Source: Kribbella kalugense
GTDB taxonomy: Bacteria; Actinomycetota; Actinomycetes; Propionibacteriales; Kribbellaceae
Assembly: GCF_004365875.1 (NCBI RefSeq)
Contig: NZ_SODF01000001.1
Span: 1,054,001 to 1,118,000 of the forward strand
Direction: 5' to 3'
DNA: 64,000 nt
The notes under the pieces are model-generated. The model was not told where the DNA came from and did not search any database. It saw only the letters and a list, made by a program, of their open reading frames with translations. This document shows, piece by piece, positions 1-64,000 of the stretch. The position numbers and the translations under genes are program-made. The number at the start of each line of letters is the position of its first letter. Position 1 is the stretch's first letter.

Positions 1-324
1 GCCGAGGACTTCATCAACCACGACCCGCCGTTCGGGGTCACGCCGGATCGCGAGGGGATGCGCGCCGCCGGAAGCATGATGCGGGCCGCGTTCCCGGACT
101 GGCACAGCGAGCTGCACGAGCTGATCGCGGAGGGCGACCTCGTCGCGGAGCGGTTCACCGCCGGCGGGACCCAGCGCGGCGAGGTGATGGGCGTGCCGCC
201 GACCGGAGCCGTTGTGAACCTGCCCGGGATCAACATCTGGAGGCTTCGCGACGGTCTGATCGTGGAGCGCTGGGGCTTGCTCGACGACCTCGGCTTCCTG
301 CGGCAACTCGGCGTAGCATCCTGA
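1..324 (+). CDS. SnoaL-like/ester cyclase family protein, 5' end outside the window
   Basis: The reading frame is already open at base 1 and ends at a TGA at 322-324, so this is the C-terminal 107 residues of a longer protein. The visible part (FINHDPP near the left edge, FPDWHSELHELIAEGDLVAERFT, then G-GVPPTG and WRLRDGLIVERW) matches the small alpha+beta barrel of the SnoaL/ester-cyclase (NTF2-like) group. Members include polyketide cyclases and many proteins of unknown substrate, so no reaction can be assigned. The LuxR-type regulator follows after 2 bases and is probably co-transcribed. Confidence 0.8.
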   Translation, partial: AEDFINHDPPFGVTPDREGMRAAGSMMRAAFPDWHSELHELIAEGDLVAERFTAGGTQRGEVMGVPPTGAVVNLPGINIWRLRDGLIVERWGLLDDLGFLRQLGVAS

Positions 325-326
325 TC

Positions 327-1379
327 ATGGGGGTGGGGGATCACCTCGAAGTGCTGATCCGGCGCTGTTACGCGGGGCTGGACGCCGATCAGTTGCGGTC
401 CGAGGTGCTCGCCCGGCTCCGGGGTGTGCTGACGGTCGACGCGGCCTTCTTCGCGACGGTCGATCCGGCGACGGTGCTGTTCACCTCGGCGATGGCCGAC
501 GAGCCGCTCGGTGCGGTCACCGAGCAGTTCCTCGCGAACGAGTTCGGGCAGGCCGACGTGAACAAGTTCGCCGTACTGGCCGGCGGCCGGGATCCGGTCC
601 GGTCGCTCGGCCAGGCGACGAAGGGCGAGTGGACGAACAGCCCGCGGTACGCCGAGGTGATGCGGCCGCTAGGTCTCGGTGACGAGCTCCGGGCCGCGCT
701 GATGGCGAACGGCCGCTGCTGGGGCGTCCTCTGCCTCCACCGTGAGAACGCCGAAGCCGGTTTCGCGGACCACGAGGTCCAGCTGGTACGACGACTCGCA
801 CCGCACCTCGGTGAGGGACTGCGCCTCGGGCTTCGGGGGAGCGCGGTCGGGGCCGCGGGAGCCGGGCAGGTGTCTGCGATGGACGCTGATGGAGTGCCTC
901 GGATCGGTCCGGGGGTGGTGGTGCTCGACCGGCTGCTGCGGAGGCATTCGGTGACTGCTGAGGCGGAGCACTGGATGTCCGAGCTGGGAGCCGAGGAAGA
1001 GCTGCCGGTGGCGGTGCGGGCGGTGGCCGCTCGGATGCGGATGGGCGGGGTGACCGCGCGGGTGAAGGTCAGGGCGCGCGGCGGAGAGTGGCTCGAGCTC
1101 CAGGCGTCGCGGCTCGGCGATGACGGGCAGACCGTCGTGGTGATCGAGCCGGCGACACCGGCCCAGCTGGGCTCGCTGTTGCTCGACCTGCACGGCCTTA
1201 CGCCGGCTCAGCAGCGGGTGACCGAGTTGTTGTTGCGTGGGTACTCCACCCGGCAGATCGTCGAGCGGTTGTGTCTGTCGCCGCACACCGTGCAGGAACA
1301 TGTACGGGCGTCGTTCGACAAGGTCGGCGTCGGCAGCCGACGGGAGCTCGTGAGTGCGTTGCTCAGAGGGTCCGCATGA
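327..1379 (+). CDS. LuxR-family transcriptional regulator with N-terminal GAF-like domain
   Basis: A 350-residue regulator. Residues about 10-160 look like a GAF-type sensory domain. The last about 60 residues carry a LuxR helix-turn-helix (LTPAQQRVTELLLRGYSTRQ, then IVERLCLSPHTVQEHVRASF). The ATG lies 2 bases after the SnoaL-like stop, so the two genes probably share a transcript and the regulator may control its neighbour; that is inference. Its 3' end overlaps the end of the convergent DUF5703 gene by 17 bases. No phosphoreceiver domain is visible, so the signal is more likely a small ligand than a histidine kinase. Confidence 0.85.
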   Translation: MGVGDHLEVLIRRCYAGLDADQLRSEVLARLRGVLTVDAAFFATVDPATVLFTSAMADEPLGAVTEQFLANEFGQADVNKFAVLAGGRDPVRSLGQATKGEWTNSPRYAEVMRPLGLGDELRAALMANGRCWGVLCLHRENAEAGFADHEVQLVRRLAPHLGEGLRLGLRGSAVGAAGAGQVSAMDADGVPRIGPGVVVLDRLLRRHSVTAEAEHWMSELGAEEELPVAVRAVAARMRMGGVTARVKVRARGGEWLELQASRLGDDGQTVVVIEPATPAQLGSLLLDLHGLTPAQQRVTELLLRGYSTRQIVERLCLSPHTVQEHVRASFDKVGVGSRRELVSALLRGSA

Positions 1380-1548
1380 CCCGGATGATCCGGCGGCGGA
1401 GCCAGACGCGGCGGGTGCCGTCCGGGTAGCGACGGAGGCGGGCCAGCTCCCAACCGCCGTACTCCGCACGTTCGGTGAGCAGCTTGCGCACCGCGCCGCG
1501 CGACTCCGTCCTGGGCACCTCGAACTGCTGCAACTCGTATTCGGCCAT
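1363..1548 (-). CDS. DUF5703 family small basic protein
   Basis: A 61-residue protein beginning MAEYELQQFEVPRTESRG and ending in a very basic stretch with WLRRRIIRVMRTL. This pattern is typical of the short actinobacterial DUF5703 proteins, whose function is unknown. I chose the ATG at 1546-1548 because GGAGG lies 5 bases upstream; an in-frame GTG two codons earlier falls on that ribosome site. The gene is convergent with, and slightly overlaps, the LuxR gene. Confidence 0.75.
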   Translation of the reverse strand: MAEYELQQFEVPRTESRGAVRKLLTERAEYGGWELARLRRYPDGTRRVWLRRRIIRVMRTL

Positions 1549-1580
1549 CCGCACCTCCGCCTACGTGAACAACATTTTCC

Positions 1581-2522
1581 TCAAGAAACATCCTCCAGCG
1601 CCGCCGCGATCGCGGGCGGCAGGGTGAGTTCCTCTACTCCGAGCACCGACTTCAATTGCAACGCAGTCCGGGCTCCGACGATCGCCGACGACACGCCGGG
1701 GCGATCCCGTACCCAGGTCAGCGCCACCTCGAGCGGGGTCCAGCCGAGCCCGTCGGCGGCGCGTGCGACCGCTTCAACGATGCCCGATGCCCGCCCGTCG
1801 AGATAGGGGTCGACGAATCTGGACAGATGCTGAGACGCCGCCCGCGAGTCCGCCGGGATGCCGGTCCGGTACTTGCCGGTCAACACACCGCGGCCGAGCG
1901 GGGACCACGCCAGGATCCCGATCCCGAGCCCTGCGGCAGCGCGGAGCGCGTCCACCTCGGCGTCCCGGGCGAGCAGTGAGTACTCCACCTGGTTGGAGAC
2001 CGGGATCGCCCGACCCGGCCAGGCCTGCTGCCAGGTGACGGCTCGGGCTGATTTCCAGCCGGCGTAGTTCGAAATGCCGACGTACCGGACTTTGCCGGAG
2101 TTGACCGCGTGGTCGAGCGCGGAGAGCGTCTCCTCCAGCGGCACGTCGTCGGACCAGGTGTGCAGCTGCCAGAGGTCGATGTAGTCGACGTTCATCCGGC
2201 GCAGCGAGCCCTCCAGGTCGCGGAGCAGGGCGCCGCGAGAGGTGTCGGTGATCCGCTCACCGCGGCGGACGCTGAAGCCGGCCTTGGTCGCGATCACCAG
2301 GTCGTCCCGGTCGACCACGTCGCCGAGCAGCGACCCGATCAGCTGCTCGCTGTCACCATCGCCGTACGCCGCAGCGGTGTCGATCAGGGTGCCACCGGCG
2401 GAGACGAACGCCGCCAGCTGCTCGCGCGCCTCGTGCTCGTCGGTGTCCCGCCCCCACGACATCGTGCCCAGGCCGAGCCGGCTCACCGCCAGTCCACTGT
2501 GACCGAGATAGCGCTGCTGCAT
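1581..2522 (-). CDS. Aldo/keto reductase
   Basis: A 313-residue cytosolic NADPH-dependent aldo/keto reductase of the voltage-channel beta-subunit/YajO-like type. It opens with MQQRYLGHSGLAVSRLGLGT, the usual start of this family. The catalytic tetrad is visible: Asp in LIDTAAAYGDG with Tyr five residues later, Lys in VIATKAG, and His in IDLWQLHTW. The NADP-binding end (SSAIVGARTALQL) is present and the length is normal. The substrate cannot be told from sequence. It is divergent from the F420-type oxidoreductase, with about 50 bases between the starts. Confidence 0.9.
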   Translation of the reverse strand: MQQRYLGHSGLAVSRLGLGTMSWGRDTDEHEAREQLAAFVSAGGTLIDTAAAYGDGDSEQLIGSLLGDVVDRDDLVIATKAGFSVRRGERITDTSRGALLRDLEGSLRRMNVDYIDLWQLHTWSDDVPLEETLSALDHAVNSGKVRYVGISNYAGWKSARAVTWQQAWPGRAIPVSNQVEYSLLARDAEVDALRAAAGLGIGILAWSPLGRGVLTGKYRTGIPADSRAASQHLSRFVDPYLDGRASGIVEAVARAADGLGWTPLEVALTWVRDRPGVSSAIVGARTALQLKSVLGVEELTLPPAIAAALEDVS

Positions 2523-2534
2523 GAGCCGAGCCTA

Positions 2535-2565
2535 TTGCGGCCCACCGACAAGGGCTCGCTAGGCT
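2535..2565 (+). promoter_or_regulatory. Candidate leaderless promoter of the LLM oxidoreductase gene
   Basis: TTGCGG (2535-2540) and TAGGCT (2560-2565) are separated by 19 bases, and the ATG follows the -10 box after 8 bases with no ribosome binding site. That geometry suggests a transcript starting at or next to the start codon. The -35 spacing is longer than ideal, so the -10 box is the firmer part. Confidence 0.4.
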
Positions 2566-2573
2566 CGCCAGTC

Positions 2574-3626
2574 ATGCGACTCGGACTCAACATCGGCTTC
2601 GTGTTTGGCGGCGACGATCACCTGGACCACCTGAGGCTGGTGAAGGAGGCCGAGGCACTCGGTTTCTCGGTCACCTGGGCCGCGGAGGCGTACGGCTCGG
2701 ACGCCGCCACAGTGCTCAGCTGGATCGCCGCCCAGACCACCAGCATCGACGTCGGCGCGGCCGTCTTCCAGATTCCCGCCCGTACGCCGGCCATGACCGC
2801 GATGACCGCGGCCACCCTGGACCGGCTGTCGAACGGCCGGTTCCGGCTCGGCCTCGGCCTGTCCGGGCCGCAGGTTTCGGAGGGCTGGCACGGCGTCCGG
2901 TTCTCTCAGCCTCTGCTCAGGACCCGTGAGTACGTTGACATCGTGAACGCGGCCCTCCGGCGCGAGACAGTCGCGTACGAAGGGAAGTACTTCACCCTGC
3001 CGCTGCCCGACGGACCGGGCAAGGCGCTGAAACTGACCGTGCGGCCGATCCGCGACCACGTGCCGGTGTACCTGGCCGCGATCGGTCCGAAGAACCTCGA
3101 GCTGGCCGGCGAGATCGCCGACGGCTGGCTCGGGATCCTGAACGATCCTGCCTATCTTGGAGAGCAGTTGACGCACATCAAGGCGGGCCGCTCGGTTCGT
3201 GACCTGGACCTCGACGGCTTCGACGTCGTCGTGAACACCCCGCTGATGACCGGTGACGACCTGCAGGCCGCGGCCGACCCGATCCGTGGGTACGCCGCCT
3301 TGTACATCGGCGGCATGGGCAGCCGGGAGAAGAACTTCTACAACGCACTCGCGGTCCGGATGGGGTACGTCGCGGAGGCCAAGCAGATCCAGGACCTGTA
3401 CCTGGAGAAGAAGCACCGCGAGGCGATGGCCGCCGTACCGTTCGGTTTCCTGGACTCGATCTCGCTGCTCGGGTCGAAGGAGCGGATGGCTGACAAGTTC
3501 ACGGCGTACGCCGAGGCTGGGGCGACGACCGTCTCGCTGACCCCGTTCGCGTCGACCGTCGAGCAGCGGATCGCCGACCTGCGGACCGCCGCCGAGGCGC
3601 TGGAGCTGTCCGGAGTCGGCAACTGA
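2574..3626 (+). CDS. LLM-class F420-dependent oxidoreductase
   Basis: A 350-residue luciferase-like (bacterial luciferase superfamily) TIM-barrel protein. It has the typical opening MRLGLNIGFVFGGDD, then LSNGRFRLGLGLSGPQVSEGWHG, and the phosphate-binding region VPVYLAAIGPKNLELAGEIADGW (quoted in parts). These are hallmarks of the actinobacterial F420-using branch, though FMN use cannot be excluded. The open frame extends far upstream, but the ATG at 2574 gives the family's normal N-terminus and sits just after a -10 box. Its stop overlaps the uppP ATG by one base, so the two are probably co-transcribed. Confidence 0.88.
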   Translation: MRLGLNIGFVFGGDDHLDHLRLVKEAEALGFSVTWAAEAYGSDAATVLSWIAAQTTSIDVGAAVFQIPARTPAMTAMTAATLDRLSNGRFRLGLGLSGPQVSEGWHGVRFSQPLLRTREYVDIVNAALRRETVAYEGKYFTLPLPDGPGKALKLTVRPIRDHVPVYLAAIGPKNLELAGEIADGWLGILNDPAYLGEQLTHIKAGRSVRDLDLDGFDVVVNTPLMTGDDLQAAADPIRGYAALYIGGMGSREKNFYNALAVRMGYVAEAKQIQDLYLEKKHREAMAAVPFGFLDSISLLGSKERMADKFTAYAEAGATTVSLTPFASTVEQRIADLRTAAEALELSGVGN

Positions 3627-4453
3627 TGACGATCTGGGACTCCATCATCCTCGGCATCGTCGAGGGCCTGACCGAATTCCTGCCGGTCTCCAGCACCGGG
3701 CACCTGACGATCGTGTCGAAGATGCTCGGCCTGAAGATCGACGACCCGTCGATCACCGGTTTCACCGCGGTGATCCAGGTCGGCGCGATCGCCGCGGTCG
3801 TCCTGTACTTCTGGAAGGACATCGCCCGGATCGCGGTCGCCTGGGTGCGCGGTCTGGCGAAGCCCGAGCACCGGGGCGAGTTCGACCACCGGATGGGCTG
3901 GTACGTGATCGTCGGCTCGGTCCCGATCGTGATCGTCGGCTTCCTGGCCCGGGACCTGATCTCAGGCCCGCTGCGCAGCCTGTGGTGGGTGGCCGCGGCC
4001 CTGATCGGCTGGTCGGTCGTGATGGTCGCCGCCGAACGCCTCGGCACGAAGGAACGCCCGCTGACCCGCATCACCTTCATGGACGCGCTCGTCATGGGCC
4101 TGGTCCAGTGCCTGGCCCTGATCCCCGGCATCTCCCGCTCAGGCGCAACGATCTCCGCAGGCCTCTTCCGCGGCCTGGACCGAGTAGCGGCCACGAGGAT
4201 CTCGTTCCTGCTCGGCATTCCGGCGTTGGTCGGCGCAGGCGTCTACGAGTTGAAGGACGCCCTCCACGGCACCGTCGGCGCCGTACCCCTGTTGGTCGGC
4301 ACGGTCGTCAGCTTCGTCGTCGCTTATGCGTCGATCGCCTGGCTACTCCGCTTCGTCGCCAAACACACCATCGAAGTCTTCGCCTTCTACCGCGTGCTGC
4401 TCGGAATCGTCCTGGTCATCCTGCTCGCCACGAGCACGATCACGGCAACCTGA
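3626..4453 (+). CDS. uppP: Undecaprenyl-diphosphatase UppP (BacA family)
   Basis: A 275-residue polytopic membrane enzyme that removes a phosphate from undecaprenyl diphosphate, recycling the lipid carrier for peptidoglycan and other envelope polymers; overexpression gives bacitracin resistance in this family. Both active-site motifs are present: EGLTEFLPVSSTGHL at residues 13-27 and PGISRSGATIS around residue 165. At least six hydrophobic segments are visible and the length is standard. The ATG overlaps the stop of the preceding oxidoreductase. CorA lies convergently downstream, with a hairpin between. Confidence 0.95.
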   Translation: MTIWDSIILGIVEGLTEFLPVSSTGHLTIVSKMLGLKIDDPSITGFTAVIQVGAIAAVVLYFWKDIARIAVAWVRGLAKPEHRGEFDHRMGWYVIVGSVPIVIVGFLARDLISGPLRSLWWVAAALIGWSVVMVAAERLGTKERPLTRITFMDALVMGLVQCLALIPGISRSGATISAGLFRGLDRVAATRISFLLGIPALVGAGVYELKDALHGTVGAVPLLVGTVVSFVVAYASIAWLLRFVAKHTIEVFAFYRVLLGIVLVILLATSTITAT

Positions 4454-4469
4454 GGCGGGATATCCGTTC

Positions 4470-4515
4470 GTGTTGCCCCTTCTCTGCTCGTGTGAGGGTG
4501 GAGAAGGTGCAACAC
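4470..4515. terminator. Hairpin between convergent uppP and corA
   Basis: The 15-base arms 4470-4484 and 4501-4515 are complementary with one mismatch and enclose a 16-base loop. The element lies between two convergent genes. There is no T-run, as is common in high-GC actinobacteria, so a bidirectional terminator is an inference from position and stem strength. Confidence 0.5.
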
Positions 4516-4538
4516 CAGAGGAGAACCCTCGGCCGTGG

Positions 4539-5522
4539 CTACAGCCAGCCGACCTTGCGGAAGAAGCGGTACATGGTGGTGCAGACGGTGGCCATCAGGA
4601 GGAGTACGGCGTAGTAGCCGAAGTGCCAGCGGAGTTCGGGCATGTTGTCGAAGTTCATGCCGTAGATGCCGGCCAGCATGGTGGGAACCGCGGCGATCGC
4701 CACCCAGGCTGAGATTTTCCGCATGTCGTCGTTTTGCTGGACGGAGACGCGGGCGAGGTGCGCGTTCAACGCGGACTGGAGCAGGATGTCGATCGACTCG
4801 GTCTGCTCGGAGACTCGGCTCAGGTGATCGGACACGTCGCGGAAGAACGGGCTCGCTTTCGGACCCAGCCCGGCAACTCCGTGGGCGAACTGCTCCATCG
4901 GTTCGCGCAGCGGGTCGATCGCCCGGCGCATCTCGAGTACCTCGCGCTTCAGCCGGTAGATCCGCTCCGCGTCGCTGGTCCGTTCCGGTGAGAACACCGA
5001 GCTCTCGATCTCGTCGACGTCGATCTCGACCTGCTCGGCGACGCTCTCGTAGTCGTCCACGATCGCGTCGCAGATCGCCCACAGCACCGCGGCCGGCCCG
5101 TGGCCGAGCATCGAGGCGCGCTCCTCGAGTTGGTGCCGGGTGGTCGCGAGCTCACCACCTTTCCCGTGGCGGACGGTCACGACGTACCGCTGGCCGATGA
5201 ACACCGTCACCTGACCGGTCTCGACGGCGTCACCCTCGTCGACGTACCAGAGGGTCCGCAGTACGACGAGGATCGTGTCGCCGAACCGCTCGACCTTCGG
5301 CCGCTGGTGGATCTGCAGGGCGTCCTCGACCGCGAGATCGTGCAGGTTGAACAGGTGCTGGACCCGCTCCATCTCGGCGTGCGACGGCTCGTGCAGCCCG
5401 ATCCACCCGAACGATTCCCGGTCGTCGTCGATGGCCCGGGCAACGGTCTCGGGGTCCTTGGGCAGGTCCTGCCGTTCCCCCTCGGCGTACACCCCGCAGT
5501 CCACGATCACGCCACCCATCAT
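4539..5522 (-). CDS. corA: CorA family magnesium/cobalt transporter
   Basis: A 327-residue inner-membrane divalent cation channel. The long soluble N-terminal domain is followed by a coiled, charged stalk and two C-terminal membrane helices. The signature GMN is present in IYGMNFDNMPELRW at the end of the first helix, and the protein ends in a basic tail (RFFRKVGWL), as CorA proteins do. The open frame runs upstream to 5903, but the MMGGVIVDCGVY start gives the normal length. No clear ribosome site precedes it. It is divergent from the histidine phosphatase gene, with 37 bases between the starts. Confidence 0.9.
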   Translation of the reverse strand: MMGGVIVDCGVYAEGERQDLPKDPETVARAIDDDRESFGWIGLHEPSHAEMERVQHLFNLHDLAVEDALQIHQRPKVERFGDTILVVLRTLWYVDEGDAVETGQVTVFIGQRYVVTVRHGKGGELATTRHQLEERASMLGHGPAAVLWAICDAIVDDYESVAEQVEIDVDEIESSVFSPERTSDAERIYRLKREVLEMRRAIDPLREPMEQFAHGVAGLGPKASPFFRDVSDHLSRVSEQTESIDILLQSALNAHLARVSVQQNDDMRKISAWVAIAAVPTMLAGIYGMNFDNMPELRWHFGYYAVLLLMATVCTTMYRFFRKVGWL

Positions 5523-5559
5523 GGCACCATGACTTGGCCGACCCGATAACGTGCACTGC

Positions 5560-6255
5560 ATGCCCACGGTGATTCTGGTCCGCCACGGCCGCAGTGCCGC
5601 GAACACGTCCGGCACGCTGGCCGGCCGCACGCCCGGCGTGAAGCTGGACGACACCGGTGTCAAACAAGCCGAGGCGGTCGCGCAGCGGCTGGCCGAACTG
5701 CCGCTGGCCGCGATCGTGACCTCGCCGCTCGAGCGCTGCAAGCAGACCGCCGCGGCGATCGCCAAGCTCCATCCGGAGTTGCGTCCGGCAACCGACCGGC
5801 GGCTGACCGAGTGCGGGTACGGCGATTGGACCGGTAAGAAGATCGCCACCCTGGCGAAGGATCCGCTCTGGACCGTCGTCCAGCAGCACCCGTCCGCGGT
5901 CACGTTCCCGAACGGCGAGTCGATGCGCGGGATGCAGCAGCGGGCCGTCGACGCCGTCCGCGCGCATGACGCGGCGCTGGCGAAGAGTCATGGCAGCAAC
6001 GCGATCTGGGTGGCGGTGTCGCACGGCGACGTGATCAAGGCGATCGTTGCCGATGCGCTCGGTCAGCACCTGGACACTTTCCAGCGGATCGTCGTCGACA
6101 CCGCGTCGACCACGATCATCACCTACACCGCGACCCGCCCGTTCCTGGTCCGTCTGAACGACTCCGGCAGCGAGCTAGCATCGCTGATCCCTAAGCCGTC
6201 AGCGAAAGGCAAGCCCAAGAAGCAATCGTCCGACGCAGTGGTCGGCGGACGGTAA
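5560..6255 (+). CDS. MSMEG_4193-type histidine phosphatase/phosphomutase-like protein
   Basis: A 231-residue member of the phosphoglycerate-mutase-like histidine phosphatase superfamily. The phosphohistidine motif RHG is at residues 8-10 of MPTVILVRHGRS, a conserved LTECGYGDW follows, and the second catalytic His is in VAVSHGDVIKAI. It belongs to the actinobacterial MSMEG_4193 type. I chose ATG 5560 over GTG 5551 because TAACGT lies 7 bases upstream (leaderless arrangement) and the family starts this way. It is the first gene of a conserved trio with DUF3090 and SCO1664, near mshC. The substrate is unknown. Confidence 0.88.
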   Translation: MPTVILVRHGRSAANTSGTLAGRTPGVKLDDTGVKQAEAVAQRLAELPLAAIVTSPLERCKQTAAAIAKLHPELRPATDRRLTECGYGDWTGKKIATLAKDPLWTVVQQHPSAVTFPNGESMRGMQQRAVDAVRAHDAALAKSHGSNAIWVAVSHGDVIKAIVADALGQHLDTFQRIVVDTASTTIITYTATRPFLVRLNDSGSELASLIPKPSAKGKPKKQSSDAVVGGR

Positions 6256-6267
6256 TAGGGTTTAGAC

Positions 6268-6843
6268 ATGGCGCGAGTTGTTCATACCTACGACGACCCC
6301 GAGCGGTTCGTCGCCGGCACCGTGGGGGAACCCGGTGCGAGGACGTTCTTCCTCCAGGCCCGGGCCGGGCAGCGGCTGACCTCGGTGGCGTGTGAGAAGG
6401 AACAGGTGATGGCGCTCGCGGAGCGGCTCGACGTGATGCTGGACGAGGTGGCCCGGCGTTTCGACCGCGATCCGGCTCCGCAGACCGGGGCCGACGACAC
6501 GGCGCCGCTGGAGCAGCCGATCGAGGAGGAGTTCCGGGCCGGCACCATGACGCTGGCCTGGGAGGCCGACGCCGAGCGCGTGGTGATCGAGGTGTTCGCG
6601 GTCGTCACCGGCGAGCAGGTGGACCTCGAGGAGACCGACCCGGTCACTGCCGCGATCGAGTCCGACGACGCCGAGGTGTTCACCGTCCGGATCACCGAGG
6701 AGCAGGCCCGGGCGTTCGCCCGCCGCGCGGTCGCGCTGGTCGCGTCCGGTCGCCCGAGCTGCCCGTTCTGCGGCCGGCCGATCGACGCCGAGGGCCATAT
6801 CTGTCCCCGTGCCAACGGCTACCGCAGGCACCTGCCGGAATGA
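6268..6843 (+). CDS. DUF3090 family protein with C-terminal zinc-knuckle-like motif
   Basis: A 191-residue actinobacterial protein of unknown function, recognised from MARVVHTYDDPERFVAGTVG at the start and FFLQARAGQRLTSVACEKEQ soon after. The C-terminus has Cys165-x2-Cys168, His177 and Cys179 (CPFCGRPIDAEGHICP), a likely zinc site. A TAGGGT box ends 6 bases before the ATG, suggesting an internal leaderless start even though the phosphatase gene ends only 12 bases upstream. Its last four bases (ATGA) contain the start of the SCO1664 gene. The trio is conserved as a block, which implies one pathway. Confidence 0.9.
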   Translation: MARVVHTYDDPERFVAGTVGEPGARTFFLQARAGQRLTSVACEKEQVMALAERLDVMLDEVARRFDRDPAPQTGADDTAPLEQPIEEEFRAGTMTLAWEADAERVVIEVFAVVTGEQVDLEETDPVTAAIESDDAEVFTVRITEEQARAFARRAVALVASGRPSCPFCGRPIDAEGHICPRANGYRRHLPE

Positions 6844-7634
6844 TCGTGAACCCGGAGCTCCTCGCCCTTGGGGAGCTGTCACTGCACGGCCGACTGGTCG
6901 CGGCGTCGAACGGCACCTACCAGGGCTCTGTCAGCCTGGCCGGCGAGACCGCGACCGTGGTCTACAAGCCCGTCGAAGGCGAGCGCCCACTGTGGGACTT
7001 CCCCGACGGGACGCTGGCCCAGCGCGAGTTCGCGGCGTACGTCGTCTCCGAAGCGCTCGGCTGGTCGGTCGTGCCGCCAACGCTGCTGCGTGACGGGCCG
7101 CTCGGTGAGGGCATGGTTCAGCTGTGGATCGACGAGGCCGAGCTCAACGTGGGGGAGACCGAGCTGGTCGACATCGTGCCGCAAGGTCGCGTGCCCAAAG
7201 GCTGGGTCGGCGTACTGGAGGCGCTCGACGGCCGCCACAACCCGGTCACGCTGGTGCACGCGGACAACGACGCGCTGCGGCGGATGGCCGTATTCGATGC
7301 CGTGGTCAACAATGCCGACCGCAAGGGCGGCCACGTGCTGAACCCGGGCGACGGCCGGGTGTACGGCGTCGATCACGGCGTCACGTTCAACGCCGACGAC
7401 AAGCTCCGGACGGTCCTGTGGGGCTGGGCCGGTGACCCGATCCCGGCCGACCTGCTGGCCGACGTACGCCGGTTGGCCGATGAGCTCGCCGGGGGCCTGG
7501 GGCAACAACTCTGCGAACTCATCACCGCCGTCGAGCTGACCGCGACCCGGGAACGCTGCGCGACGTTGCTGAAGACGGGCGCGTTCCCGTACCCGAGCGA
7601 TGAGTGGCCCGCGATTCCCTGGCCGGCGTTCTAG
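6840..7634 (+). CDS. SCO1664 family PI-kinase-like protein
   Basis: A 264-residue protein of the SCO1664 type, distantly related to phosphatidylinositol 3/4-kinases. Lys43 in VVYKPVEGE is a candidate nucleotide-binding lysine. N157-N-A-D160-R161 resembles the catalytic loop, and D178-H-G in VYGVDHGVTFN resembles the metal-binding DFG-like motif. The start overlaps the DUF3090 stop by four bases, so the two are translationally coupled. A kinase-like gene beside a phosphatase-like gene suggests reversible phosphorylation of a metabolite or protein, but no substrate is known. It ends inside the first copy of a 17-base direct repeat. Confidence 0.88.
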   Translation: MIVNPELLALGELSLHGRLVAASNGTYQGSVSLAGETATVVYKPVEGERPLWDFPDGTLAQREFAAYVVSEALGWSVVPPTLLRDGPLGEGMVQLWIDEAELNVGETELVDIVPQGRVPKGWVGVLEALDGRHNPVTLVHADNDALRRMAVFDAVVNNADRKGGHVLNPGDGRVYGVDHGVTFNADDKLRTVLWGWAGDPIPADLLADVRRLADELAGGLGQQLCELITAVELTATRERCATLLKTGAFPYPSDEWPAIPWPAF

Positions 7635-7656
7635 ACGGAGGCCGGCGTTCTAGACG
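7621..7656. repeat. Tandem 17-base direct repeat at a convergent gene junction
   Basis: GGCCGGCGTTCTAGACG occurs at 7621-7637 and again at 7640-7656. The first copy contains the TAG stop of the SCO1664 gene; the second contains the TAG stop of the convergent DUF6882 gene on the other strand. It looks like a local 19-base tandem duplication. Confidence 0.85.
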
Positions 7657-8336
7657 CTCACGTTGCCGAGGCGGCCGTGGTCGTCGAACGACGCGACGAT
7701 CACCTTGCCGTTGGGCGCCGTACCGCGGATCGCGTCGGGAGTCTCGTCGTACTGCAGGCCGAAGTACTGGAAGTAGCCGCGGACGACCTGTCGATGGTCG
7801 GACGGGAAGACGCTGACCGCGGTCACCAGCAGGCGTGGCGTGGCGATCGGATCGAAGGCTGCCCTCGGCAACTGTTCGTCGGCGACATGCAGGTACACGT
7901 GCCCTCGGCCCTCGTTGATCGCGGTCGACCAGACACCGCGACCGCCCAGCACGGAGCCGGCCGTGATCGCGAGTGTGATCGCGGCCTGGGTCGGTTGCGG
8001 GAACCCGCTCAAGTCAGGGGCGTCGGCGGTGAACTCTCCGATCCCGTGCTGCTCACCGAACTCGCGGACCGGCAGCGTCGACGCCACAGCGGGCGCGTCC
8101 GGCCCGAAGCCCGGGTTCGCCCAGCCCCAGAGCCAGGTGTGATCCAGCTCAGAGAAGCTCCCGAGCAGTGAGACCCCACCGAGGACGCCGCGGTCGCCGG
8201 TCAGAGTACGGGCGTCCAGGTCGGCCTGCAGCTCCCCGCTTCCGACCACCTCGTTGAACAGGTCCTGCTGCTGGATCGCGGCGGCGGCGATCCAGCCGCC
8301 GTACGCCTGGAACTCGGGACTGAAGTCAGCGCTCAT
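7650..8336 (-). CDS. DUF6882 family protein
   Basis: A 228-residue cytosolic protein of unknown function. The core LDHTWLWGWANPGFGPDAP and the following region resemble the actinobacterial DUF6882 family, often found as single genes of uncertain role. No signal peptide or membrane segment is visible. I chose the ATG giving MSADFSPEFQAYGGW; the open frame extends 16 codons further without a better site. The gene interrupts the run from the phosphatase trio to mshC on the opposite strand and is divergent from mshC. Confidence 0.7.
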   Translation of the reverse strand: MSADFSPEFQAYGGWIAAAAIQQQDLFNEVVGSGELQADLDARTLTGDRGVLGGVSLLGSFSELDHTWLWGWANPGFGPDAPAVASTLPVREFGEQHGIGEFTADAPDLSGFPQPTQAAITLAITAGSVLGGRGVWSTAINEGRGHVYLHVADEQLPRAAFDPIATPRLLVTAVSVFPSDHRQVVRGYFQYFGLQYDETPDAIRGTAPNGKVIVASFDDHGRLGNVSV

Positions 8337-8437
8337 CGCGGGTGAGGCTAGCGGCAGACGGGGTCCAGCCGGTTTCGGGACCACGGATTGGAACCGTGTC
8401 GCGTCATTGAAAATCGGACTGGCATAAGCTCCGACAC

Positions 8438-9667
8438 ATGCAGGCGTGGACGAAACCAGACATCCCGGTCGTACCCGGGCCGGCCCGGCGGCTCCGCCTC
8501 TACGACACCGCCTCCCGCGGTCTGGTCGAGGTCCCGCCGCCTGTGTCGACTGGTGGCGGCACCGCCCGGATGTACGTGTGCGGCATCACGCCGTACGACG
8601 CGACGCACATGGGCCACGCGGCGACGTACGTCACGTTCGACCTGGTCAACCGCCTCTGGCGGGACGCGGGGTACGACGTCCACTACACGCAGAACATCAC
8701 CGACGTCGACGACCCGCTGCTCGAGCGGGCGACCGCGACCGGGGTCGAGTGGACCGATCTGGCAGCCCAGGAGATCCAGCTGTTCCGCGACGACATGACC
8801 TCCTTGCGGGTGATCCCGCCGCAGCACTACATCGGCGTGGTCGAGTCGATCGACCTGGTCGCCAACGCGGTCGAGGACCTACGGCGAGCCGGCGCGGTCT
8901 ACTCGGTCGACGGAGATCTGTACTTCGCGGTGAAGTCGGACCCTGAGTTCGGCGCCGTGTCCGGGTTCGATCGCGACACCATGCTGGAGCTGTTCGCGGA
9001 GCGCGGCGGTGACCCGGATCGCGAGGGCAAGCGGGATCCGCTGGACAGCCTGCTGTGGCGGCACGAGCGGCCGGGGGAGCCGGCCTGGGACTCGGAGCTT
9101 GGTCGCGGCCGACCGGGTTGGCATGTGGAGTGCTCGGCGATCGCGCTGAAGTACCTCGGGATGACGTTCGACGTCCAGGGTGGTGGCTCGGACCTGATCT
9201 TCCCGCACCACGAGATGTCGGCGAGCGGCGCGCAGGTCGTGACGGGGGAGCACCCGTTCGCGCGGGCGTACGTGCACCAGGCGATGGTTGGTCTCGACGG
9301 CGAGAAGATGTCGAAGTCCAAGGGCAACCTGGTGCTGGTGTCGAAGGAGCGGCTGGCGGGCGTGGATCCGATGGCGATCCGGCTTGCGCTGCTGATGCAT
9401 CACTACCGCACCGACTGGTTCTGGATGGATTCGGATCTGACCGACGCGCAGGCGCGGCTGGATGTATGGCGGGGCGCGATCGGGCGTGGTTCGGGGCCGG
9501 ATGGTGCGTCTGCGGTGGACGCCGTACGCGCTGCTCTCACGAACGATCTCGACAGCGCGGGTGCGCTGGCTGCAGTCGATGCATGGGCCGAGGGTGAAGG
9601 CGACGACCACGAAGCGCCTGCGCTGGTCGCGCAGGCCGTCGACGCCTTGCTCGGTGTGAAGCTCTAG
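8438..9667 (+). CDS. mshC: Mycothiol ligase MshC (cysteine:GlcN-Ins ligase)
   Basis: A 409-residue cysteinyl-tRNA-synthetase-like enzyme that joins cysteine to 1-D-myo-inosityl-2-amino-2-deoxy-alpha-D-glucopyranoside with ATP, the third enzymatic step of mycothiol synthesis. The zinc/HIGH region is [17 protein letters not shown] (Cys48, THMGH 57-60 region) and the KMSKS loop is [10 protein letters not shown]. It is shorter than a true CysRS and lacks the tRNA-binding C-terminus. The N-terminus [15 protein letters not shown] is MshC-like. A TAAGCT box ends 7 bases before the ATG and no ribosome site is visible, suggesting a leaderless message. Confidence 0.95.
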
Positions 9668-9673
9668 ACAAGC

Positions 9674-9721
9674 GAGTGGGGAGGATCTTGTGCCGGATCG
9701 GGCACAAGATCCTCCCCACTC
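9674..9721. terminator. Strong bidirectional terminator after mshC
   Basis: A perfect 21-base inverted repeat (arms 9674-9694 and 9701-9721) encloses a 6-base loop (9695-9700). It begins 6 bases after the mshC stop and ends 11 bases before the stop of the convergent gene. The perfection and position make it a convincing shared terminator. Confidence 0.85.
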
Positions 9722-9732
9722 TTCATGATTCG

Positions 9733-10626
9733 TCAGCCGGTGACGGCCTGGTGGGTCTTGATCGGGGTCGGGACCGGCGCGGCCGGCGGGGTGTCGAGCT
9801 GCGGCGGCGCCGGGTTGTCCGGGTGCGGGGTCGGCTTGGGCTTCGGCTTCGCGGCCGGCTTGGCGCAGGTGGCCGATGCCAGGTTGATGACCTCTGCGCC
9901 GCCGCCGAGGTTGATGCTCAGGCCGGTGATCGTGAACGAGCCGTCCGAGTGCTTGCCCTGGCTGTTGACGCTGATCGCCGCCAGCGGGTTGGACGGCAGG
10001 GATGCGCCCTGCTTGGTGCTCGGCAGCTTCAAAGTCTGACCGAGCAGCGTCACCGAGCCGAGGTCGACACCGCCGGAATCACCCGAGCAGTAGACGTTCA
10101 GGGAGTCGATGGCGAGCAGCGACTTCGGCGGGTTGAGCAGCAGGTTGCACAGGTCGGGGAGGTTCTTGACCGGCAGGTCCTTGGTGCTCAGCTTCGGTAG
10201 CGGCAGGCCGAGGTCGGGCAGCGCGATGTCCGGGATCGGCAGGTCGTTCGCGCCGGTCGCCGGAAGGCTCGCGCACTGCTGCTTCAGCTCCGGCGGGATC
10301 TGCACCTGGCTGAGGATGTCGGGGCCGACCACGATGTCGAACAGCTCGACCGAGGCCGAGTCGTTGCCGGCGGTCGCCGTACCGGCCCGGACCGAGAGCA
10401 GCGGGTTCTTCGGGAGCTCCAGCGCGGACGTCGTCTGCCGCTTGCCGTCGAGAGACTCGGCCAGCGGCGTCTTCGGGATCGGCACCTGGCCTTCCGCGCT
10501 CACGGCGTACGCCGAGGACGGGCGGGCCGCCGCGTTCCCGACGGGAGCACTGGCGACCAGGCTGAACGTCACGACCCCCGCGACGGCCGCAGCCGTCAGC
10601 ACGGTCGGAGTCAACTGTCGTCGCAT
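9733..10626 (-). CDS. Secreted choice-of-anchor P family protein
   Basis: A 297-residue exported protein. An N-terminal signal peptide (MRRQLTPTVLTAAAVAGVV, then an Ala-rich stretch to about residue 34) is followed by a Leu/Pro/Asp-rich domain of the choice-of-anchor P type. The last 40 residues are a Lys/Pro-rich tail (KPAAKPKPKPTPHPDNPAPP) without LPXTG or a final membrane helix, so surface attachment would have to be non-covalent. AAGGAG lies 7 bases before the ATG. It starts 11 bases after the stop of the L,D-transpeptidase gene, so the two form an operon and probably act in the same envelope process. Confidence 0.75.
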   Translation of the reverse strand: MRRQLTPTVLTAAAVAGVVTFSLVASAPVGNAAARPSSAYAVSAEGQVPIPKTPLAESLDGKRQTTSALELPKNPLLSVRAGTATAGNDSASVELFDIVVGPDILSQVQIPPELKQQCASLPATGANDLPIPDIALPDLGLPLPKLSTKDLPVKNLPDLCNLLLNPPKSLLAIDSLNVYCSGDSGGVDLGSVTLLGQTLKLPSTKQGASLPSNPLAAISVNSQGKHSDGSFTITGLSINLGGGAEVINLASATCAKPAAKPKPKPTPHPDNPAPPQLDTPPAAPVPTPIKTHQAVTG

Positions 10627-10637
10627 ACGGAATCTCC

Positions 10638-11405
10638 TTATTTGCTGTCGATCAGGACGAGCGTCCCGAGCGGGACCTTCTGCAGATGGGCGAGCGCGGT
10701 CTTCGGCACCCGGACGCAGCCGGCGCTGATCGCGGCTCCGAACACGTGCGGATTCGGCCAGCCGTGGATCGCGACCGTACCAGGTCCGCCACCGAACGTG
10801 TCCAGAGTGGGACTGTGCGCACCCAACGGGAGCACGATCGGCGACGCCGAGCGCTTGTGGTCGATGATCGAGCCGAGCAGGAACGTCCGTCCGGGCGGCG
10901 TCGGCGTCTTCTGCGCGCCGACCCCGGCCTTCCAGCTGCCGAGGCTCTTGCCGTTCAGGAACAGCTCGATCGTCCGCGAGCTGGTGTGCACCCGGATCAG
11001 GTACGACGAGGAGGCCCGGTCGAGGTCCTCGTCCTGGAGCCACCCGGTGGACCGGTTCGGCTTGGAGGGCAGCAAGACCCGGACCCAGCCGTCGGTCTGC
11101 TCGACCACCGGCAGCCAGGTCGGCCCGAACTGGCTGGTGCCGATCTTGCCGAACGCGTCCGCGTCCGGGGCGCTGTAGAGAGCCGCCTCGGCACGCGGGT
11201 GGACGACCAGACCGGTGGTCCCGGAGAACGGCTGGGTGTCGAGCGGAGCGGTCGCGATCGTGGTCGCGGTCGTCGATGCCGTCAGTGTGCTGAGGTCGAC
11301 GGTCTCGTGTTTCTTACCGCCCCAGATGCCGACCGCGGCGACGATGCCGAGCAGCACGAGCACGGCCAGCGCAGGAATCGAGCTGCCTCCCCGCTCGTTG
11401 CGCAT
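10638..11405 (-). CDS. L,D-transpeptidase with N-terminal membrane anchor
   Basis: A 255-residue enzyme that crosslinks peptidoglycan stem peptides or attaches proteins to them. One membrane helix (about residues 9-28) is followed by an SH3-like region (about 65-125) and a YkuD catalytic domain (about 135-255). Catalytic residues are visible: His214 in IHGWPNPHVFG and Cys230 in AISAGCVRVP. The start MRNERGGSS gives the expected short cytoplasmic tail. It is the first gene of a two-gene operon with the secreted choice-of-anchor protein. Confidence 0.9.
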   Translation of the reverse strand: MRNERGGSSIPALAVLVLLGIVAAVGIWGGKKHETVDLSTLTASTTATTIATAPLDTQPFSGTTGLVVHPRAEAALYSAPDADAFGKIGTSQFGPTWLPVVEQTDGWVRVLLPSKPNRSTGWLQDEDLDRASSSYLIRVHTSSRTIELFLNGKSLGSWKAGVGAQKTPTPPGRTFLLGSIIDHKRSASPIVLPLGAHSPTLDTFGGGPGTVAIHGWPNPHVFGAAISAGCVRVPKTALAHLQKVPLGTLVLIDSK

Positions 11406-11482
11406 GTCCCCGCTCCCCGTTTGCCCGCCGTTGACCGGACGAATATAAACCCGCAAGTAACAACGCGCCACACCCCGTGAAG

Positions 11483-12313
11483 TTACTGAGCCGAATAGTG
11501 ATCGGCGATGGCGTCGCTGGTGGTCAGCCAGACGTCCGGCTGCGCGGCAACGTACGCCAGCGCGAGGTCCAGGTACTTCGCCCGGAACGCCTGCCCGATC
11601 ACGAACGGATGCAGTGCGAGCGCCATGACCCGGCCGCCCTCATCCCGCAGTACGTCGTACTGGTCCTTCACCATCTGCAGGAAGTCGGGTCCGGTCAGGC
11701 CGCGGAGGAAGAGGCCGAGGTCGTTGAGCTCGACAGTGTACGGGACGCTGAGCATGCCGGGGACGTTCAAGCGGTACGGCTGGTCGTCGTTGGTCCAGTC
11801 GAGGACGTACGAGTAGCCGAGCTCGGCCAGCAATTCTGGCGTGTGGTGCGTCTCGGTGAGGGCCGGCCCCATCCAGCCCTTCGGGCGCTGACCGGTGGCG
11901 GTCTCGATGGTCGTGGTGATGTCGGCGAGGATGCGCCGTTCCTCGTCGGGCTCGTAGCCGGTGTGGAGGGTCGAGTTGGTCTGGCCGTGGGCGAGCCAGG
12001 CCCAGTCGCGTTCGACGCCGGCCTTGATGATCTGCGGGTTGTGCTCGGCAACCATCGAGTTCACCAGCGCGCTGGCGCGAATCCCGTGCCGATCGAGGAT
12101 GTCGACGGTGCGCCAGACGCCGACGCGGGCGCCGTACTCACGCCAGCCGTGGTTCAGCGGGTCGGGCGCGAGGTCGAGCGGCCAGATGCTGGTCGACGGC
12201 TGATCGGGCAGGAAATGCTCGAGATTGAGGCCGACATAGAAGGCGACTCGCTTGCCGTCGGGCCAGTCGAGGCGGGGTCGTTCGGGGAGTGGGCTGTAGT
12301 CGTAGAGCGTCAT
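11483..12313 (-). CDS. Polysaccharide deacetylase/PuuE-like hydrolase
   Basis: A 276-residue NodB-homology protein of the cofactor-poor PuuE/allantoinase-like branch. Visible features are MTLYDYSPLPERP, then YVGLNLEHF, AHGQTNSTLH and a GWMGPALTETHHTPELLAEL stretch near the middle, then ALHPFVIGQ. The classical metal motif H(S/T)xxH is not obvious, as in PuuE-type members. No signal peptide is present, so a soluble cytoplasmic amidohydrolase is likelier than a cell-wall deacetylase. It is divergent from a MerR regulator that probably controls it. Confidence 0.8.
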   Translation of the reverse strand: MTLYDYSPLPERPRLDWPDGKRVAFYVGLNLEHFLPDQPSTSIWPLDLAPDPLNHGWREYGARVGVWRTVDILDRHGIRASALVNSMVAEHNPQIIKAGVERDWAWLAHGQTNSTLHTGYEPDEERRILADITTTIETATGQRPKGWMGPALTETHHTPELLAELGYSYVLDWTNDDQPYRLNVPGMLSVPYTVELNDLGLFLRGLTGPDFLQMVKDQYDVLRDEGGRVMALALHPFVIGQAFRAKYLDLALAYVAAQPDVWLTTSDAIADHYSAQ

Positions 12314-12329
12314 ACCTGGACGGTAAAGT

Positions 12330-12345
12330 CTGACATCAGTGTCAG
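12330..12345. promoter_or_regulatory. Palindromic candidate operator for the divergent MerR regulator
   Basis: CTGACATCAGTGTCAG consists of perfect 6-base arms around TCAG. It lies in the 52-base region between the divergent deacetylase gene and the MerR gene, upstream of both starts. The position fits a MerR-type operator acting on one or both promoters. Confidence 0.55.
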
Positions 12346-12365
12346 GTTCAAGTCCGGAGGTCGGC

Positions 12366-12734
12366 GTGCGAATCGGCGAGCTGGCGCGGCGGACCGGCGT
12401 AAGCGAGCGGTCGCTGCGGTACTACGAGGTGCAGGGACTACTCGTGTCCGACCGGACTGCCGGTGGCCAGCGTGAGTACGCCGAACGCGCCGTCGACCGG
12501 GTCATCCTGATCCAGGAACTGTTCGCCGCCGGCCTGCACAGCAAGAAGATCGCGGAACTGCTGCCGTGCATGCGCGACCCGGACGGCGGCCCGAACGAGC
12601 GGGCCACGCCGGAACTCGTCACCGAGCTCACCGCCGAACGGGACCGGATCGACCGGATGATCGGCGACCTCACCACGTCTCGCGCCGTACTCGACGACGT
12701 GATCACCACCGCGACCCGCGAGCTGCCCGCTTAG
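12366..12734 (+). CDS. MerR-family transcriptional regulator
   Basis: A 122-residue regulator with an N-terminal winged helix-turn-helix (MRIGELARRTGVSERSLRYY, then EVQGLL) and a C-terminal coiled-coil dimer helix (about residues 75-115). No Cys-rich metal site is seen at the C-terminus; a single Cys occurs in LLPCMRDPDGG, so a metal or redox sensor is not evident. I chose GTG 12366 because GGAGG lies 5 bases upstream and the family starts with this motif; the ATG-like extension to 12339 would start inside the operator. Its stop overlaps the PAC2 stop by four bases. Confidence 0.85.
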   Translation: MRIGELARRTGVSERSLRYYEVQGLLVSDRTAGGQREYAERAVDRVILIQELFAAGLHSKKIAELLPCMRDPDGGPNERATPELVTELTAERDRIDRMIGDLTTSRAVLDDVITTATRELPA

Positions 12735-13615
12735 TCGCTGGGGTGGTTCTTGTTACGCCGCCTGAGGTAGCGCTCGAACTCGGCCGCTATCGCCTCGCCG
12801 GTCGCTTCGGGCAGGTCGGTGGTGTCGCGCTGCTCCTCGAGCGACTGGACGTACTCGGCGACCTCAGGATCCTCTTCGCTGAGCTCGTCCGCGCCGCGCT
12901 GCCAAGCCCGGGCCAGCTCGGGCAGCTCGCCCTCGGGAATGGCGAGATCCAGTAGCGCCTCGATCTTGCCGAGCAAGGCCAGCGACGCCTTCGGGCACGG
13001 CGTACCGGCGATGTAGTGCGGGATTGCGGACCAGATCGAGACCGACGGGATGCCGAGCGTGGTGCACAGGTCGGCGAAGACACCGGTGATGCCGGTCGGG
13101 CCTTCGTACGTCGACGGCTCGAGGCTCCAGGACGCGGTCAGCTCCGGGTCAGACGAGGTCGCGGAGACCGGGATCGGGCGGGTGTGGGGCGAGTCCGCGA
13201 GCAGCGCGCCGAGGACGACGACGATCTGGGCGTTGGACTCGTCGACGATCTCCAGCAGCTCGCGGGAGAACGCCCGCCAGCGCATGTTCGGCTCGATCCC
13301 GCGGATCAGCAGGATGTCCCGGCCGGTGTCCTCAGGCCGGGCCACGTAGACCCGGGTGGTCGGCCAGGACAGCCGCCGTACGCCCTCCTCGTCGAGGCCG
13401 ACCTGGGGGCGGTTCACCTGGAAGTCGTAGTAGTCCTCGGGGTCGATCGCCGTGACGAGCTCCGCCTCCCACTCGTCGACGAGGTGGTCGACTGCTCCGG
13501 TGGCCGCCTCGGCCGCGTCGTTCCAGCCCTCGAACGCGGCGATCACGACCGGGTCCCTCAGGTTCGCGAGGTCAACCACTCGCAGGCCCCCTGTCGTCTC
13601 GTAGCCATCCAGCAC
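12731..13615 (-). CDS. PAC2 family protein (proteasome assembly chaperone-like)
   Basis: A 294-residue protein of the PAC2 superfamily, whose eukaryotic members help assemble the 20S proteasome. Actinobacterial members are common beside proteasome or mycothiol genes, but their function is unproven. Typical segments are VVIAAFEGWNDAAEAATGAV, DILLIRGIEPNMRWR and SIWSAIPHYIAGTPCPKASL. The C-terminus is charged and probably helical. It is convergent with the MerR gene and divergent from the HAD phosphatase gene, with 162 bases between the latter starts. Confidence 0.88.
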   Translation of the reverse strand: MLDGYETTGGLRVVDLANLRDPVVIAAFEGWNDAAEAATGAVDHLVDEWEAELVTAIDPEDYYDFQVNRPQVGLDEEGVRRLSWPTTRVYVARPEDTGRDILLIRGIEPNMRWRAFSRELLEIVDESNAQIVVVLGALLADSPHTRPIPVSATSSDPELTASWSLEPSTYEGPTGITGVFADLCTTLGIPSVSIWSAIPHYIAGTPCPKASLALLGKIEALLDLAIPEGELPELARAWQRGADELSEEDPEVAEYVQSLEEQRDTTDLPEATGEAIAAEFERYLRRRNKNHPSD

Positions 13616-13777
13616 AGTGCCGGAAACCGGACTGCCAGCCTACGTGCTTCGGTACGACGGCGTGCCGGGTTTCACCTCCAGCGGAACGTGTCGGTGAGAC
13701 CCGAAATGTCCGGACCTGGTGTGACCAGAGACAATGGAGACGACTTGATCGGTGCAGACGACACAGAGGAGCAGTAG

Positions 13778-14431
13778 TTGCCGGCCCTGCAAGCGGTGCT
13801 GTGGGACATGGACGGGACGTTGGTCGACTCCGAGAAGGTCTGGGCGGAGGTGCAGCTCGCGCTGCTGGCCGACCTCGGCGCGACCTGGACGCTCGAGGAC
13901 TGCATGAGCCTGATCGGGAGCGACCTGCGGGACGCCGTCCAGGTCTGGATGGCGCGGATCCCGGCCGGCGTGATCACCGCGGACGAGCTGGCCGAGCGGA
14001 TGTTCTCCGAGGTGGTCGGGGCGCTCCGTACCGAGGTCACCTTCCAGCCGGGCGCCCTCGAGTTGCTGCAGGCGCTCCGTAAAGAAGACGTGCCGTGCGC
14101 GCTGGTCTCGGCGTCGTACCGGGTGATGATCGACGCCGTCCTCGGCCATCTGCCGCCGGATCCGTTCGATGTGATCGTCGCCGGTGACGAGGTGACGCTG
14201 GGCAAGCCGAACCCGGAGCCGTACCTGACCGCAGCCGCCAAACTCGGCGTCGACCCGGCCGGCTGCGTGGTGATCGAGGACTCGATGACCGGGACCCAAG
14301 CCGGCACAGCGGCCGGCATGTACGTCGTCGCCGTACCGCAGTGGGTGACCATCCCGGACGCGCCGCGCCGACTCGTGGTCAAGTCGCTCGAGCCGCTGAC
14401 CCCGGAGTCCCTGCGCGCCTTGCTCCGTTGA
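13778..14431 (+). CDS. HAD-family phosphatase
   Basis: A 217-residue haloacid-dehalogenase-like hydrolase of the beta-phosphoglucomutase-like subfamily. Motif I is D10-M-D12-G-T-L-V-D-S-E near the start, motif II is in CALVSASYRVM, and motif III/IV is GKPNPEPYLTAAAKLG followed by VVIEDSMTG. The start is a TTG at 13778, preceded by GAGGAG about 6 bases upstream; no ATG or GTG would give the right N-terminus. Its phosphorylated substrate is not predictable. Confidence 0.9.
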   Translation: MPALQAVLWDMDGTLVDSEKVWAEVQLALLADLGATWTLEDCMSLIGSDLRDAVQVWMARIPAGVITADELAERMFSEVVGALRTEVTFQPGALELLQALRKEDVPCALVSASYRVMIDAVLGHLPPDPFDVIVAGDEVTLGKPNPEPYLTAAAKLGVDPAGCVVIEDSMTGTQAGTAAGMYVVAVPQWVTIPDAPRRLVVKSLEPLTPESLRALLR

Positions 14432-14510
14432 GGAGCTACCGTCACTTGGTGCCCTCGGGGGCGTTGTTGAAGTAGTGAGCTGGGGTCACGGGTTGGGGAA
14501 GGGTGAGACG

Positions 14511-16076
14511 GTGAGCGAGTGGGTGCGCCGATTGTCGGCGGCAGCGGCTGTCGGTGCGCTGGGTGCGTCACTGGCGGCCTGCGGTCAGCCGGACGACAGT
14601 GCGCCGCATCCGGGTCAGCCGTCGCCGAAGCTGCTGCTGTTGCGGCTCGCGACCACGGACTCGGTCTCCTCGCTCGACCCGGCCGGCCCGTACGACGTCG
14701 GCTCGCGCACCGTCCAGGCGAACCTCTTCCAGACGCTGCTGACGATCCTGCCGGACAAGCCGACCCCGGTCCCGGACGCGGCGGACTGCCAGTTCGACTC
14801 GCCGACGACGTACACCTGCAGCCTGAAAGAGCACCTGACCTTCCCGAACGGGCACGAGCTGACCGCGTCGGACGTCAAGTTCAGCTTCGACCGGATGGTC
14901 CGGTTGAAGACGCCCGGGGGAGCGGCCTCGCTGTTCTCGTCGGTGAAGTCCGTGAGTACGCCGGACCCGCTGACCGCGGTCTTCAACCTGACCGCCCCCG
15001 ACGCCCGACTGCCGTACCTGCTGACCACGACCGCTTCGTCGATCGTCGACGAGCAGTCGTACCCGGCGAACAAGCTGCTCGAGACGAAGGCGATCGGGAG
15101 CGGCCCTTACCAGTTGGCGGCTTACAAGCCGGGCCAGGAGGTCACGCTTGCCAAGTTCGCCGGGTACCGCGGTCCGCGGGCAGCGCAGAACGACGGCGTG
15201 ACGATCAGTGTGATGAAGGACTCGACCGCCCTCTACCAAGCCGTCACCACCGGCAAGGCGGACCTCGCGTTCCACGGATTCGGTCCGAGCCTGCTCGACA
15301 ATCTGCGCAAGTCCGACCAGGTGCAGGTCGTCGAGACCAACTCCGCGGAGGTCCGGTTCTTCGCCTTCCAGATGAAGTCGCTGCTCGCCCGCAAGCCCGC
15401 AGTACGGCGGGCGGTGGCGCAGCTGATCGACCGGCCGGCGATCGCGAAGAAGGCGTACGGCGACCACGTGTCGCCGCTGTACTCCGTCGTGCCGAGCGGG
15501 TTCGGCGGTCAGGTCGACGCGTTCAAGACGGCGTACAAGCAGCCGAGCAAGGCGGCGGCGCTGGCGATCCTCAAAGAGGCGAACCTCACCGCGCCGGTCC
15601 CGCTGACGGTCGGATGGACGCCGACCCAGTACGGCGCCGGCGCGAAGGCCGAAGTACTCGAGCTGAAGCGGCAGCTGGAGGCGTCCGGGTTGTTCCGGGT
15701 GACCTTGCGCAGTGCGGAGTGGCCGCAGTACCAGCAGGCGACGAAGGCCGGGGCGTACGACCTCTATCAGGCCGGGTGGATTCCGGAGTACCCGGACGCC
15801 GACGACTACCTCGCGCCGTTCGTCACCGACGTACCGTTCCAGAACGGCTACCGGTCGGCCGCGGCGACCAAGTTGCTGCAGCAGGAGCGGACCGAGCAGA
15901 ACGGTCTGAAGCGCGACGACCTGATCGGTCAGCTACAGAGTGTGATCGCCACCGAGGTGCCGGTGATCCCGAGCTGGCAGGGCCGGGTCGCGGTGGTCGC
16001 GGGCAAGGATGTACAGAACGTGAAGGCCGCGATCGACCCGCTGTCTTTCCTCTATCTGTCCGGCTTACGCCCCTGA
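14511..16076 (+). CDS. ABC transporter substrate-binding lipoprotein, peptide/opine family (first copy)
   Basis: A 521-residue family-5 solute-binding lipoprotein. The lipobox LAAC puts the lipidated residue at Cys24 after a basic N-terminus (MSEWVRRLSAAAAVGALGAS). Conserved family segments are seen (SSLDPAGPYDVGSRTVQANL, LTASDVKFSFDRMV, AIGSGPYQLAAYKPGQEV). GTG 14511 gives a normal signal peptide; the open frame starts 36 bases earlier without one. It is the first gene of an oligopeptide-type ABC cluster that also encodes a second binding protein. Confidence 0.88.
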   Translation: MSEWVRRLSAAAAVGALGASLAACGQPDDSAPHPGQPSPKLLLLRLATTDSVSSLDPAGPYDVGSRTVQANLFQTLLTILPDKPTPVPDAADCQFDSPTTYTCSLKEHLTFPNGHELTASDVKFSFDRMVRLKTPGGAASLFSSVKSVSTPDPLTAVFNLTAPDARLPYLLTTTASSIVDEQSYPANKLLETKAIGSGPYQLAAYKPGQEVTLAKFAGYRGPRAAQNDGVTISVMKDSTALYQAVTTGKADLAFHGFGPSLLDNLRKSDQVQVVETNSAEVRFFAFQMKSLLARKPAVRRAVAQLIDRPAIAKKAYGDHVSPLYSVVPSGFGGQVDAFKTAYKQPSKAAALAILKEANLTAPVPLTVGWTPTQYGAGAKAEVLELKRQLEASGLFRVTLRSAEWPQYQQATKAGAYDLYQAGWIPEYPDADDYLAPFVTDVPFQNGYRSAAATKLLQQERTEQNGLKRDDLIGQLQSVIATEVPVIPSWQGRVAVVAGKDVQNVKAAIDPLSFLYLSGLRP

Positions 16077-16084
16077 TTGCAGCC

Positions 16085-16113
16085 TTGACACAAAGATGCC
16101 ATGGCAGTAACGG
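16085..16113 (+). promoter_or_regulatory. Candidate housekeeping promoter upstream of the permease gene
   Basis: TTGACA (16085-16090) and TAACGG (16108-16113) are separated by 17 bases, just after the first binding-protein gene. A second possible pair, TTGACT (16225-16230) and CAGGTT (16248-16253) with 17-base spacing, lies closer to the permease start. The 239-base gap contains an 18-base inverted repeat (16188-16205) and no gene. Confidence 0.5.
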
Positions 16114-16315
16114 TTCGCGAGGCTCCGGCGACCCTGGGTGCGACCCCGTGGTTTACTGCGGAATGTCCACGATACGGGACGATTTCCGCCCGATCACGAT
16201 CGGGCAACGCAGCACTTTCCGCGTTTGACTCCGGGCTGTAATGGCGGCAGGTTAAGGCGGCAGCCATACCGGATTTCGTCCCGGTTCATCCGAACGAGGC
16301 AGGGGAACCCATCGC

Positions 16316-17308
16316 GTGAGCGCGCCACTCGAGGTCGAGCCCGGATCATCGTCAGCCGAGCCTGAGGCGATCCTTGCGGGCGCGGGCAAGATCGAGGGCC
16401 GTTCGCTCTGGCAGATCTCCTGGATGCGGCTGAAGCGCGACAAGGTCGCGATCGCCGGCGGCATCTTCCTGGTCTTCCTGATCCTGGTCGCGATCTTCGC
16501 GCCGCTGCTGACCAAGCTCGTCGGCGTCACGCCGAACGACTTCCACCAGGACCTGGTCGACGCCTCGCTGCAGACCCCGACCGGGAAGCTCGGCGGGATC
16601 AGCTGGGACCACCCGTTCGGCGTCGAGCCGGTGAACGGCCGCGACATCTTCGCCCGGATCGTCTACGGCGCCCGGATCTCGCTGCTGATCGCGTTCCTGG
16701 CGACCCTGCTCTCGGTGGTCATCGGCGTCGTCCTCGGCATCATCGCCGGGTACTTCGGCGGCTGGATCGACACCCTGATCAGCCGGTTGATGGACATCTT
16801 CCTGGCCTTCCCGCTGATCCTGTTCGCGCTGGCCCTGGTCGGCGCCGTACCGGACTCGATCCTCGGGCTGCAGGGCGACGCGCTGCGGGTCGCGCTGATC
16901 GTCTTCATCATCGGCTTCTTCAGCTGGCCGTACATCGGCCGGATCATCCGTGGTCAGACACTGTCGCTGCGTGAGCGCGAGTTCGTCGACGCGGCCCGGA
17001 GCCTGGGTGCGCGGCGTCCGTACATCCTGTTCACCGAACTGCTGCCGAATCTGATCGCCCCGATCCTGGTCTACGCGACGCTGCTGATCCCGACCAACGT
17101 GCTCTTCGAGGCCGGCCTGTCGTACCTCGGTGTGGGTGTCCGCCCGCCGACGGCCAGCTGGGGCGACATGCTGTCGATCGCGGCGAAGTGGTACCAGGTC
17201 GACCCGATGTACATGGTTCCGCCCGGCTTGTCGATCTTCGTCACGGTGCTGGCCTTCAACCTGTTCGGCGACGGACTGCGCGACGCGCTGGACCCGCGGT
17301 CGCGATAG
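16316..17308 (+). CDS. Oligopeptide-type ABC transporter permease (DppC/OppC)
   Basis: A 330-residue integral membrane permease of the DppC/OppC type. A cytoplasmic N-terminal region (about 45 residues) and the first helix (IAGGIFLVFLILVAIFAPLL) are followed by a large loop containing HPFGVEPVNGRDIFARIVYG. The BPD_transp_1 core follows, with the EAA loop FVDAARSLGARRPYILFTEL and the closing YLGVGVRPPTASWGDML segment. It starts at GTG and precedes the second binding protein, an order unusual for this transporter class. Confidence 0.92.
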   Translation: MSAPLEVEPGSSSAEPEAILAGAGKIEGRSLWQISWMRLKRDKVAIAGGIFLVFLILVAIFAPLLTKLVGVTPNDFHQDLVDASLQTPTGKLGGISWDHPFGVEPVNGRDIFARIVYGARISLLIAFLATLLSVVIGVVLGIIAGYFGGWIDTLISRLMDIFLAFPLILFALALVGAVPDSILGLQGDALRVALIVFIIGFFSWPYIGRIIRGQTLSLREREFVDAARSLGARRPYILFTELLPNLIAPILVYATLLIPTNVLFEAGLSYLGVGVRPPTASWGDMLSIAAKWYQVDPMYMVPPGLSIFVTVLAFNLFGDGLRDALDPRSR

Positions 17309-17363
17309 GACTTCTCTCCAACCAGGGAGCCTGGCTCTCACAAAAAAAGGGGTGCAACAAGAG

Positions 17364-19142
17364 ATGAGATGGAATCGCATCACGACGGCGACCGCCGTCA
17401 GTGCGGCCGTCGCCTTGAGCCTGGTGGCTTGTGGGGGACCGAAGGCATCGCCCGGGGGCTCCAGCAGCAGCGGGGGCGCGGCCACGCCGGAGTTCAACGC
17501 GGCAGTCGGCAAGGTGTTCAACCCGAGCGACAAGAAGGGTGGCACGCTGCGGATGGCGATCACCCAGAACTGGGACTCGACCGACCCGGGTGACACCTAC
17601 TACGGCCTGTCCTGGAACCTGGTCCGCAACTACGTCCGGCCGCTGATGACGTTCGCAGCGAAGCCGGGCGCCGAGGGTGCCAAGCCGGTGCCGGACCTCG
17701 CCGAGGCCCCGGGTGTGCCGAGTGACGGCGCCAAGACCTGGACCTACAAGATCCGCAAGGGCGTGAAGTTCGAGGACGGCACCGAGGTCACCTCGGCCGA
17801 CGTCAAGTACGCCGTCGCGCGTTCGCTCGACAAGACGACGCTGCCGAACGGCCCGACGTACTTCAACGACTTCCTGCTGGACATCCCGAAGGGCTACAGC
17901 GTCTACAAGGACCCGACGCTGGCCGGTGTCGCCAAGGCGATCACCACCCCGGACGCGAACACCATCGTGTTCCACCTGGCCAAGCCGTTCGCGAGCTTCG
18001 ACTACTTCGCGCAGCTGCCGTCGACGGCCCCGGTGCCGAAGGCGAAGGACACCGGCGCGAAGTACAAGGAACACCCGATCTCGACCGGCCCGTACAAGTT
18101 CGAGAGCTACAACGCGAACACCGGGATCAGCCTGGTCCGCAACGACAAGTACGACCCGGCCACCGACCCGGACTCGGGCCGTAAGGCGCTGCCGGACAAG
18201 ATCACCGTCGCGTTCAACGTCGAGGGCACCGACATCGACAACCGGCTGCTGGCCGGCGACCTCGACGTCGACATCGCCGGTACCGGCGTACAGCCGGAGA
18301 CCCAGGCGAAGATCCTGGCCGACCCGAAGCTGAAGGCGCACGCCGACAACGTGCCGGCGCCGCGGCTCAACTTCACCGTGCTGAACAGCCAGGTCGCGCC
18401 GCTGGACAACCTGCACTGCCGCAAGGCGGTTCTGTACGCCGCCGACCACGAGGGCTACCAGCGCGCGTACGGCGGTCCGATCGGTGGCGACATCGCGACG
18501 AACCTGATGCCGCCGGGTGTCACCGGTGCGGTGAGCTTCGACGACTACGGCTTCCTGACCGACAAGAACGGCAACGTCACGAAGGCCAAGGACGAGCTCA
18601 AGCAGTGCGGTCAGCCGAACGGCTTCGCGATGAACATCGCCTACCGGGCCGACCGGGCCAAGGAGAAGGCGGTCGCCGAGACCCTGCAGCAGTCGCTGAA
18701 GAAGGCCGGCATCATCCTCACCACCAAGCCCTACCCGACCGGTGACTACACCAAGCTGTACGCCGGCAAGCCGGACTTCGCGAAGGCGAACAAGCTCGGC
18801 CTGATCGTCTACAGCTGGGGTGCTGACTGGAACGACGGCTTCGGCTTCCTGAGCCAGATCGTCGACAGCCGCGTCATCCGCGACACCGGTGGTAACACCA
18901 ACCTCGGAATCCGGATCCCCGAGGTCGACAAGCTGATCGACCAGGCGATGACCACCACCGACGAGACCGCCCGCAACAAGCTGTGGGTCGACGTCGACAA
19001 GAAGGTCATGGAGCAGGCCGGGGCACTGCCGGGCATCTGGGCCAAGGGGCTGCTGTACCGGCCGGACACCCTGGCCAACGTGTTCAGCAACGACGGTCAG
19101 AACATGTACGACTACGCCGCGATCGGGCTTGCGCAGAAGTAG
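17364..19142 (+). CDS. ABC transporter substrate-binding lipoprotein, peptide family (second copy)
   Basis: A 592-residue family-5 solute-binding lipoprotein. The lipobox LVAC places the lipidated residue at Cys23 (MRWNRITTATAVSAAVALSL precedes it), followed by a Gly/Ser-rich linker. The body has GGTLRMAITQNWDSTDPGDT and TSADVKYAVARSLDKTTLP, as in oligopeptide receptors. I chose ATG 17364 because the longer open frame would remove the signal peptide. It differs clearly from the first binding protein upstream. A perfect hairpin follows its stop, before the second permease gene. Confidence 0.92.
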   Translation: MRWNRITTATAVSAAVALSLVACGGPKASPGGSSSSGGAATPEFNAAVGKVFNPSDKKGGTLRMAITQNWDSTDPGDTYYGLSWNLVRNYVRPLMTFAAKPGAEGAKPVPDLAEAPGVPSDGAKTWTYKIRKGVKFEDGTEVTSADVKYAVARSLDKTTLPNGPTYFNDFLLDIPKGYSVYKDPTLAGVAKAITTPDANTIVFHLAKPFASFDYFAQLPSTAPVPKAKDTGAKYKEHPISTGPYKFESYNANTGISLVRNDKYDPATDPDSGRKALPDKITVAFNVEGTDIDNRLLAGDLDVDIAGTGVQPETQAKILADPKLKAHADNVPAPRLNFTVLNSQVAPLDNLHCRKAVLYAADHEGYQRAYGGPIGGDIATNLMPPGVTGAVSFDDYGFLTDKNGNVTKAKDELKQCGQPNGFAMNIAYRADRAKEKAVAETLQQSLKKAGIILTTKPYPTGDYTKLYAGKPDFAKANKLGLIVYSWGADWNDGFGFLSQIVDSRVIRDTGGNTNLGIRIPEVDKLIDQAMTTTDETARNKLWVDVDKKVMEQAGALPGIWAKGLLYRPDTLANVFSNDGQNMYDYAAIGLAQK

Positions 19143-19209
19143 CCGTACTGCCCCAAGTGGTTGCCCTGACCAACCATCATTTCGCCAGCAGAGGTAGGTG
19201 AAGGCTGAG

Positions 19210-19243
19210 GGTGGCCGGTGATCAGCGATGATCACCGGCCACC
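19210..19243 (+). promoter_or_regulatory. Perfect RNA hairpin between binding-protein and permease genes
   Basis: The 15-base arms 19210-19224 and 19229-19243 are perfectly complementary and enclose the GNRA-type loop GCGA. The hairpin lies 67 bases after the binding-protein stop and ends 12 bases before the permease GTG. In many binding-protein-dependent operons such a structure partly terminates transcription or protects upstream mRNA, giving more receptor than permease. That role is inferred here. Confidence 0.7.
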
Positions 19244-19255
19244 ACGCCGCGTACG

Positions 19256-20265
19256 GTGCTCGCATATCTGGTCCGCCGGGTGATCGGAGCAGTGATCCTG
19301 CTCTTCATCGTCACGGCCGTGACGTTCTCGATCTTCTTCCTCGTTCCCAAGCTCGGCGGCGCGACCGCCGACGACCTGGCCTCGCGCTACGTCGGCAAGA
19401 GCGTGGGCAAGGAACAGATCCACCAGACCGCGGAGAGGCTCGGCTTCACCGATCCGCTCTACGTCCAGTACGGCCGCTTCGTGAAGGGCCTGGTCGTCGG
19501 CTCGGACTACAACTACGGTCCGACCACCGAGCACTGCCCGGCGCCGTGCTTCGGCTACTCGTTCCTGACCCAGACCCCGGTCTGGCCGGATCTGGTCGCC
19601 CGAATACCCGTCACCGCCTCGCTGGCCGGCGGTGCCGCTTTCATCTGGCTCATCACCGGCGTCGGGACCGGTATCGTCTCGGCACTGAAACGCGGGTCGG
19701 TCTTGGACCGATCACTGATGTCGGTGGCGTTGGCAGGTGTCTCGCTGCCAATCTTCTTCACCGGCCTGCTGTCCTTGTCGATCTTCAGTTACGGGCTCGG
19801 CTGGACTCAGCAGGGCGGCACAAACCCATTAGATGAGACGAATCCGATCTGGTGGGCGTACGACCTGATCCTGCCGTGGGTCACGCTCGCGTTCCTGTAC
19901 GCCGCGGCGTACGCGCGACTCACTCGAGCGGGCATGCTCGAGACGATGAACGAGGACTTCGTCCGAACCGCCCGGGCCAAGGGCCTGACCGAGCGGGACG
20001 TCGTACTGCGTCATGGCCTGCGGGCCGCGCTGACGCCGATCCTGACGATCTTCGGTCTCGACCTCGGACTGTTGCTCGGTGGCGCGATCCTCACCGAGAC
20101 CACCTTCTCGCTGCCCGGCCTCGGGCAGTACGCCGTCATCGCGCTGCAGGCCAACGACCTGCCGAAGGTGCTCGGCGTGACCCTGATCGCCGCCTTCTTC
20201 ATCGTGGTGGCGAACCTGGTCGTTGACCTCCTGTACGCCGTCGTCGACCCGAGAGTGCGGATCTC

Positions 20266-20269
<4 letters not shown>
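19256..20269 (+). CDS. Oligopeptide-type ABC transporter permease (DppB/OppB)
   Basis: A 337-residue membrane permease of the DppB/OppB type. It opens MLAYLVRRVIGAVILLFIVT, a membrane-helix start typical of the family. The BPD_transp_1 core follows, with the EAA loop NEDFVRTARAKGLTERDVVL and the closing GGAILTETTFSLPGLGQYAV. An unusual Cys-containing loop (HCPAPCFGYSF) is predicted on the outer face. Translation begins at GTG 12 bases after a strong hairpin, with no clear ribosome site. It overlaps the ATPase gene by GTGA. Confidence 0.9.
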
Positions 20270-21336
<1,067 letters not shown>

Positions 21337-21347
21337 GGACGCGGACT

Positions 21348-22406
21348 GTGACCACTACTGAACCCACTCCCGCCGTCCAGAAGTCCAGCGAGGTGCTGCT
21401 CTCGGTCGACGGTCTGGTGAAGCACTTCCCGATCCGCAAGGGCGTGCTGCAGCGGCAGGTCGGCGCCGTCCAGGCGGTCGACGGCCTGACCTTCGACGTG
21501 ACCCAGGGCGAGACGTTGTCGCTGGTGGGGGAGTCCGGCTGCGGCAAGACCACCACGGGCCGGCTGCTGACCCGGTTGCTCGAGCCGACGGCCGGCACGA
21601 TCGTGTTCGAGGGCCGCGACATCAGCCATCTCCGCGAAGGCCAGATGCGTCCGCTGCGCCGCGACGTACAGATGATCTTCCAGGACCCGTACGGTTCGCT
21701 GAACCCGCGGCACACGGTCGGCAAGATCGTCGGTGCGCCGTTCAGGCTGCAGAACGTGAAGACCGAGCACGGCGTGAAGCGGGCCGTGCAGGAGCTGCTC
21801 GAGCTCGTCGGTCTGAGCCCCGAGCACTACAACCGGTACCCGCACGAGTTCTCCGGCGGTCAGCGGCAGCGGATCGGCATCGCCCGTACGCTCGCACTGC
21901 GGCCGAAGCTGATCGTCGCCGACGAGCCGGTGTCCGCACTGGACGTGTCGATCCAGGCCCAGGTGGTGAACCTGCTCGAGGACCTGCAGGAAGAGTTCGA
22001 CCTGACATACGTGATGATCGCTCACGACCTGTCCGTCGTACGGCATGTGTCGGACCGGGTCGCGGTCATGTACCTCGGCAAGATCGTCGAGCTGGCGGAT
22101 CGGGTCGACTTGTACGAGAACCCGATGCACCCATACACGACCGCGCTGCTCTCGGCCGTCCCGGTCCCGGACACCAAGCGGAAGGGCAAGCAGGAGCGGA
22201 TCCGGTTGCAGGGCGACGTACCCAGCCCGATCAACCCGCCGCCGGCGTGCCGCTTCCACACTCGCTGCTGGAAGGCGCAGGACATCTGCAAGACCGTCGA
22301 GCCGCCGTTGATCCAGCTGGCCCCGGGTCACCAGACCGCCTGCCACTTCCCGGAGAACGCGACGCCGGAGCAGGAAGCGACCGCGACAGCCGCAGCGAAG
22401 GCCTGA
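21348..22406 (+). CDS. Oligopeptide ABC transporter ATP-binding protein (DppF/OppF)
   Basis: A 352-residue nucleotide-binding subunit. Walker A is GESGCGKTT, the signature is [16 protein letters not shown], Walker B is [15 protein letters not shown], and the His switch is in MIAHDLSVV. An oligo_HPY-type end ([20 protein letters not shown]) is present. I chose GTG 21348, 11 bases after the DppD stop with AAGGA upstream; the open frame extends back into the dppD gene. It completes the transporter: two receptors, two permeases and two ATPases. Confidence 0.95.
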
Positions 22407-23567
22407 TCAGTACAGGTCGTAGATCGGTTTGCCGGTCGGCAGGGCGAACGGCGGGATACGCGGCGCCGTCGTACTGAACGTGAGCTTGGAGAACCCCGGT
22501 ACGGCGACCTTGACGGCGCCGGTCCGGGGGGTGACGGCGAGCAGATCCACCTCGGCCGACGGCCGTGCGCCCGCGGCGACGAAGGTCTCGTCGTCGAGCC
22601 ACTGACCGAAGAACATGCTTTCGTACGCCCTCGGGAATCGCGTGAGCCGGGCGGTCGTCGTGTCGTACATCAGCAGATCGGCCCACAGCGGCTGGATGCC
22701 CGGCCGTGCGTCGTCCGGCTCGGTCACGAGGTACTTCGCTCCGGGCGAGAGGAATGCCTGCTGACCGGTGAACCTGGCGGGTGCGGTCGCGGACACGGTC
22801 TTCGCGATGGCCAGACTTGTACCGGTCAACGGCTGGCTGAGCGGCAGTTGGTACACGATCTGCCCGGCTACCACGGTCCGGACCGCGACCGGTGACACGT
22901 CGGCGATCAGCTCGCCCTTGTTCGTGGTGATGTCCCAGCGATACAAGCCGTCGAGGGTCCCGAAGTACGCGTCGGTGCCGTCGATCGCGACGATCTCCGG
23001 ACCGTACGCGAGGCTGACGTTCGGCGGGATCTTGTTGCCGACCGGGGTTCGCACGAGTTCGCGGTCCGCGGCGACGTCGTACACCACCGACTCGTAGTGG
23101 TCGTTGAAGCCTTCCGCCCAGGCGACCAGGCTGCCGCGGTGATCGGCTGTCAGGGTCCACGCGCCCTTGCCGAGCCCGCGGACCCCATCGCGGTCGACGA
23201 TGTGGATCTTGTTGCCTGAGTCAAGGAAGACGAAGCCCGCATCGGTCTGGACGAAGGCGTTGATCTTGTACGGCGCCACCGAGATGACGTCGTCGCCGTA
23301 GTGGATGTTGTTGCCGAGCGCGAAGGTCGGACGGCGTTGCGCGAACGGGATCGGACGGGCCGGCTGTGGCTGTGTGTTGTGAGGACGGATCACGGTGGCT
23401 GTGCCGACGGCGACTGCTGCGGTCGCGACTGCGCCGCCGAGGACGGTGAGGGCGCGCCGGCGGGAGATCTGACGGTTGCCGGCCGCAACGATTGCGTCAA
23501 GGTCGAGGGGCGGCGGTTCGGCACCGTCGGCGCGTTCGGCGAGGGTGTCTCGGAGGAGGTCGTTCAT
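22407..23567 (-). CDS. Membrane-anchored beta-propeller-like protein coupled to a sigma factor
   Basis: A 386-residue protein. An N-terminal cytoplasmic segment (MNDLLRDTLAERADGAEPPP and following, about 45 residues) precedes one membrane helix (about 46-65). The extracytoplasmic part has repeated short beta-rich units resembling TolB/WD40-type propellers (for example DAYFGTLDGLYRWDI). Its ATG overlaps the SigE-type sigma factor stop by four bases. Such pairs often encode a membrane partner or anti-sigma factor; no zinc-binding anti-sigma motif is seen, so that role is inference. Confidence 0.65.
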   Translation of the reverse strand: MNDLLRDTLAERADGAEPPPLDLDAIVAAGNRQISRRRALTVLGGAVATAAVAVGTATVIRPHNTQPQPARPIPFAQRRPTFALGNNIHYGDDVISVAPYKINAFVQTDAGFVFLDSGNKIHIVDRDGVRGLGKGAWTLTADHRGSLVAWAEGFNDHYESVVYDVAADRELVRTPVGNKIPPNVSLAYGPEIVAIDGTDAYFGTLDGLYRWDITTNKGELIADVSPVAVRTVVAGQIVYQLPLSQPLTGTSLAIAKTVSATAPARFTGQQAFLSPGAKYLVTEPDDARPGIQPLWADLLMYDTTTARLTRFPRAYESMFFGQWLDDETFVAAGARPSAEVDLLAVTPRTGAVKVAVPGFSKLTFSTTAPRIPPFALPTGKPIYDLY

Positions 23568-24058
23568 TCCGTCATTCCTGCCTTCAGTACGACGTCGGCG
23601 CCCAGTCGGGTGCGAAGCTTCTTGAGTGCGTCCGAGACCTGGCTCTTGACCGTCCCGACGCTGCAGCCGAGGACTTCGGCGGTCTGCGGTTCGGTGAGGT
23701 CCTCGTAGTACCGAAGTACCAGCGCTGCCCGTTGTCTCGGCGGGAGTTTCTGCAGCTCTTGCCACAGCCAGACCCGGGCGGTCACGTCGTCGGGATTCAC
23801 CGGCCGGTCGGGTACGTCGCCGTTCGGCAGCTCGGCCCGCCAGGACTTGCGGCGCCACCAGCCGATCGCGGTCGTGGTGATGACTCGGCGCGTGTAGGCC
23901 TCGGCGTTGCTCGGATCGCGGAGGCGGTGCCAGCCGACGTACGTCTTGACCAGCGCTTCCTGGACCAGATCCTCGGCCAGACCACGGTCGCCGGCCAGCA
24001 GGTACGCGTACCGATAGAGCGCGCCGTGCCGGCTGGTCGCGAACTCCGCGAAGCTCAT
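23564..24058 (-). CDS. SigE-family RNA polymerase sigma-70 factor
   Basis: A 164-residue extracytoplasmic-function-like sigma factor of the actinobacterial SigE family. Region 2 is FATSRHGALYRYAYLLAGDR and LAEDLVQEALVKTYVGWHRL. Region 4 is LPPRQRAALVLRYYEDLTEP and VLGCSVGTVKSQVSDALKKL. It overlaps the downstream propeller-like gene by ATGA and is read in the same direction. The signal and target promoters are unknown. Confidence 0.9.
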   Translation of the reverse strand: MSFAEFATSRHGALYRYAYLLAGDRGLAEDLVQEALVKTYVGWHRLRDPSNAEAYTRRVITTTAIGWWRRKSWRAELPNGDVPDRPVNPDDVTARVWLWQELQKLPPRQRAALVLRYYEDLTEPQTAEVLGCSVGTVKSQVSDALKKLRTRLGADVVLKAGMTE

Positions 24059-24076
24059 CTGGTTCCCCTCGTCGAT

Positions 24077-24880
24077 CTACCCTCCCTGACGTGGGGACGC
24101 CGTCAAATGGTTGGGCGTTGCGGCGAGGAGGATCCGGGCGATCAGGGCGTGGCCGGCCGCGTTCGGATGGTCACCGTCGGGCGCCAGCAGGGTGGTGATG
24201 TCGGCGGCGTTGTCCTCGAACGCTGTGTAGATGTCGACGTACGTCGCGTCGTCGGCGCGAGCCGCGGCCGCGATCGCGGTGTTGGTCCGGACGGTGAGCT
24301 GGTCGCTGGCGATCCGGCCGCTCGCCGGGTACTGGCGCTTGGCCACGTCGCCGTCTTCGAAGACGTTCCAGTAGCCGGTCATCAGGATCGTGGTCGGGAG
24401 GTTGTCACGCAGGACGTGGATGCGGTTGAGGATCCGGGCGAGGTTGACGTCGAGCTGCTCGAACTCGTCGGCGACACAGTCGCCGGTGCACTGCCCGCTC
24501 GTGACGTCGTCGTGGTGGTCGCCGAAGTCGTTCGCGCCGATGGTGAGCAGTACGACGTTCGCCGACGTAGTGGCCTGCTCGGCGGGGGAGTTGCTCTGGT
24601 CGAGCTGCTGCAGCAGGCCGGTGGAGTCGAGCCCGCCGACGCCGAGGTTGTCCACGGTCACCGGTACCCCGGTGCGAGCGTGGAGCAGGTCGCCGTACAT
24701 CTGCGGGAAGGCCGAACAGTTGCAGTTCGAACCAGACGTCACCGAGTCGCCGAGTGCCACCACACTGACCTCACCGGGCTGTGGCGGGTCGACCTCGCGG
24801 ACAGTCTCACCACCGCCGAGTGCGGTGATGAGGACGATCAGGATCAGACCGGTGGCGAGCCGTCGGAGTGTAGGGATCAC
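24077..24880 (-). CDS. SGNH/GDSL-type hydrolase with N-terminal signal anchor
   Basis: A 267-residue predicted extracytoplasmic esterase/lipase. One hydrophobic N-terminal segment (about residues 8-22) is followed by block I with nucleophile Ser46 in VVALGDSVTSGS. The oxyanion Asn is in TIGANDFGDHH, and the Asp/His pair is in APDGDHPNAAGHALIA. Two Cys pairs (NCNC; GQCTGDC) suggest disulfides. GTG 24880 overlaps the upstream esterase stop by four bases, so the two hydrolases are coupled and probably work on the same envelope or exported ester substrate. Confidence 0.85.
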   Translation of the reverse strand: MIPTLRRLATGLILIVLITALGGGETVREVDPPQPGEVSVVALGDSVTSGSNCNCSAFPQMYGDLLHARTGVPVTVDNLGVGGLDSTGLLQQLDQSNSPAEQATTSANVVLLTIGANDFGDHHDDVTSGQCTGDCVADEFEQLDVNLARILNRIHVLRDNLPTTILMTGYWNVFEDGDVAKRQYPASGRIASDQLTVRTNTAIAAAARADDATYVDIYTAFEDNAADITTLLAPDGDHPNAAGHALIARILLAATPNHLTASPRQGG

Positions 24881-26172
24881 GCCGGTTTCGTGTGCCTCGT
24901 TTCGTGATGCGGGCCGGCCGGGAGCGCGAGCTGGTTGGCCAGCCAAGGATAGGCCGTGGCGAACGCCGGAGCGGCGAACTGCCACACGTGGGTGCCGGGG
25001 GAGATCTCGACCCGGGACCAGATGCCCACCTTGGCCGCGGCCTTGGAGAGCTCCTCGGACTCGTGCTGGTGGCGGAGTTCCTGGGTGCTGGTGAGGAACA
25101 GCCCGTTGACGTTGGTATAGCGACCGTGGGCGCGCATCACCAGGAGCGCCTCGTTCGCCTTCTCGAGCGCGACGTTGCCGCCGTAGAGGTCGTGCAGGCT
25201 CGCGGCAGGGGTGCTGGTGTACGGCGCGAGGTCGCCGGAGATGTCGATGAAGTGGTCGAAGACGTCCGGGTGCTCGACCACGAGGTCGAGGGAGCAGGTG
25301 CCGCCCATCGAGAACCCGGCGACCGCCCACTGCCGCGGGTTCTGGGAGGCGCCGAACTCTTTCTCGACGAAGTGCGGGATGTCCCGGTCGAGGTGGTCCG
25401 CGGAGTTCCCGCGCGGACCGTTCACGCACTCGGTGTCGTTGTCGAACCGCTGCGTCGCGTCCACGAAAACCAGGATCGGCGCGTACCCGTGATGCCGGTG
25501 CGCATACGCATCAGACACCTGTACGGCGCCACCGAGCCGCACCCAGTCACCCGGACCGCCCCGCTCGCCGCCGATCAACTCGACGACAGGCAACGCCGGC
25601 CGGTGGTCACCGTGGAACCAGATCGGCGGCAGGTACACCAGCTCCTGCCGATGCTTGAAGTGGCTGTACGTCGCCGGGATGTTCACCGCGACCAGCCGTC
25701 CCGCCGGCGGCATCTTCGTCGTACCGGCTGTATGAGCGAGCCCCGACATCGACACCTGGCCCGGCAGCGGTGTGTCGGTCCAGTCGTTCACCGCGGAGTC
25801 GATCGTCGGGTAGTACCCAACGAACTGGTTGATCTGGTTGGCGCACACCAGAGCCGCGAGCCCCACCGCGACAGCCGCCGTACCCCGTCGCCACCACCGC
25901 GCACTCCGCCACCCCGCAGCCAGGACGATCAACCCTGCCATCGCCGCCCCGAACCACAACCACACCGAGAACGGCAACGGATCGGTCAGCCCCACCACCT
26001 TGGCCCCCGGGTACGCCGCAATCAGCGTCAGCAACACCGCCCCGCCGGCAACCATCGGCACCGCCCGCGACCGCCACCACCGATCCCGCCACCCCACGGC
26101 CACCACCAGCACCCCGGCCGCAATGACATCCAGCACCACCGGAAACCATCCCCCAAGCAGCGACACCCTCAT
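24877..26172 (-). CDS. Membrane-tethered esterase (alpha/beta hydrolase, antigen-85/esterase D type)
   Basis: A 431-residue protein. Four hydrophobic helices occupy about residues 7-115 and precede an extracytoplasmic alpha/beta-hydrolase domain of the esterase D/antigen-85-like family (about 155-415). The nucleophile elbow is GFSMGG with Ser288, and a likely catalytic His is in SPGTHVWQF. Similar actinobacterial proteins are annotated only as esterase family. It is followed by the overlapping SGNH hydrolase gene. A 270-base region separates it from the divergent glpF gene. Confidence 0.83.
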   Translation of the reverse strand: MRVSLLGGWFPVVLDVIAAGVLVVAVGWRDRWWRSRAVPMVAGGAVLLTLIAAYPGAKVVGLTDPLPFSVWLWFGAAMAGLIVLAAGWRSARWWRRGTAAVAVGLAALVCANQINQFVGYYPTIDSAVNDWTDTPLPGQVSMSGLAHTAGTTKMPPAGRLVAVNIPATYSHFKHRQELVYLPPIWFHGDHRPALPVVELIGGERGGPGDWVRLGGAVQVSDAYAHRHHGYAPILVFVDATQRFDNDTECVNGPRGNSADHLDRDIPHFVEKEFGASQNPRQWAVAGFSMGGTCSLDLVVEHPDVFDHFIDISGDLAPYTSTPAASLHDLYGGNVALEKANEALLVMRAHGRYTNVNGLFLTSTQELRHQHESEELSKAAAKVGIWSRVEISPGTHVWQFAAPAFATAYPWLANQLALPAGPHHETRHTKPA

Positions 26173-26347
26173 CCAACCCCTCCACCAAGCCGACTACACC
26201 CCAGACGCCCGACTACCCCAACCGGTTGGCACGCCCGTGCGCGAGACGGGACCGAGGGTCAAACGCCATCGCTCTGTGTCGGATTCGGGGGCTGGGCGAC
26301 ACATAGCGGGGTCGTTGGGTGTTGTGGTGGCGCTCTGGGTGGTTGGC

Positions 26348-26364
26348 GTTCGACAATGTCGAAC
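26348..26364. promoter_or_regulatory. Candidate GylR/IclR-type operator upstream of glpF-glpK-glpD
   Basis: GTTCGACAATGTCGAAC has perfect 7-base arms around a 3-base centre. It lies 9 bases upstream of a plausible glpF promoter. The only regulator in the glycerol cluster is the IclR-family gene at 32137-32895, so it is the natural candidate to bind here; this is inference. The rest of 26173-26442 shows no gene. Confidence 0.6.
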
Positions 26365-26372
26365 GACGGGCG

Positions 26373-26401
26373 TTGTGCCGCTTCACGATCGCTCCTACAT
26401 T
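26373..26401 (+). promoter_or_regulatory. Candidate promoter of glpF-glpK-glpD
   Basis: TTGTGC (26373-26378) and TACATT (26396-26401) are separated by 17 bases and lie about 40 bases upstream of the glpF ATG, just downstream of the palindromic operator. Confidence 0.5.
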
Positions 26402-26442
26402 CCAGCCAGCCGTGGTCGTCACGGCGGGGAAGGGAGGTCGGT

Positions 26443-27279
26443 ATGGCTACGACTGAGACGGTCAAGGCGAAGACCCTTCTGGGGGAGTGTTCCGCGGAAC
26501 TCGCGGGCACGTTCATCCTGATCCTGTTCGGCTGCGGCGTGGTGGCGCAGGTGGTGGCCGGCGGTATCGGTGACCACGACTCGATCGCGTGGGCATGGGG
26601 TCTCGGTGTGACCTTGGGGATCTACGTGGCGGGCCGGATGACCGGCGCGCATCTGAATCCGGCCGTGACGATCGCCTTGGCGGCGTTCCGCGGCTTCAGT
26701 TGGAGAAAGGTGCTGCCGTACGCGGTGGCGCAGTTCCTCGGGGCGTTCCTGGCGGCGCTCGTGGTTCGCTGGAACTACACCGAGGCACTCAACAAGTTCG
26801 ACCCTGGGCTCACTCGCAAGAGCCAGATCGTGTTCTCGACGCTGCCCGGCAACGGCAGCACGGACCTCGGGGTCCACCTGTGGGGCGGTTTCCGCGACCA
26901 GATCATCGGTACGGCGATCCTGATGATGGTGATCCTGGCCATCACCGACCTGCGCAACACGTCCCCGGCGGCCAACATGGCTCCGTTCATCGTCGGTCTG
27001 CTGGTGGTCGGCATCGGCATGGCCTGGGGCACCAACGCCGGCTACGCGATCAACCCGGCCCGTGACTTCGGCCCGCGGCTGGCGTCGTTCCTCACCGGGT
27101 ACGGAGGGGCCTTCAAGGACCAGTTCGGGGATCTGTATTTCTGGGTGCCGATAGTGGCACCGATCCTCGGCGCACTGGTCGGCGCGTTGTTGTACGACGT
27201 ACTGGTCGGCCGGAACCTGCCGATCGCCGACGAGGACGAGGAGCCGGGCCGGATCCCGGAGGAGAACACGAGCGCATGA
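26443..27279 (+). CDS. glpF: Glycerol facilitator GlpF (aquaglyceroporin)
   Basis: A 278-residue MIP-family channel that lets glycerol cross the membrane. The two pore NPA motifs are HLNPAVT (Asn72) and AINPARDFGPR (Asn204). The Asp after the second NPAR is the mark of the glycerol-conducting GlpF group rather than water-only aquaporins. Six membrane helices plus two half-helices are visible. ATG 26443 is preceded by GGGAGG; the open frame runs much further upstream but that extension is low-complexity, non-membrane sequence. It is the first gene of a glpF-glpK-glpD operon, with glpK 30 bases downstream. Confidence 0.94.
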   Translation: MATTETVKAKTLLGECSAELAGTFILILFGCGVVAQVVAGGIGDHDSIAWAWGLGVTLGIYVAGRMTGAHLNPAVTIALAAFRGFSWRKVLPYAVAQFLGAFLAALVVRWNYTEALNKFDPGLTRKSQIVFSTLPGNGSTDLGVHLWGGFRDQIIGTAILMMVILAITDLRNTSPAANMAPFIVGLLVVGIGMAWGTNAGYAINPARDFGPRLASFLTGYGGAFKDQFGDLYFWVPIVAPILGALVGALLYDVLVGRNLPIADEDEEPGRIPEENTSA

Positions 27280-27309
27280 CACCACCCCTGTGTGAGGAGA
27301 GGACTTTCC

Positions 27310-28827
27310 ATGGCTGACTTCGTCGGTGCCGTCGATCAGGGCACCACGAGCACCCGTTTCATGATTTTCGACCACTCCGGCAACGTGAAGGGCATCCACC
27401 AGCTGGAGCACGAGCAGATCCTGCCGCAGGCCGGCTGGGTCGAGCACAACCCGTTGGAGATCTGGGAGCGCACCAGCTCGGTGATCCGGACCGCGCTGAA
27501 CGCGAACAACCTGCAGGCCAGCGACCTGGCGGCGCTCGGCATCACCAACCAGCGCGAGACCGCGGTGGTGTGGAACCGGAAGACCGGGCGCCCGTACTAC
27601 AACGCGATCGTCTGGCAGGACACCCGGACCGACCGGATCGCTTCCGCGCTGGAGCGCGAGGGCAAGGGCGACGTGATCCGGCAGAAGGCCGGCCTGCCGC
27701 CGGCGACGTACTTCTCGGCCGGCAAGGTGCAGTGGATCCTGGAGAACGTCGACGGGGTCCGGGCGGCCGCGGAGGCCGGTGACGCCGTCTTCGGCAACAC
27801 CGACACCTGGCTGCTGTGGAACCTGACCGGCGGTACGGAGGGCGGCGTACACATCACCGATGTCACGAACGCCAGCCGGACGATGCTGATGAACCTCGAG
27901 ACGCTCGACTGGGACGACGAGCTGATCAGCTTCTTCAACATCCCGCGGCAGATGCTGCCGGAGATCCGTCCGTCGTCGGACCCGAACACGTACGGCGAGA
28001 CGCTCGCGAACGGTCCGGTGGGTGGCGTGGTTCCGCTGACCGGTGACCTCGGTGACCAGCAGGCGGCGACCGTCGGCCAGGTCTGCTTCAAGCCGGGCGA
28101 GGCGAAGAACACTTACGGCACCGGTAACTTCATGCTGCTGAACACGGGCACCGAGCTGGTCCGGTCGAAGGCCGGTCTGCTCAGCACGATGTGCTACAAG
28201 TTCGGCGACGAGGCGCCGGTCTACGCGCTGGAGGGCTCGATCGCGGTGACCGGGTCCGCGGTCCAGTGGCTGCGCGACCAGCTCGGCATCATCTCCGGTG
28301 CGAGCGAGATCGAGACGCTGGCCCGGACGGTCGAGGACAACGGCGGTGTGTACTTCGTGCCGGCGTTCTCCGGACTGTTCGCGCCGTACTGGCGGTCCGA
28401 CGCACGCGGGGCGATCGTCGGGCTGTCGCGGTTCAACACCAACGCTCACCTGGCCCGCGCAACACTGGAAGCGATCTGCTACCAGAGCAAGGACGTCGCC
28501 GACGCGATGGAGAAGGACTCCGGCGTGACGCTCGACGTACTGAAGGTGGACGGCGGTGTGACGGCGAACGAGTTGGCCATGCAGATGCAGGCGGACATCC
28601 TCGGCGTACCGGTGAGCAAGCCGGTCGTCGCGGAGACCACCGCACTCGGCGCGGCCTACGCGGCCGGTCTGGCCGTCGGGTTCTGGAAGACCAAGGAAGA
28701 TCTGGTGCAGAACTGGAACGAGGACAAGCGGTGGTCGCCGCAGTGGACCGACGAACAGCGCGCCGAGGGGTACGCCGGCTGGCAGAAGGCCGTCCAGCGC
28801 ACCCTTGACTGGGTCGACGTCGGCTGA
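27310..28827 (+). CDS. glpK: Glycerol kinase GlpK (first copy)
   Basis: A 505-residue FGGY-family kinase that phosphorylates glycerol to sn-glycerol 3-phosphate, trapping it in the cytoplasm. It has the N-terminal phosphate-binding motif [20 protein letters not shown], the glycerol-site segments [11 protein letters not shown] and WQDTRTDR, and the adenine-site region [10 protein letters not shown] with KNTYGTGNF. The signature [20 protein letters not shown] is present. ATG 27310 is preceded by GAGGAGAGG. It follows glpF and precedes glpD on the same strand; a second, divergent-in-sequence glycerol kinase lies 1.8 kb away. Confidence 0.95.
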
Positions 28828-28859
28828 CCGGTAACAACGAATTCGGAAGGAACAGCACA

Positions 28860-30572
28860 GTGGGCGTAGTGGCTCTGTCACCGCAAGCGAGGGCTGACGC
28901 GATCGACGCGATGGCCGACGGACGGGAACTGGACGTCCTGGTGATCGGTGGCGGGGTGGTCGGCACCGGGTCGGCGCTCGACGCCGCGACCCGGGGCCTG
29001 ACCACCGGACTGCTGGAGGCGCGCGACTTCGCGAGCGGCACCTCCAGCCGGTCCAGCAAACTGATCCACGGTGGCCTGCGCTACCTGGAGATGCTCGACT
29101 TCCGGCTCGTGCACGAGGCGTTGCAAGAGCGCGGTCTGCTCCTGCAACGCCTGGCACCGCATCTGGTGAAGCCGGTGCCGTTTCTGTACCCGCTCCAGCA
29201 CCGCTGGTGGGAGCGGTTCTACGCCGGCGCCGGTGTCGCGCTGTACGACGGCATGGCGGTCAGCTCGGGCTACGGGGCCGGACTGCCGCTGCACCGGCAC
29301 CTGACTCGGACCGGCGCCATGCGGCTGGTCCCGTCGCTCAAGAAGTCCGCTCTGATCGGCGCACTGCAGTACTACGACGCCCAGGTCGACGACGCCCGCC
29401 ACACGATGGAGCTCGCCCGTACGGCGGCGTCGTACGGCGCGCATGTGGCCAACCGGGTCAAGGTCACCGGTTTCCTGCGTCAGGGTGAGCGAGTGACCGG
29501 CGTCCAGGCGAAGGACCTGGAGAGCGGTCGTGAGTTCGAGGTGCGAGCCAAGCAGGTCGTGAACGCGACCGGCGTCTGGACCGACGACACGCAGGCGATG
29601 GTGGGGGAGCGCGGGCAGTACCACGTCCGCGCGTCGAAGGGGATCCACCTCGTCGTACCGAAGGACCGGATCCAGTCCAGCACCGGGATGATCCTGCGGA
29701 CCGAGAAGTCCGTGCTGTTCATCATCCCGTGGGGCCGGCACTGGCTGATCGGCACCACGGACACCGACTGGCACCTGGACAAGGCGCACCCGGCCGCGAC
29801 CAGCAAGGACATCGAGTACCTGCTCGAGCACGTGAACGCCGTACTCACCACGCCACTCACCCGTGAGGACGTCGAGGGCGTGTACGCCGGTCTCCGGCCG
29901 CTGCTCGCCGGTGAGTCGGAGAGTACGTCGAAGCTGTCCCGCGAACACGTCGTCGCGCACGCCGCGCCCGGCCTGGTGGTCGTTGCCGGCGGCAAGTACA
30001 CGACGTATCGGGTGATGGCCAAGGACGCGATCGACGCGGCCGCGGACGCGCTCGACGGCCGGGTGCCGAAGAGTGTCACGAAGAACATCCCGCTGGTCGG
30101 CGCGGACGGGTACCACGCGCTCTGGAACCAGCGGCAGCTGATCGCGCAACGCTCCGGCCTGCACGTCGCCCGGATCGAGCACCTGCTGAACCGGTACGGC
30201 GCTCTGGTCGACGAAGTACTCGCGCTGGTCGAGGAGGACCCGACACTCGGCGAGCAGCTGCCCGGCACGCAGGACTACCTGAAGGCCGAGATCGTGTACG
30301 GCGCCAAGGCCGAGGGCGCTCGTCACCTCGACGACATCCTCGCCCGCCGGACCCGGATCTCGATCGAGGCCTGGGACCGCGGCGTCGGCGCCGCCGAGGC
30401 AGCCGCCCGGTTGATCGCCCCGATCCTCGGCTGGAACGAGGCCACGATCGAACGCGAGGTCTCGTTCTACCTGCAACGCGTCCAGTCCGAACGCGACTCC
30501 CAGGACCAACCCGACGACGAGTCCGCCGACAAGGTCCGCCTAGAAGCACCGGACATCGTCTCGCCGGCGTGA
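28860..30572 (+). CDS. glpD: Aerobic glycerol-3-phosphate dehydrogenase GlpD
   Basis: A 570-residue FAD-dependent membrane-associated enzyme that oxidises glycerol 3-phosphate to dihydroxyacetone phosphate and passes electrons to the quinone pool. The FAD-binding motif is VIGGGVVGTGSALDAATRGL, and the family signature SSRSSKLIHGGLRYLEMLDF follows. The C-terminal DAO_C domain (about residues 400-530) is complete. It starts at GTG with GGAAGGA about 9 bases upstream. It is the last gene of the glpF-glpK-glpD operon and converges on the second glycerol kinase with 16 bases between the stops. Confidence 0.94.
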   Translation: MGVVALSPQARADAIDAMADGRELDVLVIGGGVVGTGSALDAATRGLTTGLLEARDFASGTSSRSSKLIHGGLRYLEMLDFRLVHEALQERGLLLQRLAPHLVKPVPFLYPLQHRWWERFYAGAGVALYDGMAVSSGYGAGLPLHRHLTRTGAMRLVPSLKKSALIGALQYYDAQVDDARHTMELARTAASYGAHVANRVKVTGFLRQGERVTGVQAKDLESGREFEVRAKQVVNATGVWTDDTQAMVGERGQYHVRASKGIHLVVPKDRIQSSTGMILRTEKSVLFIIPWGRHWLIGTTDTDWHLDKAHPAATSKDIEYLLEHVNAVLTTPLTREDVEGVYAGLRPLLAGESESTSKLSREHVVAHAAPGLVVVAGGKYTTYRVMAKDAIDAAADALDGRVPKSVTKNIPLVGADGYHALWNQRQLIAQRSGLHVARIEHLLNRYGALVDEVLALVEEDPTLGEQLPGTQDYLKAEIVYGAKAEGARHLDDILARRTRISIEAWDRGVGAAEAAARLIAPILGWNEATIEREVSFYLQRVQSERDSQDQPDDESADKVRLEAPDIVSPA

Positions 30573-30588
30573 CGGACCGCCCCGAGGA

Positions 30589-32106
30589 CTAGAGCTCCTG
30601 GTCTTCGGGGCGGATCCAGTTGAAGGTGCGTTGGACGGCGGACTGCCAGTTGGCGTACTCGGTTGTGCGGCGGGCCGGGTCCATGTGAGGCATCCATTGG
30701 CCGGCTCGGTGCCAGTTGCTGCGGAGGCCTTCCAGGTCGGGCCAGTAGCCGACGGCCAGGCCGGCGGCGTACGCGGCACCTAGGGACACGGTCTCGGTCA
30801 CCATCGGGCGTACGACGGGGACGTCGAGCAGGTCGGCCAGGAACTGCATCAGCAGGTTGTTGGCAGTCATCCCGCCGTCGACCTTCAACGCGGTCAGCGC
30901 GATCCCGGAGTCCGCGTTCATCGCGTCGACCACCTCGAGGGTCTGGAACCCGGTCGCCTCGAGCACCGCACGGGCCAGGTGCCCCTTGGTGATGTACCCG
31001 GTCAGCCCTGCGATCACCCCGCGCGCCTCGCTGCGCCAATGGGGTGCGAACAGCCCGGAGAACGCCGGCACGATGTATGCGCCGCCGTTATCCTCGACCG
31101 TCCGCGCCAGTGTCTCGATCTCGGCCGCGGTGTGGATCATCCCGAGCCCGTCCCGGAACCACTGCACCAATGACCCGGTGACCGCCATCGACCCTTCCAG
31201 CGCGTACGACGCCGGGTGGTCGCCGATCTGGTACGCGACCGTCGTCAGCATCCCGTGCTTCGACCGGACGATCTCATGCCCGGTGTGCAGCAGCAGGAAC
31301 GAACCCGTGCCGTACGTGCACTTCGCCTCGCCGGGGCTGAAACACGTCTGCCCGAACAGCGCGGCCTGCTGGTCACCGAGCGCCGCCCCGATCCGGACCC
31401 CGGGCAGCACCTCGGTCGCGGTCGCGAACACCCCCGACGACGGGCGGATCTCCGGCAGGATCGCCCGCGGTACGTCGAAGGCCTCGAGCAGTACGTCGTC
31501 CCACTCGAGCGTCTCGATGTTCATCAGCATCGTCCGGCTCGCGTTGGTCACGTCGGTGGCATGCAGACCGCCGCGCGCGCCGCCGGTGAAGTTCCAGATC
31601 AGCCAGCTCTCCATCGTGCCGAACAGGATCTCGCCGCGCTCGGCCCGCTGCCGCAGACCGGGCGTGTGGTCGAGCATCCACTTGATCCGAGGCGCCGAGA
31701 AGTACGTCGTCAACGGGAGACCGCACAGGTCCGCGAAGCGATCCGGACCTTCGGAGCCGGCCAGTTCAGTGACGAGCCGGTCCGTTCGGGTGTCCTGCCA
31801 GGTCACCGCATGGCCGATCGGCTGACCGGTCAGGCGGTCCCAGAGCAGGCTGGTCTCGCGCTGGTTCGCGATGCCGATGGCAACGATCTGGGACGGTACG
31901 GCGCCGATCTGCTTGATCGCGGCCGGTACCACCCGGGTGACGTTGTTCCAGATCTCGCCGGCGTCGTGCTCGACCCAGCCCGGTCGCGGGAACAGCTGGT
32001 GATGCTCGCGCTGCGCCACCGACACCAACCGCCCACGCCGGTCGAACAGAATGCACCGAGTCGAGTTCGTCCCCTGGTCAACCGCAGCCACATACTGCTC
32101 AGCCAT
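30589..32106 (-). CDS. glpK: Glycerol kinase GlpK (second copy)
   Basis: A 505-residue FGGY-family glycerol kinase. Motifs are [20 protein letters not shown] near the start, [31 protein letters not shown] with KCTYGTGSF, and [20 protein letters not shown]. It is clearly a paralogue of the first kinase, with many substitutions, rather than a recent duplicate. ATG 32106 is preceded by a G-rich ribosome site; an alternative start lies five codons upstream. It follows the IclR-type regulator gene by 30 bases on the same strand, so the two are probably co-transcribed, unlike the glpF operon kinase. Confidence 0.93.
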
Positions 32107-32136
32107 CTCCCCACCCCCCATCCACTGGCTTGACTC

Positions 32137-32895
32137 TCACGCGTCCTCCCGGAGGTCGCGGGCGATGGCTTCGGCGGTGGCTCGGACCATCGTGACCAGG
32201 TCGGTGCGGTGGCGGAGGCGGCTGTCGCAGATGCGTTCGATCCGGCCGGCCAGGCCGACCGCTCCGACGACCAGGCCGCCGAGTCCGCGGATCGGCGCCG
32301 CGATACCGGCCAGCTCCACCGTGTGCTCCTCGAACTCGCCGGCCCAGCCGCGGGCGCGGACCGCCGCGAGTTCATCGGCCAGCCCGGCCGGGTCGATGAT
32401 CGTCCGGGTCGTGTACGCCTCCAGCTTCCGCGGCCGGGAGGCCCCGCTGGTGTCGTACGCCAGCACGGCTTTGCCGAGCGCGGTCGCATGCGGCGGAAGC
32501 GTCGTACCGACGTCGAGGTCCTGGTCGCTGTCGTCGGGCCGGAATACGTGGTGCACGACCACGACCTTGCCCTCGACCAGGCGGCCGACGCGCACCACCT
32601 CGCCGCTGCGGGAGGCGAGCGAGTCGGCCCAGTTGATCGCGCGGCTGCGGAGCTCGTTCGGATCGAGGTAGCTCTCGCCGAGCCGGCCGAACGCGTCGCT
32701 CAGGTGGTAGTGAGCGCCGCTGTGGTCCTGCTCGACGAAGCCGACCTGATGCAACGTGCGGAGGATCCCGTGCACAGTCGTCTTGGCCAGCCCGAGCGCG
32801 TTGCCGAGATCGGCCACGCCGAGACCGTTGGGCGCGGCGGCGAGCAGTCGCAGCACAGCCGCGGCCCGCTCGATCGACTGCACAGTGCCCGGCAC
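32137..32895 (-). CDS. IclR-family transcriptional regulator (GylR-like)
   Basis: A 252-residue IclR-type regulator. The N-terminal winged helix-turn-helix is MPGTVQSIERAAAVLRLLAA with GVADLGNALGLAKTTVHGIL. The C-terminal ligand-binding domain includes PPHATALGKAVLAY and the IAAPIRGLGGLVVGAVGLAG segment. In Streptomyces the IclR-type GylR controls the glycerol operon (established). The location beside glpK makes this a GylR counterpart by inference. A 17-base palindrome upstream of glpF is the candidate target; no similar site is seen upstream of this gene. Confidence 0.9.
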   Translation of the reverse strand: MPGTVQSIERAAAVLRLLAAAPNGLGVADLGNALGLAKTTVHGILRTLHQVGFVEQDHSGAHYHLSDAFGRLGESYLDPNELRSRAINWADSLASRSGEVVRVGRLVEGKVVVVHHVFRPDDSDQDLDVGTTLPPHATALGKAVLAYDTSGASRPRKLEAYTTRTIIDPAGLADELAAVRARGWAGEFEEHTVELAGIAAPIRGLGGLVVGAVGLAGRIERICDSRLRHRTDLVTMVRATAEAIARDLREDA

Positions 32896-32930
32896 ATCCG
32901 CAGGCTACCCGCGAAATCTGGGGCCGTCTG

Positions 32931-35453
32931 CTACTCGGACGCGATGGCGCGAAGGACATCCAGGCGGGCTGCACGGCGTGATGGCCAGACCGCAGCGAGT
33001 ACGGCGAACAGGGCCGCGGCAGCGACCGCGATGACCAGTTGCAGCACCGGGATATCCCGTACGGCGAGCCCGTCGTCGACCATCGACGACTGGACCGAAG
33101 CCGCGAACACGACCCCGATCACGACGCCGAGCAGTGCACCCAGCAAGGTGATCGCGATCGACTCGACCCGGAGCATCCGGTTCAGCTGCGGCCGGTCCAT
33201 CCCGATCGCCCGCAGCAGGCCGATCTCGCGGGTCCGCTCGACGACACCGAGCGCGAGCGTGTTCACGATGCCGAGCAGCGCGATCAGGATCGCCAGCGCG
33301 AGCAGGAACCCGAGTGCGGCCAGTACGCCGTTCACCGGTTCGCGGGCGGTCGCGGCGTACGCCTGCTGGTCGCGGACCTCGATCGACGGGTAGTCCTTCT
33401 TCAGCTGGTCGAGGATCCCGGTCCGGACCTCGGCAACCTGATTGCCCTGGGCAACCTCGACGTACAGCAGGTTGTCGGTGACCGGGCCGCCGATCTTCTG
33501 GTACGCCGGGAGGGAGAGGAGGACCGCGTTCAGCTGGCGGTTCGGGGCCAGGATGCCACCGACGGTGAGCCGGTGTTTGCCGGTCGTGGTTGCCAGGTCG
33601 AAGGTCTTGCCGACGGTCAGGCCGAGCGTGGTCGCCAGGTTCCGGGGGAGGACGGCCTGGCCGGAGCCGAGGACGGCCGCGGAGCCGGCGTCGAACGTCG
33701 TGGTGACCGGACCGTCCAGGGTGCCGTCGCTGACACCGCTGACCCGGACGCTGACCTTGCCGACCTGACCGGACTCCTGCCGGACCCGGTGCACGGACTG
33801 CACACCGGGGACCTGCGCTGTCCGGTCGCCGATCTGGGTGCTGAAGGTCGGCGTGCCGCCGGAGGTGATCAGGATCGAGGAGGTGCCGAGCGCGTCGGCG
33901 ATGCTCTGGTTGATCGAGGCCTTGGCCGAGGCGGCGATCACCATCAGGCCGCAGATCAGCGAGACAGAGATCATCAGCGCCGACGCGGTGGCAGAGGTAC
34001 GGCGCGGGTTGCGCTCGGCGTTCCGGCGGCCGAGGGTGACCGGGGCCTTGCGGCCGAACGGGTACATCAGCGCGCGGACGACGTACCGGCTGAGCAGCGG
34101 GCTGAGCATCACGATGGCGATCACGCCGGTCCCGGCGCCGAGCGTGATCAGGACCACGCCCGGGGTGCCACCGGCGTTGAGGCCGACGGCGTACAGGAGC
34201 ACTGCCATCAGCAGCACGAAGCCGCCGATCGAGATCCGGGCGAGCAGCGAGCGTTCCGGGACGGTCACGTCGTCGCGCATCGCGGCGATCGGCGGGAGTT
34301 TGCCGGCCCGGCGGGCGGCGGGCGCCGCGGCGGCCACCGTGACACCGATCCCGATGACGTAGCAGACGATGATCGTGGCCGGGCTGACCTGCAGCGACGC
34401 GGTCGGGATGCGCAGGTCGAGGAGCTGGTAGGTGAACCGGATTCCGACCGCGACGCCGATGCCGATCAGCAGGCCGAGGGTGGAGCCGAGGATGCCGATG
34501 ACGACGCTCTCGGCGACGACCGTGCCGGTGACCTGACCGCGGGACGCGCCGATCGCCCGGAGCATCGCGAGCTCGCGGGACCGTTGCGCGACCACCATCG
34601 CGAACGTGTTCACGATCAGGAACGTGCCGACGAAGAGGGCGAGACAGGCGAACACGACCAGGACAGTGCTGAAACCGCCGAACGTGCTGTCGAGAGAGTG
34701 CTCGCCGTCGGCCGTGACCTGCTGCGCAGTCCGGACCTTGACGCTGTCGCCGATGGTCGTGGCGATCGCCTTGCTGACCGCGTCCGCGTCGGAGCCCGGC
34801 TGGACCGCGACGCTGACCGACGTCCAGCCTGCTTGGCCGAGCAGCAGGTACTGCGCGGTGGCGCCGTCGAAACTGACCAGCGGCGCACCGGCGGCGGCGC
34901 CGGCCGCAACCGGGGTAGTGGTCGCGGTCAGCGTCGCGGTGACGGCCTGAGTCGGCGTGACGATCCTGACCTGGTCACCGATGGCGTAGCCCGCGCGACT
35001 GGCGGTCGAATCGTCGAGGGCGAGCTCGTTGCGCCCCGACGGCGGCGTGCCATCGACCAGCTTGAACGGCGCCACCCGGGCGTCGCGCGGCCACGAGGCC
35101 CCGAAGCTGGTGAGTCCGTAGTTCTCCAGCGGTTTGCCGTCCGGGGTGAGGATCTCGACGTCGCTGACCAGGAGCTGCGAGGCGGCGCTCGCGACCCCGG
35201 GGATGGCGGCGATGCGGTCGGCGAGGCCGGCCTGGAACGTCGGTGGACGGTCGGTGCCGGTCTCGATCGGGGACGACGGGGTGACAGTGATGTCCGCCGT
35301 ACTCACGGCGTAGTTCTTCTTCAGGGCGTGGGAGAGGGTGTCGGTGAAGACCATCGCGCCACCGGCGAACGCGACGCCCAGCGTCACCGCAACCGTGCAC
35401 AGTACGAACCGGAGCCGGTGCGCGAGGACCGACCGGAGGCCGAGCTTGAACAT
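32931..35453 (-). CDS. FtsX/MacB-like ABC transporter permease
   Basis: An 840-residue permease with two FtsX domains. A first helix (LRFVLCTVAVTLGVAFAGG) is followed by a large extracytoplasmic domain and three helices (about 265-385). Further helices occur near 410-440 and 490, then a second extracytoplasmic domain, and three closing helices (about 710-830). A repeated ELAMLRAIGASRGQV / EIGLLRAIGMDRPQL segment marks each FtsX domain. It overlaps the ATP-binding gene by one base. Such pairs export lipids, peptides or antibiotics, or control cell-wall hydrolases; the substrate here is unknown. Confidence 0.9.
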   Translation of the reverse strand: MFKLGLRSVLAHRLRFVLCTVAVTLGVAFAGGAMVFTDTLSHALKKNYAVSTADITVTPSSPIETGTDRPPTFQAGLADRIAAIPGVASAASQLLVSDVEILTPDGKPLENYGLTSFGASWPRDARVAPFKLVDGTPPSGRNELALDDSTASRAGYAIGDQVRIVTPTQAVTATLTATTTPVAAGAAAGAPLVSFDGATAQYLLLGQAGWTSVSVAVQPGSDADAVSKAIATTIGDSVKVRTAQQVTADGEHSLDSTFGGFSTVLVVFACLALFVGTFLIVNTFAMVVAQRSRELAMLRAIGASRGQVTGTVVAESVVIGILGSTLGLLIGIGVAVGIRFTYQLLDLRIPTASLQVSPATIIVCYVIGIGVTVAAAAPAARRAGKLPPIAAMRDDVTVPERSLLARISIGGFVLLMAVLLYAVGLNAGGTPGVVLITLGAGTGVIAIVMLSPLLSRYVVRALMYPFGRKAPVTLGRRNAERNPRRTSATASALMISVSLICGLMVIAASAKASINQSIADALGTSSILITSGGTPTFSTQIGDRTAQVPGVQSVHRVRQESGQVGKVSVRVSGVSDGTLDGPVTTTFDAGSAAVLGSGQAVLPRNLATTLGLTVGKTFDLATTTGKHRLTVGGILAPNRQLNAVLLSLPAYQKIGGPVTDNLLYVEVAQGNQVAEVRTGILDQLKKDYPSIEVRDQQAYAATAREPVNGVLAALGFLLALAILIALLGIVNTLALGVVERTREIGLLRAIGMDRPQLNRMLRVESIAITLLGALLGVVIGVVFAASVQSSMVDDGLAVRDIPVLQLVIAVAAAALFAVLAAVWPSRRAARLDVLRAIASE

Positions 35454-36205
35454 CAGTGTTGCTCAGCCGGCGCGGAGTCGAGCTTCTTCATCGTGTCGAG
35501 CACCGATTCGGCGGTCGGGTCGATCAGCTCGGACTGCAGCGTGCCGTCGGCGAGGAACAGGACTCGGTCGGAGTACGACGCGGCGCTCGGGTCGTGCGTG
35601 ACCATCACGACGGTCTGGCCGAAGTCGCGGACGGAGCGGTGCAAGAAGTCGAGGACGTCCGCGGACGAGCGGGAGTCGAGGTTGCCGGTCGGCTCGTCGG
35701 CGAACACCACGTCCGGGCGGGACACCAGCGCACGTGCACAGGCGACACGCTGCTGCTGACCGCCGGACAGCTCGGACGGCTTGTGGCTCAGCCGGTCGGT
35801 CAGACCGATCGTGTCGATCACCGTGGTCAGCCAGTCCTGGTCGGGTTTGCGGCCGGCCAGGTCGAGCGGGAGCGTGATGTTCTCCAGCGCGGTCAGGGTC
35901 GGGACCAGGTTGAACGCCTGGAACACGAACCCGATCCGGTCCCGGCGCAGGTGGGTGAGCTGCTTCTCCGGCACCTTGGTCAGGTCGACGTCACCGAGGA
36001 AGACGCTCCCGTCCGACGGCTTGTCCAGCCCCGCGAGGCAATGCAGCAGGGTCGACTTCCCGGACCCGGACGGCCCCATGATCGCGGTGAACCGGCCCTT
36101 GCCGAAGTCCGCGCTCACGTCGGCCAGCGCATTCACCTGCGTCTGCCCGCCGCCGTACCGCTTCCACACTCCGACCGCCCGTACCGCCGCATCAGCCACG
36201 CCCAT
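35453..36205 (-). CDS. MacB/LolD-type ABC transporter ATP-binding protein
   Basis: A 250-residue ATPase. Walker A is MGPSGSGKSTLLHCLAG, the Q-loop is in FVFQAFNLVPTLTALEN, the signature is ELSGGQQQRVACARAL, Walker B is VVFADEPTGNLDSRS, and the switch His is in VMVTHDPSA. I chose ATG 36205 (MGVADAAVRAVGVWKRYGGG); the open frame extends far upstream but that part is shadow sequence. Its stop overlaps the permease ATG, so the two form a transporter. Confidence 0.93.
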   Translation of the reverse strand: MGVADAAVRAVGVWKRYGGGQTQVNALADVSADFGKGRFTAIMGPSGSGKSTLLHCLAGLDKPSDGSVFLGDVDLTKVPEKQLTHLRRDRIGFVFQAFNLVPTLTALENITLPLDLAGRKPDQDWLTTVIDTIGLTDRLSHKPSELSGGQQQRVACARALVSRPDVVFADEPTGNLDSRSSADVLDFLHRSVRDFGQTVVMVTHDPSAASYSDRVLFLADGTLQSELIDPTAESVLDTMKKLDSAPAEQH

Positions 36206-36255
36206 GCGACGAACCGTATCGACCGAGGGTTCCTCGGCAGGGTGGAGGTGGGGGA

Positions 36256-37146
36256 TCAGCCGTCGACTGTGATCAGGTCTATGCCTGCCGACTCGGCGGC
36301 TACCTCTTCGACCGAGCGGGTCGGAAGGGGTGGCGGCGTGCCGCCCCAGGCGGGGCAGATGGCCTTGTGGTCGCACCAGTCGCAGAGCGGTCCGGGGCTG
36401 GGTCGCCAGTCGCCGGAGTCGAGGGCGCGGGTGATGGCGATCCAGAGTGCGGACACCTTGCGTTCGCAGGCGCGGAGGTCGGCCTCGTCGGGGATGTAGC
36501 GGACGATCTCGCCGTTGCCCAGATAGACCAGCTGCAGCATGGCCGGGACGACTCCGCGCAGCTTCCACAGCACGAGTGCGTAGAACTTCGTCTGGAAGAG
36601 TGCCTTGGCTTCGAAGAACTCCGACGGCGATCGACCGGTCTTGTAGTCGACCACCCGGATCTCCCCGGTCGGTGCGACATCGAGCCGGTCGACGTACCCC
36701 CGCAGTACCAGACCTGAGTCCAGGGCGGTCTCGACGTACAGCTCCCGCTCGGCGGGATCCAGCGCGTTCGGGTCCTCGAGGGTGAAGTACTTGCCGAGCA
36801 GGCCGTGCGCCTCGGCCAGCCACTTCGCCAGCTCCTCGCCGCTCGCGTCCTCCGCGAACAGCTCGGCGACCTCGGGCTCCTCCTCGAGCACGCGCTGCCA
36901 CTGCGGCTCGAGCATCTCGGCGGCCTGCTCCAGCGTGCGTTGCCCGCGCGGCAGGTCGAACAGCCGCTCGAGCACTGCGTGCACCACGGTCCCGCGCACC
37001 GCCGCGGCCGACGGCTTCTCCGGCAGCCGGTCCACCACCCGGAACCGGTACTTCAGCGGGCAGCTCATGAAGTCCGCGGCCCGGGACGGCGACAACGCTC
37101 CCCGCGGATGTTCATGCCGATCGACTTCAGCTGCTGCGACGCTCAT
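36256..37146 (-). CDS. RecB-family exonuclease with four-cysteine (Fe-S type) cluster
   Basis: A 296-residue PD-(D/E)XK nuclease of the PDDEXK_1/RecB group. The active-site core is ELYVETALDSGLVLRGYVDR (catalytic Asp) with VVDYKTGRSPSE. A cysteine at residue 29 (DFMSCPLKYRF) and three near the end (Cys255, Cys258, Cys264 in CDWCDHKAICPAW) match the 4Fe-4S arrangement of AddB/Cas4-type nucleases. ATG 37146 gives MSVAAAEVDRHEHPRG. It is divergent from the site-2 protease gene; from memory, this nuclease commonly sits near trmI and arc in actinobacteria. Confidence 0.9.
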   Translation of the reverse strand: MSVAAAEVDRHEHPRGALSPSRAADFMSCPLKYRFRVVDRLPEKPSAAAVRGTVVHAVLERLFDLPRGQRTLEQAAEMLEPQWQRVLEEEPEVAELFAEDASGEELAKWLAEAHGLLGKYFTLEDPNALDPAERELYVETALDSGLVLRGYVDRLDVAPTGEIRVVDYKTGRSPSEFFEAKALFQTKFYALVLWKLRGVVPAMLQLVYLGNGEIVRYIPDEADLRACERKVSALWIAITRALDSGDWRPSPGPLCDWCDHKAICPAWGGTPPPLPTRSVEEVAAESAGIDLITVDG

Positions 37147-37275
37147 ACCTTGAACCCTAGGCACAACCACCGACAGTTCGCGCGCACCCCACCCCGGCCT
37201 GTGGAAAACCGGCGCCAGGAATCTTGCGGTGGGTGTGTAGCACGGAGTTACCTCGGGCCAAGTAGGTTTGGGTTG

Positions 37276-38430
37276 ATGCCAGACTCGCGTGATCCCCAGA
37301 ACCCCGCCCAGCCGGCCGGCCAACCGCCGCCCGGGACCTGGGTGCTCGGTCGCATCCGCGGGATCCGGCTGACCATGCGGTTCACCTGGCTGCCGGTGGC
37401 GATGCTGCTGGCGTTCGGGTTCGCCGCGATCATCGGGCAGCAGTTCCCGGAGCTGGGCGGCTGGCGCTACGTCGCCGCGTTCGCTTTCGTGGTCGCGTTC
37501 ACGCTGTCGATCCTGGTTCACGAGCTGGCCCATGCCTTGATGGCGATGCGGTTCGGCATCGGCGTCTCGGAGATCAACCTCGGCTTCTTCGCCGCAGGCA
37601 CGCACATCGAGGGCGAGCGGAAGTCACCGCTCGAGGAGTTCGCGGTCTCGGTGGTCGGCCCGGTCGCCTCGCTGATCGTCGGCGCGGTCGCGTACCTCGG
37701 GTCCCGCGCGATCGACGACGGCGTCGGGTACGTCGCTCTGTGGGAGCTGGGCGTTGCAAACCTGATCGTCGGCGTCACCAACCTGCTGCCCGGCCTGCCG
37801 CTGGACGGCGGGTGGGTGCTGCGGGCAATCGTCTGGAAGTTCACCGGCAACATGCACACCGGCACGGTCGTCGCGGCGTGGGCCGGCCGGGTGCTCGCGA
37901 TCTCGGTGCTGGCCTTGCCGATGCTGCTCGAACAGTTCTGGAACCGGCAGCCCTCGGTCATCGACTTCATCATCGCCCTGCTGGTCGGCTTCTTCCTCTG
38001 GTCCGGCTCGACCGCATCGCTGATGCAGGCCCGGCTCCGGCGCAAGCTGCCGGCACTCCAGGTCCGTACGCTGGCCCGCCGCGCCGTCGCCGTACATTCC
38101 GGTACGCCGATCTCCGAAGCGGTCCGGCTGGCCGGACAGTCGCAGGCCGGCGCGGTCGTGGTGATCGACGGCGAGGGCAAGCCGCACGCCCTGGTGTCGG
38201 AGACCGCGGTGGCCGCCGTCGCCCCGAACCAGCGCCCGTGGACCACGGTGAGCGAGGTCTCCACCGCCATCGGCGCGGGCCACATCATCGGCGTCAACGA
38301 CACCGGCGAGGAGATCCTCGCCACACTCCGTGAGCACCCCGCCTCGGAGTACCTGGTCCTCGACGCGAACGGCGCGGTGTACGGCGTCCTCGCGACCGCC
38401 GACGTGGAACGCGCGTTCCGTTCCCGCTGA
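37276..38430 (+). CDS. Site-2-protease-type M50 metallopeptidase with CBS-domain tail
   Basis: A 384-residue intramembrane protease. The zinc motif HELAH (His82, Glu83, His86) lies within a membrane helix, and the third ligand is the Asp in GLPLDGGWVLRAI. About six helices are visible up to about residue 250. The C-terminal 120 residues carry two CBS-like repeats (ARRAVAVHSGTPISEAVRLA and following). Enzymes of this group cleave membrane-bound anti-sigma factors or other regulators. A TAGGTT box ends 7 bases before the ATG and no ribosome site is present, so a leaderless message is likely. Confidence 0.9.
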   Translation: MPDSRDPQNPAQPAGQPPPGTWVLGRIRGIRLTMRFTWLPVAMLLAFGFAAIIGQQFPELGGWRYVAAFAFVVAFTLSILVHELAHALMAMRFGIGVSEINLGFFAAGTHIEGERKSPLEEFAVSVVGPVASLIVGAVAYLGSRAIDDGVGYVALWELGVANLIVGVTNLLPGLPLDGGWVLRAIVWKFTGNMHTGTVVAAWAGRVLAISVLALPMLLEQFWNRQPSVIDFIIALLVGFFLWSGSTASLMQARLRRKLPALQVRTLARRAVAVHSGTPISEAVRLAGQSQAGAVVVIDGEGKPHALVSETAVAAVAPNQRPWTTVSEVSTAIGAGHIIGVNDTGEEILATLREHPASEYLVLDANGAVYGVLATADVERAFRSR

Positions 38431-38470
38431 TTACTCGGTTGTGATGACCGAAAGTTAAGGTGAGCGCCTT

Positions 38471-39475
38471 ATGGCTGACTTGCGCGACTTTCCCGACCAG
38501 GCGTACTCCGGGGTGCACCACGGCCCGTTGCAGGAGGGCGAGTGGATCACCCTGCAGGACTCGAAGGGCCGCCGGCACTCGGTCAACCTGGAGCGCGGGA
38601 AGATCTTCCACACCACCAAGGGCGGGATCGAGCACGACCAGCTGATCGACGGCCCGGATGCGGTGGTGATCCGGTCCAAGGGCGGCGTCGAGTACCTGGC
38701 GCTGCGGCCGCTGATGGCCGACTACTCGGTGTCGATGCCGCGTGGTGCTGCGGTGATCTATCCGAAGGACACCGCGCAGATCGTCACGATGGCGGATATT
38801 TTTCCGGGCGCCAAAGTGGTCGAGGCGGGTGCCGGTTCCGGCGCGCTGACCACGGCCCTGTTGCGGGCGGTCGGGATCAACGGACAGGTCATCTCGTTCG
38901 AGCGCCGCGAGGACTTCGCGGAGGTCGCGCGGAAGAACGTGACCGGCTTCTTCGGCGCCGAACATCCGGCCTGGCGACTCGAGGTCGGCGACCTGGTGGA
39001 GAAGCTGAACGAGCAGGACGTGGACCGCGTCGTACTCGACATGCTGGCGCCGTGGGAGTGCGTTGACGTGGCCGCTGAGGCCCTTTCACCCGGCGGCGTG
39101 CTCTGTGCCTACGTGGCCACCACGACGCAGCTGAGCCGCTTTGTGGAGACGCTGAGGGCACACGGCGAGTTCACTGAGCCGCGCGCGTGGGAGTCGCTCG
39201 TGCGAGACTGGCATGTAGAGGGTCTGGCAGTTCGGCCGGGCCACCGGATGCAAGGACACACGGCGTTCCTGGTCACCGCGCGGCGCATGGCGCATGGTGT
39301 GCAGGCGCCCCGGAAGAAGCGCCGCCCGGCACCGGGCGCGTACGGCGACGACTACGCCGGCCCGCGTCGGGCCGAGCCATCTACCGAACGTTCGGTCGAA
39401 CCATCTGCTGAACCATCCGTGCAATCATCCGGCGACATGCCGACGGCAACGGGGCCATCCGCAACCGACACGTGA
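38471..39475 (+). CDS. trmI: tRNA (adenine-58-N1)-methyltransferase TrmI
   Basis: A 334-residue SAM-dependent methyltransferase that makes m1A58 in the T-loop of tRNA. The SAM-binding motif is VVEAGAGSGALTTALLRAVG and the catalytic-site region is DRVVLDMLAPWECVDVAAEA. The C-terminal 60 residues are an unusual, Ser/Glu/Pro-rich tail with repeated TERSVEPSAEPSVQSS-like units, likely disordered. It starts 40 bases after the M50 protease gene, and arc follows 75 bases downstream, the usual actinobacterial order. Confidence 0.93.
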   Translation: MADLRDFPDQAYSGVHHGPLQEGEWITLQDSKGRRHSVNLERGKIFHTTKGGIEHDQLIDGPDAVVIRSKGGVEYLALRPLMADYSVSMPRGAAVIYPKDTAQIVTMADIFPGAKVVEAGAGSGALTTALLRAVGINGQVISFERREDFAEVARKNVTGFFGAEHPAWRLEVGDLVEKLNEQDVDRVVLDMLAPWECVDVAAEALSPGGVLCAYVATTTQLSRFVETLRAHGEFTEPRAWESLVRDWHVEGLAVRPGHRMQGHTAFLVTARRMAHGVQAPRKKRRPAPGAYGDDYAGPRRAEPSTERSVEPSAEPSVQSSGDMPTATGPSATDT

Positions 39476-39486
39476 TGGGATTCAGC

Positions 39487-39514
39487 TTGCCCGTCGAGGT
39501 TTTCTGGGTAAGGT
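39487..39514 (+). promoter_or_regulatory. Candidate arc promoter
   Basis: TTGCCC (39487-39492) and TAAGGT (39509-39514) are separated by 16 bases, about 37 bases upstream of the arc start. This would give the proteasome ATPase its own transcript after trmI. Confidence 0.4.
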
Positions 39515-39550
39515 CCATAGGGTCGAGCCCCACATGGTGAGGTGATGATC

Positions 39551-41290
39551 GTGGCTGGAGACGAGAGTCCTACCGCGGCAGAACTGCGTAACCAGGTCCG
39601 GTACCTGGAGGCCGAAGTCGCGGCGTTGCGACGTCGGCTGCTCGAGCACCCGGCAGACAGCCGGTCGCTCGAGAGCAGACTGTCCGAAACCCAGGCCTCC
39701 TTGGCGAGTGTCACCGCTCAGAACGAGCGGCTGGCCGACACGCTGCGCGAGGCGCGAGAGAAGATCATCGCCCTGAAGGAGGAAGTCGACCGGCTGGCGC
39801 AACCGCCGTCCGGGTTCGGCACCTTCCTCGGACGGAACGAAGACGACACGCTGGACGTGTTCACCGGTGGCCGAAAGCTCCGGGTCGCGGCCAGTCCGTC
39901 GATCGACCTGGACGGGCTCCGGCTCGGCCAGGAACTGATGCTGAACGAAGCACTCAACGTGGTCGAGGCCTGCGACTTCGAGGTCGTCGGCGACGTGGTG
40001 ATGCTGAAGGAGCTGCTCGCCGACGGCGAGCGGGCGCTGGTGATCGCGCAGGCGGACGAGGAGCGGGTGGTGCGACTCGCCTCCCCGCTGCTCGACATCG
40101 CGCTGCGCACCGGCGACTCGCTGCTGCTGGAGCCCCGCTCCGGCTATGTGTACGAGAAGATCCCGAAGTCCGAGGTCGAGGAGCTGGTCCTCGAAGAGGT
40201 GCCGGACATCGACTACACCCAGATCGGTGGCCTGGCCGGCCAGATCGAGGCGATCCGGGATGCGGTCGAGCTGCCGTACCTGCACAAGGACCTGTTCCTG
40301 GAGCACGAGCTCAAGCCGCCGAAGGGCGTGCTGCTCTACGGCCCGCCCGGCTGCGGCAAGACGCTGATCGCGAAAGCGGTGGCGAACTCGCTGGCCAAGA
40401 AGGTCGCCGAGCGGACCGGGGTGGCGGAGCAGAAGTCGTTCTTCCTGAACATCAAGGGTCCCGAGCTGCTGAACAAGTACGTCGGTGAGACCGAGCGGCA
40501 CATCCGCCTGGTCTTCCAGCGGGCCCGGGAGAAGGCCTCCGAGGGCATGCCGGTGATCGTGTTCTTCGACGAGATGGACTCGCTGTTCCGCACCCGCGGA
40601 TCCGGTGTCTCCTCCGACGTCGAGAACACCATCGTCCCGCAGCTGCTGAGTGAGATCGACGGTGTCGAGGGGCTGGAGAACGTCCTCGTCATCGGTGCCT
40701 CGAACCGTGAGGACATGATCGACCCGGCGATCCTGCGGCCTGGCCGGCTGGACGTGAAGATCAAGATCGAGCGCCCCGACGCCGAAGCGGCCCGGGACAT
40801 CTTCTCGAAGTACCTGACACCCAACCTGCCGCTGCACACCGACGACCTCAGCGAGTTCGGCGGCGACCGGCGAGGCTGTGTGGACGGGATGATCCAGCGC
40901 ACGGTCGAGCGGATGTACACCGAGGCCGACGAGAACCGCTTCCTCGAGGTCACCTACGCCAACGGTGACAAGGAGGTCTTGTACTTCAAGGACTTCAACT
41001 CGGGCGCGATGATCCAGAACATCGTCGACCGGGCGAAGAAGATGGCGATCAAGGCATTCCTGGACGAGAACCAGAAGGGCCTGCGAGTGCAGCACCTGCT
41101 GCAGGCCTGCGTGGACGAGTTCAAGGAGAACGAGGACCTGCCGAACACCACCAACCCGGACGACTGGGCCCGCATCTCCGGCAAGAAGGGCGAGCGGATC
41201 GTCTACATCCGCACCCTCATCTCCGGCAAACAAGGCACCGAGCCCGGCCGCTCCATCGACACGGCCACGAACACGGGTCAGTACCTGTAA
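39551..41290 (+). CDS. arc: Proteasome-associated ATPase ARC (Mpa)
   Basis: A 579-residue AAA+ ring ATPase that binds pupylated proteins, unfolds them and threads them into the 20S proteasome. An N-terminal coiled coil (about residues 10-80, Pup-binding in the family) precedes OB-fold domains and the AAA domain. Walker A is GPPGCGKT at 264-271, and Walker B is [12 protein letters not shown]. The C-terminus ends GQYL, the gate-opening tail. I chose GTG 39551 because GAGG lies 8 bases upstream; ATG 39545 is the alternative. The gene is separated from dop by about 3.6 kb of other genes. Confidence 0.94.
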
Positions 41291-41304
41291 CACCGCAGTA
41301 CCTG

Positions 41305-41337
41305 AGACCGCCCCTGGACAGTGTCCGGGGGCGGTCT
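41305..41337 (+). terminator. Hairpin terminator after arc
   Basis: The 16-base arms 41305-41320 and 41322-41337 pair with a single G-T wobble around a very short turn. The hairpin starts 14 bases after the arc stop, giving a compact, GC-rich terminator that isolates arc from the following region. Confidence 0.75.
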
Positions 41338-41397
41338 GCTGTGTGGTGGCAGGAACGTGCAACTTGGCTCGGCTCGGTGTGGCCTCTGGCGAGGATG

Positions 41398-41687
41398 AGG
41401 CATCCGAGCAACCCGTACTTCGTGGTGAACGGCAACAGCGTGCAGTTCCGGGCGCCGGTGAACCGGCTCCGGTACGCACACATTGGTCGTGATCCACGAG
41501 AGCGACGACGACGTGACCGTGGTGCGACTCGTCTCCGTCGGTGATGTACAACGGCGTACTCCAGACCACCTTGTCGAAGTCGTTCGACGGCGCGTACTTC
41601 AAGGCCAACTGCGACAAGTCGTCGCCGTGCAGCAGCTCGAACTACGGCGAGGTCCGGATCTACGCCTTGAAGGTCCAGCACAGCTGA
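41398..41687 (+). pseudogene. Decayed PL7 (alginate lyase-type) polysaccharide lyase
   Basis: Three pieces of one protein lie in order but in three reading frames. RHPSNPYFVVNGNSVQFRAP is at 41398-41463, VVIHESDDDVTVVRL is at about 41486-41530, and a last piece is at 41544-41687. The last piece contains YNGVLQTTLSKSF, GAYFKANCDKSSPC and YGEVRIYALKVQHS and ends in TGA. These are the order and sequence pattern of family 7 polysaccharide lyases. The normal domain is about 220 residues; here the start and two internal blocks are missing. No open frame spans it, so it is a relic. Confidence 0.85.
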
Positions 41688-41690
41688 CCA

Positions 41691-41735
41691 GGGGGTAGGT
41701 CTAACCCCCGGTGTAATCGGGGGGTTTCCCCGATT
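41691..41735. promoter_or_regulatory. Two stacked palindromes upstream of a small membrane-protein gene
   Basis: GGGGGT...ACCCCC arms form an imperfect 19-base palindrome at 41691-41709. AATCGGGG...CCCCGATT arms at 41715-41722 and 41728-41735 form a second one, whose right end touches the -35 box of the downstream promoter. The arrangement suggests regulator binding, but no regulator is identified. Confidence 0.4.
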
Positions 41736-41762
41736 GGTACGGCGTCGTGGTGGTCGTAGCTT
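41734..41762 (+). promoter_or_regulatory. Promoter of the 109-residue membrane-protein gene (leaderless)
   Basis: TTGGTA (41734-41739) and TAGCTT (41757-41762) have 17-base spacing. The ATG follows the -10 box by 6 bases without a ribosome binding site, so transcription should start at or beside the start codon. Confidence 0.6.
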
Positions 41763-41768
41763 GCTGTT

Positions 41769-42098
41769 ATGGCGACGGATGAAGTGCGGAAGGACCTGCG
41801 GGCCGCGGTGGCGGCCCGCCAGGAGCTGGGACCGGAGTACGAGGCCGAGATCATCGAAGGCTTCCTGGAGAAGCTCGACGCGCAGCGTCGGGCCACTGCT
41901 CTGCCCGAGCCGGCCCCGCCGCCGCACCCGAGCCGCGAACAGGACCCGGGCGGGCTGGCGCTGGCGATCATCTCGGTCGTCGTCGCCATCCCGATCACCG
42001 CGATCTCCGCCGCGATGATCGGGCCGTTCGGCGTCCTGCTCGGCTGGCTGGGCCTGGTCATGATCAACGTCGCCCGAGCCGCCGGCCGCCGCCGCTGA
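41769..42098 (+). CDS. Small membrane protein of unknown function
   Basis: A 109-residue protein I do not recognise by name, though similar short proteins occur in many actinobacteria. The N-terminal half is soluble and helical (MATDEVRKDLRAAVAARQEL, then YEAEIIEGFLEKL), followed by a Pro-rich linker. A C-terminal hydrophobic hairpin (about residues 62-100) holds two membrane segments and ends in RRR. It resembles membrane proteins whose soluble segment docks a partner. It has its own promoter with two palindromes and is convergent with the anti-sigma-like gene, 6 bases apart. Confidence 0.75.
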   Translation: MATDEVRKDLRAAVAARQELGPEYEAEIIEGFLEKLDAQRRATALPEPAPPPHPSREQDPGGLALAIISVVVAIPITAISAAMIGPFGVLLGWLGLVMINVARAAGRRR

Positions 42099-42104
42099 CG
42101 CGCG

Positions 42105-42896
42105 CTACTTCGGCTCGATCGGGAGCAACCGACCCTGGGCGTCGTACGCCCGCACCTCCTGGCGCACGGTGCTGAGACTCACGGCCACATTCACCCGGTT
42201 GTCCGCGTAGGCGTAGCCGCTGTCGACGTAGCCCTGCTGCCAGGGACTCGTGGTGCCCTTCCAGACCAGGCGCGACTCGACCCGGGCGACCTCCGGACGG
42301 GCTCGGTAGAGCTTCCACATCCGGGACGCCGGCTTCGGCGCCGATAGCGAGGAACTGCCGGAGGTCAGGCCGGCGAGGCCTTCGTTCTGCGTCGGGAGCG
42401 TGACCCACCGGGGCGACGGATATTTCTCCCACCCGCCGGCTCCGGAGGGGGCGAGACAGGTGGCGAGGCCAGAGGCTCCGGACCCCTTGAGGATCATCAG
42501 GACATCGGTATTCCTGGGATTCGCGCCCGGCACCCGCCGCGCCCAGATAATCGTCAGCGGCCGGTCGAGCCTCGTGTGCCCGCCGCGCTCGCAGGCCTTC
42601 GCGAAGGCGGCGGCCGCCTCGGCGTCGGGCACGACCTCGAGACCGGTTCGGGGAGCGGTTGGGGTTGCTGCCGTCGCAGGCCCGGCGCCATCGGGGGCGG
42701 TGGGTGGCCGGTTGGTGATGACGAGGCTGCCGGCCACAACGGCGGCGACGGCGCCGACACCGATCGCCGGAGCGATCCAGCGCCGGGCCGGGGGATGACC
42801 CGCGGGACGCGACTTGTCCATCACTTGCTTGCGTAGCTGGGCGCGCCGTGCCGGATCCAACGGGGGGACGGGAGGCGGGTCGAGTCGGAGGTTCAT
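42105..42896 (-). CDS. Probable membrane-bound anti-sigma-like protein
   Basis: A 263-residue protein with a cytoplasmic N-terminus of about 40 residues (MNLRLDPPPVPPLDPARRAQ and following), one membrane helix (about 42-62, WIAPAIGVGAVAAVVAGSLV) and a roughly 190-residue extracytoplasmic domain of no recognised family. It overlaps the sigma-factor gene by ATGA, the typical layout of sigma factor and membrane partner. No zinc anti-sigma motif is visible, so the role rests on context. Confidence 0.6.
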   Translation of the reverse strand: MNLRLDPPPVPPLDPARRAQLRKQVMDKSRPAGHPPARRWIAPAIGVGAVAAVVAGSLVITNRPPTAPDGAGPATAATPTAPRTGLEVVPDAEAAAAFAKACERGGHTRLDRPLTIIWARRVPGANPRNTDVLMILKGSGASGLATCLAPSGAGGWEKYPSPRWVTLPTQNEGLAGLTSGSSSLSAPKPASRMWKLYRARPEVARVESRLVWKGTTSPWQQGYVDSGYAYADNRVNVAVSLSTVRQEVRAYDAQGRLLPIEPK

Positions 42897-43507
42897 GACA
42901 GCTCCTCGGTGAGGTCGACCCGGGTCAGCAGGTCGGGGAAGCGACGACGGGTGCGGTGCAGGCGGGCCTTGACGGTTCCGACCGGTACGCCGAGGGCGTC
43001 CGCGGCCTCGGTCGTGGTGAGGCCGGCCCAGACGACGAGCTCGAGAGTCTCGCGTTCGTGCCGGGGGAGTTTGGCGACAGCGCGGCGAATCGCCGACATC
43101 TGTCGCTCGTCGTCCAGCCGGCGGTCGATGTCGGGGGCGTGATCGCGGTCCGGCGCCGGGTCGGGCAGGCGGGCCACCAGGTTGCGCAGCCGGTTCGCCG
43201 TCCGGAACAGGGTCCGGCACTCGTTGGCGGCGACCATCAGCAGCCAGCCGCGAGCACTCGGCCCGGTCAGCGGACCCGGTGGGTTCCGCTGGAATCGCCG
43301 CCAGGTGTTGAGAAATGTCGCTTGGACGACGTCGTCGGCGGTACTCCAGGACGCGGTACGCCGGAATGCGAAAGCCCGCACCTCGTCCGCGTAGCGGTCG
43401 AACAACTCGCCCAATGCGAAGTGGTCGCCGATCCGCAACCGCTCCCAGAGGTCCGGGTCGGAGCCCGGTTCGAGATCGCTCGGTGATCCCGCAGATCCCG
43501 TAGCCAT
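42893..43507 (-). CDS. ECF-type RNA polymerase sigma factor
   Basis: A 204-residue sigma-70 family factor with regions 2 and 4 only. Region 2 is FALGELFDRYADEVRAFAFR with TADDVVQATFLNTWRRFQRN. Region 4 is LPRHERETLELVVWAGLTTT with ALGVPVGTVKARLHRTRRRF. ATG 43507 (MATGSAGSPS) is preceded by GGAG at 7 bases; the open frame extends 20 codons further. It overlaps the membrane partner gene by four bases and is read together with it. Confidence 0.9.
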   Translation of the reverse strand: MATGSAGSPSDLEPGSDPDLWERLRIGDHFALGELFDRYADEVRAFAFRRTASWSTADDVVQATFLNTWRRFQRNPPGPLTGPSARGWLLMVAANECRTLFRTANRLRNLVARLPDPAPDRDHAPDIDRRLDDERQMSAIRRAVAKLPRHERETLELVVWAGLTTTEAADALGVPVGTVKARLHRTRRRFPDLLTRVDLTEELS

Positions 43508-43579
43508 GGCCGGCTCCGTATCGTCAGTCAGGATGATGTTCACATCGGGTAATGACCGGCCAGTCACCCGATGGTTGCA

Positions 43580-44320
43580 TCAGAGCGCTGTCAGAATCTC
43601 GGGCAGCCCGGTCCGGACATCAGCAGGCCGGTCCAGCAGCAGACCACGATGTACGCCGTACCAGGGGGAGAGCCGCGCCCAGTCGTGGGAGCGTGCGACC
43701 AGGTCAGGGGTGGGCTCGTACGCCGCGATGACTCCGGCTCGCACCGCATCGGGTGCGCCGTTCAGGGGCCAGCAGAGGTCCAGGGCGGGGTCGCCGATCA
43801 CCGCGTCGGTCCAGTCGATGATCCCGGTGATCCGGCCGTCGGTCATGAGGATGTGGTCCGGACCTAGGTCGCAATGGACCAGCGTGGTCCGGATGTTGGC
43901 GACGCGGTCGAGTAGCTCATGTGCGGCGGTCTGAACGTCGCTGGGCAGCAGGGGCACGATTTGCGTCCGGAATTCGGCCAGTTCCACGGTCTTGGCCGCA
44001 GTCGCAGTCTCCGCGTCCAGAGCGCCATGTGCGACCGCGTCCACCGGATCTACGGCGTGCAGTGCTTTGAGGAAGGCGCCCAGCTCGCGGCCAGTCGCCG
44101 CACCGCCGTCTTCCAGGGGTGTGCCGGGCAGCAGCAGGTGACGTACGCCGTCATCCGTCAGCTCGGGTACCGGCACCGGTAGCGGCAGCTGTGGGGCCAG
44201 CCAGGGGAGGAGAGTGGCTTCGGCGAGCAGCCGCGGACGGACCTCGGGACGGCGGGGAGAGCGGTGGATCCACGGGCCGTCGATCCACGCGTGGCTGTCC
44301 CAGCCCTCGACGAGGATCAC
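43580..44320 (-). CDS. Aminoglycoside-phosphotransferase-family kinase-like protein
   Basis: A 246-residue APH-family protein. The catalytic loop is TLVHCDLGPDHILM and the metal-binding Asp segment is IIDWTDAVIGDPALDLCW. The N-terminal lobe is short, and GTG 44320 overlaps the NUDIX stop by four bases, so translation is coupled. Family members phosphorylate antibiotics, homoserine, choline and many other small molecules; resistance cannot be claimed. The region is accessory, between arc and dop. Confidence 0.8.
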   Translation of the reverse strand: MILVEGWDSHAWIDGPWIHRSPRRPEVRPRLLAEATLLPWLAPQLPLPVPVPELTDDGVRHLLLPGTPLEDGGAATGRELGAFLKALHAVDPVDAVAHGALDAETATAAKTVELAEFRTQIVPLLPSDVQTAAHELLDRVANIRTTLVHCDLGPDHILMTDGRITGIIDWTDAVIGDPALDLCWPLNGAPDAVRAGVIAAYEPTPDLVARSHDWARLSPWYGVHRGLLLDRPADVRTGLPEILTAL

Positions 44321-44811
44321 ACCAGGCTCCGGACGTACGGACCGAGCAACCCCACCGTGTCCGGCATGAACGACCACTCGTCGAACTTGGCCACGAGGTC
44401 GGCGGGGGACATCCACGCGCCCCACTCGACCTCTTCCGGCTGGTGCCGCACAGGGCCGTCCCAGACGCAGCTGTACAGGTAGGCGTGGTACCGCGTGTGG
44501 TCGTCGGCGTAGTCGCCCTCCGGCAGCCGGGTCAGCTCGACCCCGGAGATCCCGAGCTCCTCGTCCAGCTCCCGTACGACGGCGTGGAACGGCTCCTCGC
44601 CGGCCGCGACGACCCCACCCGCGGCGAAGTCGTACCGGCCCGGGTAGACGTCCTTTGTCGGCGTACGGCGGTGCACGTAGATGTCGCCGATCGGATTCCG
44701 GACGAGTACGCCGGTGGCGGAGTGTCGCAGGTTGTCGCGGCGCATGACCGATCGTGGCGCGGATCCGGTGACATGGTTGTCTTCGTCCAGGATCGCCACC
44801 ATTTCGTCCAT
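44317..44811 (-). CDS. NUDIX hydrolase (YfcD/IPP-isomerase-like)
   Basis: A 164-residue NUDIX protein. The NUDIX box is GGVVAAGEEPFHAVVRELDE followed by ELGI, with the RE..EE catalytic pattern intact. The N-terminal MDEMVAILDEDNHVTGSAPR and the segment YVHRRTPTKDVYPGRYDF resemble the YfcD and isopentenyl-diphosphate isomerase-like branch. The substrate is unknown. It is divergent from dop (73 bases between starts) and overlaps the downstream phosphotransferase. Confidence 0.87.
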   Translation of the reverse strand: MDEMVAILDEDNHVTGSAPRSVMRRDNLRHSATGVLVRNPIGDIYVHRRTPTKDVYPGRYDFAAGGVVAAGEEPFHAVVRELDEELGISGVELTRLPEGDYADDHTRYHAYLYSCVWDGPVRHQPEEVEWGAWMSPADLVAKFDEWSFMPDTVGLLGPYVRSLV

Positions 44812-44884
44812 CCGCGCAGTCTCACATGTAACCCTGTGGACACAGCAACACCTTTAGTCGGCCTTACCGCGTAGGCTCTTTCGC

Positions 44885-46405
44885 ATGAGTGTTCGGCGGA
44901 TCATGGGTACCGAGACCGAGTTCGGGATCTCGGTGCCGGGCCAGCCCGGGGCCAACCCGATGCTGACCTCGAGCCAGGTGGTGAACGGCTACGCGCAGAC
45001 GCAGCCGCTCGCGCGCAAGACCCGATGGGACTTCGACGAGGAGCACCCGCTGCGGGACGCGCGAGGATTCGACCTGAGCCGGGAAGTGGCGGACTCCAGC
45101 CAGCTGACCGACGAGGAGACCGGCCTGGCGAACGTGATCCTCACCAACGGCGCCCGGCTGTACGTCGACCATGCGCATCCGGAGTACTCGGCGCCCGAGA
45201 CCACGAATCCGCGGGACGCGGTGGTGTGGGACAAGGCCGGCGAGCTGGTGATCATGGAGGGCGCGCGCCAGGCCCGGCTGATCCCGGGTGCCCCCCAGCT
45301 GAACCTGTACAAGAACAACACCGACAACAAGGGCGCGTCCTACGGCTCGCATGAGAACTATCTGATGCGACGGTCGACGCCGTTCGCGTCGATCGTGCGG
45401 CACCTGACGCCGTTCTTCGTGAGCCGTCAGGTGGTCACCGGCGCAGGCAGGGTCGGCATCGGCCAGGACGGCGCGGCGCACGGGTTCCAGGTCAGTCAGC
45501 GGGCCGACTACTTCGAGGTCGAGGTCGGCCTGGAGACCACGCTGAAGCGGCCGATCATCAACACCCGTGACGAGCCCCATGCGAACCCGGACCGCTACCG
45601 CCGGCTGCACGTCATCATCGGCGACGCGAACCTGTCCGAGATCTCGACGTACCTGAAGGTCGGGACGGCGTCGCTGGTGCTGGCGATGATCGAGGACGGC
45701 TGGCTCACCGACGACCTCAGCGTCGACCGCCCGGTGACCGCGCTGCACGAGGTCAGCCACGACCCGTCCTGCACGCATCTGATCACGCTGAAGGACGGCC
45801 GGAAGATCACCGCCGTCCAGCTGCAGACGGAGTACCTGGAGCAGGCCCGCAAGTACGTCGAGGACAAGTACGGCGACGACGCGGACCGGCAGACCAAGGA
45901 CGTGCTGCACCGGTGGGAGCAGATCCTCGATCAGCTCGCGATCGACCCGATGAAACTCTCCGACCAGCTGGACTGGGTCGCGAAGTACAAGCTGCTCCAG
46001 CAGTACCGCGACCGCGACGGCCTCGAGTGGGACGACCCGAAGCTGCACCTGATCGACCTGCAGTACGCCGACCTCCGTCCGGACAAGGGTTTGTATTACA
46101 GGTTGGTGAAGTCCGGCCGGATGCAGCGGGTGGTCAGCGACGAGGAGATCCGGATGGCGGTCTCGCATCCGCCGGTCGACACCCGGGCCTACTTCCGCGG
46201 CCGCTGCATGCAGCAGTACGCCCCGCAGGTCGCGGCCGCCTCCTGGGACTCGGTGATCTTCGATCTGCCCGGGAAAGAATCGCTTCAGCGGATCCCGACT
46301 TTGGACCCGTTGCGGGGCACAAAGGCCCATGTCGGGGCACTTCTTGACCAGTGCGACACCGCGAGTGACCTGGTTCGCACCATTACTGGGGGCGCCGCCG
46401 GGTAG
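44885..46405 (+). CDS. dop: Dop, deamidase/depupylase of Pup
   Basis: A 506-residue carboxylate-amine-ligase-like enzyme. In most actinobacteria it deamidates the C-terminal Gln of Pup and removes Pup from substrates. The nucleotide-binding start [20 protein letters not shown] and Asp95 in [17 protein letters not shown] (the nucleophilic Asp in the family) are present. The C-terminal domain has [19 protein letters not shown]. Because Pup here already ends in Glu, only the depupylase activity is needed. A TAGGCT box ends 7 bases before the ATG (leaderless). pup follows 70 bases downstream. Confidence 0.95.
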
Positions 46406-46475
46406 GGTCGCTAGTACAGCAACGAGAGAGTCGGTTGGGCGTCTCTTTCACTGCGGTTCTAGGAGGTGTGTGGCC

Positions 46476-46685
46476 ATGGCGAAAGACGGCGGTCAGCAGC
46501 ACAAGCAGCCGAAGCGTTCGTCGACCGAGGAAGAGGTCGAGCAGGTCGAGGCGTCGGAGGATGTCCAGGAGCGTAAGGAACGGCTCGACGAGGACGTCGA
46601 CTCGATCCTGGACGAGATCGACGAGGTTCTCGAGGAGAACGCCGAGGAGTTCGTCCGCGGATTCGTGCAAAAGGGTGGGGAGTGA
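46476..46685 (+). CDS. pup: Prokaryotic ubiquitin-like protein Pup, ending in Glu
   Basis: A 69-residue, intrinsically disordered protein tag ligated to lysines of proteins destined for the proteasome. The conserved C-terminal half is [20 protein letters not shown] followed by KGGE. The last codon is GAG (Glu) before TGA, so this is a GGE-type Pup that can be ligated directly without Dop deamidation; the better-known mycobacterial Pup ends in Gln. ATG 46476 has AGGAGG 9 bases upstream. The stop overlaps the prcB GTG by four bases. Confidence 0.96.
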
Positions 46686-47536
46686 ACCGCTCGATGACTT
46701 TCGATGCCTCCGGCCGGTTGCCGGAAGCCTTCATGACCCCAGGCGGCTCGTCGTTCATGGACTTCCTGGCCGGGTACGCGCCTGACCTGTTGCCGGGACG
46801 ACGCAGCCTGGGGTCGGCCGACTTCTCCGACCAGGTCCCGCACGGTACGACGATCGTCGCCGCCACCTTCCCCGGTGGCGTGGTGATGGCCGGCGACCGG
46901 CGGGCCACGATGGGCAACATCATCGCCCAGCGTGACATCGAGAAGGTGTTCCCGGCCGACGAGTACTCCGCGGTCGCGTTCGCCGGCACGGCCGGTTTCG
47001 GGATCGAGATGGTCCGGCTGTTCCAGGTCGAGCTGGAGCACTACGAGAAGCTCGAGGGCGCGACCCTCAGCCTGGACGGCAAGGCCAACCGGCTGAGTGC
47101 GCTGATCCGGGGCAACCTCTCGATGGCGCTGCAGGGCCTGACCGTGGTGCCGCTGTTCGCGGGCTACGACCCCGACATCAAGGGTGGCCGGATCTTCTCC
47201 TACGACCCGACCGGCGGGCGCTACGAGGAGCACCACTTCCACAGCGTCGGCTCGGGTTCGGTGTTCGCCCGGGGCGCGCTGAAGAAGCTCTACCGCGAGG
47301 ACAGTTCGGTGACGGACTGCATCACGGCGGTGATCCAGTCCCTGATCGACGCCGCCGACGACGACTCGGCGACCGGCGGTCCGGACATGCTGCGACGGAT
47401 CTTCCCGGTGGTCGGTGTGGTCACCGCGGACGGTTACCGGCGGCTGCCGGAGGACGAGGTCGCAGCCATCGTCGACGCGGCCTGGGCCGAGCGGCACAAC
47501 CGTCCCGACGGCCCGGCCGCGGCGTCCCTCACCTGA
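46682..47536 (+). CDS. prcB: Proteasome beta subunit PrcB
   Basis: A 284-residue catalytic subunit of the 20S core. The propeptide is about 55 residues and is cut before the nucleophile Thr56 in [20 protein letters not shown]. Catalytic Asp and Lys positions follow in [10 protein letters not shown] and DIEKVFPAD. It starts at GTG overlapping the pup stop (GTGA), so translation is coupled. prcA follows 39 bases downstream. Confidence 0.97.
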
Positions 47537-47575
47537 CCACCCGCCCGATCGACTGATTAGAGGACGACACCTTCG

Positions 47576-48421
47576 ATGAGCGTTCCGTTCTACGTCTCGC
47601 CCGAGCAGCTGATGCGGGACCGGGCCGACTTCGCCCGGAAGGGCATCGCCAAGGGCCGCAGCGCGATCGCGCTGCAATATGCCGACGGCATCCTGTTCGT
47701 CGCGGAGAACCGCTCGCCCGCGCTGCACAAGGTGGCCGAGATCTACGACCGGATGGCGTTCGCCGCCGTCGGCCGGTACAACGAGTTCGAGAACCTGCGG
47801 ATCGCCGGCGTGCGGCTGGCCGACATGCGCGGGTACTCCTACGACCGGCGTGACGTGACGGGCCGCGCGCTGGCCAACGCGTACGCGCAGACCCTCGGCG
47901 CGATCTTCTCCTCCGGCGGCGAGAAGCCGCTCGAGGTCGAGATCCTCGTCGCCGAGGTCGGTCTGAGCACGGCCGAGGACCAGATCTACCGGCTCACCTA
48001 CGACGGCTCGATCGCGGACGTCCGCGGGTACGCCGTGATGGGCGGGCCGGCCGACCAGGTCGCGGAGTACGTCGGTGAGCACTTCCAGGAGGGCATCTCA
48101 CTGGCCGGTGCGCTCCGGCTCGCGGTGGATGCGCTCGCGCATGACGGTTCCGAGGTACGGCAGTTGACCCCGGACCAGCTCGAGGTCGCGGTCCTGGACC
48201 GGACCCGGTCGCAGGTGCGCAAGTTCAAGCGGATCTCCGAGGAGACGCTGGCGCGCATCCTGTCCGAGTCCCGCCCGGACACGACCGAATCCACCGACGG
48301 GGATGCGAAGTCGGAGGCCGCGGAGTCCACGGGGTCTGCTGACGACACTGCCGGTGCCTCGACGAAGGACGACGTACCGATCGCGCCGCCGGAGGATCCC
48401 GACGACAACAGTCCGCTGTGA
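47576..48421 (+). CDS. prcA: Proteasome alpha subunit PrcA
   Basis: A 281-residue alpha subunit forming the outer rings and gate of the 20S core, where ARC docks. It opens [20 protein letters not shown] and has no catalytic Thr, as expected. The C-terminus is a long acidic, Ser/Thr-rich disordered tail (about 45 residues) ending DDNSPL. Its stop overlaps the GTG of a NUDIX gene by four bases. The ligase gene pafA, which often follows nearby, is not in this window. Confidence 0.97.
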
Positions 48422-49026
48422 CGGACCAGCACGAGACCTCAGCCGCCACCGAGAACGTGGCGGCTGAGTCGTCTCGGCCCGCAGATCCGGCGCCGTGGGA
48501 GCTGCTCGAGGAGGAGCCGGGGTTCAAGCGGTTCCTGACCGTGCGGCTGCGCCGGTACCGGATGCCCGACGGCCGTGAGGTCGACTGGGACGTGTACGGG
48601 CCCGAGGCCGGCATCACCTCCGGCATCACGGTGCTGCCGTTGACGCCGGAGGGGCGGATCGTGACGATCCGGATGTTCCGCGCCGGCCCCGACACCGTGG
48701 TCACGAACCTTCCCGGTGGGCTGATCGAGCCGGGGGAGGAGGTCTCGCTCGCCGGTGCACGTGAGCTCGAAGAGGAGACCGGCTACACCTGCGAGACGCT
48801 CGACGTCGTCGGTTGGCAGTGGTCCGGTGCCTCCTCGACCTTCCGCAAGTACGTCGGGATCGCCCGCGGCTGCCGCCCGGACGGGAAGCAGCAGCTGGAC
48901 GAGGCCGAGGACTGCGTCCCGGTCGAGCTGTCCGTGGACGCGTTCCGTGCCGAGCTGCGCACGCCGGGTGCGATGACCGGAATTGATGCCGCCTATCTCG
49001 CGTTGGACCACGCAGGCTTGCTCTAG
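48418..49026 (+). CDS. NUDIX hydrolase translationally coupled to prcA
   Basis: A 202-residue NUDIX protein resembling ADP-ribose pyrophosphatases. The NUDIX box is [20 protein letters not shown] followed by ETGY, with catalytic glutamates intact. The first about 30 residues are low-complexity, and the enzyme domain begins near [23 protein letters not shown] 48418 overlaps the prcA stop, making it the fourth gene of the pup-prcB-prcA transcript. A link between nucleotide-sugar or ADP-ribose clearance and the proteasome is not established. Confidence 0.88.
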
Positions 49027-49047
49027 TAAATCTGCGGAGGAATCGAT

Positions 49048-49470
49048 ATGAGCGACTGGAACGCGAACGTCATCACCCAGTTCCGGGAGAACGAAGGCAG
49101 GGTCGGCGGCAACTTCGAGGGCGCGCCGATGGTGCTGCTGCACCACGTCGGCCGTCGGAGCGGGCAGGAGTTCATCGCCCCGACTATGTACCTGGCCGAC
49201 GAGACGGACCCGTCCGTCATCTACGTGTTCGCCAGCAAGGGCGGCGCTCCCACCAACCCGGATTGGTACCGCAACCTGACCGCCGCCGGTGAAGGCGTCG
49301 TCGAGGTCGGCACTGAGACGTACAAGGTGACTGTGGAGGACGTGACCGGCGTCGAGCGCGACCGCATCTACGCCGAGCAGGCGAAGCGGTACCCGGGCTT
49401 CGCCGAGTACGAGGTCCGCACCGCCGGCATTCGCACGATCCCGGTCCTCAAGCTCACCCGGGTGTCTTGA
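49048..49470 (+). CDS. Ddn-like nitroreductase family deazaflavin-dependent protein
   Basis: A 140-residue split-barrel protein of the Ddn/nitroreductase family that binds F420 in mycobacteria. Recognisable segments are VGGNFEGAPMVLLHHVGRRS and NPDWYRNLTAAGEGVVEVGT, followed by GFAEYEVRTAGIRTIPVLKL near the end. The family is commonly deazaflavin-dependent and reduces quinones or nitro compounds; here the substrate is unknown. GGAGG precedes the ATG. It sits 21 bases after the NUDIX gene and may be on the proteasome transcript. Confidence 0.88.
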   Translation: MSDWNANVITQFRENEGRVGGNFEGAPMVLLHHVGRRSGQEFIAPTMYLADETDPSVIYVFASKGGAPTNPDWYRNLTAAGEGVVEVGTETYKVTVEDVTGVERDRIYAEQAKRYPGFAEYEVRTAGIRTIPVLKLTRVS

Positions 49471-49494
49471 CGAGCAGGTCTGCGCACTGAGTGG

Positions 49495-51252
49495 ATGGGT
49501 CTCGTGACCCCAGAGCCTCAGCAGAGCAGCAGCCGTCCGGACGGATTCGACCTCGGTGACACGGTCGGCCTGGTCCACGGCCCGACCACCGATCCCGACG
49601 CCGGCCGGATCGTCCGCGACACCCTGACCCGGGCCGGCGTCAGCACGATCGTGGACGGCGAGGCGGACGTGACCGTCCACCTCGGCGGCACCGGTCTCGA
49701 CGTCGAGTCGGCGGCGGGTCTGCCGGCGGAGGGGTACGTCGTTGCCGTCGGCGCCGGTCAGATCGTGCTGGACGGTGTCGATGCCCGCGGCACGTATTAC
49801 GCCGCGCTGACCTTGTCACAGCTTGTCCAGGGCAACCACGTGGACGGTGTCGAGATCCGCGACTGGCCGACGCTGCGGTACCGAGGCTCGATTGAGGGCT
49901 TCTACGGCACCCCGTGGTCGCACGCGGACCGGCTCGACCACCTGGACTACCTCGGCGCGCACAAGCTGAACACGTACCAGTACGCGCCGAAGGACGACGT
50001 CTACCACCGTGAGCGGTGGCGCGACCCGTACCCGGCCGACAAGCTGGCCGAGCTCGGCGAGCTGATCGAGCGGGCCCAGCGCAACAAGGTCGACTTCACC
50101 TTCGCGCTCTCACCCGGCCTGTCGATCAGCTACACCTCGGACGACGACTACCAGGCGCTGATCGCCAAGTTCGAGGCGTTGTACGCGCTCGGCGTACGGG
50201 TGTTCAACGTGCCGCTCGACGACATCGAGTACGAGAAGTGGCACTCCGACGAGGACGCTGCGAAGTACGGCTCAGGTGGTGGCGCGGCCGGCGCGGCGCA
50301 GGCCGACCTGTGCAACCGGATCCAGCGGGAGTGGATCGCGAGCAAGCCGGACCTCGCGCCGCTGCAGATGGTCCCGACCGAGTACTACGACGTGCACGAG
50401 ACGCCGTACAAGCAGGCGCTGCGTGAGCAGCTCGATCCGGCCGTGATCGTGCACTGGACCGGTACTGCGGTCGTTCCGGAGAAGATCACGAGCGCACAAG
50501 CGGCCGAGGCCAAGGCGGTCTTCGGGCACGACATCCTGATCTGGGACAACTATCCGGTCAACGACTACGCGCACGGGCGGATCCTGCTCGCGGCGTACAC
50601 CGGTCGCGAGCCCGGGCTGGCCGAGCACGTGGTCGGCGTGATCTCGAACCCGATGAACCAGGCCGCGGCCAGCAAGCTCGCGCTGTATTCGTTCGCCGAG
50701 TTCGGCTGGAGGCCCGCGACGTACGACGCGGAGGCGTCCTGGCATCGTGCGATCGCCGAGCGGGCCGGGGGAGACGCGGACACGATCGCGGCGCTGGAGG
50801 TGTTCGCGGACCTCACGACGTACGACGGGAAGCTGCACCTGACCAATGCGCCGGTGTTGGCGTCGAAGCTGGCTGCCTTCCGGGCGACCTGGGACGGCGG
50901 CAACCTGGCCGGCGCGATCGCCGACCTCGAGCCGCACCTCGAGGCGATCGAGAACGCCTCCGCCCAGATCCGAAGCGGCGTGGTGGATCCTGCCTTCGAG
51001 GCCGAGACCGACGCCTGGCTGGACGCGTCGTTCTACTGGGGCGGCGCGCTGCGTCAGGCGCTACGCGTGTTCGAGGCGCAGGCGGAGGGCAACGCCTCGG
51101 ACGTCGCGACCGCCCGCGACGAGATCCAGCACCTGATCACGCAGGCCGACGAGATCCGCGACGTCCGCCTCCCGCACAGCCAGGTCCCGCTCAAGATCGG
51201 CGACGGGGTGGTCGACACGTTCGTCGCCGAGGCGACCGGGTCGGTATCCTGA
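49495..51252 (+). CDS. GH84-family beta-N-acetylglucosaminidase without signal peptide
   Basis: A 585-residue glycoside hydrolase. An N-terminal GH20b-like domain (about 20-120) precedes the GH84 catalytic barrel starting RYRGSIEGFYGTPWSHADRL. The catalytic Asp-Asp pair is Asp242-Asp243 in FNVPLDDIEYEKWH. GH84 enzymes remove GlcNAc from O-GlcNAc proteins or glycans (established for the family). No signal peptide or lipobox is seen, unlike secreted bacterial members, so a cytoplasmic enzyme is indicated. An alternative GTG start lies three codons in. Confidence 0.87.
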   Translation: MGLVTPEPQQSSSRPDGFDLGDTVGLVHGPTTDPDAGRIVRDTLTRAGVSTIVDGEADVTVHLGGTGLDVESAAGLPAEGYVVAVGAGQIVLDGVDARGTYYAALTLSQLVQGNHVDGVEIRDWPTLRYRGSIEGFYGTPWSHADRLDHLDYLGAHKLNTYQYAPKDDVYHRERWRDPYPADKLAELGELIERAQRNKVDFTFALSPGLSISYTSDDDYQALIAKFEALYALGVRVFNVPLDDIEYEKWHSDEDAAKYGSGGGAAGAAQADLCNRIQREWIASKPDLAPLQMVPTEYYDVHETPYKQALREQLDPAVIVHWTGTAVVPEKITSAQAAEAKAVFGHDILIWDNYPVNDYAHGRILLAAYTGREPGLAEHVVGVISNPMNQAAASKLALYSFAEFGWRPATYDAEASWHRAIAERAGGDADTIAALEVFADLTTYDGKLHLTNAPVLASKLAAFRATWDGGNLAGAIADLEPHLEAIENASAQIRSGVVDPAFEAETDAWLDASFYWGGALRQALRVFEAQAEGNASDVATARDEIQHLITQADEIRDVRLPHSQVPLKIGDGVVDTFVAEATGSVS

Positions 51253-51253
51253 C

Positions 51254-51332
51254 GGTGGACCGCAACTGGCGCTGAGGTGGACGACCACCGGGGAACGGTC
51301 TGCCATCCGGCTTCGCCGCGCGCCTGGGCACC
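51254..51332 (+). ncRNA. ZTP (pfl-type) riboswitch upstream of folD
   Basis: The 5' domain has the helix GACCG/CGGTC (51258-51262 with 51296-51300), the conserved CGCAACTGGCG (51261-51271) and the hairpin GGTGG-ACGA-CCACC (51276-51289), followed by CGGGG. The 3' domain has a small hairpin and the conserved GCGCCTGGGCA (about 51320-51330). These match the ZTP/ZMP-sensing pfl motif, which activates one-carbon and purine genes, folD among them, when 10-formyl-THF is short. It ends about 24 bases before the folD ATG, so control of translation or termination are both possible. Confidence 0.88.
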
Positions 51333-51355
51333 TTCAACTGTTGAGGAGTGCGCAG

Positions 51356-52198
51356 ATGACTGCTGACTTGATGATCGGGACCGACCTCGCGGCCGAGATG
51401 GTGGCCAAGGCGGCCGAACGGGCCAAGGCCCTGCAGGAGAAGTACGGCGTACAGCCGTGCCTGGCGACCGTGCTGGTCGGGGACGATCCCGCGTCGGCGA
51501 CGTATGTGCGGATGAAGCAGAACCGGTCGAAGAAGGCCGGGATCGGCTCGCGCAGTGTGGTCATGCCGGCCGAGACCACGACCGACGAACTGGTCGCGGA
51601 GATCCGGAAGCTGTCCGAGGACCCGGAGGTGCACGGGATCCTGCTGCAGCACCCGGTGCCGGCCCAGATCGACGAGCGGGCCGCCTTCGAGGCGATCGAC
51701 CCGGGCAAGGACGTCGACGGGGTCACGATGCTGTCGTTCGCGGCGATGGCCTTCGGCGACCCGGGGTTCCGGTCGGCGACTCCCGGCGGGATCATGCGGC
51801 TGCTCGAGGCGTACGACGTACCGCTCGAAGGAGCGCATGCGGTCGTCATCGGCCGCAGCCCGATCCTCGGCAAGCCGGCCGGGATGTTGCTACTGGCATC
51901 GAATGCGACCGTCACCTACGCCCACTCGCGAACGCGGGACCTGCCGGAGCTGGTGCGTACGGCGGATGTCGTGATCGCCGCGGTCGGCAAGGCGAACTTC
52001 GTCCGCGGCGACTGGCTGAAGCCGGGCGCGGTCGTGGTCGACGCCGGCTACAACGAGGGCAACGTCGGCGACGTGCACTTCGAGGAGGCGTCCCAGGTCG
52101 CCCGCCTGATCACGCCGGTCCCGGGCGGCGTCGGCCCGATGACGATCGCCCTCCTGCTCGAGCAGACCGTCGACGCAGCCGAGGCACAGCTGGGTTAG
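51356..52198 (+). CDS. folD: FolD-like methylenetetrahydrofolate dehydrogenase/cyclohydrolase
   Basis: A 280-residue cytosolic enzyme interconverting 5,10-methylene-, methenyl- and 10-formyl-tetrahydrofolate. The catalytic Lys region is ATYVRMKQNRSKKAGIGS (Lys54), where most FolD proteins have KxKACxxxGI, so this is a variant subtype. The NADP site is HAVVIGRSPILGKPAGMLLL and the C-terminal motif is TPVPGGVGPMTIALLLEQTV. ATG 51356 is preceded by GAGGAG. The gene follows a ZTP riboswitch. Its stop overlaps the convergent PhyH stop by four bases. Confidence 0.88.
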   Translation: MTADLMIGTDLAAEMVAKAAERAKALQEKYGVQPCLATVLVGDDPASATYVRMKQNRSKKAGIGSRSVVMPAETTTDELVAEIRKLSEDPEVHGILLQHPVPAQIDERAAFEAIDPGKDVDGVTMLSFAAMAFGDPGFRSATPGGIMRLLEAYDVPLEGAHAVVIGRSPILGKPAGMLLLASNATVTYAHSRTRDLPELVRTADVVIAAVGKANFVRGDWLKPGAVVVDAGYNEGNVGDVHFEEASQVARLITPVPGGVGPMTIALLLEQTVDAAEAQLG

Positions 52199-53025
52199 CG
52201 GTCGCACCCGCCGTCCTTGTCGGGCCGCGAGTGCGGCCGGGCCCGATCCTCGATGCCCTTGTAGGCGTAGGGATCGGTCCCGGCGACCATCACGATGTCG
52301 CGGTAGTCGTGCTTGCCGACGTGAACGCCGGCCGGCACGGACTGCCAGGGGAGCAGCGACTCCGCGCTCATGTAGTGGTTCGCGAGGGCGCGGCGTAGTC
52401 CGCGCCGACCCGTGTTCGGCAGTGACCGGTGCAGCAGGTACCCGTTGAAGATCACGGCCGAGCCCGCCGGTACTTCGACCGGTACGGCGTCGTCGTCGGA
52501 GTACGGGAAGTCGAACGCCTCGACCGTGCAGTCGAAGCGGAGGTCGTCCTGCTCCCGGTCCGGATAGAGCACACCGCGGCGGTGGGAGCCGGGTAAGACC
52601 CACAGGCAGCCGTTCTCCACGGTGGCGTCGTCGAGCGCGATCCAGACCGCGGTCAGCGAGCGATCCCTGGTCGGGATGAAGAACTCGTCCTGGTGCCACG
52701 CCTGGCCCGGCTTGCCCTCGGGCTTGATGAACAGCATCGACTGCATCGCCTTGACGTTCGGCCCGATCACCGCGGTCAGCGTCTCGACCACTCGCGGCGC
52801 ATGCAGCGCAGCCAAGGCTGCTGCGGATGCCTTGTGCGGATGGTGAATGCACAGATGCTTGCGCAGTACATCCTCGGCGGGCTCGCTTGCCGGAGCCTGT
52901 CCGATGTCGCGGCACAGCTGCTCGGCCGCGGCGTGGAGCTCGCTGACCTCATCGGGCGACACGGCCTCGTCGAGGACGACGAAGCCGTTCTGGCGGTAGG
53001 ACTCGACCAACTCGTCGGAATGCAT
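52195..53025 (-). CDS. PhyH-family Fe(II)/2-oxoglutarate dioxygenase
   Basis: A 276-residue double-stranded beta-helix oxygenase of the phytanoyl-CoA dioxygenase family. The iron-binding triad is His111-x-Asp113 in AWHQDEFFIP and His199 in NGYLLHRSLP, with an Arg near 207-211 for 2-oxoglutarate. ATG 53025 has GGAAGG upstream. Family substrates range from lipids to ectoine and antibiotics; none can be assigned. It is convergent with folD and divergent from aroH. Confidence 0.88.
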   Translation of the reverse strand: MHSDELVESYRQNGFVVLDEAVSPDEVSELHAAAEQLCRDIGQAPASEPAEDVLRKHLCIHHPHKASAAALAALHAPRVVETLTAVIGPNVKAMQSMLFIKPEGKPGQAWHQDEFFIPTRDRSLTAVWIALDDATVENGCLWVLPGSHRRGVLYPDREQDDLRFDCTVEAFDFPYSDDDAVPVEVPAGSAVIFNGYLLHRSLPNTGRRGLRRALANHYMSAESLLPWQSVPAGVHVGKHDYRDIVMVAGTDPYAYKGIEDRARPHSRPDKDGGCDR

Positions 53026-53155
53026 GTCGTTTACCTTCCCAGAACGGGCAGGGTCGACCCCTGTCGGCTGACGCACGGGCACGATCCGAGACGGCTGTCC
53101 AGTCCTTGACTGCTTTGGCCTAGGGTTGGGGGAGACGAATCTAGGAGGCGAGCAC

Positions 53156-53524
53156 GTGGCGGTACGGGCGATCCGGGGTGCCACCCAGCTGGACGTGGAC
53201 GAGCGCGAGCATCTGCTCGAGCGGTCCGCGGAACTGGTGAAGGCGGTCCTGGAGGCGAACGATCTGGAGAACGAGGATCTGATCAGCATCCTGTTCACCG
53301 TCACGTCGGACCTGTGTTCGGAGTTCCCGGCCGTGGCCGGGCGTCAGATCGGGCTGACCGACGTACCGCTGATGTGCATGCAGGAGATCCCGGTCCCGCA
53401 CGCGCTGCCGCGCGTTGTCCGCCTGATGGTGCACACCGAGACGCCGCGCTCCCGCGACAAGATCCAGCACGTCTACCTCCACGGCGCGGTCGCGCTCCGT
53501 CCGGACCTGACTGGCGCCCAGTGA
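53156..53524 (+). CDS. aroH: Chorismate mutase, AroH class
   Basis: A 122-residue monofunctional AroH-type chorismate mutase converting chorismate to prephenate. It opens MAVRAIRGATQLDVDERE, with the conserved Arg7, and has ILFTVTSDLCSEFPAVAGRQ, PLMCMQEIPVPHALPRVVRL and IQHVYLHGA. The GTG start is preceded by AGGAGG at 7 bases. It overlaps the prephenate dehydrogenase gene by four bases, so the two steps to tyrosine are coupled. Confidence 0.93.
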   Translation: MAVRAIRGATQLDVDEREHLLERSAELVKAVLEANDLENEDLISILFTVTSDLCSEFPAVAGRQIGLTDVPLMCMQEIPVPHALPRVVRLMVHTETPRSRDKIQHVYLHGAVALRPDLTGAQ

Positions 53525-54585
53525 GTGAGCTCCGCGGTCCGGTTCGCATCGTCGGTACTGGATTGATCGGTACGTCGATCGGGCTTGCGCTGGCGCGACT
53601 GGGCGTGGTGGTGGAGCTCGTCGACGGCAACCCGGACAACGCGCTGATGGCCGAGCGGATCGGCGCCGGCTCGCGGCTGGTCCAGATCGAGCCTCAGCTG
53701 GTCGTGGTCGCCGTACCGCCGGATCATGTCGGCGCTGTCGTCGCGGAGCAGCTCAAGCAGACCGATGCGATCGTCACCGACGCGGCCAGCGTGAAGTCGA
53801 AGCCGCTCGCCGACGCGCGGAGCCTGACCGACGACGTGAGCCGGTACGTCGGAAGTCACCCAATGGCAGGCTCCGAGCGGAATGGTCCGCTGGCTGCCCG
53901 AGCGGACCTGTTCGACGGCGCGACCTGGGCGATCACCCCGCACGAGACCAGCACTCCCGAGGCCATCGACCTGGTACGCCGGCTTGCCGAGGCGGCCGGT
54001 GCTCGCACTGTCGAGCTGTCTGTCGAGGACCACGACCTCGGGGTCGCCCGGGTATCGCACCTCCCGCACCTGATGTCGGCGCTCGCTGCCGGCACGCTGG
54101 CCGACGCACCGTCGTCACATCTCCAGCTGTCCGGTCAGGGCGTCCGTGACGTCACCCGGATCGCGGCCGGCGACCCGGCGCTGTGGACGCAGATCGTGTC
54201 CGCGAACTCGGGCGCGCTGACCGGCCTGCTGGAACAGATCCGCGGCGAGCTCGACCGGCTGCTCGTTGCCCTGAGCAAGGAGGAGGCGGCCGACGAACTG
54301 ACCGCGATCCTCGGCCAAGGCGTCTCGGGCGCGGTCCGCGTCCCGGGCAAGCACGGTACGCCGCACATCGACCTGATCACCGTCCTCGTCACGATTCCGG
54401 ACCGACCCGGTCAGCTGGCGAAACTGTTCGCCGACGCGGCCGAGTCCGGCGCCAACGTCGAGGACCTGCGGATCGACCACAGCCCCGGCCGCCCGGTCGG
54501 TGAGGTCGAACTCTCCGTCAAACCGGCCTCCGTCGACCAGTTGGTCGACGTACTGACCGAACGCGGCTGGGTAGTCCACCGGTAG
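53521..54585 (+). CDS. tyrA: Prephenate dehydrogenase TyrA with ACT domain
   Basis: A 354-residue NAD(P)-dependent enzyme making 4-hydroxyphenylpyruvate from prephenate for tyrosine synthesis. The Rossmann motif is VRIVGTGLIGTSIGLALARL, with YVGSHPMAGSERNG and RVSHLPHLMSALAAGTLAD in the catalytic domain. A C-terminal ACT regulatory domain (about 280-354, starting HIDLITVLVTIPDRPGQLAK) suggests feedback by an aromatic amino acid. GTG 53521 overlaps the aroH stop. cmk follows 32 bases downstream. Confidence 0.94.
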   Translation: MSELRGPVRIVGTGLIGTSIGLALARLGVVVELVDGNPDNALMAERIGAGSRLVQIEPQLVVVAVPPDHVGAVVAEQLKQTDAIVTDAASVKSKPLADARSLTDDVSRYVGSHPMAGSERNGPLAARADLFDGATWAITPHETSTPEAIDLVRRLAEAAGARTVELSVEDHDLGVARVSHLPHLMSALAAGTLADAPSSHLQLSGQGVRDVTRIAAGDPALWTQIVSANSGALTGLLEQIRGELDRLLVALSKEEAADELTAILGQGVSGAVRVPGKHGTPHIDLITVLVTIPDRPGQLAKLFADAAESGANVEDLRIDHSPGRPVGEVELSVKPASVDQLVDVLTERGWVVHR

Positions 54586-54617
54586 TTCTGTCCCCGTCCG
54601 AAGGTAATCTTCGGGGC

Positions 54618-55298
54618 ATGATCATCGCTGTGGACGGCCCGAGCGGCTCCGGTAAATCGAGCACCGCCCGCGGAGTCGCCACCCGGCTCGGACTACGGTT
54701 CCTCGACACCGGGGCGACGTACCGCGCGGTGACCTGGTCCGCGGTCGAGCACGGGCTGGATCTGGACGACACCGCGGCGGTCGCGCAGCGGGCCCGGGAC
54801 CTTCGGCTGGAGGTCAGCACCGACCCGGCCCACCAGTTCGTGATCGCCGATGGGACCGACGTCACGGCCGCGATCCGGGAGCCGCGGATCAGCGAGGTGG
54901 TCTCGAAGATCGCCACCAACCTGGACGTCCGCAAAGAGCTGGTCCGGCGGCAGCGCGAGATCATCGACGACGCGCAGCCGACCGGCGGGATCGTGGTCGA
55001 GGGCCGCGACATCGCCACCGTGGTCGCGACCGACGCCGAGCTGAAGGTGCTGCTCACCGCCGACCAGGACGCCCGGATGGCGCGGCGCGGCGCCCAGGTC
55101 AGCTCGTTGACCGCGGAGCAGTTGCGGGACCAGATCGTCCGGCGCGATGCCGACGACTCGACGGTTTCGGAGTTCCAGGTCGCGTCGGACGGCGCGGTCA
55201 CCATCGATTCCACGCATCTGACTCTGGAGGAGGTCATCGACGTCATCAGCAAGCTCGCCAAGGAGGCCGAGACGGTCCCCAGGGGCCGCGAGGCATGA
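54618..55298 (+). CDS. cmk: Cytidylate kinase
   Basis: A 226-residue (d)CMP kinase. The P-loop is IIAVDGPSGSGKSSTARGVA, followed by LRFLDTGATYRAVTW and the CMP-site segment GIVVEGRDIATVV. A TAATCT box ends 7 bases before the ATG, suggesting a leaderless transcript. It overlaps the acyltransferase gene by ATGA and heads the cmk-plsC-der cluster common in actinobacteria. Confidence 0.94.
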   Translation: MIIAVDGPSGSGKSSTARGVATRLGLRFLDTGATYRAVTWSAVEHGLDLDDTAAVAQRARDLRLEVSTDPAHQFVIADGTDVTAAIREPRISEVVSKIATNLDVRKELVRRQREIIDDAQPTGGIVVEGRDIATVVATDAELKVLLTADQDARMARRGAQVSSLTAEQLRDQIVRRDADDSTVSEFQVASDGAVTIDSTHLTLEEVIDVISKLAKEAETVPRGREA

Positions 55299-56035
55299 GG
55301 ACCGAGGTGACCTGGCGCAAGGATCTGCACCGGGAGCCGCCCCGCACCGACGACCTGCGGCCGTTGCCGTACCGGCTCGCGCTCCCCATGCGAGGCATCG
55401 CCAGGCCGTACTTCTACCGGAAGTACAACCTCACCGTGTACCACCAGGACCGGTTCCCGCTGACCGGCCCGCTGCTGATGGCGCCGAACCACCTGAGCCT
55501 GCTGGACGGTCCGCTGCTCGGGGCGATCGCGCCGCGGATGCTGCACCAGCTCGGCAAGATCGAGGTCTTCGGCGGTCTCCAGGGCGCGCTCCTGCGCCGG
55601 GTCGGCCAGATTCCGGTCGATCGGTCGACGTACGACGTCATGGCGGTCCGGCAGTCGATCCAGGTGCTGCGGGACGGCCGGGTGCTGAACATCTACCCCG
55701 AAGGGACCCGCGGCCCGGGTGATTTCGGCCTGATCCGGGGCGGTGTGGCGTATCTGGCGATGGTGACCGGTGCCCCGATCCTGCCGGTCGCGCTGATGGG
55801 GACCAGGCTGCCGGCCGGCGATGTGGAGGGATTCCCGCCGACCGGGAGCCGGATCGACGTGGTGTATGGCGAGCCGTTCTCGGTCGAGCGCGTACCCTTT
55901 CCTAGGAGACATTCCGACGTACAGGCGGTCGCCGACCAGATCGGCGACGTGTTGCGCGCCCATGTGAAGGCGGCCGTCGAAGAAACCGGCCACCCTCTTC
56001 CGGGCTGGCGAGACCAGAAGGACCTTGATGACTGA
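55295..56035 (+). CDS. 1-acyl-sn-glycerol-3-phosphate acyltransferase-like protein
   Basis: A 246-residue PlsC-family acyltransferase of phospholipid synthesis. The catalytic motif is the His-x4-Asp in [11 protein letters not shown] and the substrate-binding motif is [14 protein letters not shown]. There is little membrane sequence, so it is peripheral or single-anchored. Its ATG overlaps the cmk stop, and its end overlaps the der start by 8 bases. Confidence 0.88.
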
Positions 56036-57395
56036 CCTGCCCACCGATGTACCGACGCACGACCGTGCGGACACCGGGCCGCTGCCCGTCCTCGCGATCG
56101 TCGGACGGCCGAACGTGGGCAAGTCCACGCTGGTCAACCGCATCATCGGCCGCCGTGAGGCGGTCGTGGAGGACACCCCGGGTGTGACCCGGGACCGGGT
56201 GTCGTACGACGCCAACTGGGCCGGCCGCGAGTTCACCGTCGTGGACACCGGCGGCTGGGACCCGGACGCGGTCGGCATGGCCGCCCTGGTCGCGGCGCAG
56301 GCCGAGGTCGCGATCAACCTGGCCGACGCGGTGCTGTTCGTGGTCGACGCTGTGGTCGGCATCACCGACGCCGACGAGGCCGTCGTGCGGGTACTGCGGA
56401 AGTCCGGCAAGCCGGTCGTGCTCGCGGCGAACAAGGTCGACGACCAGCGGATCGAGTCCGAGGCGATGAACCTGTGGGGCCTCGGCATCGGCGAGCCGTT
56501 CCCGATCTCCGCGATGCACGGCCGCGGTACGGGCGACATGCTGGACGCCATCCTCGCGGCGCTTCCGGAGGCGCCGGCTGAGCGCGACGGCGAGATCGGC
56601 GGGCCGCGGCGGGTCGCGATCGTCGGCAAGCCGAACGTCGGCAAGTCCTCGTTGCTGAACAAGGTCGCCAAGGAGGACCGGGTCGTCGTCAGCGACGTCG
56701 CCGGCACCACGGTCGACCCGGTCGACGAGCTGATCACCTTGGCAGGCAAGGAGTGGCGGTTCATCGACACCGCCGGCATCCGGCGCAAGGTGAAGAACGT
56801 CCAGGGCCACGAGTACTACGCCTCGCTGCGGACCAACGCGGCCATCGATCGGGCCGAGGTCGTCGTGGTCGTGATCGACTCCTCGGAGTCGATGACCGAG
56901 CAGGACCTGCGGATCATGAACGCGGTCGAGGAGGCCGGCAAGGCGCTGGTGATCGCGTACAACAAGTGGGACCTGATGGACGACGAGCGGCGCTACTACC
57001 TGGAGCGCGAGATCGACCGCGACCTGGTGCAGTTCCGCTGGGCGCCACGGGTGAACATCAGCGCCCTGACCGGCTGGCACATGGACAAGCTGGTGCCCGC
57101 CATCGAGGCGGCTCTGGACGGTTGGCAGACCCGCGTCCCGACCGGCCAGCTGAACGCGTTCCTCGGCCGCCTGGTCGCCGCCCACCCGCACCCGGTCCGC
57201 TCCGGCAAACAGCCGAAGATCCTGTTCGGCACGCAGGCCACCACGATGCCGCCGACCTTCGCGATCTTCACCTCCGGCCAGATCGAGGCGTCGTACCAGC
57301 GCTTCATCGAACGCCGCCTGCGTGAGGACTTCGGCTTCGTCGGCAGCCCCATCCACGTCCAGATCCGGGCCCGTCAGAAGAACAAGAAACGCTGA
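56028..57395 (+). CDS. der: Ribosome-associated GTPase Der (EngA)
   Basis: A 455-residue double GTPase needed for 50S ribosome assembly. G1 motifs are GRPNVGKST and GKPNVGKSS, and G3 motifs are DTGG and DTAG. G4 motifs are NKVD and NKWD. The C-terminal KH-like domain ends in a basic tail (RARQKNKKR). I chose ATG 56028 over the TTG one codon earlier; AGAAGGA lies upstream. tRNA-Pro follows 71 bases after its stop. Confidence 0.95.
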
Positions 57396-57466
57396 CCGGG
57401 TGCTGGTCGGAGCGCTCCCTGGGATGGGGTAAGGTTTACTCCGCTCGATCCTCTGGGAGCGAGTGG

Positions 57467-57540
57467 CGGGCTGTGGCGTAGATTGGTAACGCGTCCGGCT
57501 GGGGGCCGGAAGATCGCAGGTTCAAATCCTGTCAGCCCGA
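57467..57540 (+). tRNA. tRNA-Pro(GGG)
   Basis: A complete cloverleaf. The 7-bp acceptor is CGGGCTG with CAGCCCG, the D arm is GCGT/ACGC with TGG, the anticodon stem is TCCGG/CCGGA, and the loop is CTGGGGG with anticodon GGG at 57501-57503. The T arm is GCAGG-TTCAAAT-CCTGT, and the discriminator base is A. The CCA end is not encoded. The C1-G72 pair and A73 fit proline. Confidence 0.95.
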
Positions 57541-57546
57541 CCGTAA

Positions 57547-57579
57547 AAGAGGGGCACCGACTCAGTCGGTGCCCCTCTT
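57547..57579. terminator. Terminator between tRNA-Pro and the MMPL gene
   Basis: A 16-bp palindromic stem (57547-57562 with 57564-57579, tight central turn) starts 6 bases after the tRNA and ends 6 bases before the stop of the convergent MMPL gene, so it can serve both. Confidence 0.85.
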
Positions 57580-57585
57580 CAGGTT

Positions 57586-59760
57586 CTAGCGGACGCCGGC
57601 CAACTCCTTCTCTTCCGGCTCCTCGTCGACACGAAGAGACTCGCCTTCGATGTCGACGCGCGGGGTGAGGCGGTCCAGCCACTTGGGGAACCACCAGGCC
57701 CGGTCGCCCAGCAGGCTGAGGATGGCGGGCACCAGCGTCATCCGGACCACGAAGGCGTCGATCAGTACGCCGATGGTCAGGCCGAAGCCGATCGCCTTGA
57801 TGACCGGGTCGTCGACCAGGATGAAGCCGGCGAAGACCGACGCCATGATGAGGGCGGCGGCGGTGACGACGCGGGCGCCGTGGCCGAGGCCCTGGACGGT
57901 GGCGTCGTTCGCGTGCCGCCCGCGGACGAACTCCTCCCGGACCCGGGACACGATGAAGACCTCGTAGTCCATCGCGAGCCCGAACAGGATGCCCATCATG
58001 ATGATCGGCAGGAAGCTGACCAGCGGACCGGGGGAGTCGATCCCGACCAGCTTCGCCAGGTGACCCTGCTGGAACACCGCGACCGTGATCCCGAACGTCG
58101 CGCCGATCGTCAGTACGAACCCGAGCGTCGCCTTCAACGGCACCAGGATCGACCGGAACGCCAGCAGCAACAGCAGGAACGATAGCCCGATGACAAGGAA
58201 CAGGTACGTCGGCAACGCGCTGGACAGCTTGTTCGACACGTCGATCCCGACCGCCGTGTTGCCGGTCACGGAGATGCTCGTGTCGCCCGTGGCCAGCGGC
58301 TTGACCGCGGTCCGCAGGTTCTTGACCAGATCAGAGGTCTGCTCGCTGGCCGGCCCGCTCTTCGGGATCACCTGCAGCAACCGCGTAGTACCGTCCTTGC
58401 TCGCCGCGGCCGGCTGTGCAGCGACCACATCGGGAAGGCCCTGCGCCTTGCCCAGCACCTGCTGTGCGAGTGCGGTCGAGGTCGCCGGGTCGTTGCTCTG
58501 CACAACAACCACCAGCGGTCCGCTCGCGCCCGGTCCGAAGGCGGCGGCCGTCAGGTCGTACGCGACGCGCTGGTTGGTACCGGCCGCGGCCGACGCGCCG
58601 TCCGGCAACGCCAGCTGCATGTCCTTCACCGGGATCGCCAGGAAGCCGAGCCCAAGGATGCCGACAGCAACGATCGGCACGCGGAACCGCGTCACCAACC
58701 GGCCCCAGCGGAAACCGAACCCCTCCTTGTGCACCGCCGCGGTCGGCGACTTCCGGATCTTCCGCGGCAGCACCCGATTCCCGACGAACCCGAGCATCGC
58801 CGGCAGCAGCGTCAACGCGACCAGTACTGCGGTCAGCACCGTCGCCGCAGCCGCAAGCCCCATCGCGGTCAGGAACGGAACTCCGACCACCGACAGCCCG
58901 GCCAGCGCGATCACGACGGTCGCGCCGGCGAACAGCACCGCCGACCCAGCCGTCGCGGTTGCCCGAGCCACGGACTCTTCCGGATCCATCCCCTCAGCCA
59001 GCTGCGTCCGGTGCCGCGAGCTGATGAACAACGAGTAGTCGATCCCCACTGCAAGGCCAAGCATCAACGCCAGGATCGGTGCCGTCGACGACACATCGGT
59101 GAAGGCCGTGACGATGAACAACCCGGCCATCCCGGCGAGTACGCCGAGCAGCGCCGTGACCAGCGTCATCCCGGCAGCGACCAAGGACCCGAACGTGACC
59201 ACCAGTACGACGGCGGCCACCGCGACACCGAGGATCTCGGTCGCCCCGATCTCCGGTACGCCGGCCTTGATCTGCCCGCCCGGAACGACCTGGAGATCAC
59301 CCGAGCTGAGTCCGCTCAAACCGTCGTACCCGTCGACGCTCTCGTGCGAGAGCTCGTCGGCCGGCTTGTCGAACTGGACGCTGATCAACCCCGTCCTACC
59401 GTCCGGGCTGATCGCCTTGCTGGTGAATGGGTCGACGGCCGCGATCACCTCAGGGACCTTGGCGACCTTGGCGACTGTCACGCCGACCGCGGCCTTCACC
59501 GTCGGGTCGGCGAGCGTCTTGCCGTCGGGCGCCTTCACCACGACAGTCGAGGACGCGCCGCTCGCGGCCGGCAGCTCCTGCTTGAGCGCGTCGAGCGCGC
59601 GCTGCGACTCGGTGCCCGGGATCGAGAACGTGTTCGCGGTCTTGCCGCCCAGGGTGAGCGCGCCGACGCCCAGCAGGACGAGGAACAGCGCCCACACGGC
59701 GGCCACGAGCCGCCTGCGCTGGTAGGAGAACCGGCCGAGCCGGTACAGCAGATTGGCCAT
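57586..59760 (-). CDS. MMPL-family RND-type exporter
   Basis: A 724-residue polytopic transporter of the MMPL/RND superfamily. It opens MANLLYRLGRFSYQRRRLVA. Twelve hydrophobic helices are arranged in two blocks, each preceded by a large extracytoplasmic loop. Proton-relay-type segments are AVGIDYSLFISSRHRTQL and AMDYEVFIVSRVREEF. Mycobacterial relatives export lipids; the cargo here is unknown. ATG 59760 gives the family start; an alternative lies four codons upstream. It follows the TetR gene by 88 bases on the same strand, so TetR control is likely. Confidence 0.92.
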   Translation of the reverse strand: MANLLYRLGRFSYQRRRLVAAVWALFLVLLGVGALTLGGKTANTFSIPGTESQRALDALKQELPAASGASSTVVVKAPDGKTLADPTVKAAVGVTVAKVAKVPEVIAAVDPFTSKAISPDGRTGLISVQFDKPADELSHESVDGYDGLSGLSSGDLQVVPGGQIKAGVPEIGATEILGVAVAAVVLVVTFGSLVAAGMTLVTALLGVLAGMAGLFIVTAFTDVSSTAPILALMLGLAVGIDYSLFISSRHRTQLAEGMDPEESVARATATAGSAVLFAGATVVIALAGLSVVGVPFLTAMGLAAAATVLTAVLVALTLLPAMLGFVGNRVLPRKIRKSPTAAVHKEGFGFRWGRLVTRFRVPIVAVGILGLGFLAIPVKDMQLALPDGASAAAGTNQRVAYDLTAAAFGPGASGPLVVVVQSNDPATSTALAQQVLGKAQGLPDVVAAQPAAASKDGTTRLLQVIPKSGPASEQTSDLVKNLRTAVKPLATGDTSISVTGNTAVGIDVSNKLSSALPTYLFLVIGLSFLLLLLAFRSILVPLKATLGFVLTIGATFGITVAVFQQGHLAKLVGIDSPGPLVSFLPIIMMGILFGLAMDYEVFIVSRVREEFVRGRHANDATVQGLGHGARVVTAAALIMASVFAGFILVDDPVIKAIGFGLTIGVLIDAFVVRMTLVPAILSLLGDRAWWFPKWLDRLTPRVDIEGESLRVDEEPEEKELAGVR

Positions 59761-59848
59761 CGCGAAGTGCATCCGTTCGGGTCGGTACGGCGTACGGGCA
59801 AGGTTGATCGTCCGCCGGCGGCGGAGGGCGGGTTGCAGGTCTCAGGGC

Positions 59849-60409
59849 TCAGCCGCGGCGGAGGAGTCTCCGGAGGGCGATGTCGCAGAGTCTTCGGAGT
59901 TCGTCGTCGGTGCGCTCGCCGGAGTGCCGGCACTCGCCGAGCAGACCGTTGATCGCGAACTTCGCCAGGTCGTGCTCGAGCGGGTCGTCGGACCCGGCCA
60001 TGTACTGCGTCAGTTGCATACCGTCGGTGACGAGCTTCCCGACCTCGGGCATCTGCTCGATCACGGGGAGGATGTCCTGGAGCACGTCGACGACGCCGCG
60101 GTGCTCGACGGCGAGATCGATGAAGCTCTGGATGGCGAGCTCCTGTGCATCGGCCCGGGACAGCTCGGCGGCGGCTTTGACGAGCTCGGCCACGTCGGCG
60201 GCGGCGGGCTCGAGTACGGCTGCCAGCACGGCCGGCTTGCCGCTGAAGTGGTACAGCACCGTCGCCTTCGAGCAGCCGGCCGCGGTCGCGATGTCCTGGA
60301 GCGAGGTCGCGTTGTAGCCGCGGGCCTGGAACAGGTCCATCGCCTGCCGCACGATCTCGCGTCTGGTCCGCTCCCGGGCGGGGGTGGTGACTGGGCTGGT
60401 ACCTGGCAT
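59849..60409 (-). CDS. TetR-family transcriptional regulator
   Basis: A 186-residue repressor. The helix-turn-helix is TRREIVRQAMDLFQARGYNA with TSLQDIATAAGCSKATVLYH, followed by an all-helical ligand domain. ATG 60409 (MPGTSPVTTPARERT) is preferred; the open frame extends through the operator. The gene sits directly upstream of the MMPL exporter, and a paired palindrome lies in front of it, indicating autoregulation and control of the exporter. Confidence 0.9.
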   Translation of the reverse strand: MPGTSPVTTPARERTRREIVRQAMDLFQARGYNATSLQDIATAAGCSKATVLYHFSGKPAVLAAVLEPAAADVAELVKAAAELSRADAQELAIQSFIDLAVEHRGVVDVLQDILPVIEQMPEVGKLVTDGMQLTQYMAGSDDPLEHDLAKFAINGLLGECRHSGERTDDELRRLCDIALRRLLRRG

Positions 60410-60421
60410 GTCAGCATCTTG

Positions 60422-60458
60422 CCTGACCGATCGGCCAGTTTTCAACCGATCGGTCAGG
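60422..60458. promoter_or_regulatory. TetR operator, two inverted 13-base arms
   Basis: CCTGACCGATCGG (60422-60434) and its exact reverse complement CCGATCGGTCAGG (60446-60458) flank an 11-base spacer. Each arm also contains the near-palindrome ACCGATCGG seen in many TetR operators. The element lies 12 bases upstream of the tetR ATG. Confidence 0.8.
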
Positions 60459-60527
60459 ATTGTGGTCCGCTTCACGCCGTGGCCGTGCCTTGATTGCGGT
60501 GTAATGATGTAATTCAGGAGGCGCGAG

Positions 60528-61472
60528 ATGGCCGAAGAGATTGCTGGGGACGATGTCCTCGACGCCTACTCCCGAGTGGTCTCGGGAGTGGCGGAACACC
60601 TGATCCCGCGGGTCGCGAGCCTGCGGATCCACAGCCGGCGCGGCGACTCGTCCGGCTCGGCCGTGGTGCTGACCGGCGACGGGCACCTGCTCACGAACGC
60701 CCACGTGGTCGGCGACGGTTCGGAAGCCTCGGCGGAGTTCGCCGACGGTACGACGGCACAGGCCCGGGTGATCGGAGTCGACCGGCTGTCCGATCTCGCC
60801 GTACTGCGGGCCGACCGGGAGATCCCGGATCCGCCGGAGTACGGCGACGCCGACCTGTTGAAGGTCGGGAACCTGGTGGTTGCCGTGGGCAACCCACTGG
60901 GACTGGCCGGGAGCGTGACGGCCGGCGTGGTCAGCGCCCTCGGCCGTTCGTTGCCGGTCCGTAGTGGCTCGGCCCAACGAATCATCGAGGACGTCATCCA
61001 GACCGACGCCGCGCTGAACCCGGGCAACTCCGGGGGAGCGCTGGCCGACGGCAACGGCCGGGTGATCGGCATCAACACCGCGGTCGCCGGGGTCGGTCTC
61101 GGGCTGGCCGTCCCGATGAATCCGACGACCCGCCGGATCATTTACTCGCTACTACATGACGGCCGGGTGCGCCGTGCGTACCTGGGTCTCGTCACCACGC
61201 CCGCACCGCTGCATCCAGCGCTCGCCCAACGCTTCGATCAACGCACGGCTCTCCGGGTCGTCGAGGTGATCCCGGCCAGCCCGGCCGCCGCCGCGGGCCT
61301 TCGCCAGGGCGACCTGGTGCTCGCGGTGAACGGCGTACCGCTCCGCGACGCCCAGTCCCTGCAGCGTCAGCTCTTCGAGGACTCGATCGCCCGCCGGACC
61401 GAGGTGACGGCAATCCGCAACAACGCCCTCGTCGACGTGATCGCCTACCCGGCCGAGCTCACCGACCGCTGA
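60528..61472 (+). CDS. HtrA-like serine protease with PDZ domain, no membrane anchor
   Basis: A 314-residue S1C protease. The catalytic triad is His59 (LLTNAHVVGD), Asp89 (RLSDLAVLR) and Ser168 (LNPGNSGGAL). A single PDZ domain occupies about 205-305 (HPALAQRFDQRTALRVVEVI and following). No signal peptide or membrane helix precedes the protease domain, which in most HtrA proteins is exported; this one appears cytoplasmic. AGGAGG lies 6 bases before the ATG. Its 3' end overlaps the convergent GNAT gene by 14 bases. Confidence 0.9.
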   Translation: MAEEIAGDDVLDAYSRVVSGVAEHLIPRVASLRIHSRRGDSSGSAVVLTGDGHLLTNAHVVGDGSEASAEFADGTTAQARVIGVDRLSDLAVLRADREIPDPPEYGDADLLKVGNLVVAVGNPLGLAGSVTAGVVSALGRSLPVRSGSAQRIIEDVIQTDAALNPGNSGGALADGNGRVIGINTAVAGVGLGLAVPMNPTTRRIIYSLLHDGRVRRAYLGLVTTPAPLHPALAQRFDQRTALRVVEVIPASPAAAAGLRQGDLVLAVNGVPLRDAQSLQRQLFEDSIARRTEVTAIRNNALVDVIAYPAELTDR

Positions 61473-62001
61473 GGTCTGCACGGAGGAGTGCGCAGGTGCC
61501 GGGCTTCAGCGGGGCGCCGGGGAAGGTGAAGTCGCGGGTGACTTCGGTGAAGTCGGACGACTGGTGGAGGTCGCGGATCGCGCCGTTCTCGAGGTTGGCG
61601 AAGTAGTAGATTTCGTCGGCGCGTTCGGCGGTCCAGCGCATCCGCTCACCGGTGAGGAGCTCGCCGATGCCGTGGCGGCGCCAGTCCTTCGAGACGATCA
61701 GGCCGATGAGGTAGTAGCCGGTCGGTGCCGTGTTGGGCGGGTCGGTGGGGGAGAGCTCGTGGTGGATCACGGCGGCGTACCCGATGACCTGATCGTCGAC
61801 GCAGGCGACGACCGTGTAGCGGTCGGGATTCTGGAGATCGGCCACGAGCCGCTCCCGGCGCGCGGCCGCGGGTCCGCCGGTACGCGTGACGATCAGCTCT
61901 GCACAGGCGTCCAGATCCTCATCCCGCGCGGGCCGCACCTCCACCGTCGTACTGAGTTCCTGACGGGCGGCATCCGGCCGATAGTCGGCGAAGTTACTCA
62001 T
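61459..62001 (-). CDS. GNAT-family N-acetyltransferase
   Basis: A 180-residue acetyl-CoA-dependent transferase. The acetyl-CoA site is YYLIGLIVSKDWRRHGIGEL, followed by ADEIYYFANLENGAIRDLHQ. ATG 62001 (MSNFADYRPDAARQ) is preferred over GTG 62007. The acceptor is unknown. It is convergent with the HtrA-like gene and divergent from the TPR gene, with 23 bases between starts. Confidence 0.87.
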   Translation of the reverse strand: MSNFADYRPDAARQELSTTVEVRPARDEDLDACAELIVTRTGGPAAARRERLVADLQNPDRYTVVACVDDQVIGYAAVIHHELSPTDPPNTAPTGYYLIGLIVSKDWRRHGIGELLTGERMRWTAERADEIYYFANLENGAIRDLHQSSDFTEVTRDFTFPGAPLKPGTCALLRADLSGR

Positions 62002-62024
62002 CCCCACACCCTAAGATCAACCGG

Positions 62025-62651
62025 GTGAACGACAGGGTGCAGGAGCTATACGAGCGAGCAGTCTTCAACGGCGAGTACGACGGTTTGGCGGAAGCCGACC
62101 GTACGCTGGACGCGATCGAAGCCGACCTCCTGCTGCAGCGCGGTCGCATCATGCACTGTCGCTTCCTCGACTCCCGAGTGGAGAACCCGGACGAGCTGCC
62201 GGCCTTCGAGCGAGCCGCCGAGCTGTACCGCACGGTGGGCAATGAGCGCGGCGAGGCCGAGGCGGAGTTCTGGATCGGCTGCTTCCACCAGGTCGTCCGC
62301 GACGACAACCCGGTGGCCGTCCCCTTCCTCACCGCGGCGGCCGACCTCGCCCGCAAGACCGACGACCAGCTCACGCTGTCTTATGCGCTCCGCCACCTCG
62401 GCATCGCGGCACACGTCGCGGGGGAGTACGACGACGCCCGCGCTCTCCTCGAGGAGTCCACCGCGCTCCGCCGTACGCTCGGCTTCACCGCGGGAGTCGC
62501 CGCGAACCTGGTCGGGCTGATCTACCTGGCGATCGCCCAGGGCCGGACTGCCGACGCCCGCGCCTTGGCCGACGAAGCATCCACCCTGGCAGCGTCAGCC
62601 GGAGCGTCCTCAATCATCGCCCAGATAGACGCCGCCCGCGCCCGCATCTAG
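62025..62651 (+). CDS. Tetratricopeptide-repeat-like protein
   Basis: A 208-residue all-helical protein. Repeats with the TPR spacing are visible, for example AFERAAELYRTVGNERGEAE, HLGIAAHVAGEYDDARALLE and NLVGLIYLAIAQGRTADARA. These modules bind partner proteins; no enzyme domain is present. It starts at GTG. Its end overlaps the convergent Imm7 gene by 42 bases, an unusually long overlap, so one of the two stops may be read through less than annotated. Confidence 0.75.
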   Translation: MNDRVQELYERAVFNGEYDGLAEADRTLDAIEADLLLQRGRIMHCRFLDSRVENPDELPAFERAAELYRTVGNERGEAEAEFWIGCFHQVVRDDNPVAVPFLTAAADLARKTDDQLTLSYALRHLGIAAHVAGEYDDARALLEESTALRRTLGFTAGVAANLVGLIYLAIAQGRTADARALADEASTLAASAGASSIIAQIDAARARI

Positions 62652-63044
62652 ATCGTCTTCCACGACGCCGACGTGGGGTGAGAGGTACGGGTCTGCCTCT
62701 GGAGCCACTGAGCCGCGCTTCATGACCCAGACGACCCAGCGGTTCTTGTTCTCGCCCTGGGCTTCGTCGTCGTAGACGTGGAGCATTCCATACGACCATG
62801 GCGCCGTACGGGCGATTCTTCGGAACGTCTCGATCACGCCGTCTTGGCGGTGGTTGCGTAGCCCGGCCATCCACAGGTGAGCCGACCCGTTGGCGATCCG
62901 CAGGTCGGCTGTCTGCAGGTCGTTCCGCACACCTGCGATCTCCTGGACCACCGCGTCGTACGCCGCCTGGCTCAGGTCGTCAGCCTTGCCGCCGAATGCG
63001 TCCTGGGAGTCCCGAAGCGTGGCCCAGCCGTGGTACTCGAACAC
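62610..63044 (-). CDS. Imm7-family immunity protein
   Basis: A 144-residue cytosolic protein beginning MFEYHGWATLRDS, with NGSAHLWMAGLRNHRQDGVI and YGMLHVYDDEAQGENKNRWV. This pattern matches the Imm7 immunity family that protects cells from polymorphic/contact-dependent toxins. No toxin gene is adjacent; the neighbours are a TPR protein and an MBL-fold hydrolase, so it may be an orphan immunity gene. The family call is from memory of the motif, hence moderate confidence. Confidence 0.75.
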   Translation of the reverse strand: MFEYHGWATLRDSQDAFGGKADDLSQAAYDAVVQEIAGVRNDLQTADLRIANGSAHLWMAGLRNHRQDGVIETFRRIARTAPWSYGMLHVYDDEAQGENKNRWVVWVMKRGSVAPEADPYLSPHVGVVEDDLDAGAGGVYLGDD

Positions 63045-63053
63045 GCGGAGTGC

Positions 63054-63713
63054 CTACCAGCCGCGGGCTCGCCATTCGGCCACGCTCGGGCGTTCGGTGC
63101 CGAGGGTGGTGTCGGAGCCGTGGCCCGGGTAGACCCAGGTTTCGTCGGGGAGCTCGTTGAAGAGCTTGGATTCGACGTCGTTGATGAGGGACGTGAACCG
63201 CTCGGCGTCGCCCTGGGTGTTGCCGATGCCGCCGGGGAAGAGCGAGTCGCCGGTGAACAGGTGCGGTGCGCCGTCGGGGTCGTCGTATACGAGGGCGATC
63301 GAGCCCGGTGTGTGGCCGACGAGGCGGATCACGCGAAGGCTGCAGTCGCCGACGGCGATGTGGTCGCCGTCGTCGACGAGCTGGTCGGTCGGGACCGGGA
63401 TGCCCTCGGCGTCGTACCGCCCGGCGACAGTGGTCGCGCCGGTCCGGGCGACGACCTCGGCCAGCGCCTCCCAGTGATCCTGGTGGCGGTGCGTGGTGAT
63501 GACTCGTGCGAGGCCGCCGTCGCCGATCAGCCGGAGCAGTGTGTCCGCCTCGTTCGCGGCGTCGATCAGGACCTGCTCGTCGGTCTGCCGGCAGCGCAGC
63601 AGGTAGGCGTTGTTGTCCATCGGCCCGACGGCGACCTTGGTGATCATCAGCCGCGCCAGCTCGTGTGTCTGCGCGGGTCCGCCGACCTTGACGTTTCCGT
63701 GGTACTCCGGCAT
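63054..63713 (-). CDS. MBL-fold metallo-hydrolase (glyoxalase II-like)
   Basis: A 219-residue metallo-beta-lactamase-fold hydrolase. The metal motif HxHxDH is THRHQDHWEAL, with His in VGHTPGSIALVY, Asp in FTGDSLFPGGIGNT, and the closing His in YPGHGSDTTLG. It resembles glyoxalase II-like thioester hydrolases, but the substrate is not known. A gene of this type beside uvrA is common in actinobacteria. It is divergent from uvrA, with a 216-base region containing a LexA-type site. Confidence 0.9.
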   Translation of the reverse strand: MPEYHGNVKVGGPAQTHELARLMITKVAVGPMDNNAYLLRCRQTDEQVLIDAANEADTLLRLIGDGGLARVITTHRHQDHWEALAEVVARTGATTVAGRYDAEGIPVPTDQLVDDGDHIAVGDCSLRVIRLVGHTPGSIALVYDDPDGAPHLFTGDSLFPGGIGNTQGDAERFTSLINDVESKLFNELPDETWVYPGHGSDTTLGTERPSVAEWRARGW

Positions 63714-63791
63714 GCGCCCTCTCCCTGGATGTCGGTGCTACCGCCGATCCTTGCACTGTTGGCAGCCGGTTGCGCGAACCACCCTCAGCGA

Positions 63792-63807
63792 TCGAATATA
63801 CTTTCGA
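63792..63807. promoter_or_regulatory. LexA-type SOS box upstream of uvrA
   Basis: TCGAATATACTTTCGA matches the actinobacterial LexA consensus TCGAAC-N4-GTTCGA at 14 of 16 positions, differing only at the symmetric inner bases. It lies 122 bases before the uvrA start, between uvrA and the divergent MBL-fold gene. Confidence 0.65.
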
Positions 63808-63929
63808 AGGCGCCGTCCGGATCTGGCAGCGGAAGTTTTGTCGGTGGGCCTCGTTAGCATGACCGGGCATGGCAGAGAACCTGGCAGAGAACTACCCGAA
63901 TACCCTCGAGAACGGCTGAGAGTGAGCTT

Positions 63930-64000
63930 GTGTCTGACCGTCTGATCGTGCGTGGAGCACGCGAGCACAACTTGAAAGACGTCTCGGTCGACCTGCCGCG
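63930..64000 (+). CDS. uvrA: UvrABC excinuclease subunit A, 5' part only
   Basis: The first 23 codons of uvrA, from GTG 63930, read MSDRLIVRGAREHNLKDVSV followed by DLP, the highly conserved UvrA start; the rest lies beyond the window. UvrA is the damage-recognition ATPase of nucleotide excision repair. A LexA-type SOS box upstream fits DNA-damage induction. Confidence 0.93.
   Translation, partial: MSDRLIVRGAREHNLKDVSVDLP

Follow-up and report, generated by a model that had tools for sequence, protein, structure and literature searches.

Three adjacent genes encoding a histidine phosphatase, a DUF3090 protein and the kinase-like protein SCO1664 constitute an old unit common to two bacterial phyla, Actinomycetota and Chloroflexota. 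We tentatively read this trio as a self-contained reversible phosphorylation switch which acts on a protein. SCO1664, as a small member of the type II PI4-kinase/FAM20/HipA kinase superfamily, would serve as the writer, DUF3090 would be its near-obligate partner and probably recruits or presents the target, and the histidine phosphatase would be an eraser which removes the mark and may be replaced by a DSP-type enzyme, relocated or lost. This reading is suggested by the pairing of SCO1664 with DUF3090, the kinase fold and its catalytic residues, the DSP-type replacement, a gene fusion and the substrate data on Rv2135c of M. tuberculosis. A kinase of this superfamily with one specific partner in two phyla can be expected to act on a defined target of ancient origin. 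Identifying that target would assign DUF3090 and SCO1664 and supply the histidine phosphatase with a substrate. All three families are already known from NCBIfam, and an excerpt of PMC4255298 notes the linkage of SCO1664 to mshC; the co-occurrence of SCO1664 and DUF3090, the independence from mycothiol, the predicted folds and the replacement and fusion of the phosphatase are new.

Locus organization and conservation in two phyla

The window, the whole 64,000-nucleotide stretch of Kribbella kalugense DNA that was analysed, carries the three genes in tandem (Table 1), and their products exceed the curated cut-offs of TIGR03848, TIGR03847 and TIGR03843, as the first-pass annotation had led us to expect. 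The ATGA overlap between the end of DUF3090 and the start of SCO1664 is present, as are the residues that had been singled out (C165, C168, H177 and C179 in DUF3090; K43, D160, R161 and D178 in SCO1664). The phosphatase frame offers an alternative GTG start at 5551; the family match begins at VILVRHG, so the ATG at 5560 fits as the start. Upstream, 37 bases separate the trio from the divergent corA. A scan of positions 5400-9800 returned no promoter-like sites and one terminator-like site, against 0.8 expected. The three families carry no assigned function in NCBIfam, whose curators, we take it, describe a gene trio. The trio cannot be called undescribed, as it had been, since the families stand in NCBIfam and PMC4255298, PMC9425974 and PMC3866925 touch on its linkage, its motif and an assay of Rv2135c, respectively. 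Among the openly licensed PMC papers sampled by name and topic searches, none gave DUF3090 or SCO1664 a function, which is not proof of absence.

Table 1. Features of the trio and its surroundings in the window.
Feature	Position	Strand	Evidence
uppP, recurrent upstream neighbour in Actinomycetia	3626..4453	+	NF001392 389.2 bits
corA, CorA-type transporter gene, divergent from the trio	4539..5522	-	TIGR00383 205.4 bits
Histidine phosphatase, TIGR03848 (MSMEG_4193 family)	5560..6255	+	TIGR03848 314.8 bits (cut-off 203.85), PF00300 168.5 bits
DUF3090 / TIGR03847, predicted PUR/Whirly-like fold with C-terminal zinc knuckle	6268..6843	+	TIGR03847 232 bits (cut-off 117.25), PF11290 217.3 bits (cut-off 27)
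Putative zinc knuckle of DUF3090, C165-x2-C168-x8-H177-x-C179	6760..6804	+	alignment counts
SCO1664 / TIGR03843, predicted PI4KII/FAM20/HipA-like kinase	6840..7634	+	TIGR03843 377 bits (cut-off 172.4)
DUF6882 gene, outside the conserved unit, between trio and mshC	7650..8384	-	PF21813 E 7.7e-22
mshC, mycothiol cysteine ligase	8438..9667	+	TIGR03447/MshC 635 bits (cut-off 485.1)

In a phylum-wide sample of 149 Actinomycetota genomes, 64 carry both SCO1664 and DUF3090 and none carries just one of them (profile search, E ≤ 0.001); 62 of the SCO1664 and 58 of the DUF3090 matches exceed the curated cut-offs. Sixty loci were fetched from 59 of these 64 genomes (the window's own genome, G071, G093, G104 and G123 being omitted), and their gene content was established by homology-supported gene calling and direct profile hits. 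The phosphatase, DUF3090 and SCO1664 genes follow one another in this order on the same strand in 57 of the 60; the exceptions are L102, which is a second copy, and L117 and L118, which lie at contig ends. The arrangement is therefore not due to chance. The same strict order is found in 35 of 53 Chloroflexota loci, so that the conserved three-gene block recognized at first pass is borne out in both phyla.

The pairing of SCO1664 with DUF3090 extends beyond gene order. In a sample of 151 Chloroflexota genomes, DUF3090 is present in 79 of the 83 with SCO1664 (Fisher p 7.5e-18, a value which ignores phylogeny); such co-occurrence counts are confounded by phylogeny, which weighs against the switch reading. 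The two genes are not within 3 kb of each other on one contig in 26 of the 79 genomes; no fewer than 14 of these 26 have both genes more than 3 kb from contig ends or apart on one contig, showing that the pairing is not merely a matter of linkage. Four SCO1664 loci (L185, L191, L195 and L157) are devoid of DUF3090, which is encoded elsewhere in three of the four genomes and gave no match in the fourth (G149). Several observations speak against strict pairing. Of 100 Chloroflexota genomes that carry DUF3090, 21 have no SCO1664, and of the 83 that carry SCO1664, 4 gave no DUF3090 match. The control genome of Corynebacterium glutamicum yields SCO1664 and TIGR03848 matches and no DUF3090 match by either model, and in G008 a second copy of SCO1664 is paired with a phosphatase but not with DUF3090. 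Of the three genes, the phosphatase is the most loosely attached: none adjoins SCO1664 in 18 of the 53 Chloroflexota loci, although three of these (L130, L137 and L182) end at a contig edge and cannot be judged. The notion of a complete cycle thus survives insofar as a kinase-like protein and a phosphatase are encoded with a third protein, but the unit is not indivisible.

Origin from a mobile element was considered and rejected, as plasmid and phage searches gave only two and one records, respectively. One 'plasmid' record with the trio measures 11.85 Mb (Nonomuraea), while Tsukamurella 'plasmid 20' shows the order uppP-trio-mshC-PAC2, as in Actinomycetia loci. The match in a 'Bacteriophage sp.' record lies on a scaffold derived from faecal samples that is neither verified nor annotated.

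mshC and other neighbouring genes

In the window, mshC begins 803 bases past the end of SCO1664, matching the distance of about 0.8 kb first given; since the opposite-strand DUF6882 gene intervenes, mshC does not form a simple operon with the trio in this genome. The proximity had been taken as a hint of thiol or pseudodisaccharide metabolism, which the wider sample does not support. Just 13 of the 64 trio-bearing Actinomycetota genomes encode an MshC over the cut-off, and mycothiol is therefore not the common thread. Another 15 encode an MshC-like protein below the cut-off; its gene is either on a different contig or no closer than 108 kb to the trio. In the remaining 36, no MshC-like protein scores above 345 bits. 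Among the 13, the distance between mshC and SCO1664 is at most 1.61 kb in 12 and at most 226 bases in 7, and mshC was seen beside the trio in no class but the window's; no mshC was detected in the flanks of 53 Chloroflexota loci, up to 8 kb.

That the trio carries out or regulates a step in the metabolism of mycothiol or pseudodisaccharides would agree with this close spacing and with the linkage noted in the excerpt of PMC4255298, but is very improbable in view of the 36 MshC-less trio genomes and of a trio widespread in Chloroflexota with no mshC in the flanks of the 53 loci; mycothiol dependence as a common denominator is ruled out by the same counts. As part of the switch reading, and as tentatively, mshC is taken as a neighbour in the window's class and not as the substrate pathway. 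Treating its adjacency in 12 of 13 window-class genomes as incidental counts against that reading. With the trio detached from mycothiol, experiments are redirected away from thiol measurement.

A gene similar to uppP lies near the trio in 9 of 82 loci scanned, every one from Actinomycetota, and no shared functional neighbour was seen outside the window's class among 20 family representatives scanned. The recurrent neighbours that were annotated vary by lineage and include acetyl-CoA synthetase, Ppx/GppA, enolase, fumarase, an ABC transporter with a histidine kinase, RecO, undecaprenyl diphosphate synthase and citrate synthase, among others.

SCO1664 and the question of a lipid substrate

SCO1664 is predicted to be a kinase resembling type II PI4-kinases, FAM20 and HipA. 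The closest solved fold to its model (pLDDT 94.6, pTM 0.92) is that of PI4KII-beta (VIA Z 18.9 over 229 of 264 residues, 17% identity), with PI4KII structures scoring Z 17.4-18.9, FAM20 up to 14.4, CtkA 13.7 and HipA 11.1; the best Foldseek match is PI4KIIalpha (E 1.4e-6). All 81 aligned members share residues K43, E63, D160, R161, K162, H165 and D178, and the elements equivalent to the Lys, Glu, Asp-Arg and Asp-x-Gly of PI4KIIalpha/beta are invariant or nearly so, which upholds the PI-kinase likeness claimed at first pass. At the sequence level the best Pfam family is PF00454, to which 78 of 81 members have a match with E ≤ 1 (1.6e-11 for the best), while HipA_2 and Fam20C are touched by 39 and 14 of the 81 in the same comparison. 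The window's SCO1664 itself remains below the PF00454 gathering score (12.9 against 27.1 bits). Against solved structures, its sequence alone retrieved only TM1086 (E 0.015); the profile found FAM20A best (E 1.8e-4) and PI4Ks weakly.

Unlike type II PI4-kinases, SCO1664 is bacterial, is encoded with DUF3090 and a phosphatase, and has a His in place of the loop Asn. The catalytic loop motif of PI kinases is DRxxxN, in which the Asn binds metal. The window protein reads DRKGGH, and D160, R161 and H165 occur in 81 of 81 members, so that the motif is unmatched and catalysis may be altered, a point against the switch. SCO1664 might also be conceived as an ATP-binding pseudokinase or scaffold for DUF3090, with the phosphatase acting elsewhere. 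The invariant His and the loose attachment of the phosphatase would fit this, whereas invariance of K43, E63, D160 and D178 is expected of an active enzyme, and we regard a pseudokinase as improbable.

A further point against a protein-directed switch is that the nearest predicted fold belongs to a lipid kinase; FAM20, CtkA and HipA, the next-best folds, with lower structural similarity, are protein kinases, and no HipB-like antitoxin was noticed in the conserved unit. The best rival is a native bacterial phosphoinositide cycle. In it, SCO1664 would add a phosphate to phosphatidylinositol (or to an inositol phosphate), a phosphatase of the histidine or DSP type would take it off again, and DUF3090 would bind or present the lipid. 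Among solved folds, type II PI4-kinases (Z 18.9) stand well ahead of FAM20 (14.4), and PF00454 is the top Pfam family. The inositol gene ino1 (PF01658) is present in 61 of 64 trio-bearing and 44 of 85 other Actinomycetota genomes (Fisher p 1.5e-9), a suggestive association which may just mirror phylogeny. In Chloroflexota the association is uninformative: ino1 occurs in 142 of 151 genomes irrespective of SCO1664 (p 0.51), and no ino1 match was obtained from six SCO1664-bearing genomes (G178, G188, G301, G232, G264 and G272). The failure of the window protein to reach the PF00454 gathering score and the affinity of the fold closest to DUF3090 for nucleic acid, not lipid, also oppose such a cycle, which we consider unlikely. 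To our knowledge, the kinase for the stress phosphoinositide of M. smegmatis is unidentified; should SCO1664 act on an inositol lipid, the origin of the stress-induced phosphoinositide of mycobacteria could be tested directly. De novo synthesis of the M. smegmatis compound under stress (Morita et al., 2010, as cited in excerpts of PMC6176652 and PMC11237483) and the detection of the phosphatase Rv2135c in membrane fractions (excerpt of PMC3866925) both favour a lipid substrate. A bolder version, in which an ancestral indigenous phosphoinositide signalling cycle of Actinomycetota and Chloroflexota has SCO1664 as the true PI kinase making that compound, the histidine or DSP phosphatase as eraser and DUF3090 as reader or presenter, appears less likely still.

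DUF3090, the phosphatase and the candidate target

DUF3090 is predicted to adopt a PUR/Whirly-like (PC4-like) fold. Its model (pLDDT 87.9, pTM 0.78) contains two predicted beta4-alpha repeats, a feature shared with these single-stranded nucleic acid-binding proteins, and the internal repeat score is 20.8, compared with at most 14.4 in 30 column shuffles. The top five VIA entries are all PUR-alpha (Z 10.0-9.3; PURA Z 10.0 over 112 residues), followed at lower Z by Whirly and the MRP1/2 guide-RNA proteins. By sequence nothing credible was retrieved from solved structures (best E 0.54 alone, 0.038 as a profile), and a viral fold library gave at best E 0.015; PUR domains are described as retaining their fold with almost no sequence conservation (excerpt of PMC7990775). 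PX domains came up with Foldseek E values no better than 0.78, and PH-like domains did not exceed Z 5.2. In contrast to PUR and Whirly proteins, DUF3090 is acidic (median pI 4.65), shows invariant E43-K44-x-Q46 and G161-R162 and in most members has an extra putative C-terminal zinc knuckle. This CxxC..HxC motif has been noted before (excerpt of PMC9425974). The putative zinc site is present in the window protein, and of 75 members 59 have CCHC, 4 have CCNC and 12 have none, so that it appears dispensable.

Such a fold raises the alternative that DUF3090 binds single-stranded nucleic acid and that the kinase marks it or a bound protein. PUR-alpha as the leading structural match supports this, as does a LigT/2'-5' RNA-ligase-like gene convergent to SCO1664 in 5 of 20 SCO1664 loci from unlinked or SCO1664-only Chloroflexota genomes (Pfam run on one of the 5). 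Rifampicin sensitivity of a mutant in BCG_2151c/Rv2134c, presumably the DUF3090 gene, fits a role in transcription and equally envelope or other effects. That mutant is among 24 with lower survival at 8 ng/ml rifampicin in a transposon screen (excerpt of PMC11329110). The acidic pI, however, weighs against general nucleic acid binding by DUF3090; being unexpected for a binder of this fold, it also counts against the switch. Foldseek alone reaches PUR at just E 0.035, and the RNA-ligase-like neighbours are encoded on the other strand and occur in just a few lineages. We rate a nucleic acid-directed system as rather improbable.

DUF3090, the putative partner in the favoured phosphorylation switch, has the invariant charged or polar residues R25, E43, K44, Q46, R162 and N183 (G161 is likewise invariant). 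No Ser, Thr or Tyr is invariant in DUF3090, which is thus unlikely to be the target itself; the target is most likely another protein. On the eraser side, the histidine phosphatase residues R8, H9, R59, E84 and H155 are invariant in 61 of 61 aligned members. M. tuberculosis Rv2135c is, we assume, a member of this TIGR03848 family. As at the window locus, it is a histidine phosphatase encoded beside an uppP homologue, and an excerpt of PMC3866925 describes it as a weak acid phosphatase with a Km of 8-14 mM on the substrates cleaved, inactive on G6P, ADP and 3-PGA, assayed there on artificial and small substrates only; the real target is therefore probably none of these. A DSP-PTPase-like gene follows DUF3090 in 6 of 40 fetched DUF3090 loci (Pfam run on one of the 6), five of them from genomes without an SCO1664 match. 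In one locus (L139), phosphatase and DUF3090 are fused in a single frame of 373 codons.

Distribution and pairing of the trio

The three families of the trio, a histidine phosphatase (TIGR03848), a DUF3090 protein (TIGR03847/PF11290) and an SCO1664 protein (TIGR03843), are already known, as is the neighborhood of SCO1664 and mshC. All residues named in the first-pass annotation for DUF3090 and SCO1664 were located in the window proteins. The nearby PAC2 gene may correspond to SCO1662 (ParJ), presumably a PAC2 protein, whose number is next to that of mshC (SCO1663) in Streptomyces.

Genes of the trio and its neighbors in the window
Feature	Position	Strand	Remark
Histidine phosphatase, TIGR03848	5560–6255	+	family match
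DUF3090 protein	6268–6843	+	family match
SCO1664 protein	6840–7634	+	family match; ATGA overlap with DUF3090
corA	4539–5522		divergent from trio
DUF6882 gene	7650–8384	opposite to trio	between SCO1664 and mshC
mshC	8438–9667		beyond DUF6882 gene
PAC2-family gene	12734–13615	−	recurs 3' of mshC in Actinomycetia loci

Across 149 Actinomycetota genomes drawn evenly over the phylum (match threshold E ≤ 0.001), SCO1664 and DUF3090 occur in an identical set of 64 (62 and 58 above the curated cut-offs, respectively), and neither occurs in the other 85. The TIGR03848 phosphatase exceeds its own cut-off in 51/149 genomes, with weaker superfamily matches in 140/149, so that its location is the informative part. 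The same-strand order phosphatase, DUF3090, SCO1664 is found in 57 of 60 loci examined from 59 of the 64 SCO1664-bearing genomes; the exceptions are a second SCO1664–phosphatase pair (locus L102) and two loci at contig ends (L117 and L118). A counter-case to strict pairing is the control genome of Corynebacterium glutamicum, where SCO1664 and TIGR03848 matches are present and DUF3090 was not found with TIGR03847 or PF11290.

TIGRFAM curators reportedly already record the trio families in Chloroflexi. Among the best 80 loci of a contig profile scan (26 Actinomycetota, 53 Chloroflexota and one labeled Nitrospinota, by record titles), strict trio order is seen in 25/26 Actinomycetota and 35/53 Chloroflexota loci. 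Fourteen of these 53 carry DUF3090 and no phosphatase adjoining SCO1664; three of the fourteen (L130, L137, L182) end at a contig edge, where L130 shows a truncated phosphatase. DUF3090 is absent within 3 kb of SCO1664 in another four of the 53. An evenly drawn sample of 151 Chloroflexota genomes contains SCO1664 in 83 and DUF3090 in 100 (both 79, SCO1664 only 4, DUF3090 only 21, neither 47; Fisher p = 7.5e-18, not phylogeny-corrected), and all 21 DUF3090-only genomes score above the Pfam cut-off. For 26 of the 79 genomes with both, SCO1664 and DUF3090 do not share a contig with 3 kb or less between them. Assembly breaks account for part of these cases (e.g., genome G205); at least 14 of the 26, however, have the genes separated on a shared contig or both situated more than 3 kb from any contig end. 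No earlier report of such unlinked pairing in Chloroflexota was found in the openly licensed literature. For four SCO1664 loci without DUF3090 (L185, L191, L195 and Frankia L157), a DUF3090 match exists elsewhere in three of the genomes, that of Frankia carrying one internal stop; in G149, one of the four, none was found genome-wide. Twenty genomes seemed to have a member missing, distant or cut; 17 of them have some TIGR03848 match, above cut-off in only 2. Given these co-occurrence, linkage and TIGR03848 counts, SCO1664 is nearly always accompanied by DUF3090, the reverse does not always hold, and of the three the phosphatase is the one least tightly tied to the unit.

In a maximum-likelihood tree, 81 SCO1664 proteins group by phylum (2 changes vs. 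a shuffled mean of ~23), apart from Chloroflexota L130 and deep Actinomycetota L123, L150 and L154, whose placement on the other phylum's side is weakly supported. Such clustering fits an old, mostly vertically inherited unit. Five DUF3090-unlinked SCO1664 genes (L257, L260, L265, L269, L272) are convergent to a LigT/2'-5' RNA-ligase-like gene; in three of these loci (L257, L260, L265), SCO1664 is preceded by a gene that weakly matches phage endonuclease I. The trio also occurs, with ~2.7 kb between phosphatase and DUF3090, on an unverified "Bacteriophage sp." scaffold (L122, MT835969), probably a bacterial fragment, and as a block uppP-trio-mshC-PAC2-metH on a Tsukamurella tyrosinosolvens "plasmid 20" record (L121), possibly a chromosome piece labeled as plasmid.

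Relation to mshC and mycothiol

PMC4255298 describes SCO1664 as invariably closely linked to mshC and as a possible member of the mycothiol network. MshC scores above cut-off in 13/149 Actinomycetota genomes, all with the trio; this set is made up of the window's genome and the 12 further sampled members of its class. mshC lies at most 1.61 kb from SCO1664 in 12 of these 13 (at most 226 bases in seven), the exception being genome G008, with mshC on a different contig; G008 also carries the L102 pair, which lacks DUF3090. Fifteen further SCO1664 genomes, G129, G016 and G110 among them, encode an MshC-like protein that scores 391–446 bits, less than the cut-off, and is separated from the trio by at least 108 kb or lies on a different contig; this may be a divergent MshC or another type of Cys ligase. 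An MshC-like match above 345 bits was not found in the remaining 36 of the 64 SCO1664-bearing Actinomycetota genomes, nor was mshC found in the flanks (up to 8 kb) of the 53 Chloroflexota loci. Because of these counts and the mshC-free Chloroflexota flanks, the recurring mshC neighborhood pointed out in the first-pass annotation is real and, in these samples, confined to a single class. Outside that class, recurrent trio neighbors vary with lineage. The suggested link to thiol metabolism fails as a common thread: with MshC above cut-off in only 13 of 64 trio genomes, the trio is independent of mycothiol.

SCO1664 and a possible phosphorylation switch

The predicted structure of SCO1664 (pLDDT 94.6, pTM 0.92) is best matched by type II PI4-kinases (Z 17.4–18.9 over ~230 residues; Foldseek E 1.4e-6), followed by FAM20 (Z up to 14.4), CtkA (13.7) and HipA (11.1), with PI4K-III beta, the lipid kinase MavQ and RIO kinases at Z 9 to 10. 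By sequence, 78 of the 81 aligned SCO1664 proteins hit the PI3/PI4-kinase family PF00454 at E ≤ 1 (best E 1.6e-11), 39 hit HipA_2 and 14 Fam20C; the window protein alone stays below the PF00454 gathering score (12.9 of 27.1 bits). K43, E63, D160, R161, K162, H165 and D178 are invariant in 81/81. The only clear departure noticed from the textbook PI-kinase site is H165, which occupies the place of the metal-binding Asn in the DRxxxN motif. The modeled fold and the invariance of K43, E63, D160, R161 and D178 agree with the PI-kinase-like character first read from the sequence.

The reading tentatively preferred here, at somewhat less than even probability, is a reversible phosphorylation switch with a protein as target, in which SCO1664 would write the phosphate mark, DUF3090 would present or recruit the target and the histidine phosphatase would erase the mark. 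Its best rival, a phosphoinositide cycle, is rather unlikely. The closest SCO1664 fold match favors such a cycle, as do the presence of ino1 (PF01658) in 61/64 trio vs. 44/85 other Actinomycetota genomes (Fisher p = 1.5e-9, not phylogeny-corrected) and the formation of a phosphoinositide under stress reported for M. smegmatis; however, no ino1 match was found in six SCO1664-bearing Chloroflexota genomes, and the ino1–SCO1664 link is absent in the Chloroflexota sample.

DUF3090 and its phosphatase partners

For DUF3090, the predicted structure (pLDDT 87.9, pTM 0.78) consists of two repeats of a beta-sheet plus helix. Its top five second-look structural alignments are all to PUR-alpha (Z 10.0–9.3, 109–115 residues, 3–4 Å), followed by an uncharacterized protein described as cupin-like (Z 6.7), then Whirly and MRP1/2 (5–6); on its own, Foldseek gives weak matches only (E 0.035 at best). 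Since this list is consistent, the Z exceeds the 7–8 given by the alignment tool as typical for models without clear match, and the sequence profile holds an internal repeat (score 20.8 vs. 14.4 for the highest of 30 column shuffles), a PUR/Whirly-like fold is predicted, of which no earlier report was found in the openly licensed literature. PUR domains normally show nearly no sequence conservation (PMC7990775). With a median pI of 4.65 the DUF3090 family is acidic, and this speaks against nucleic-acid binding as a general property. All 75 sequences share ten invariant positions (G20, G23, R25, F27, E43, K44, Q46, G161, R162, N183); as none is Ser, Thr or Tyr, DUF3090 itself is an unlikely phosphorylation target.

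The putative Cys/His zinc knuckle noted earlier is present in the window protein and as CCHC in 59 of 75 sequences (CCNC in 4), and appears dispensable, being absent in 12. In these the loop is gone, and GR(A/P/V) leads almost straight into the NG end; Nitrospinota-labeled L165 likewise has no knuckle. The SCO1664 sequences of the 12 loci and of L139, which was not counted because it has two DUF3090 domains, make up a single Chloroflexota clade of 13 (support 85/87). As all 13 loci retain SCO1664 and a phosphatase match, the knuckle is more likely a structural staple than an active part.

A DSP/PTP-type phosphatase lies directly 3' of DUF3090 in 6 of 40 fetched Chloroflexota DUF3090 loci (L213, L216, L222, L225, L227, L241). 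The six neighbors are one family with a CxxGxxR loop, assigned in Pfam from the L216 copy. No SCO1664 match was found in five of the six genomes; the remaining one, G192, carries SCO1664 and an additional DUF3090. In an Anaerolineae MAG (L139:6233–7351), histidine phosphatase and DUF3090 domains share a single 373-codon frame, followed 3' by a second DUF3090 and then SCO1664. This single metagenome fusion, weak alone yet consistent with the phosphatase replacement, suggests that a phosphatase belongs with DUF3090. In the openly licensed literature, no prior mention of the replacement, the dispensable putative zinc site or the trio's mycothiol independence was found.

Rv2134c (BCG_2151c) is presumably the DUF3090 gene. 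A transposon screen in M. bovis BCG (PMC11329110) shows depletion of BCG_2151c mutants under rifampicin at 8 ng/ml (log2 −1.42, adjusted P < 0.001), a purely descriptive lead.
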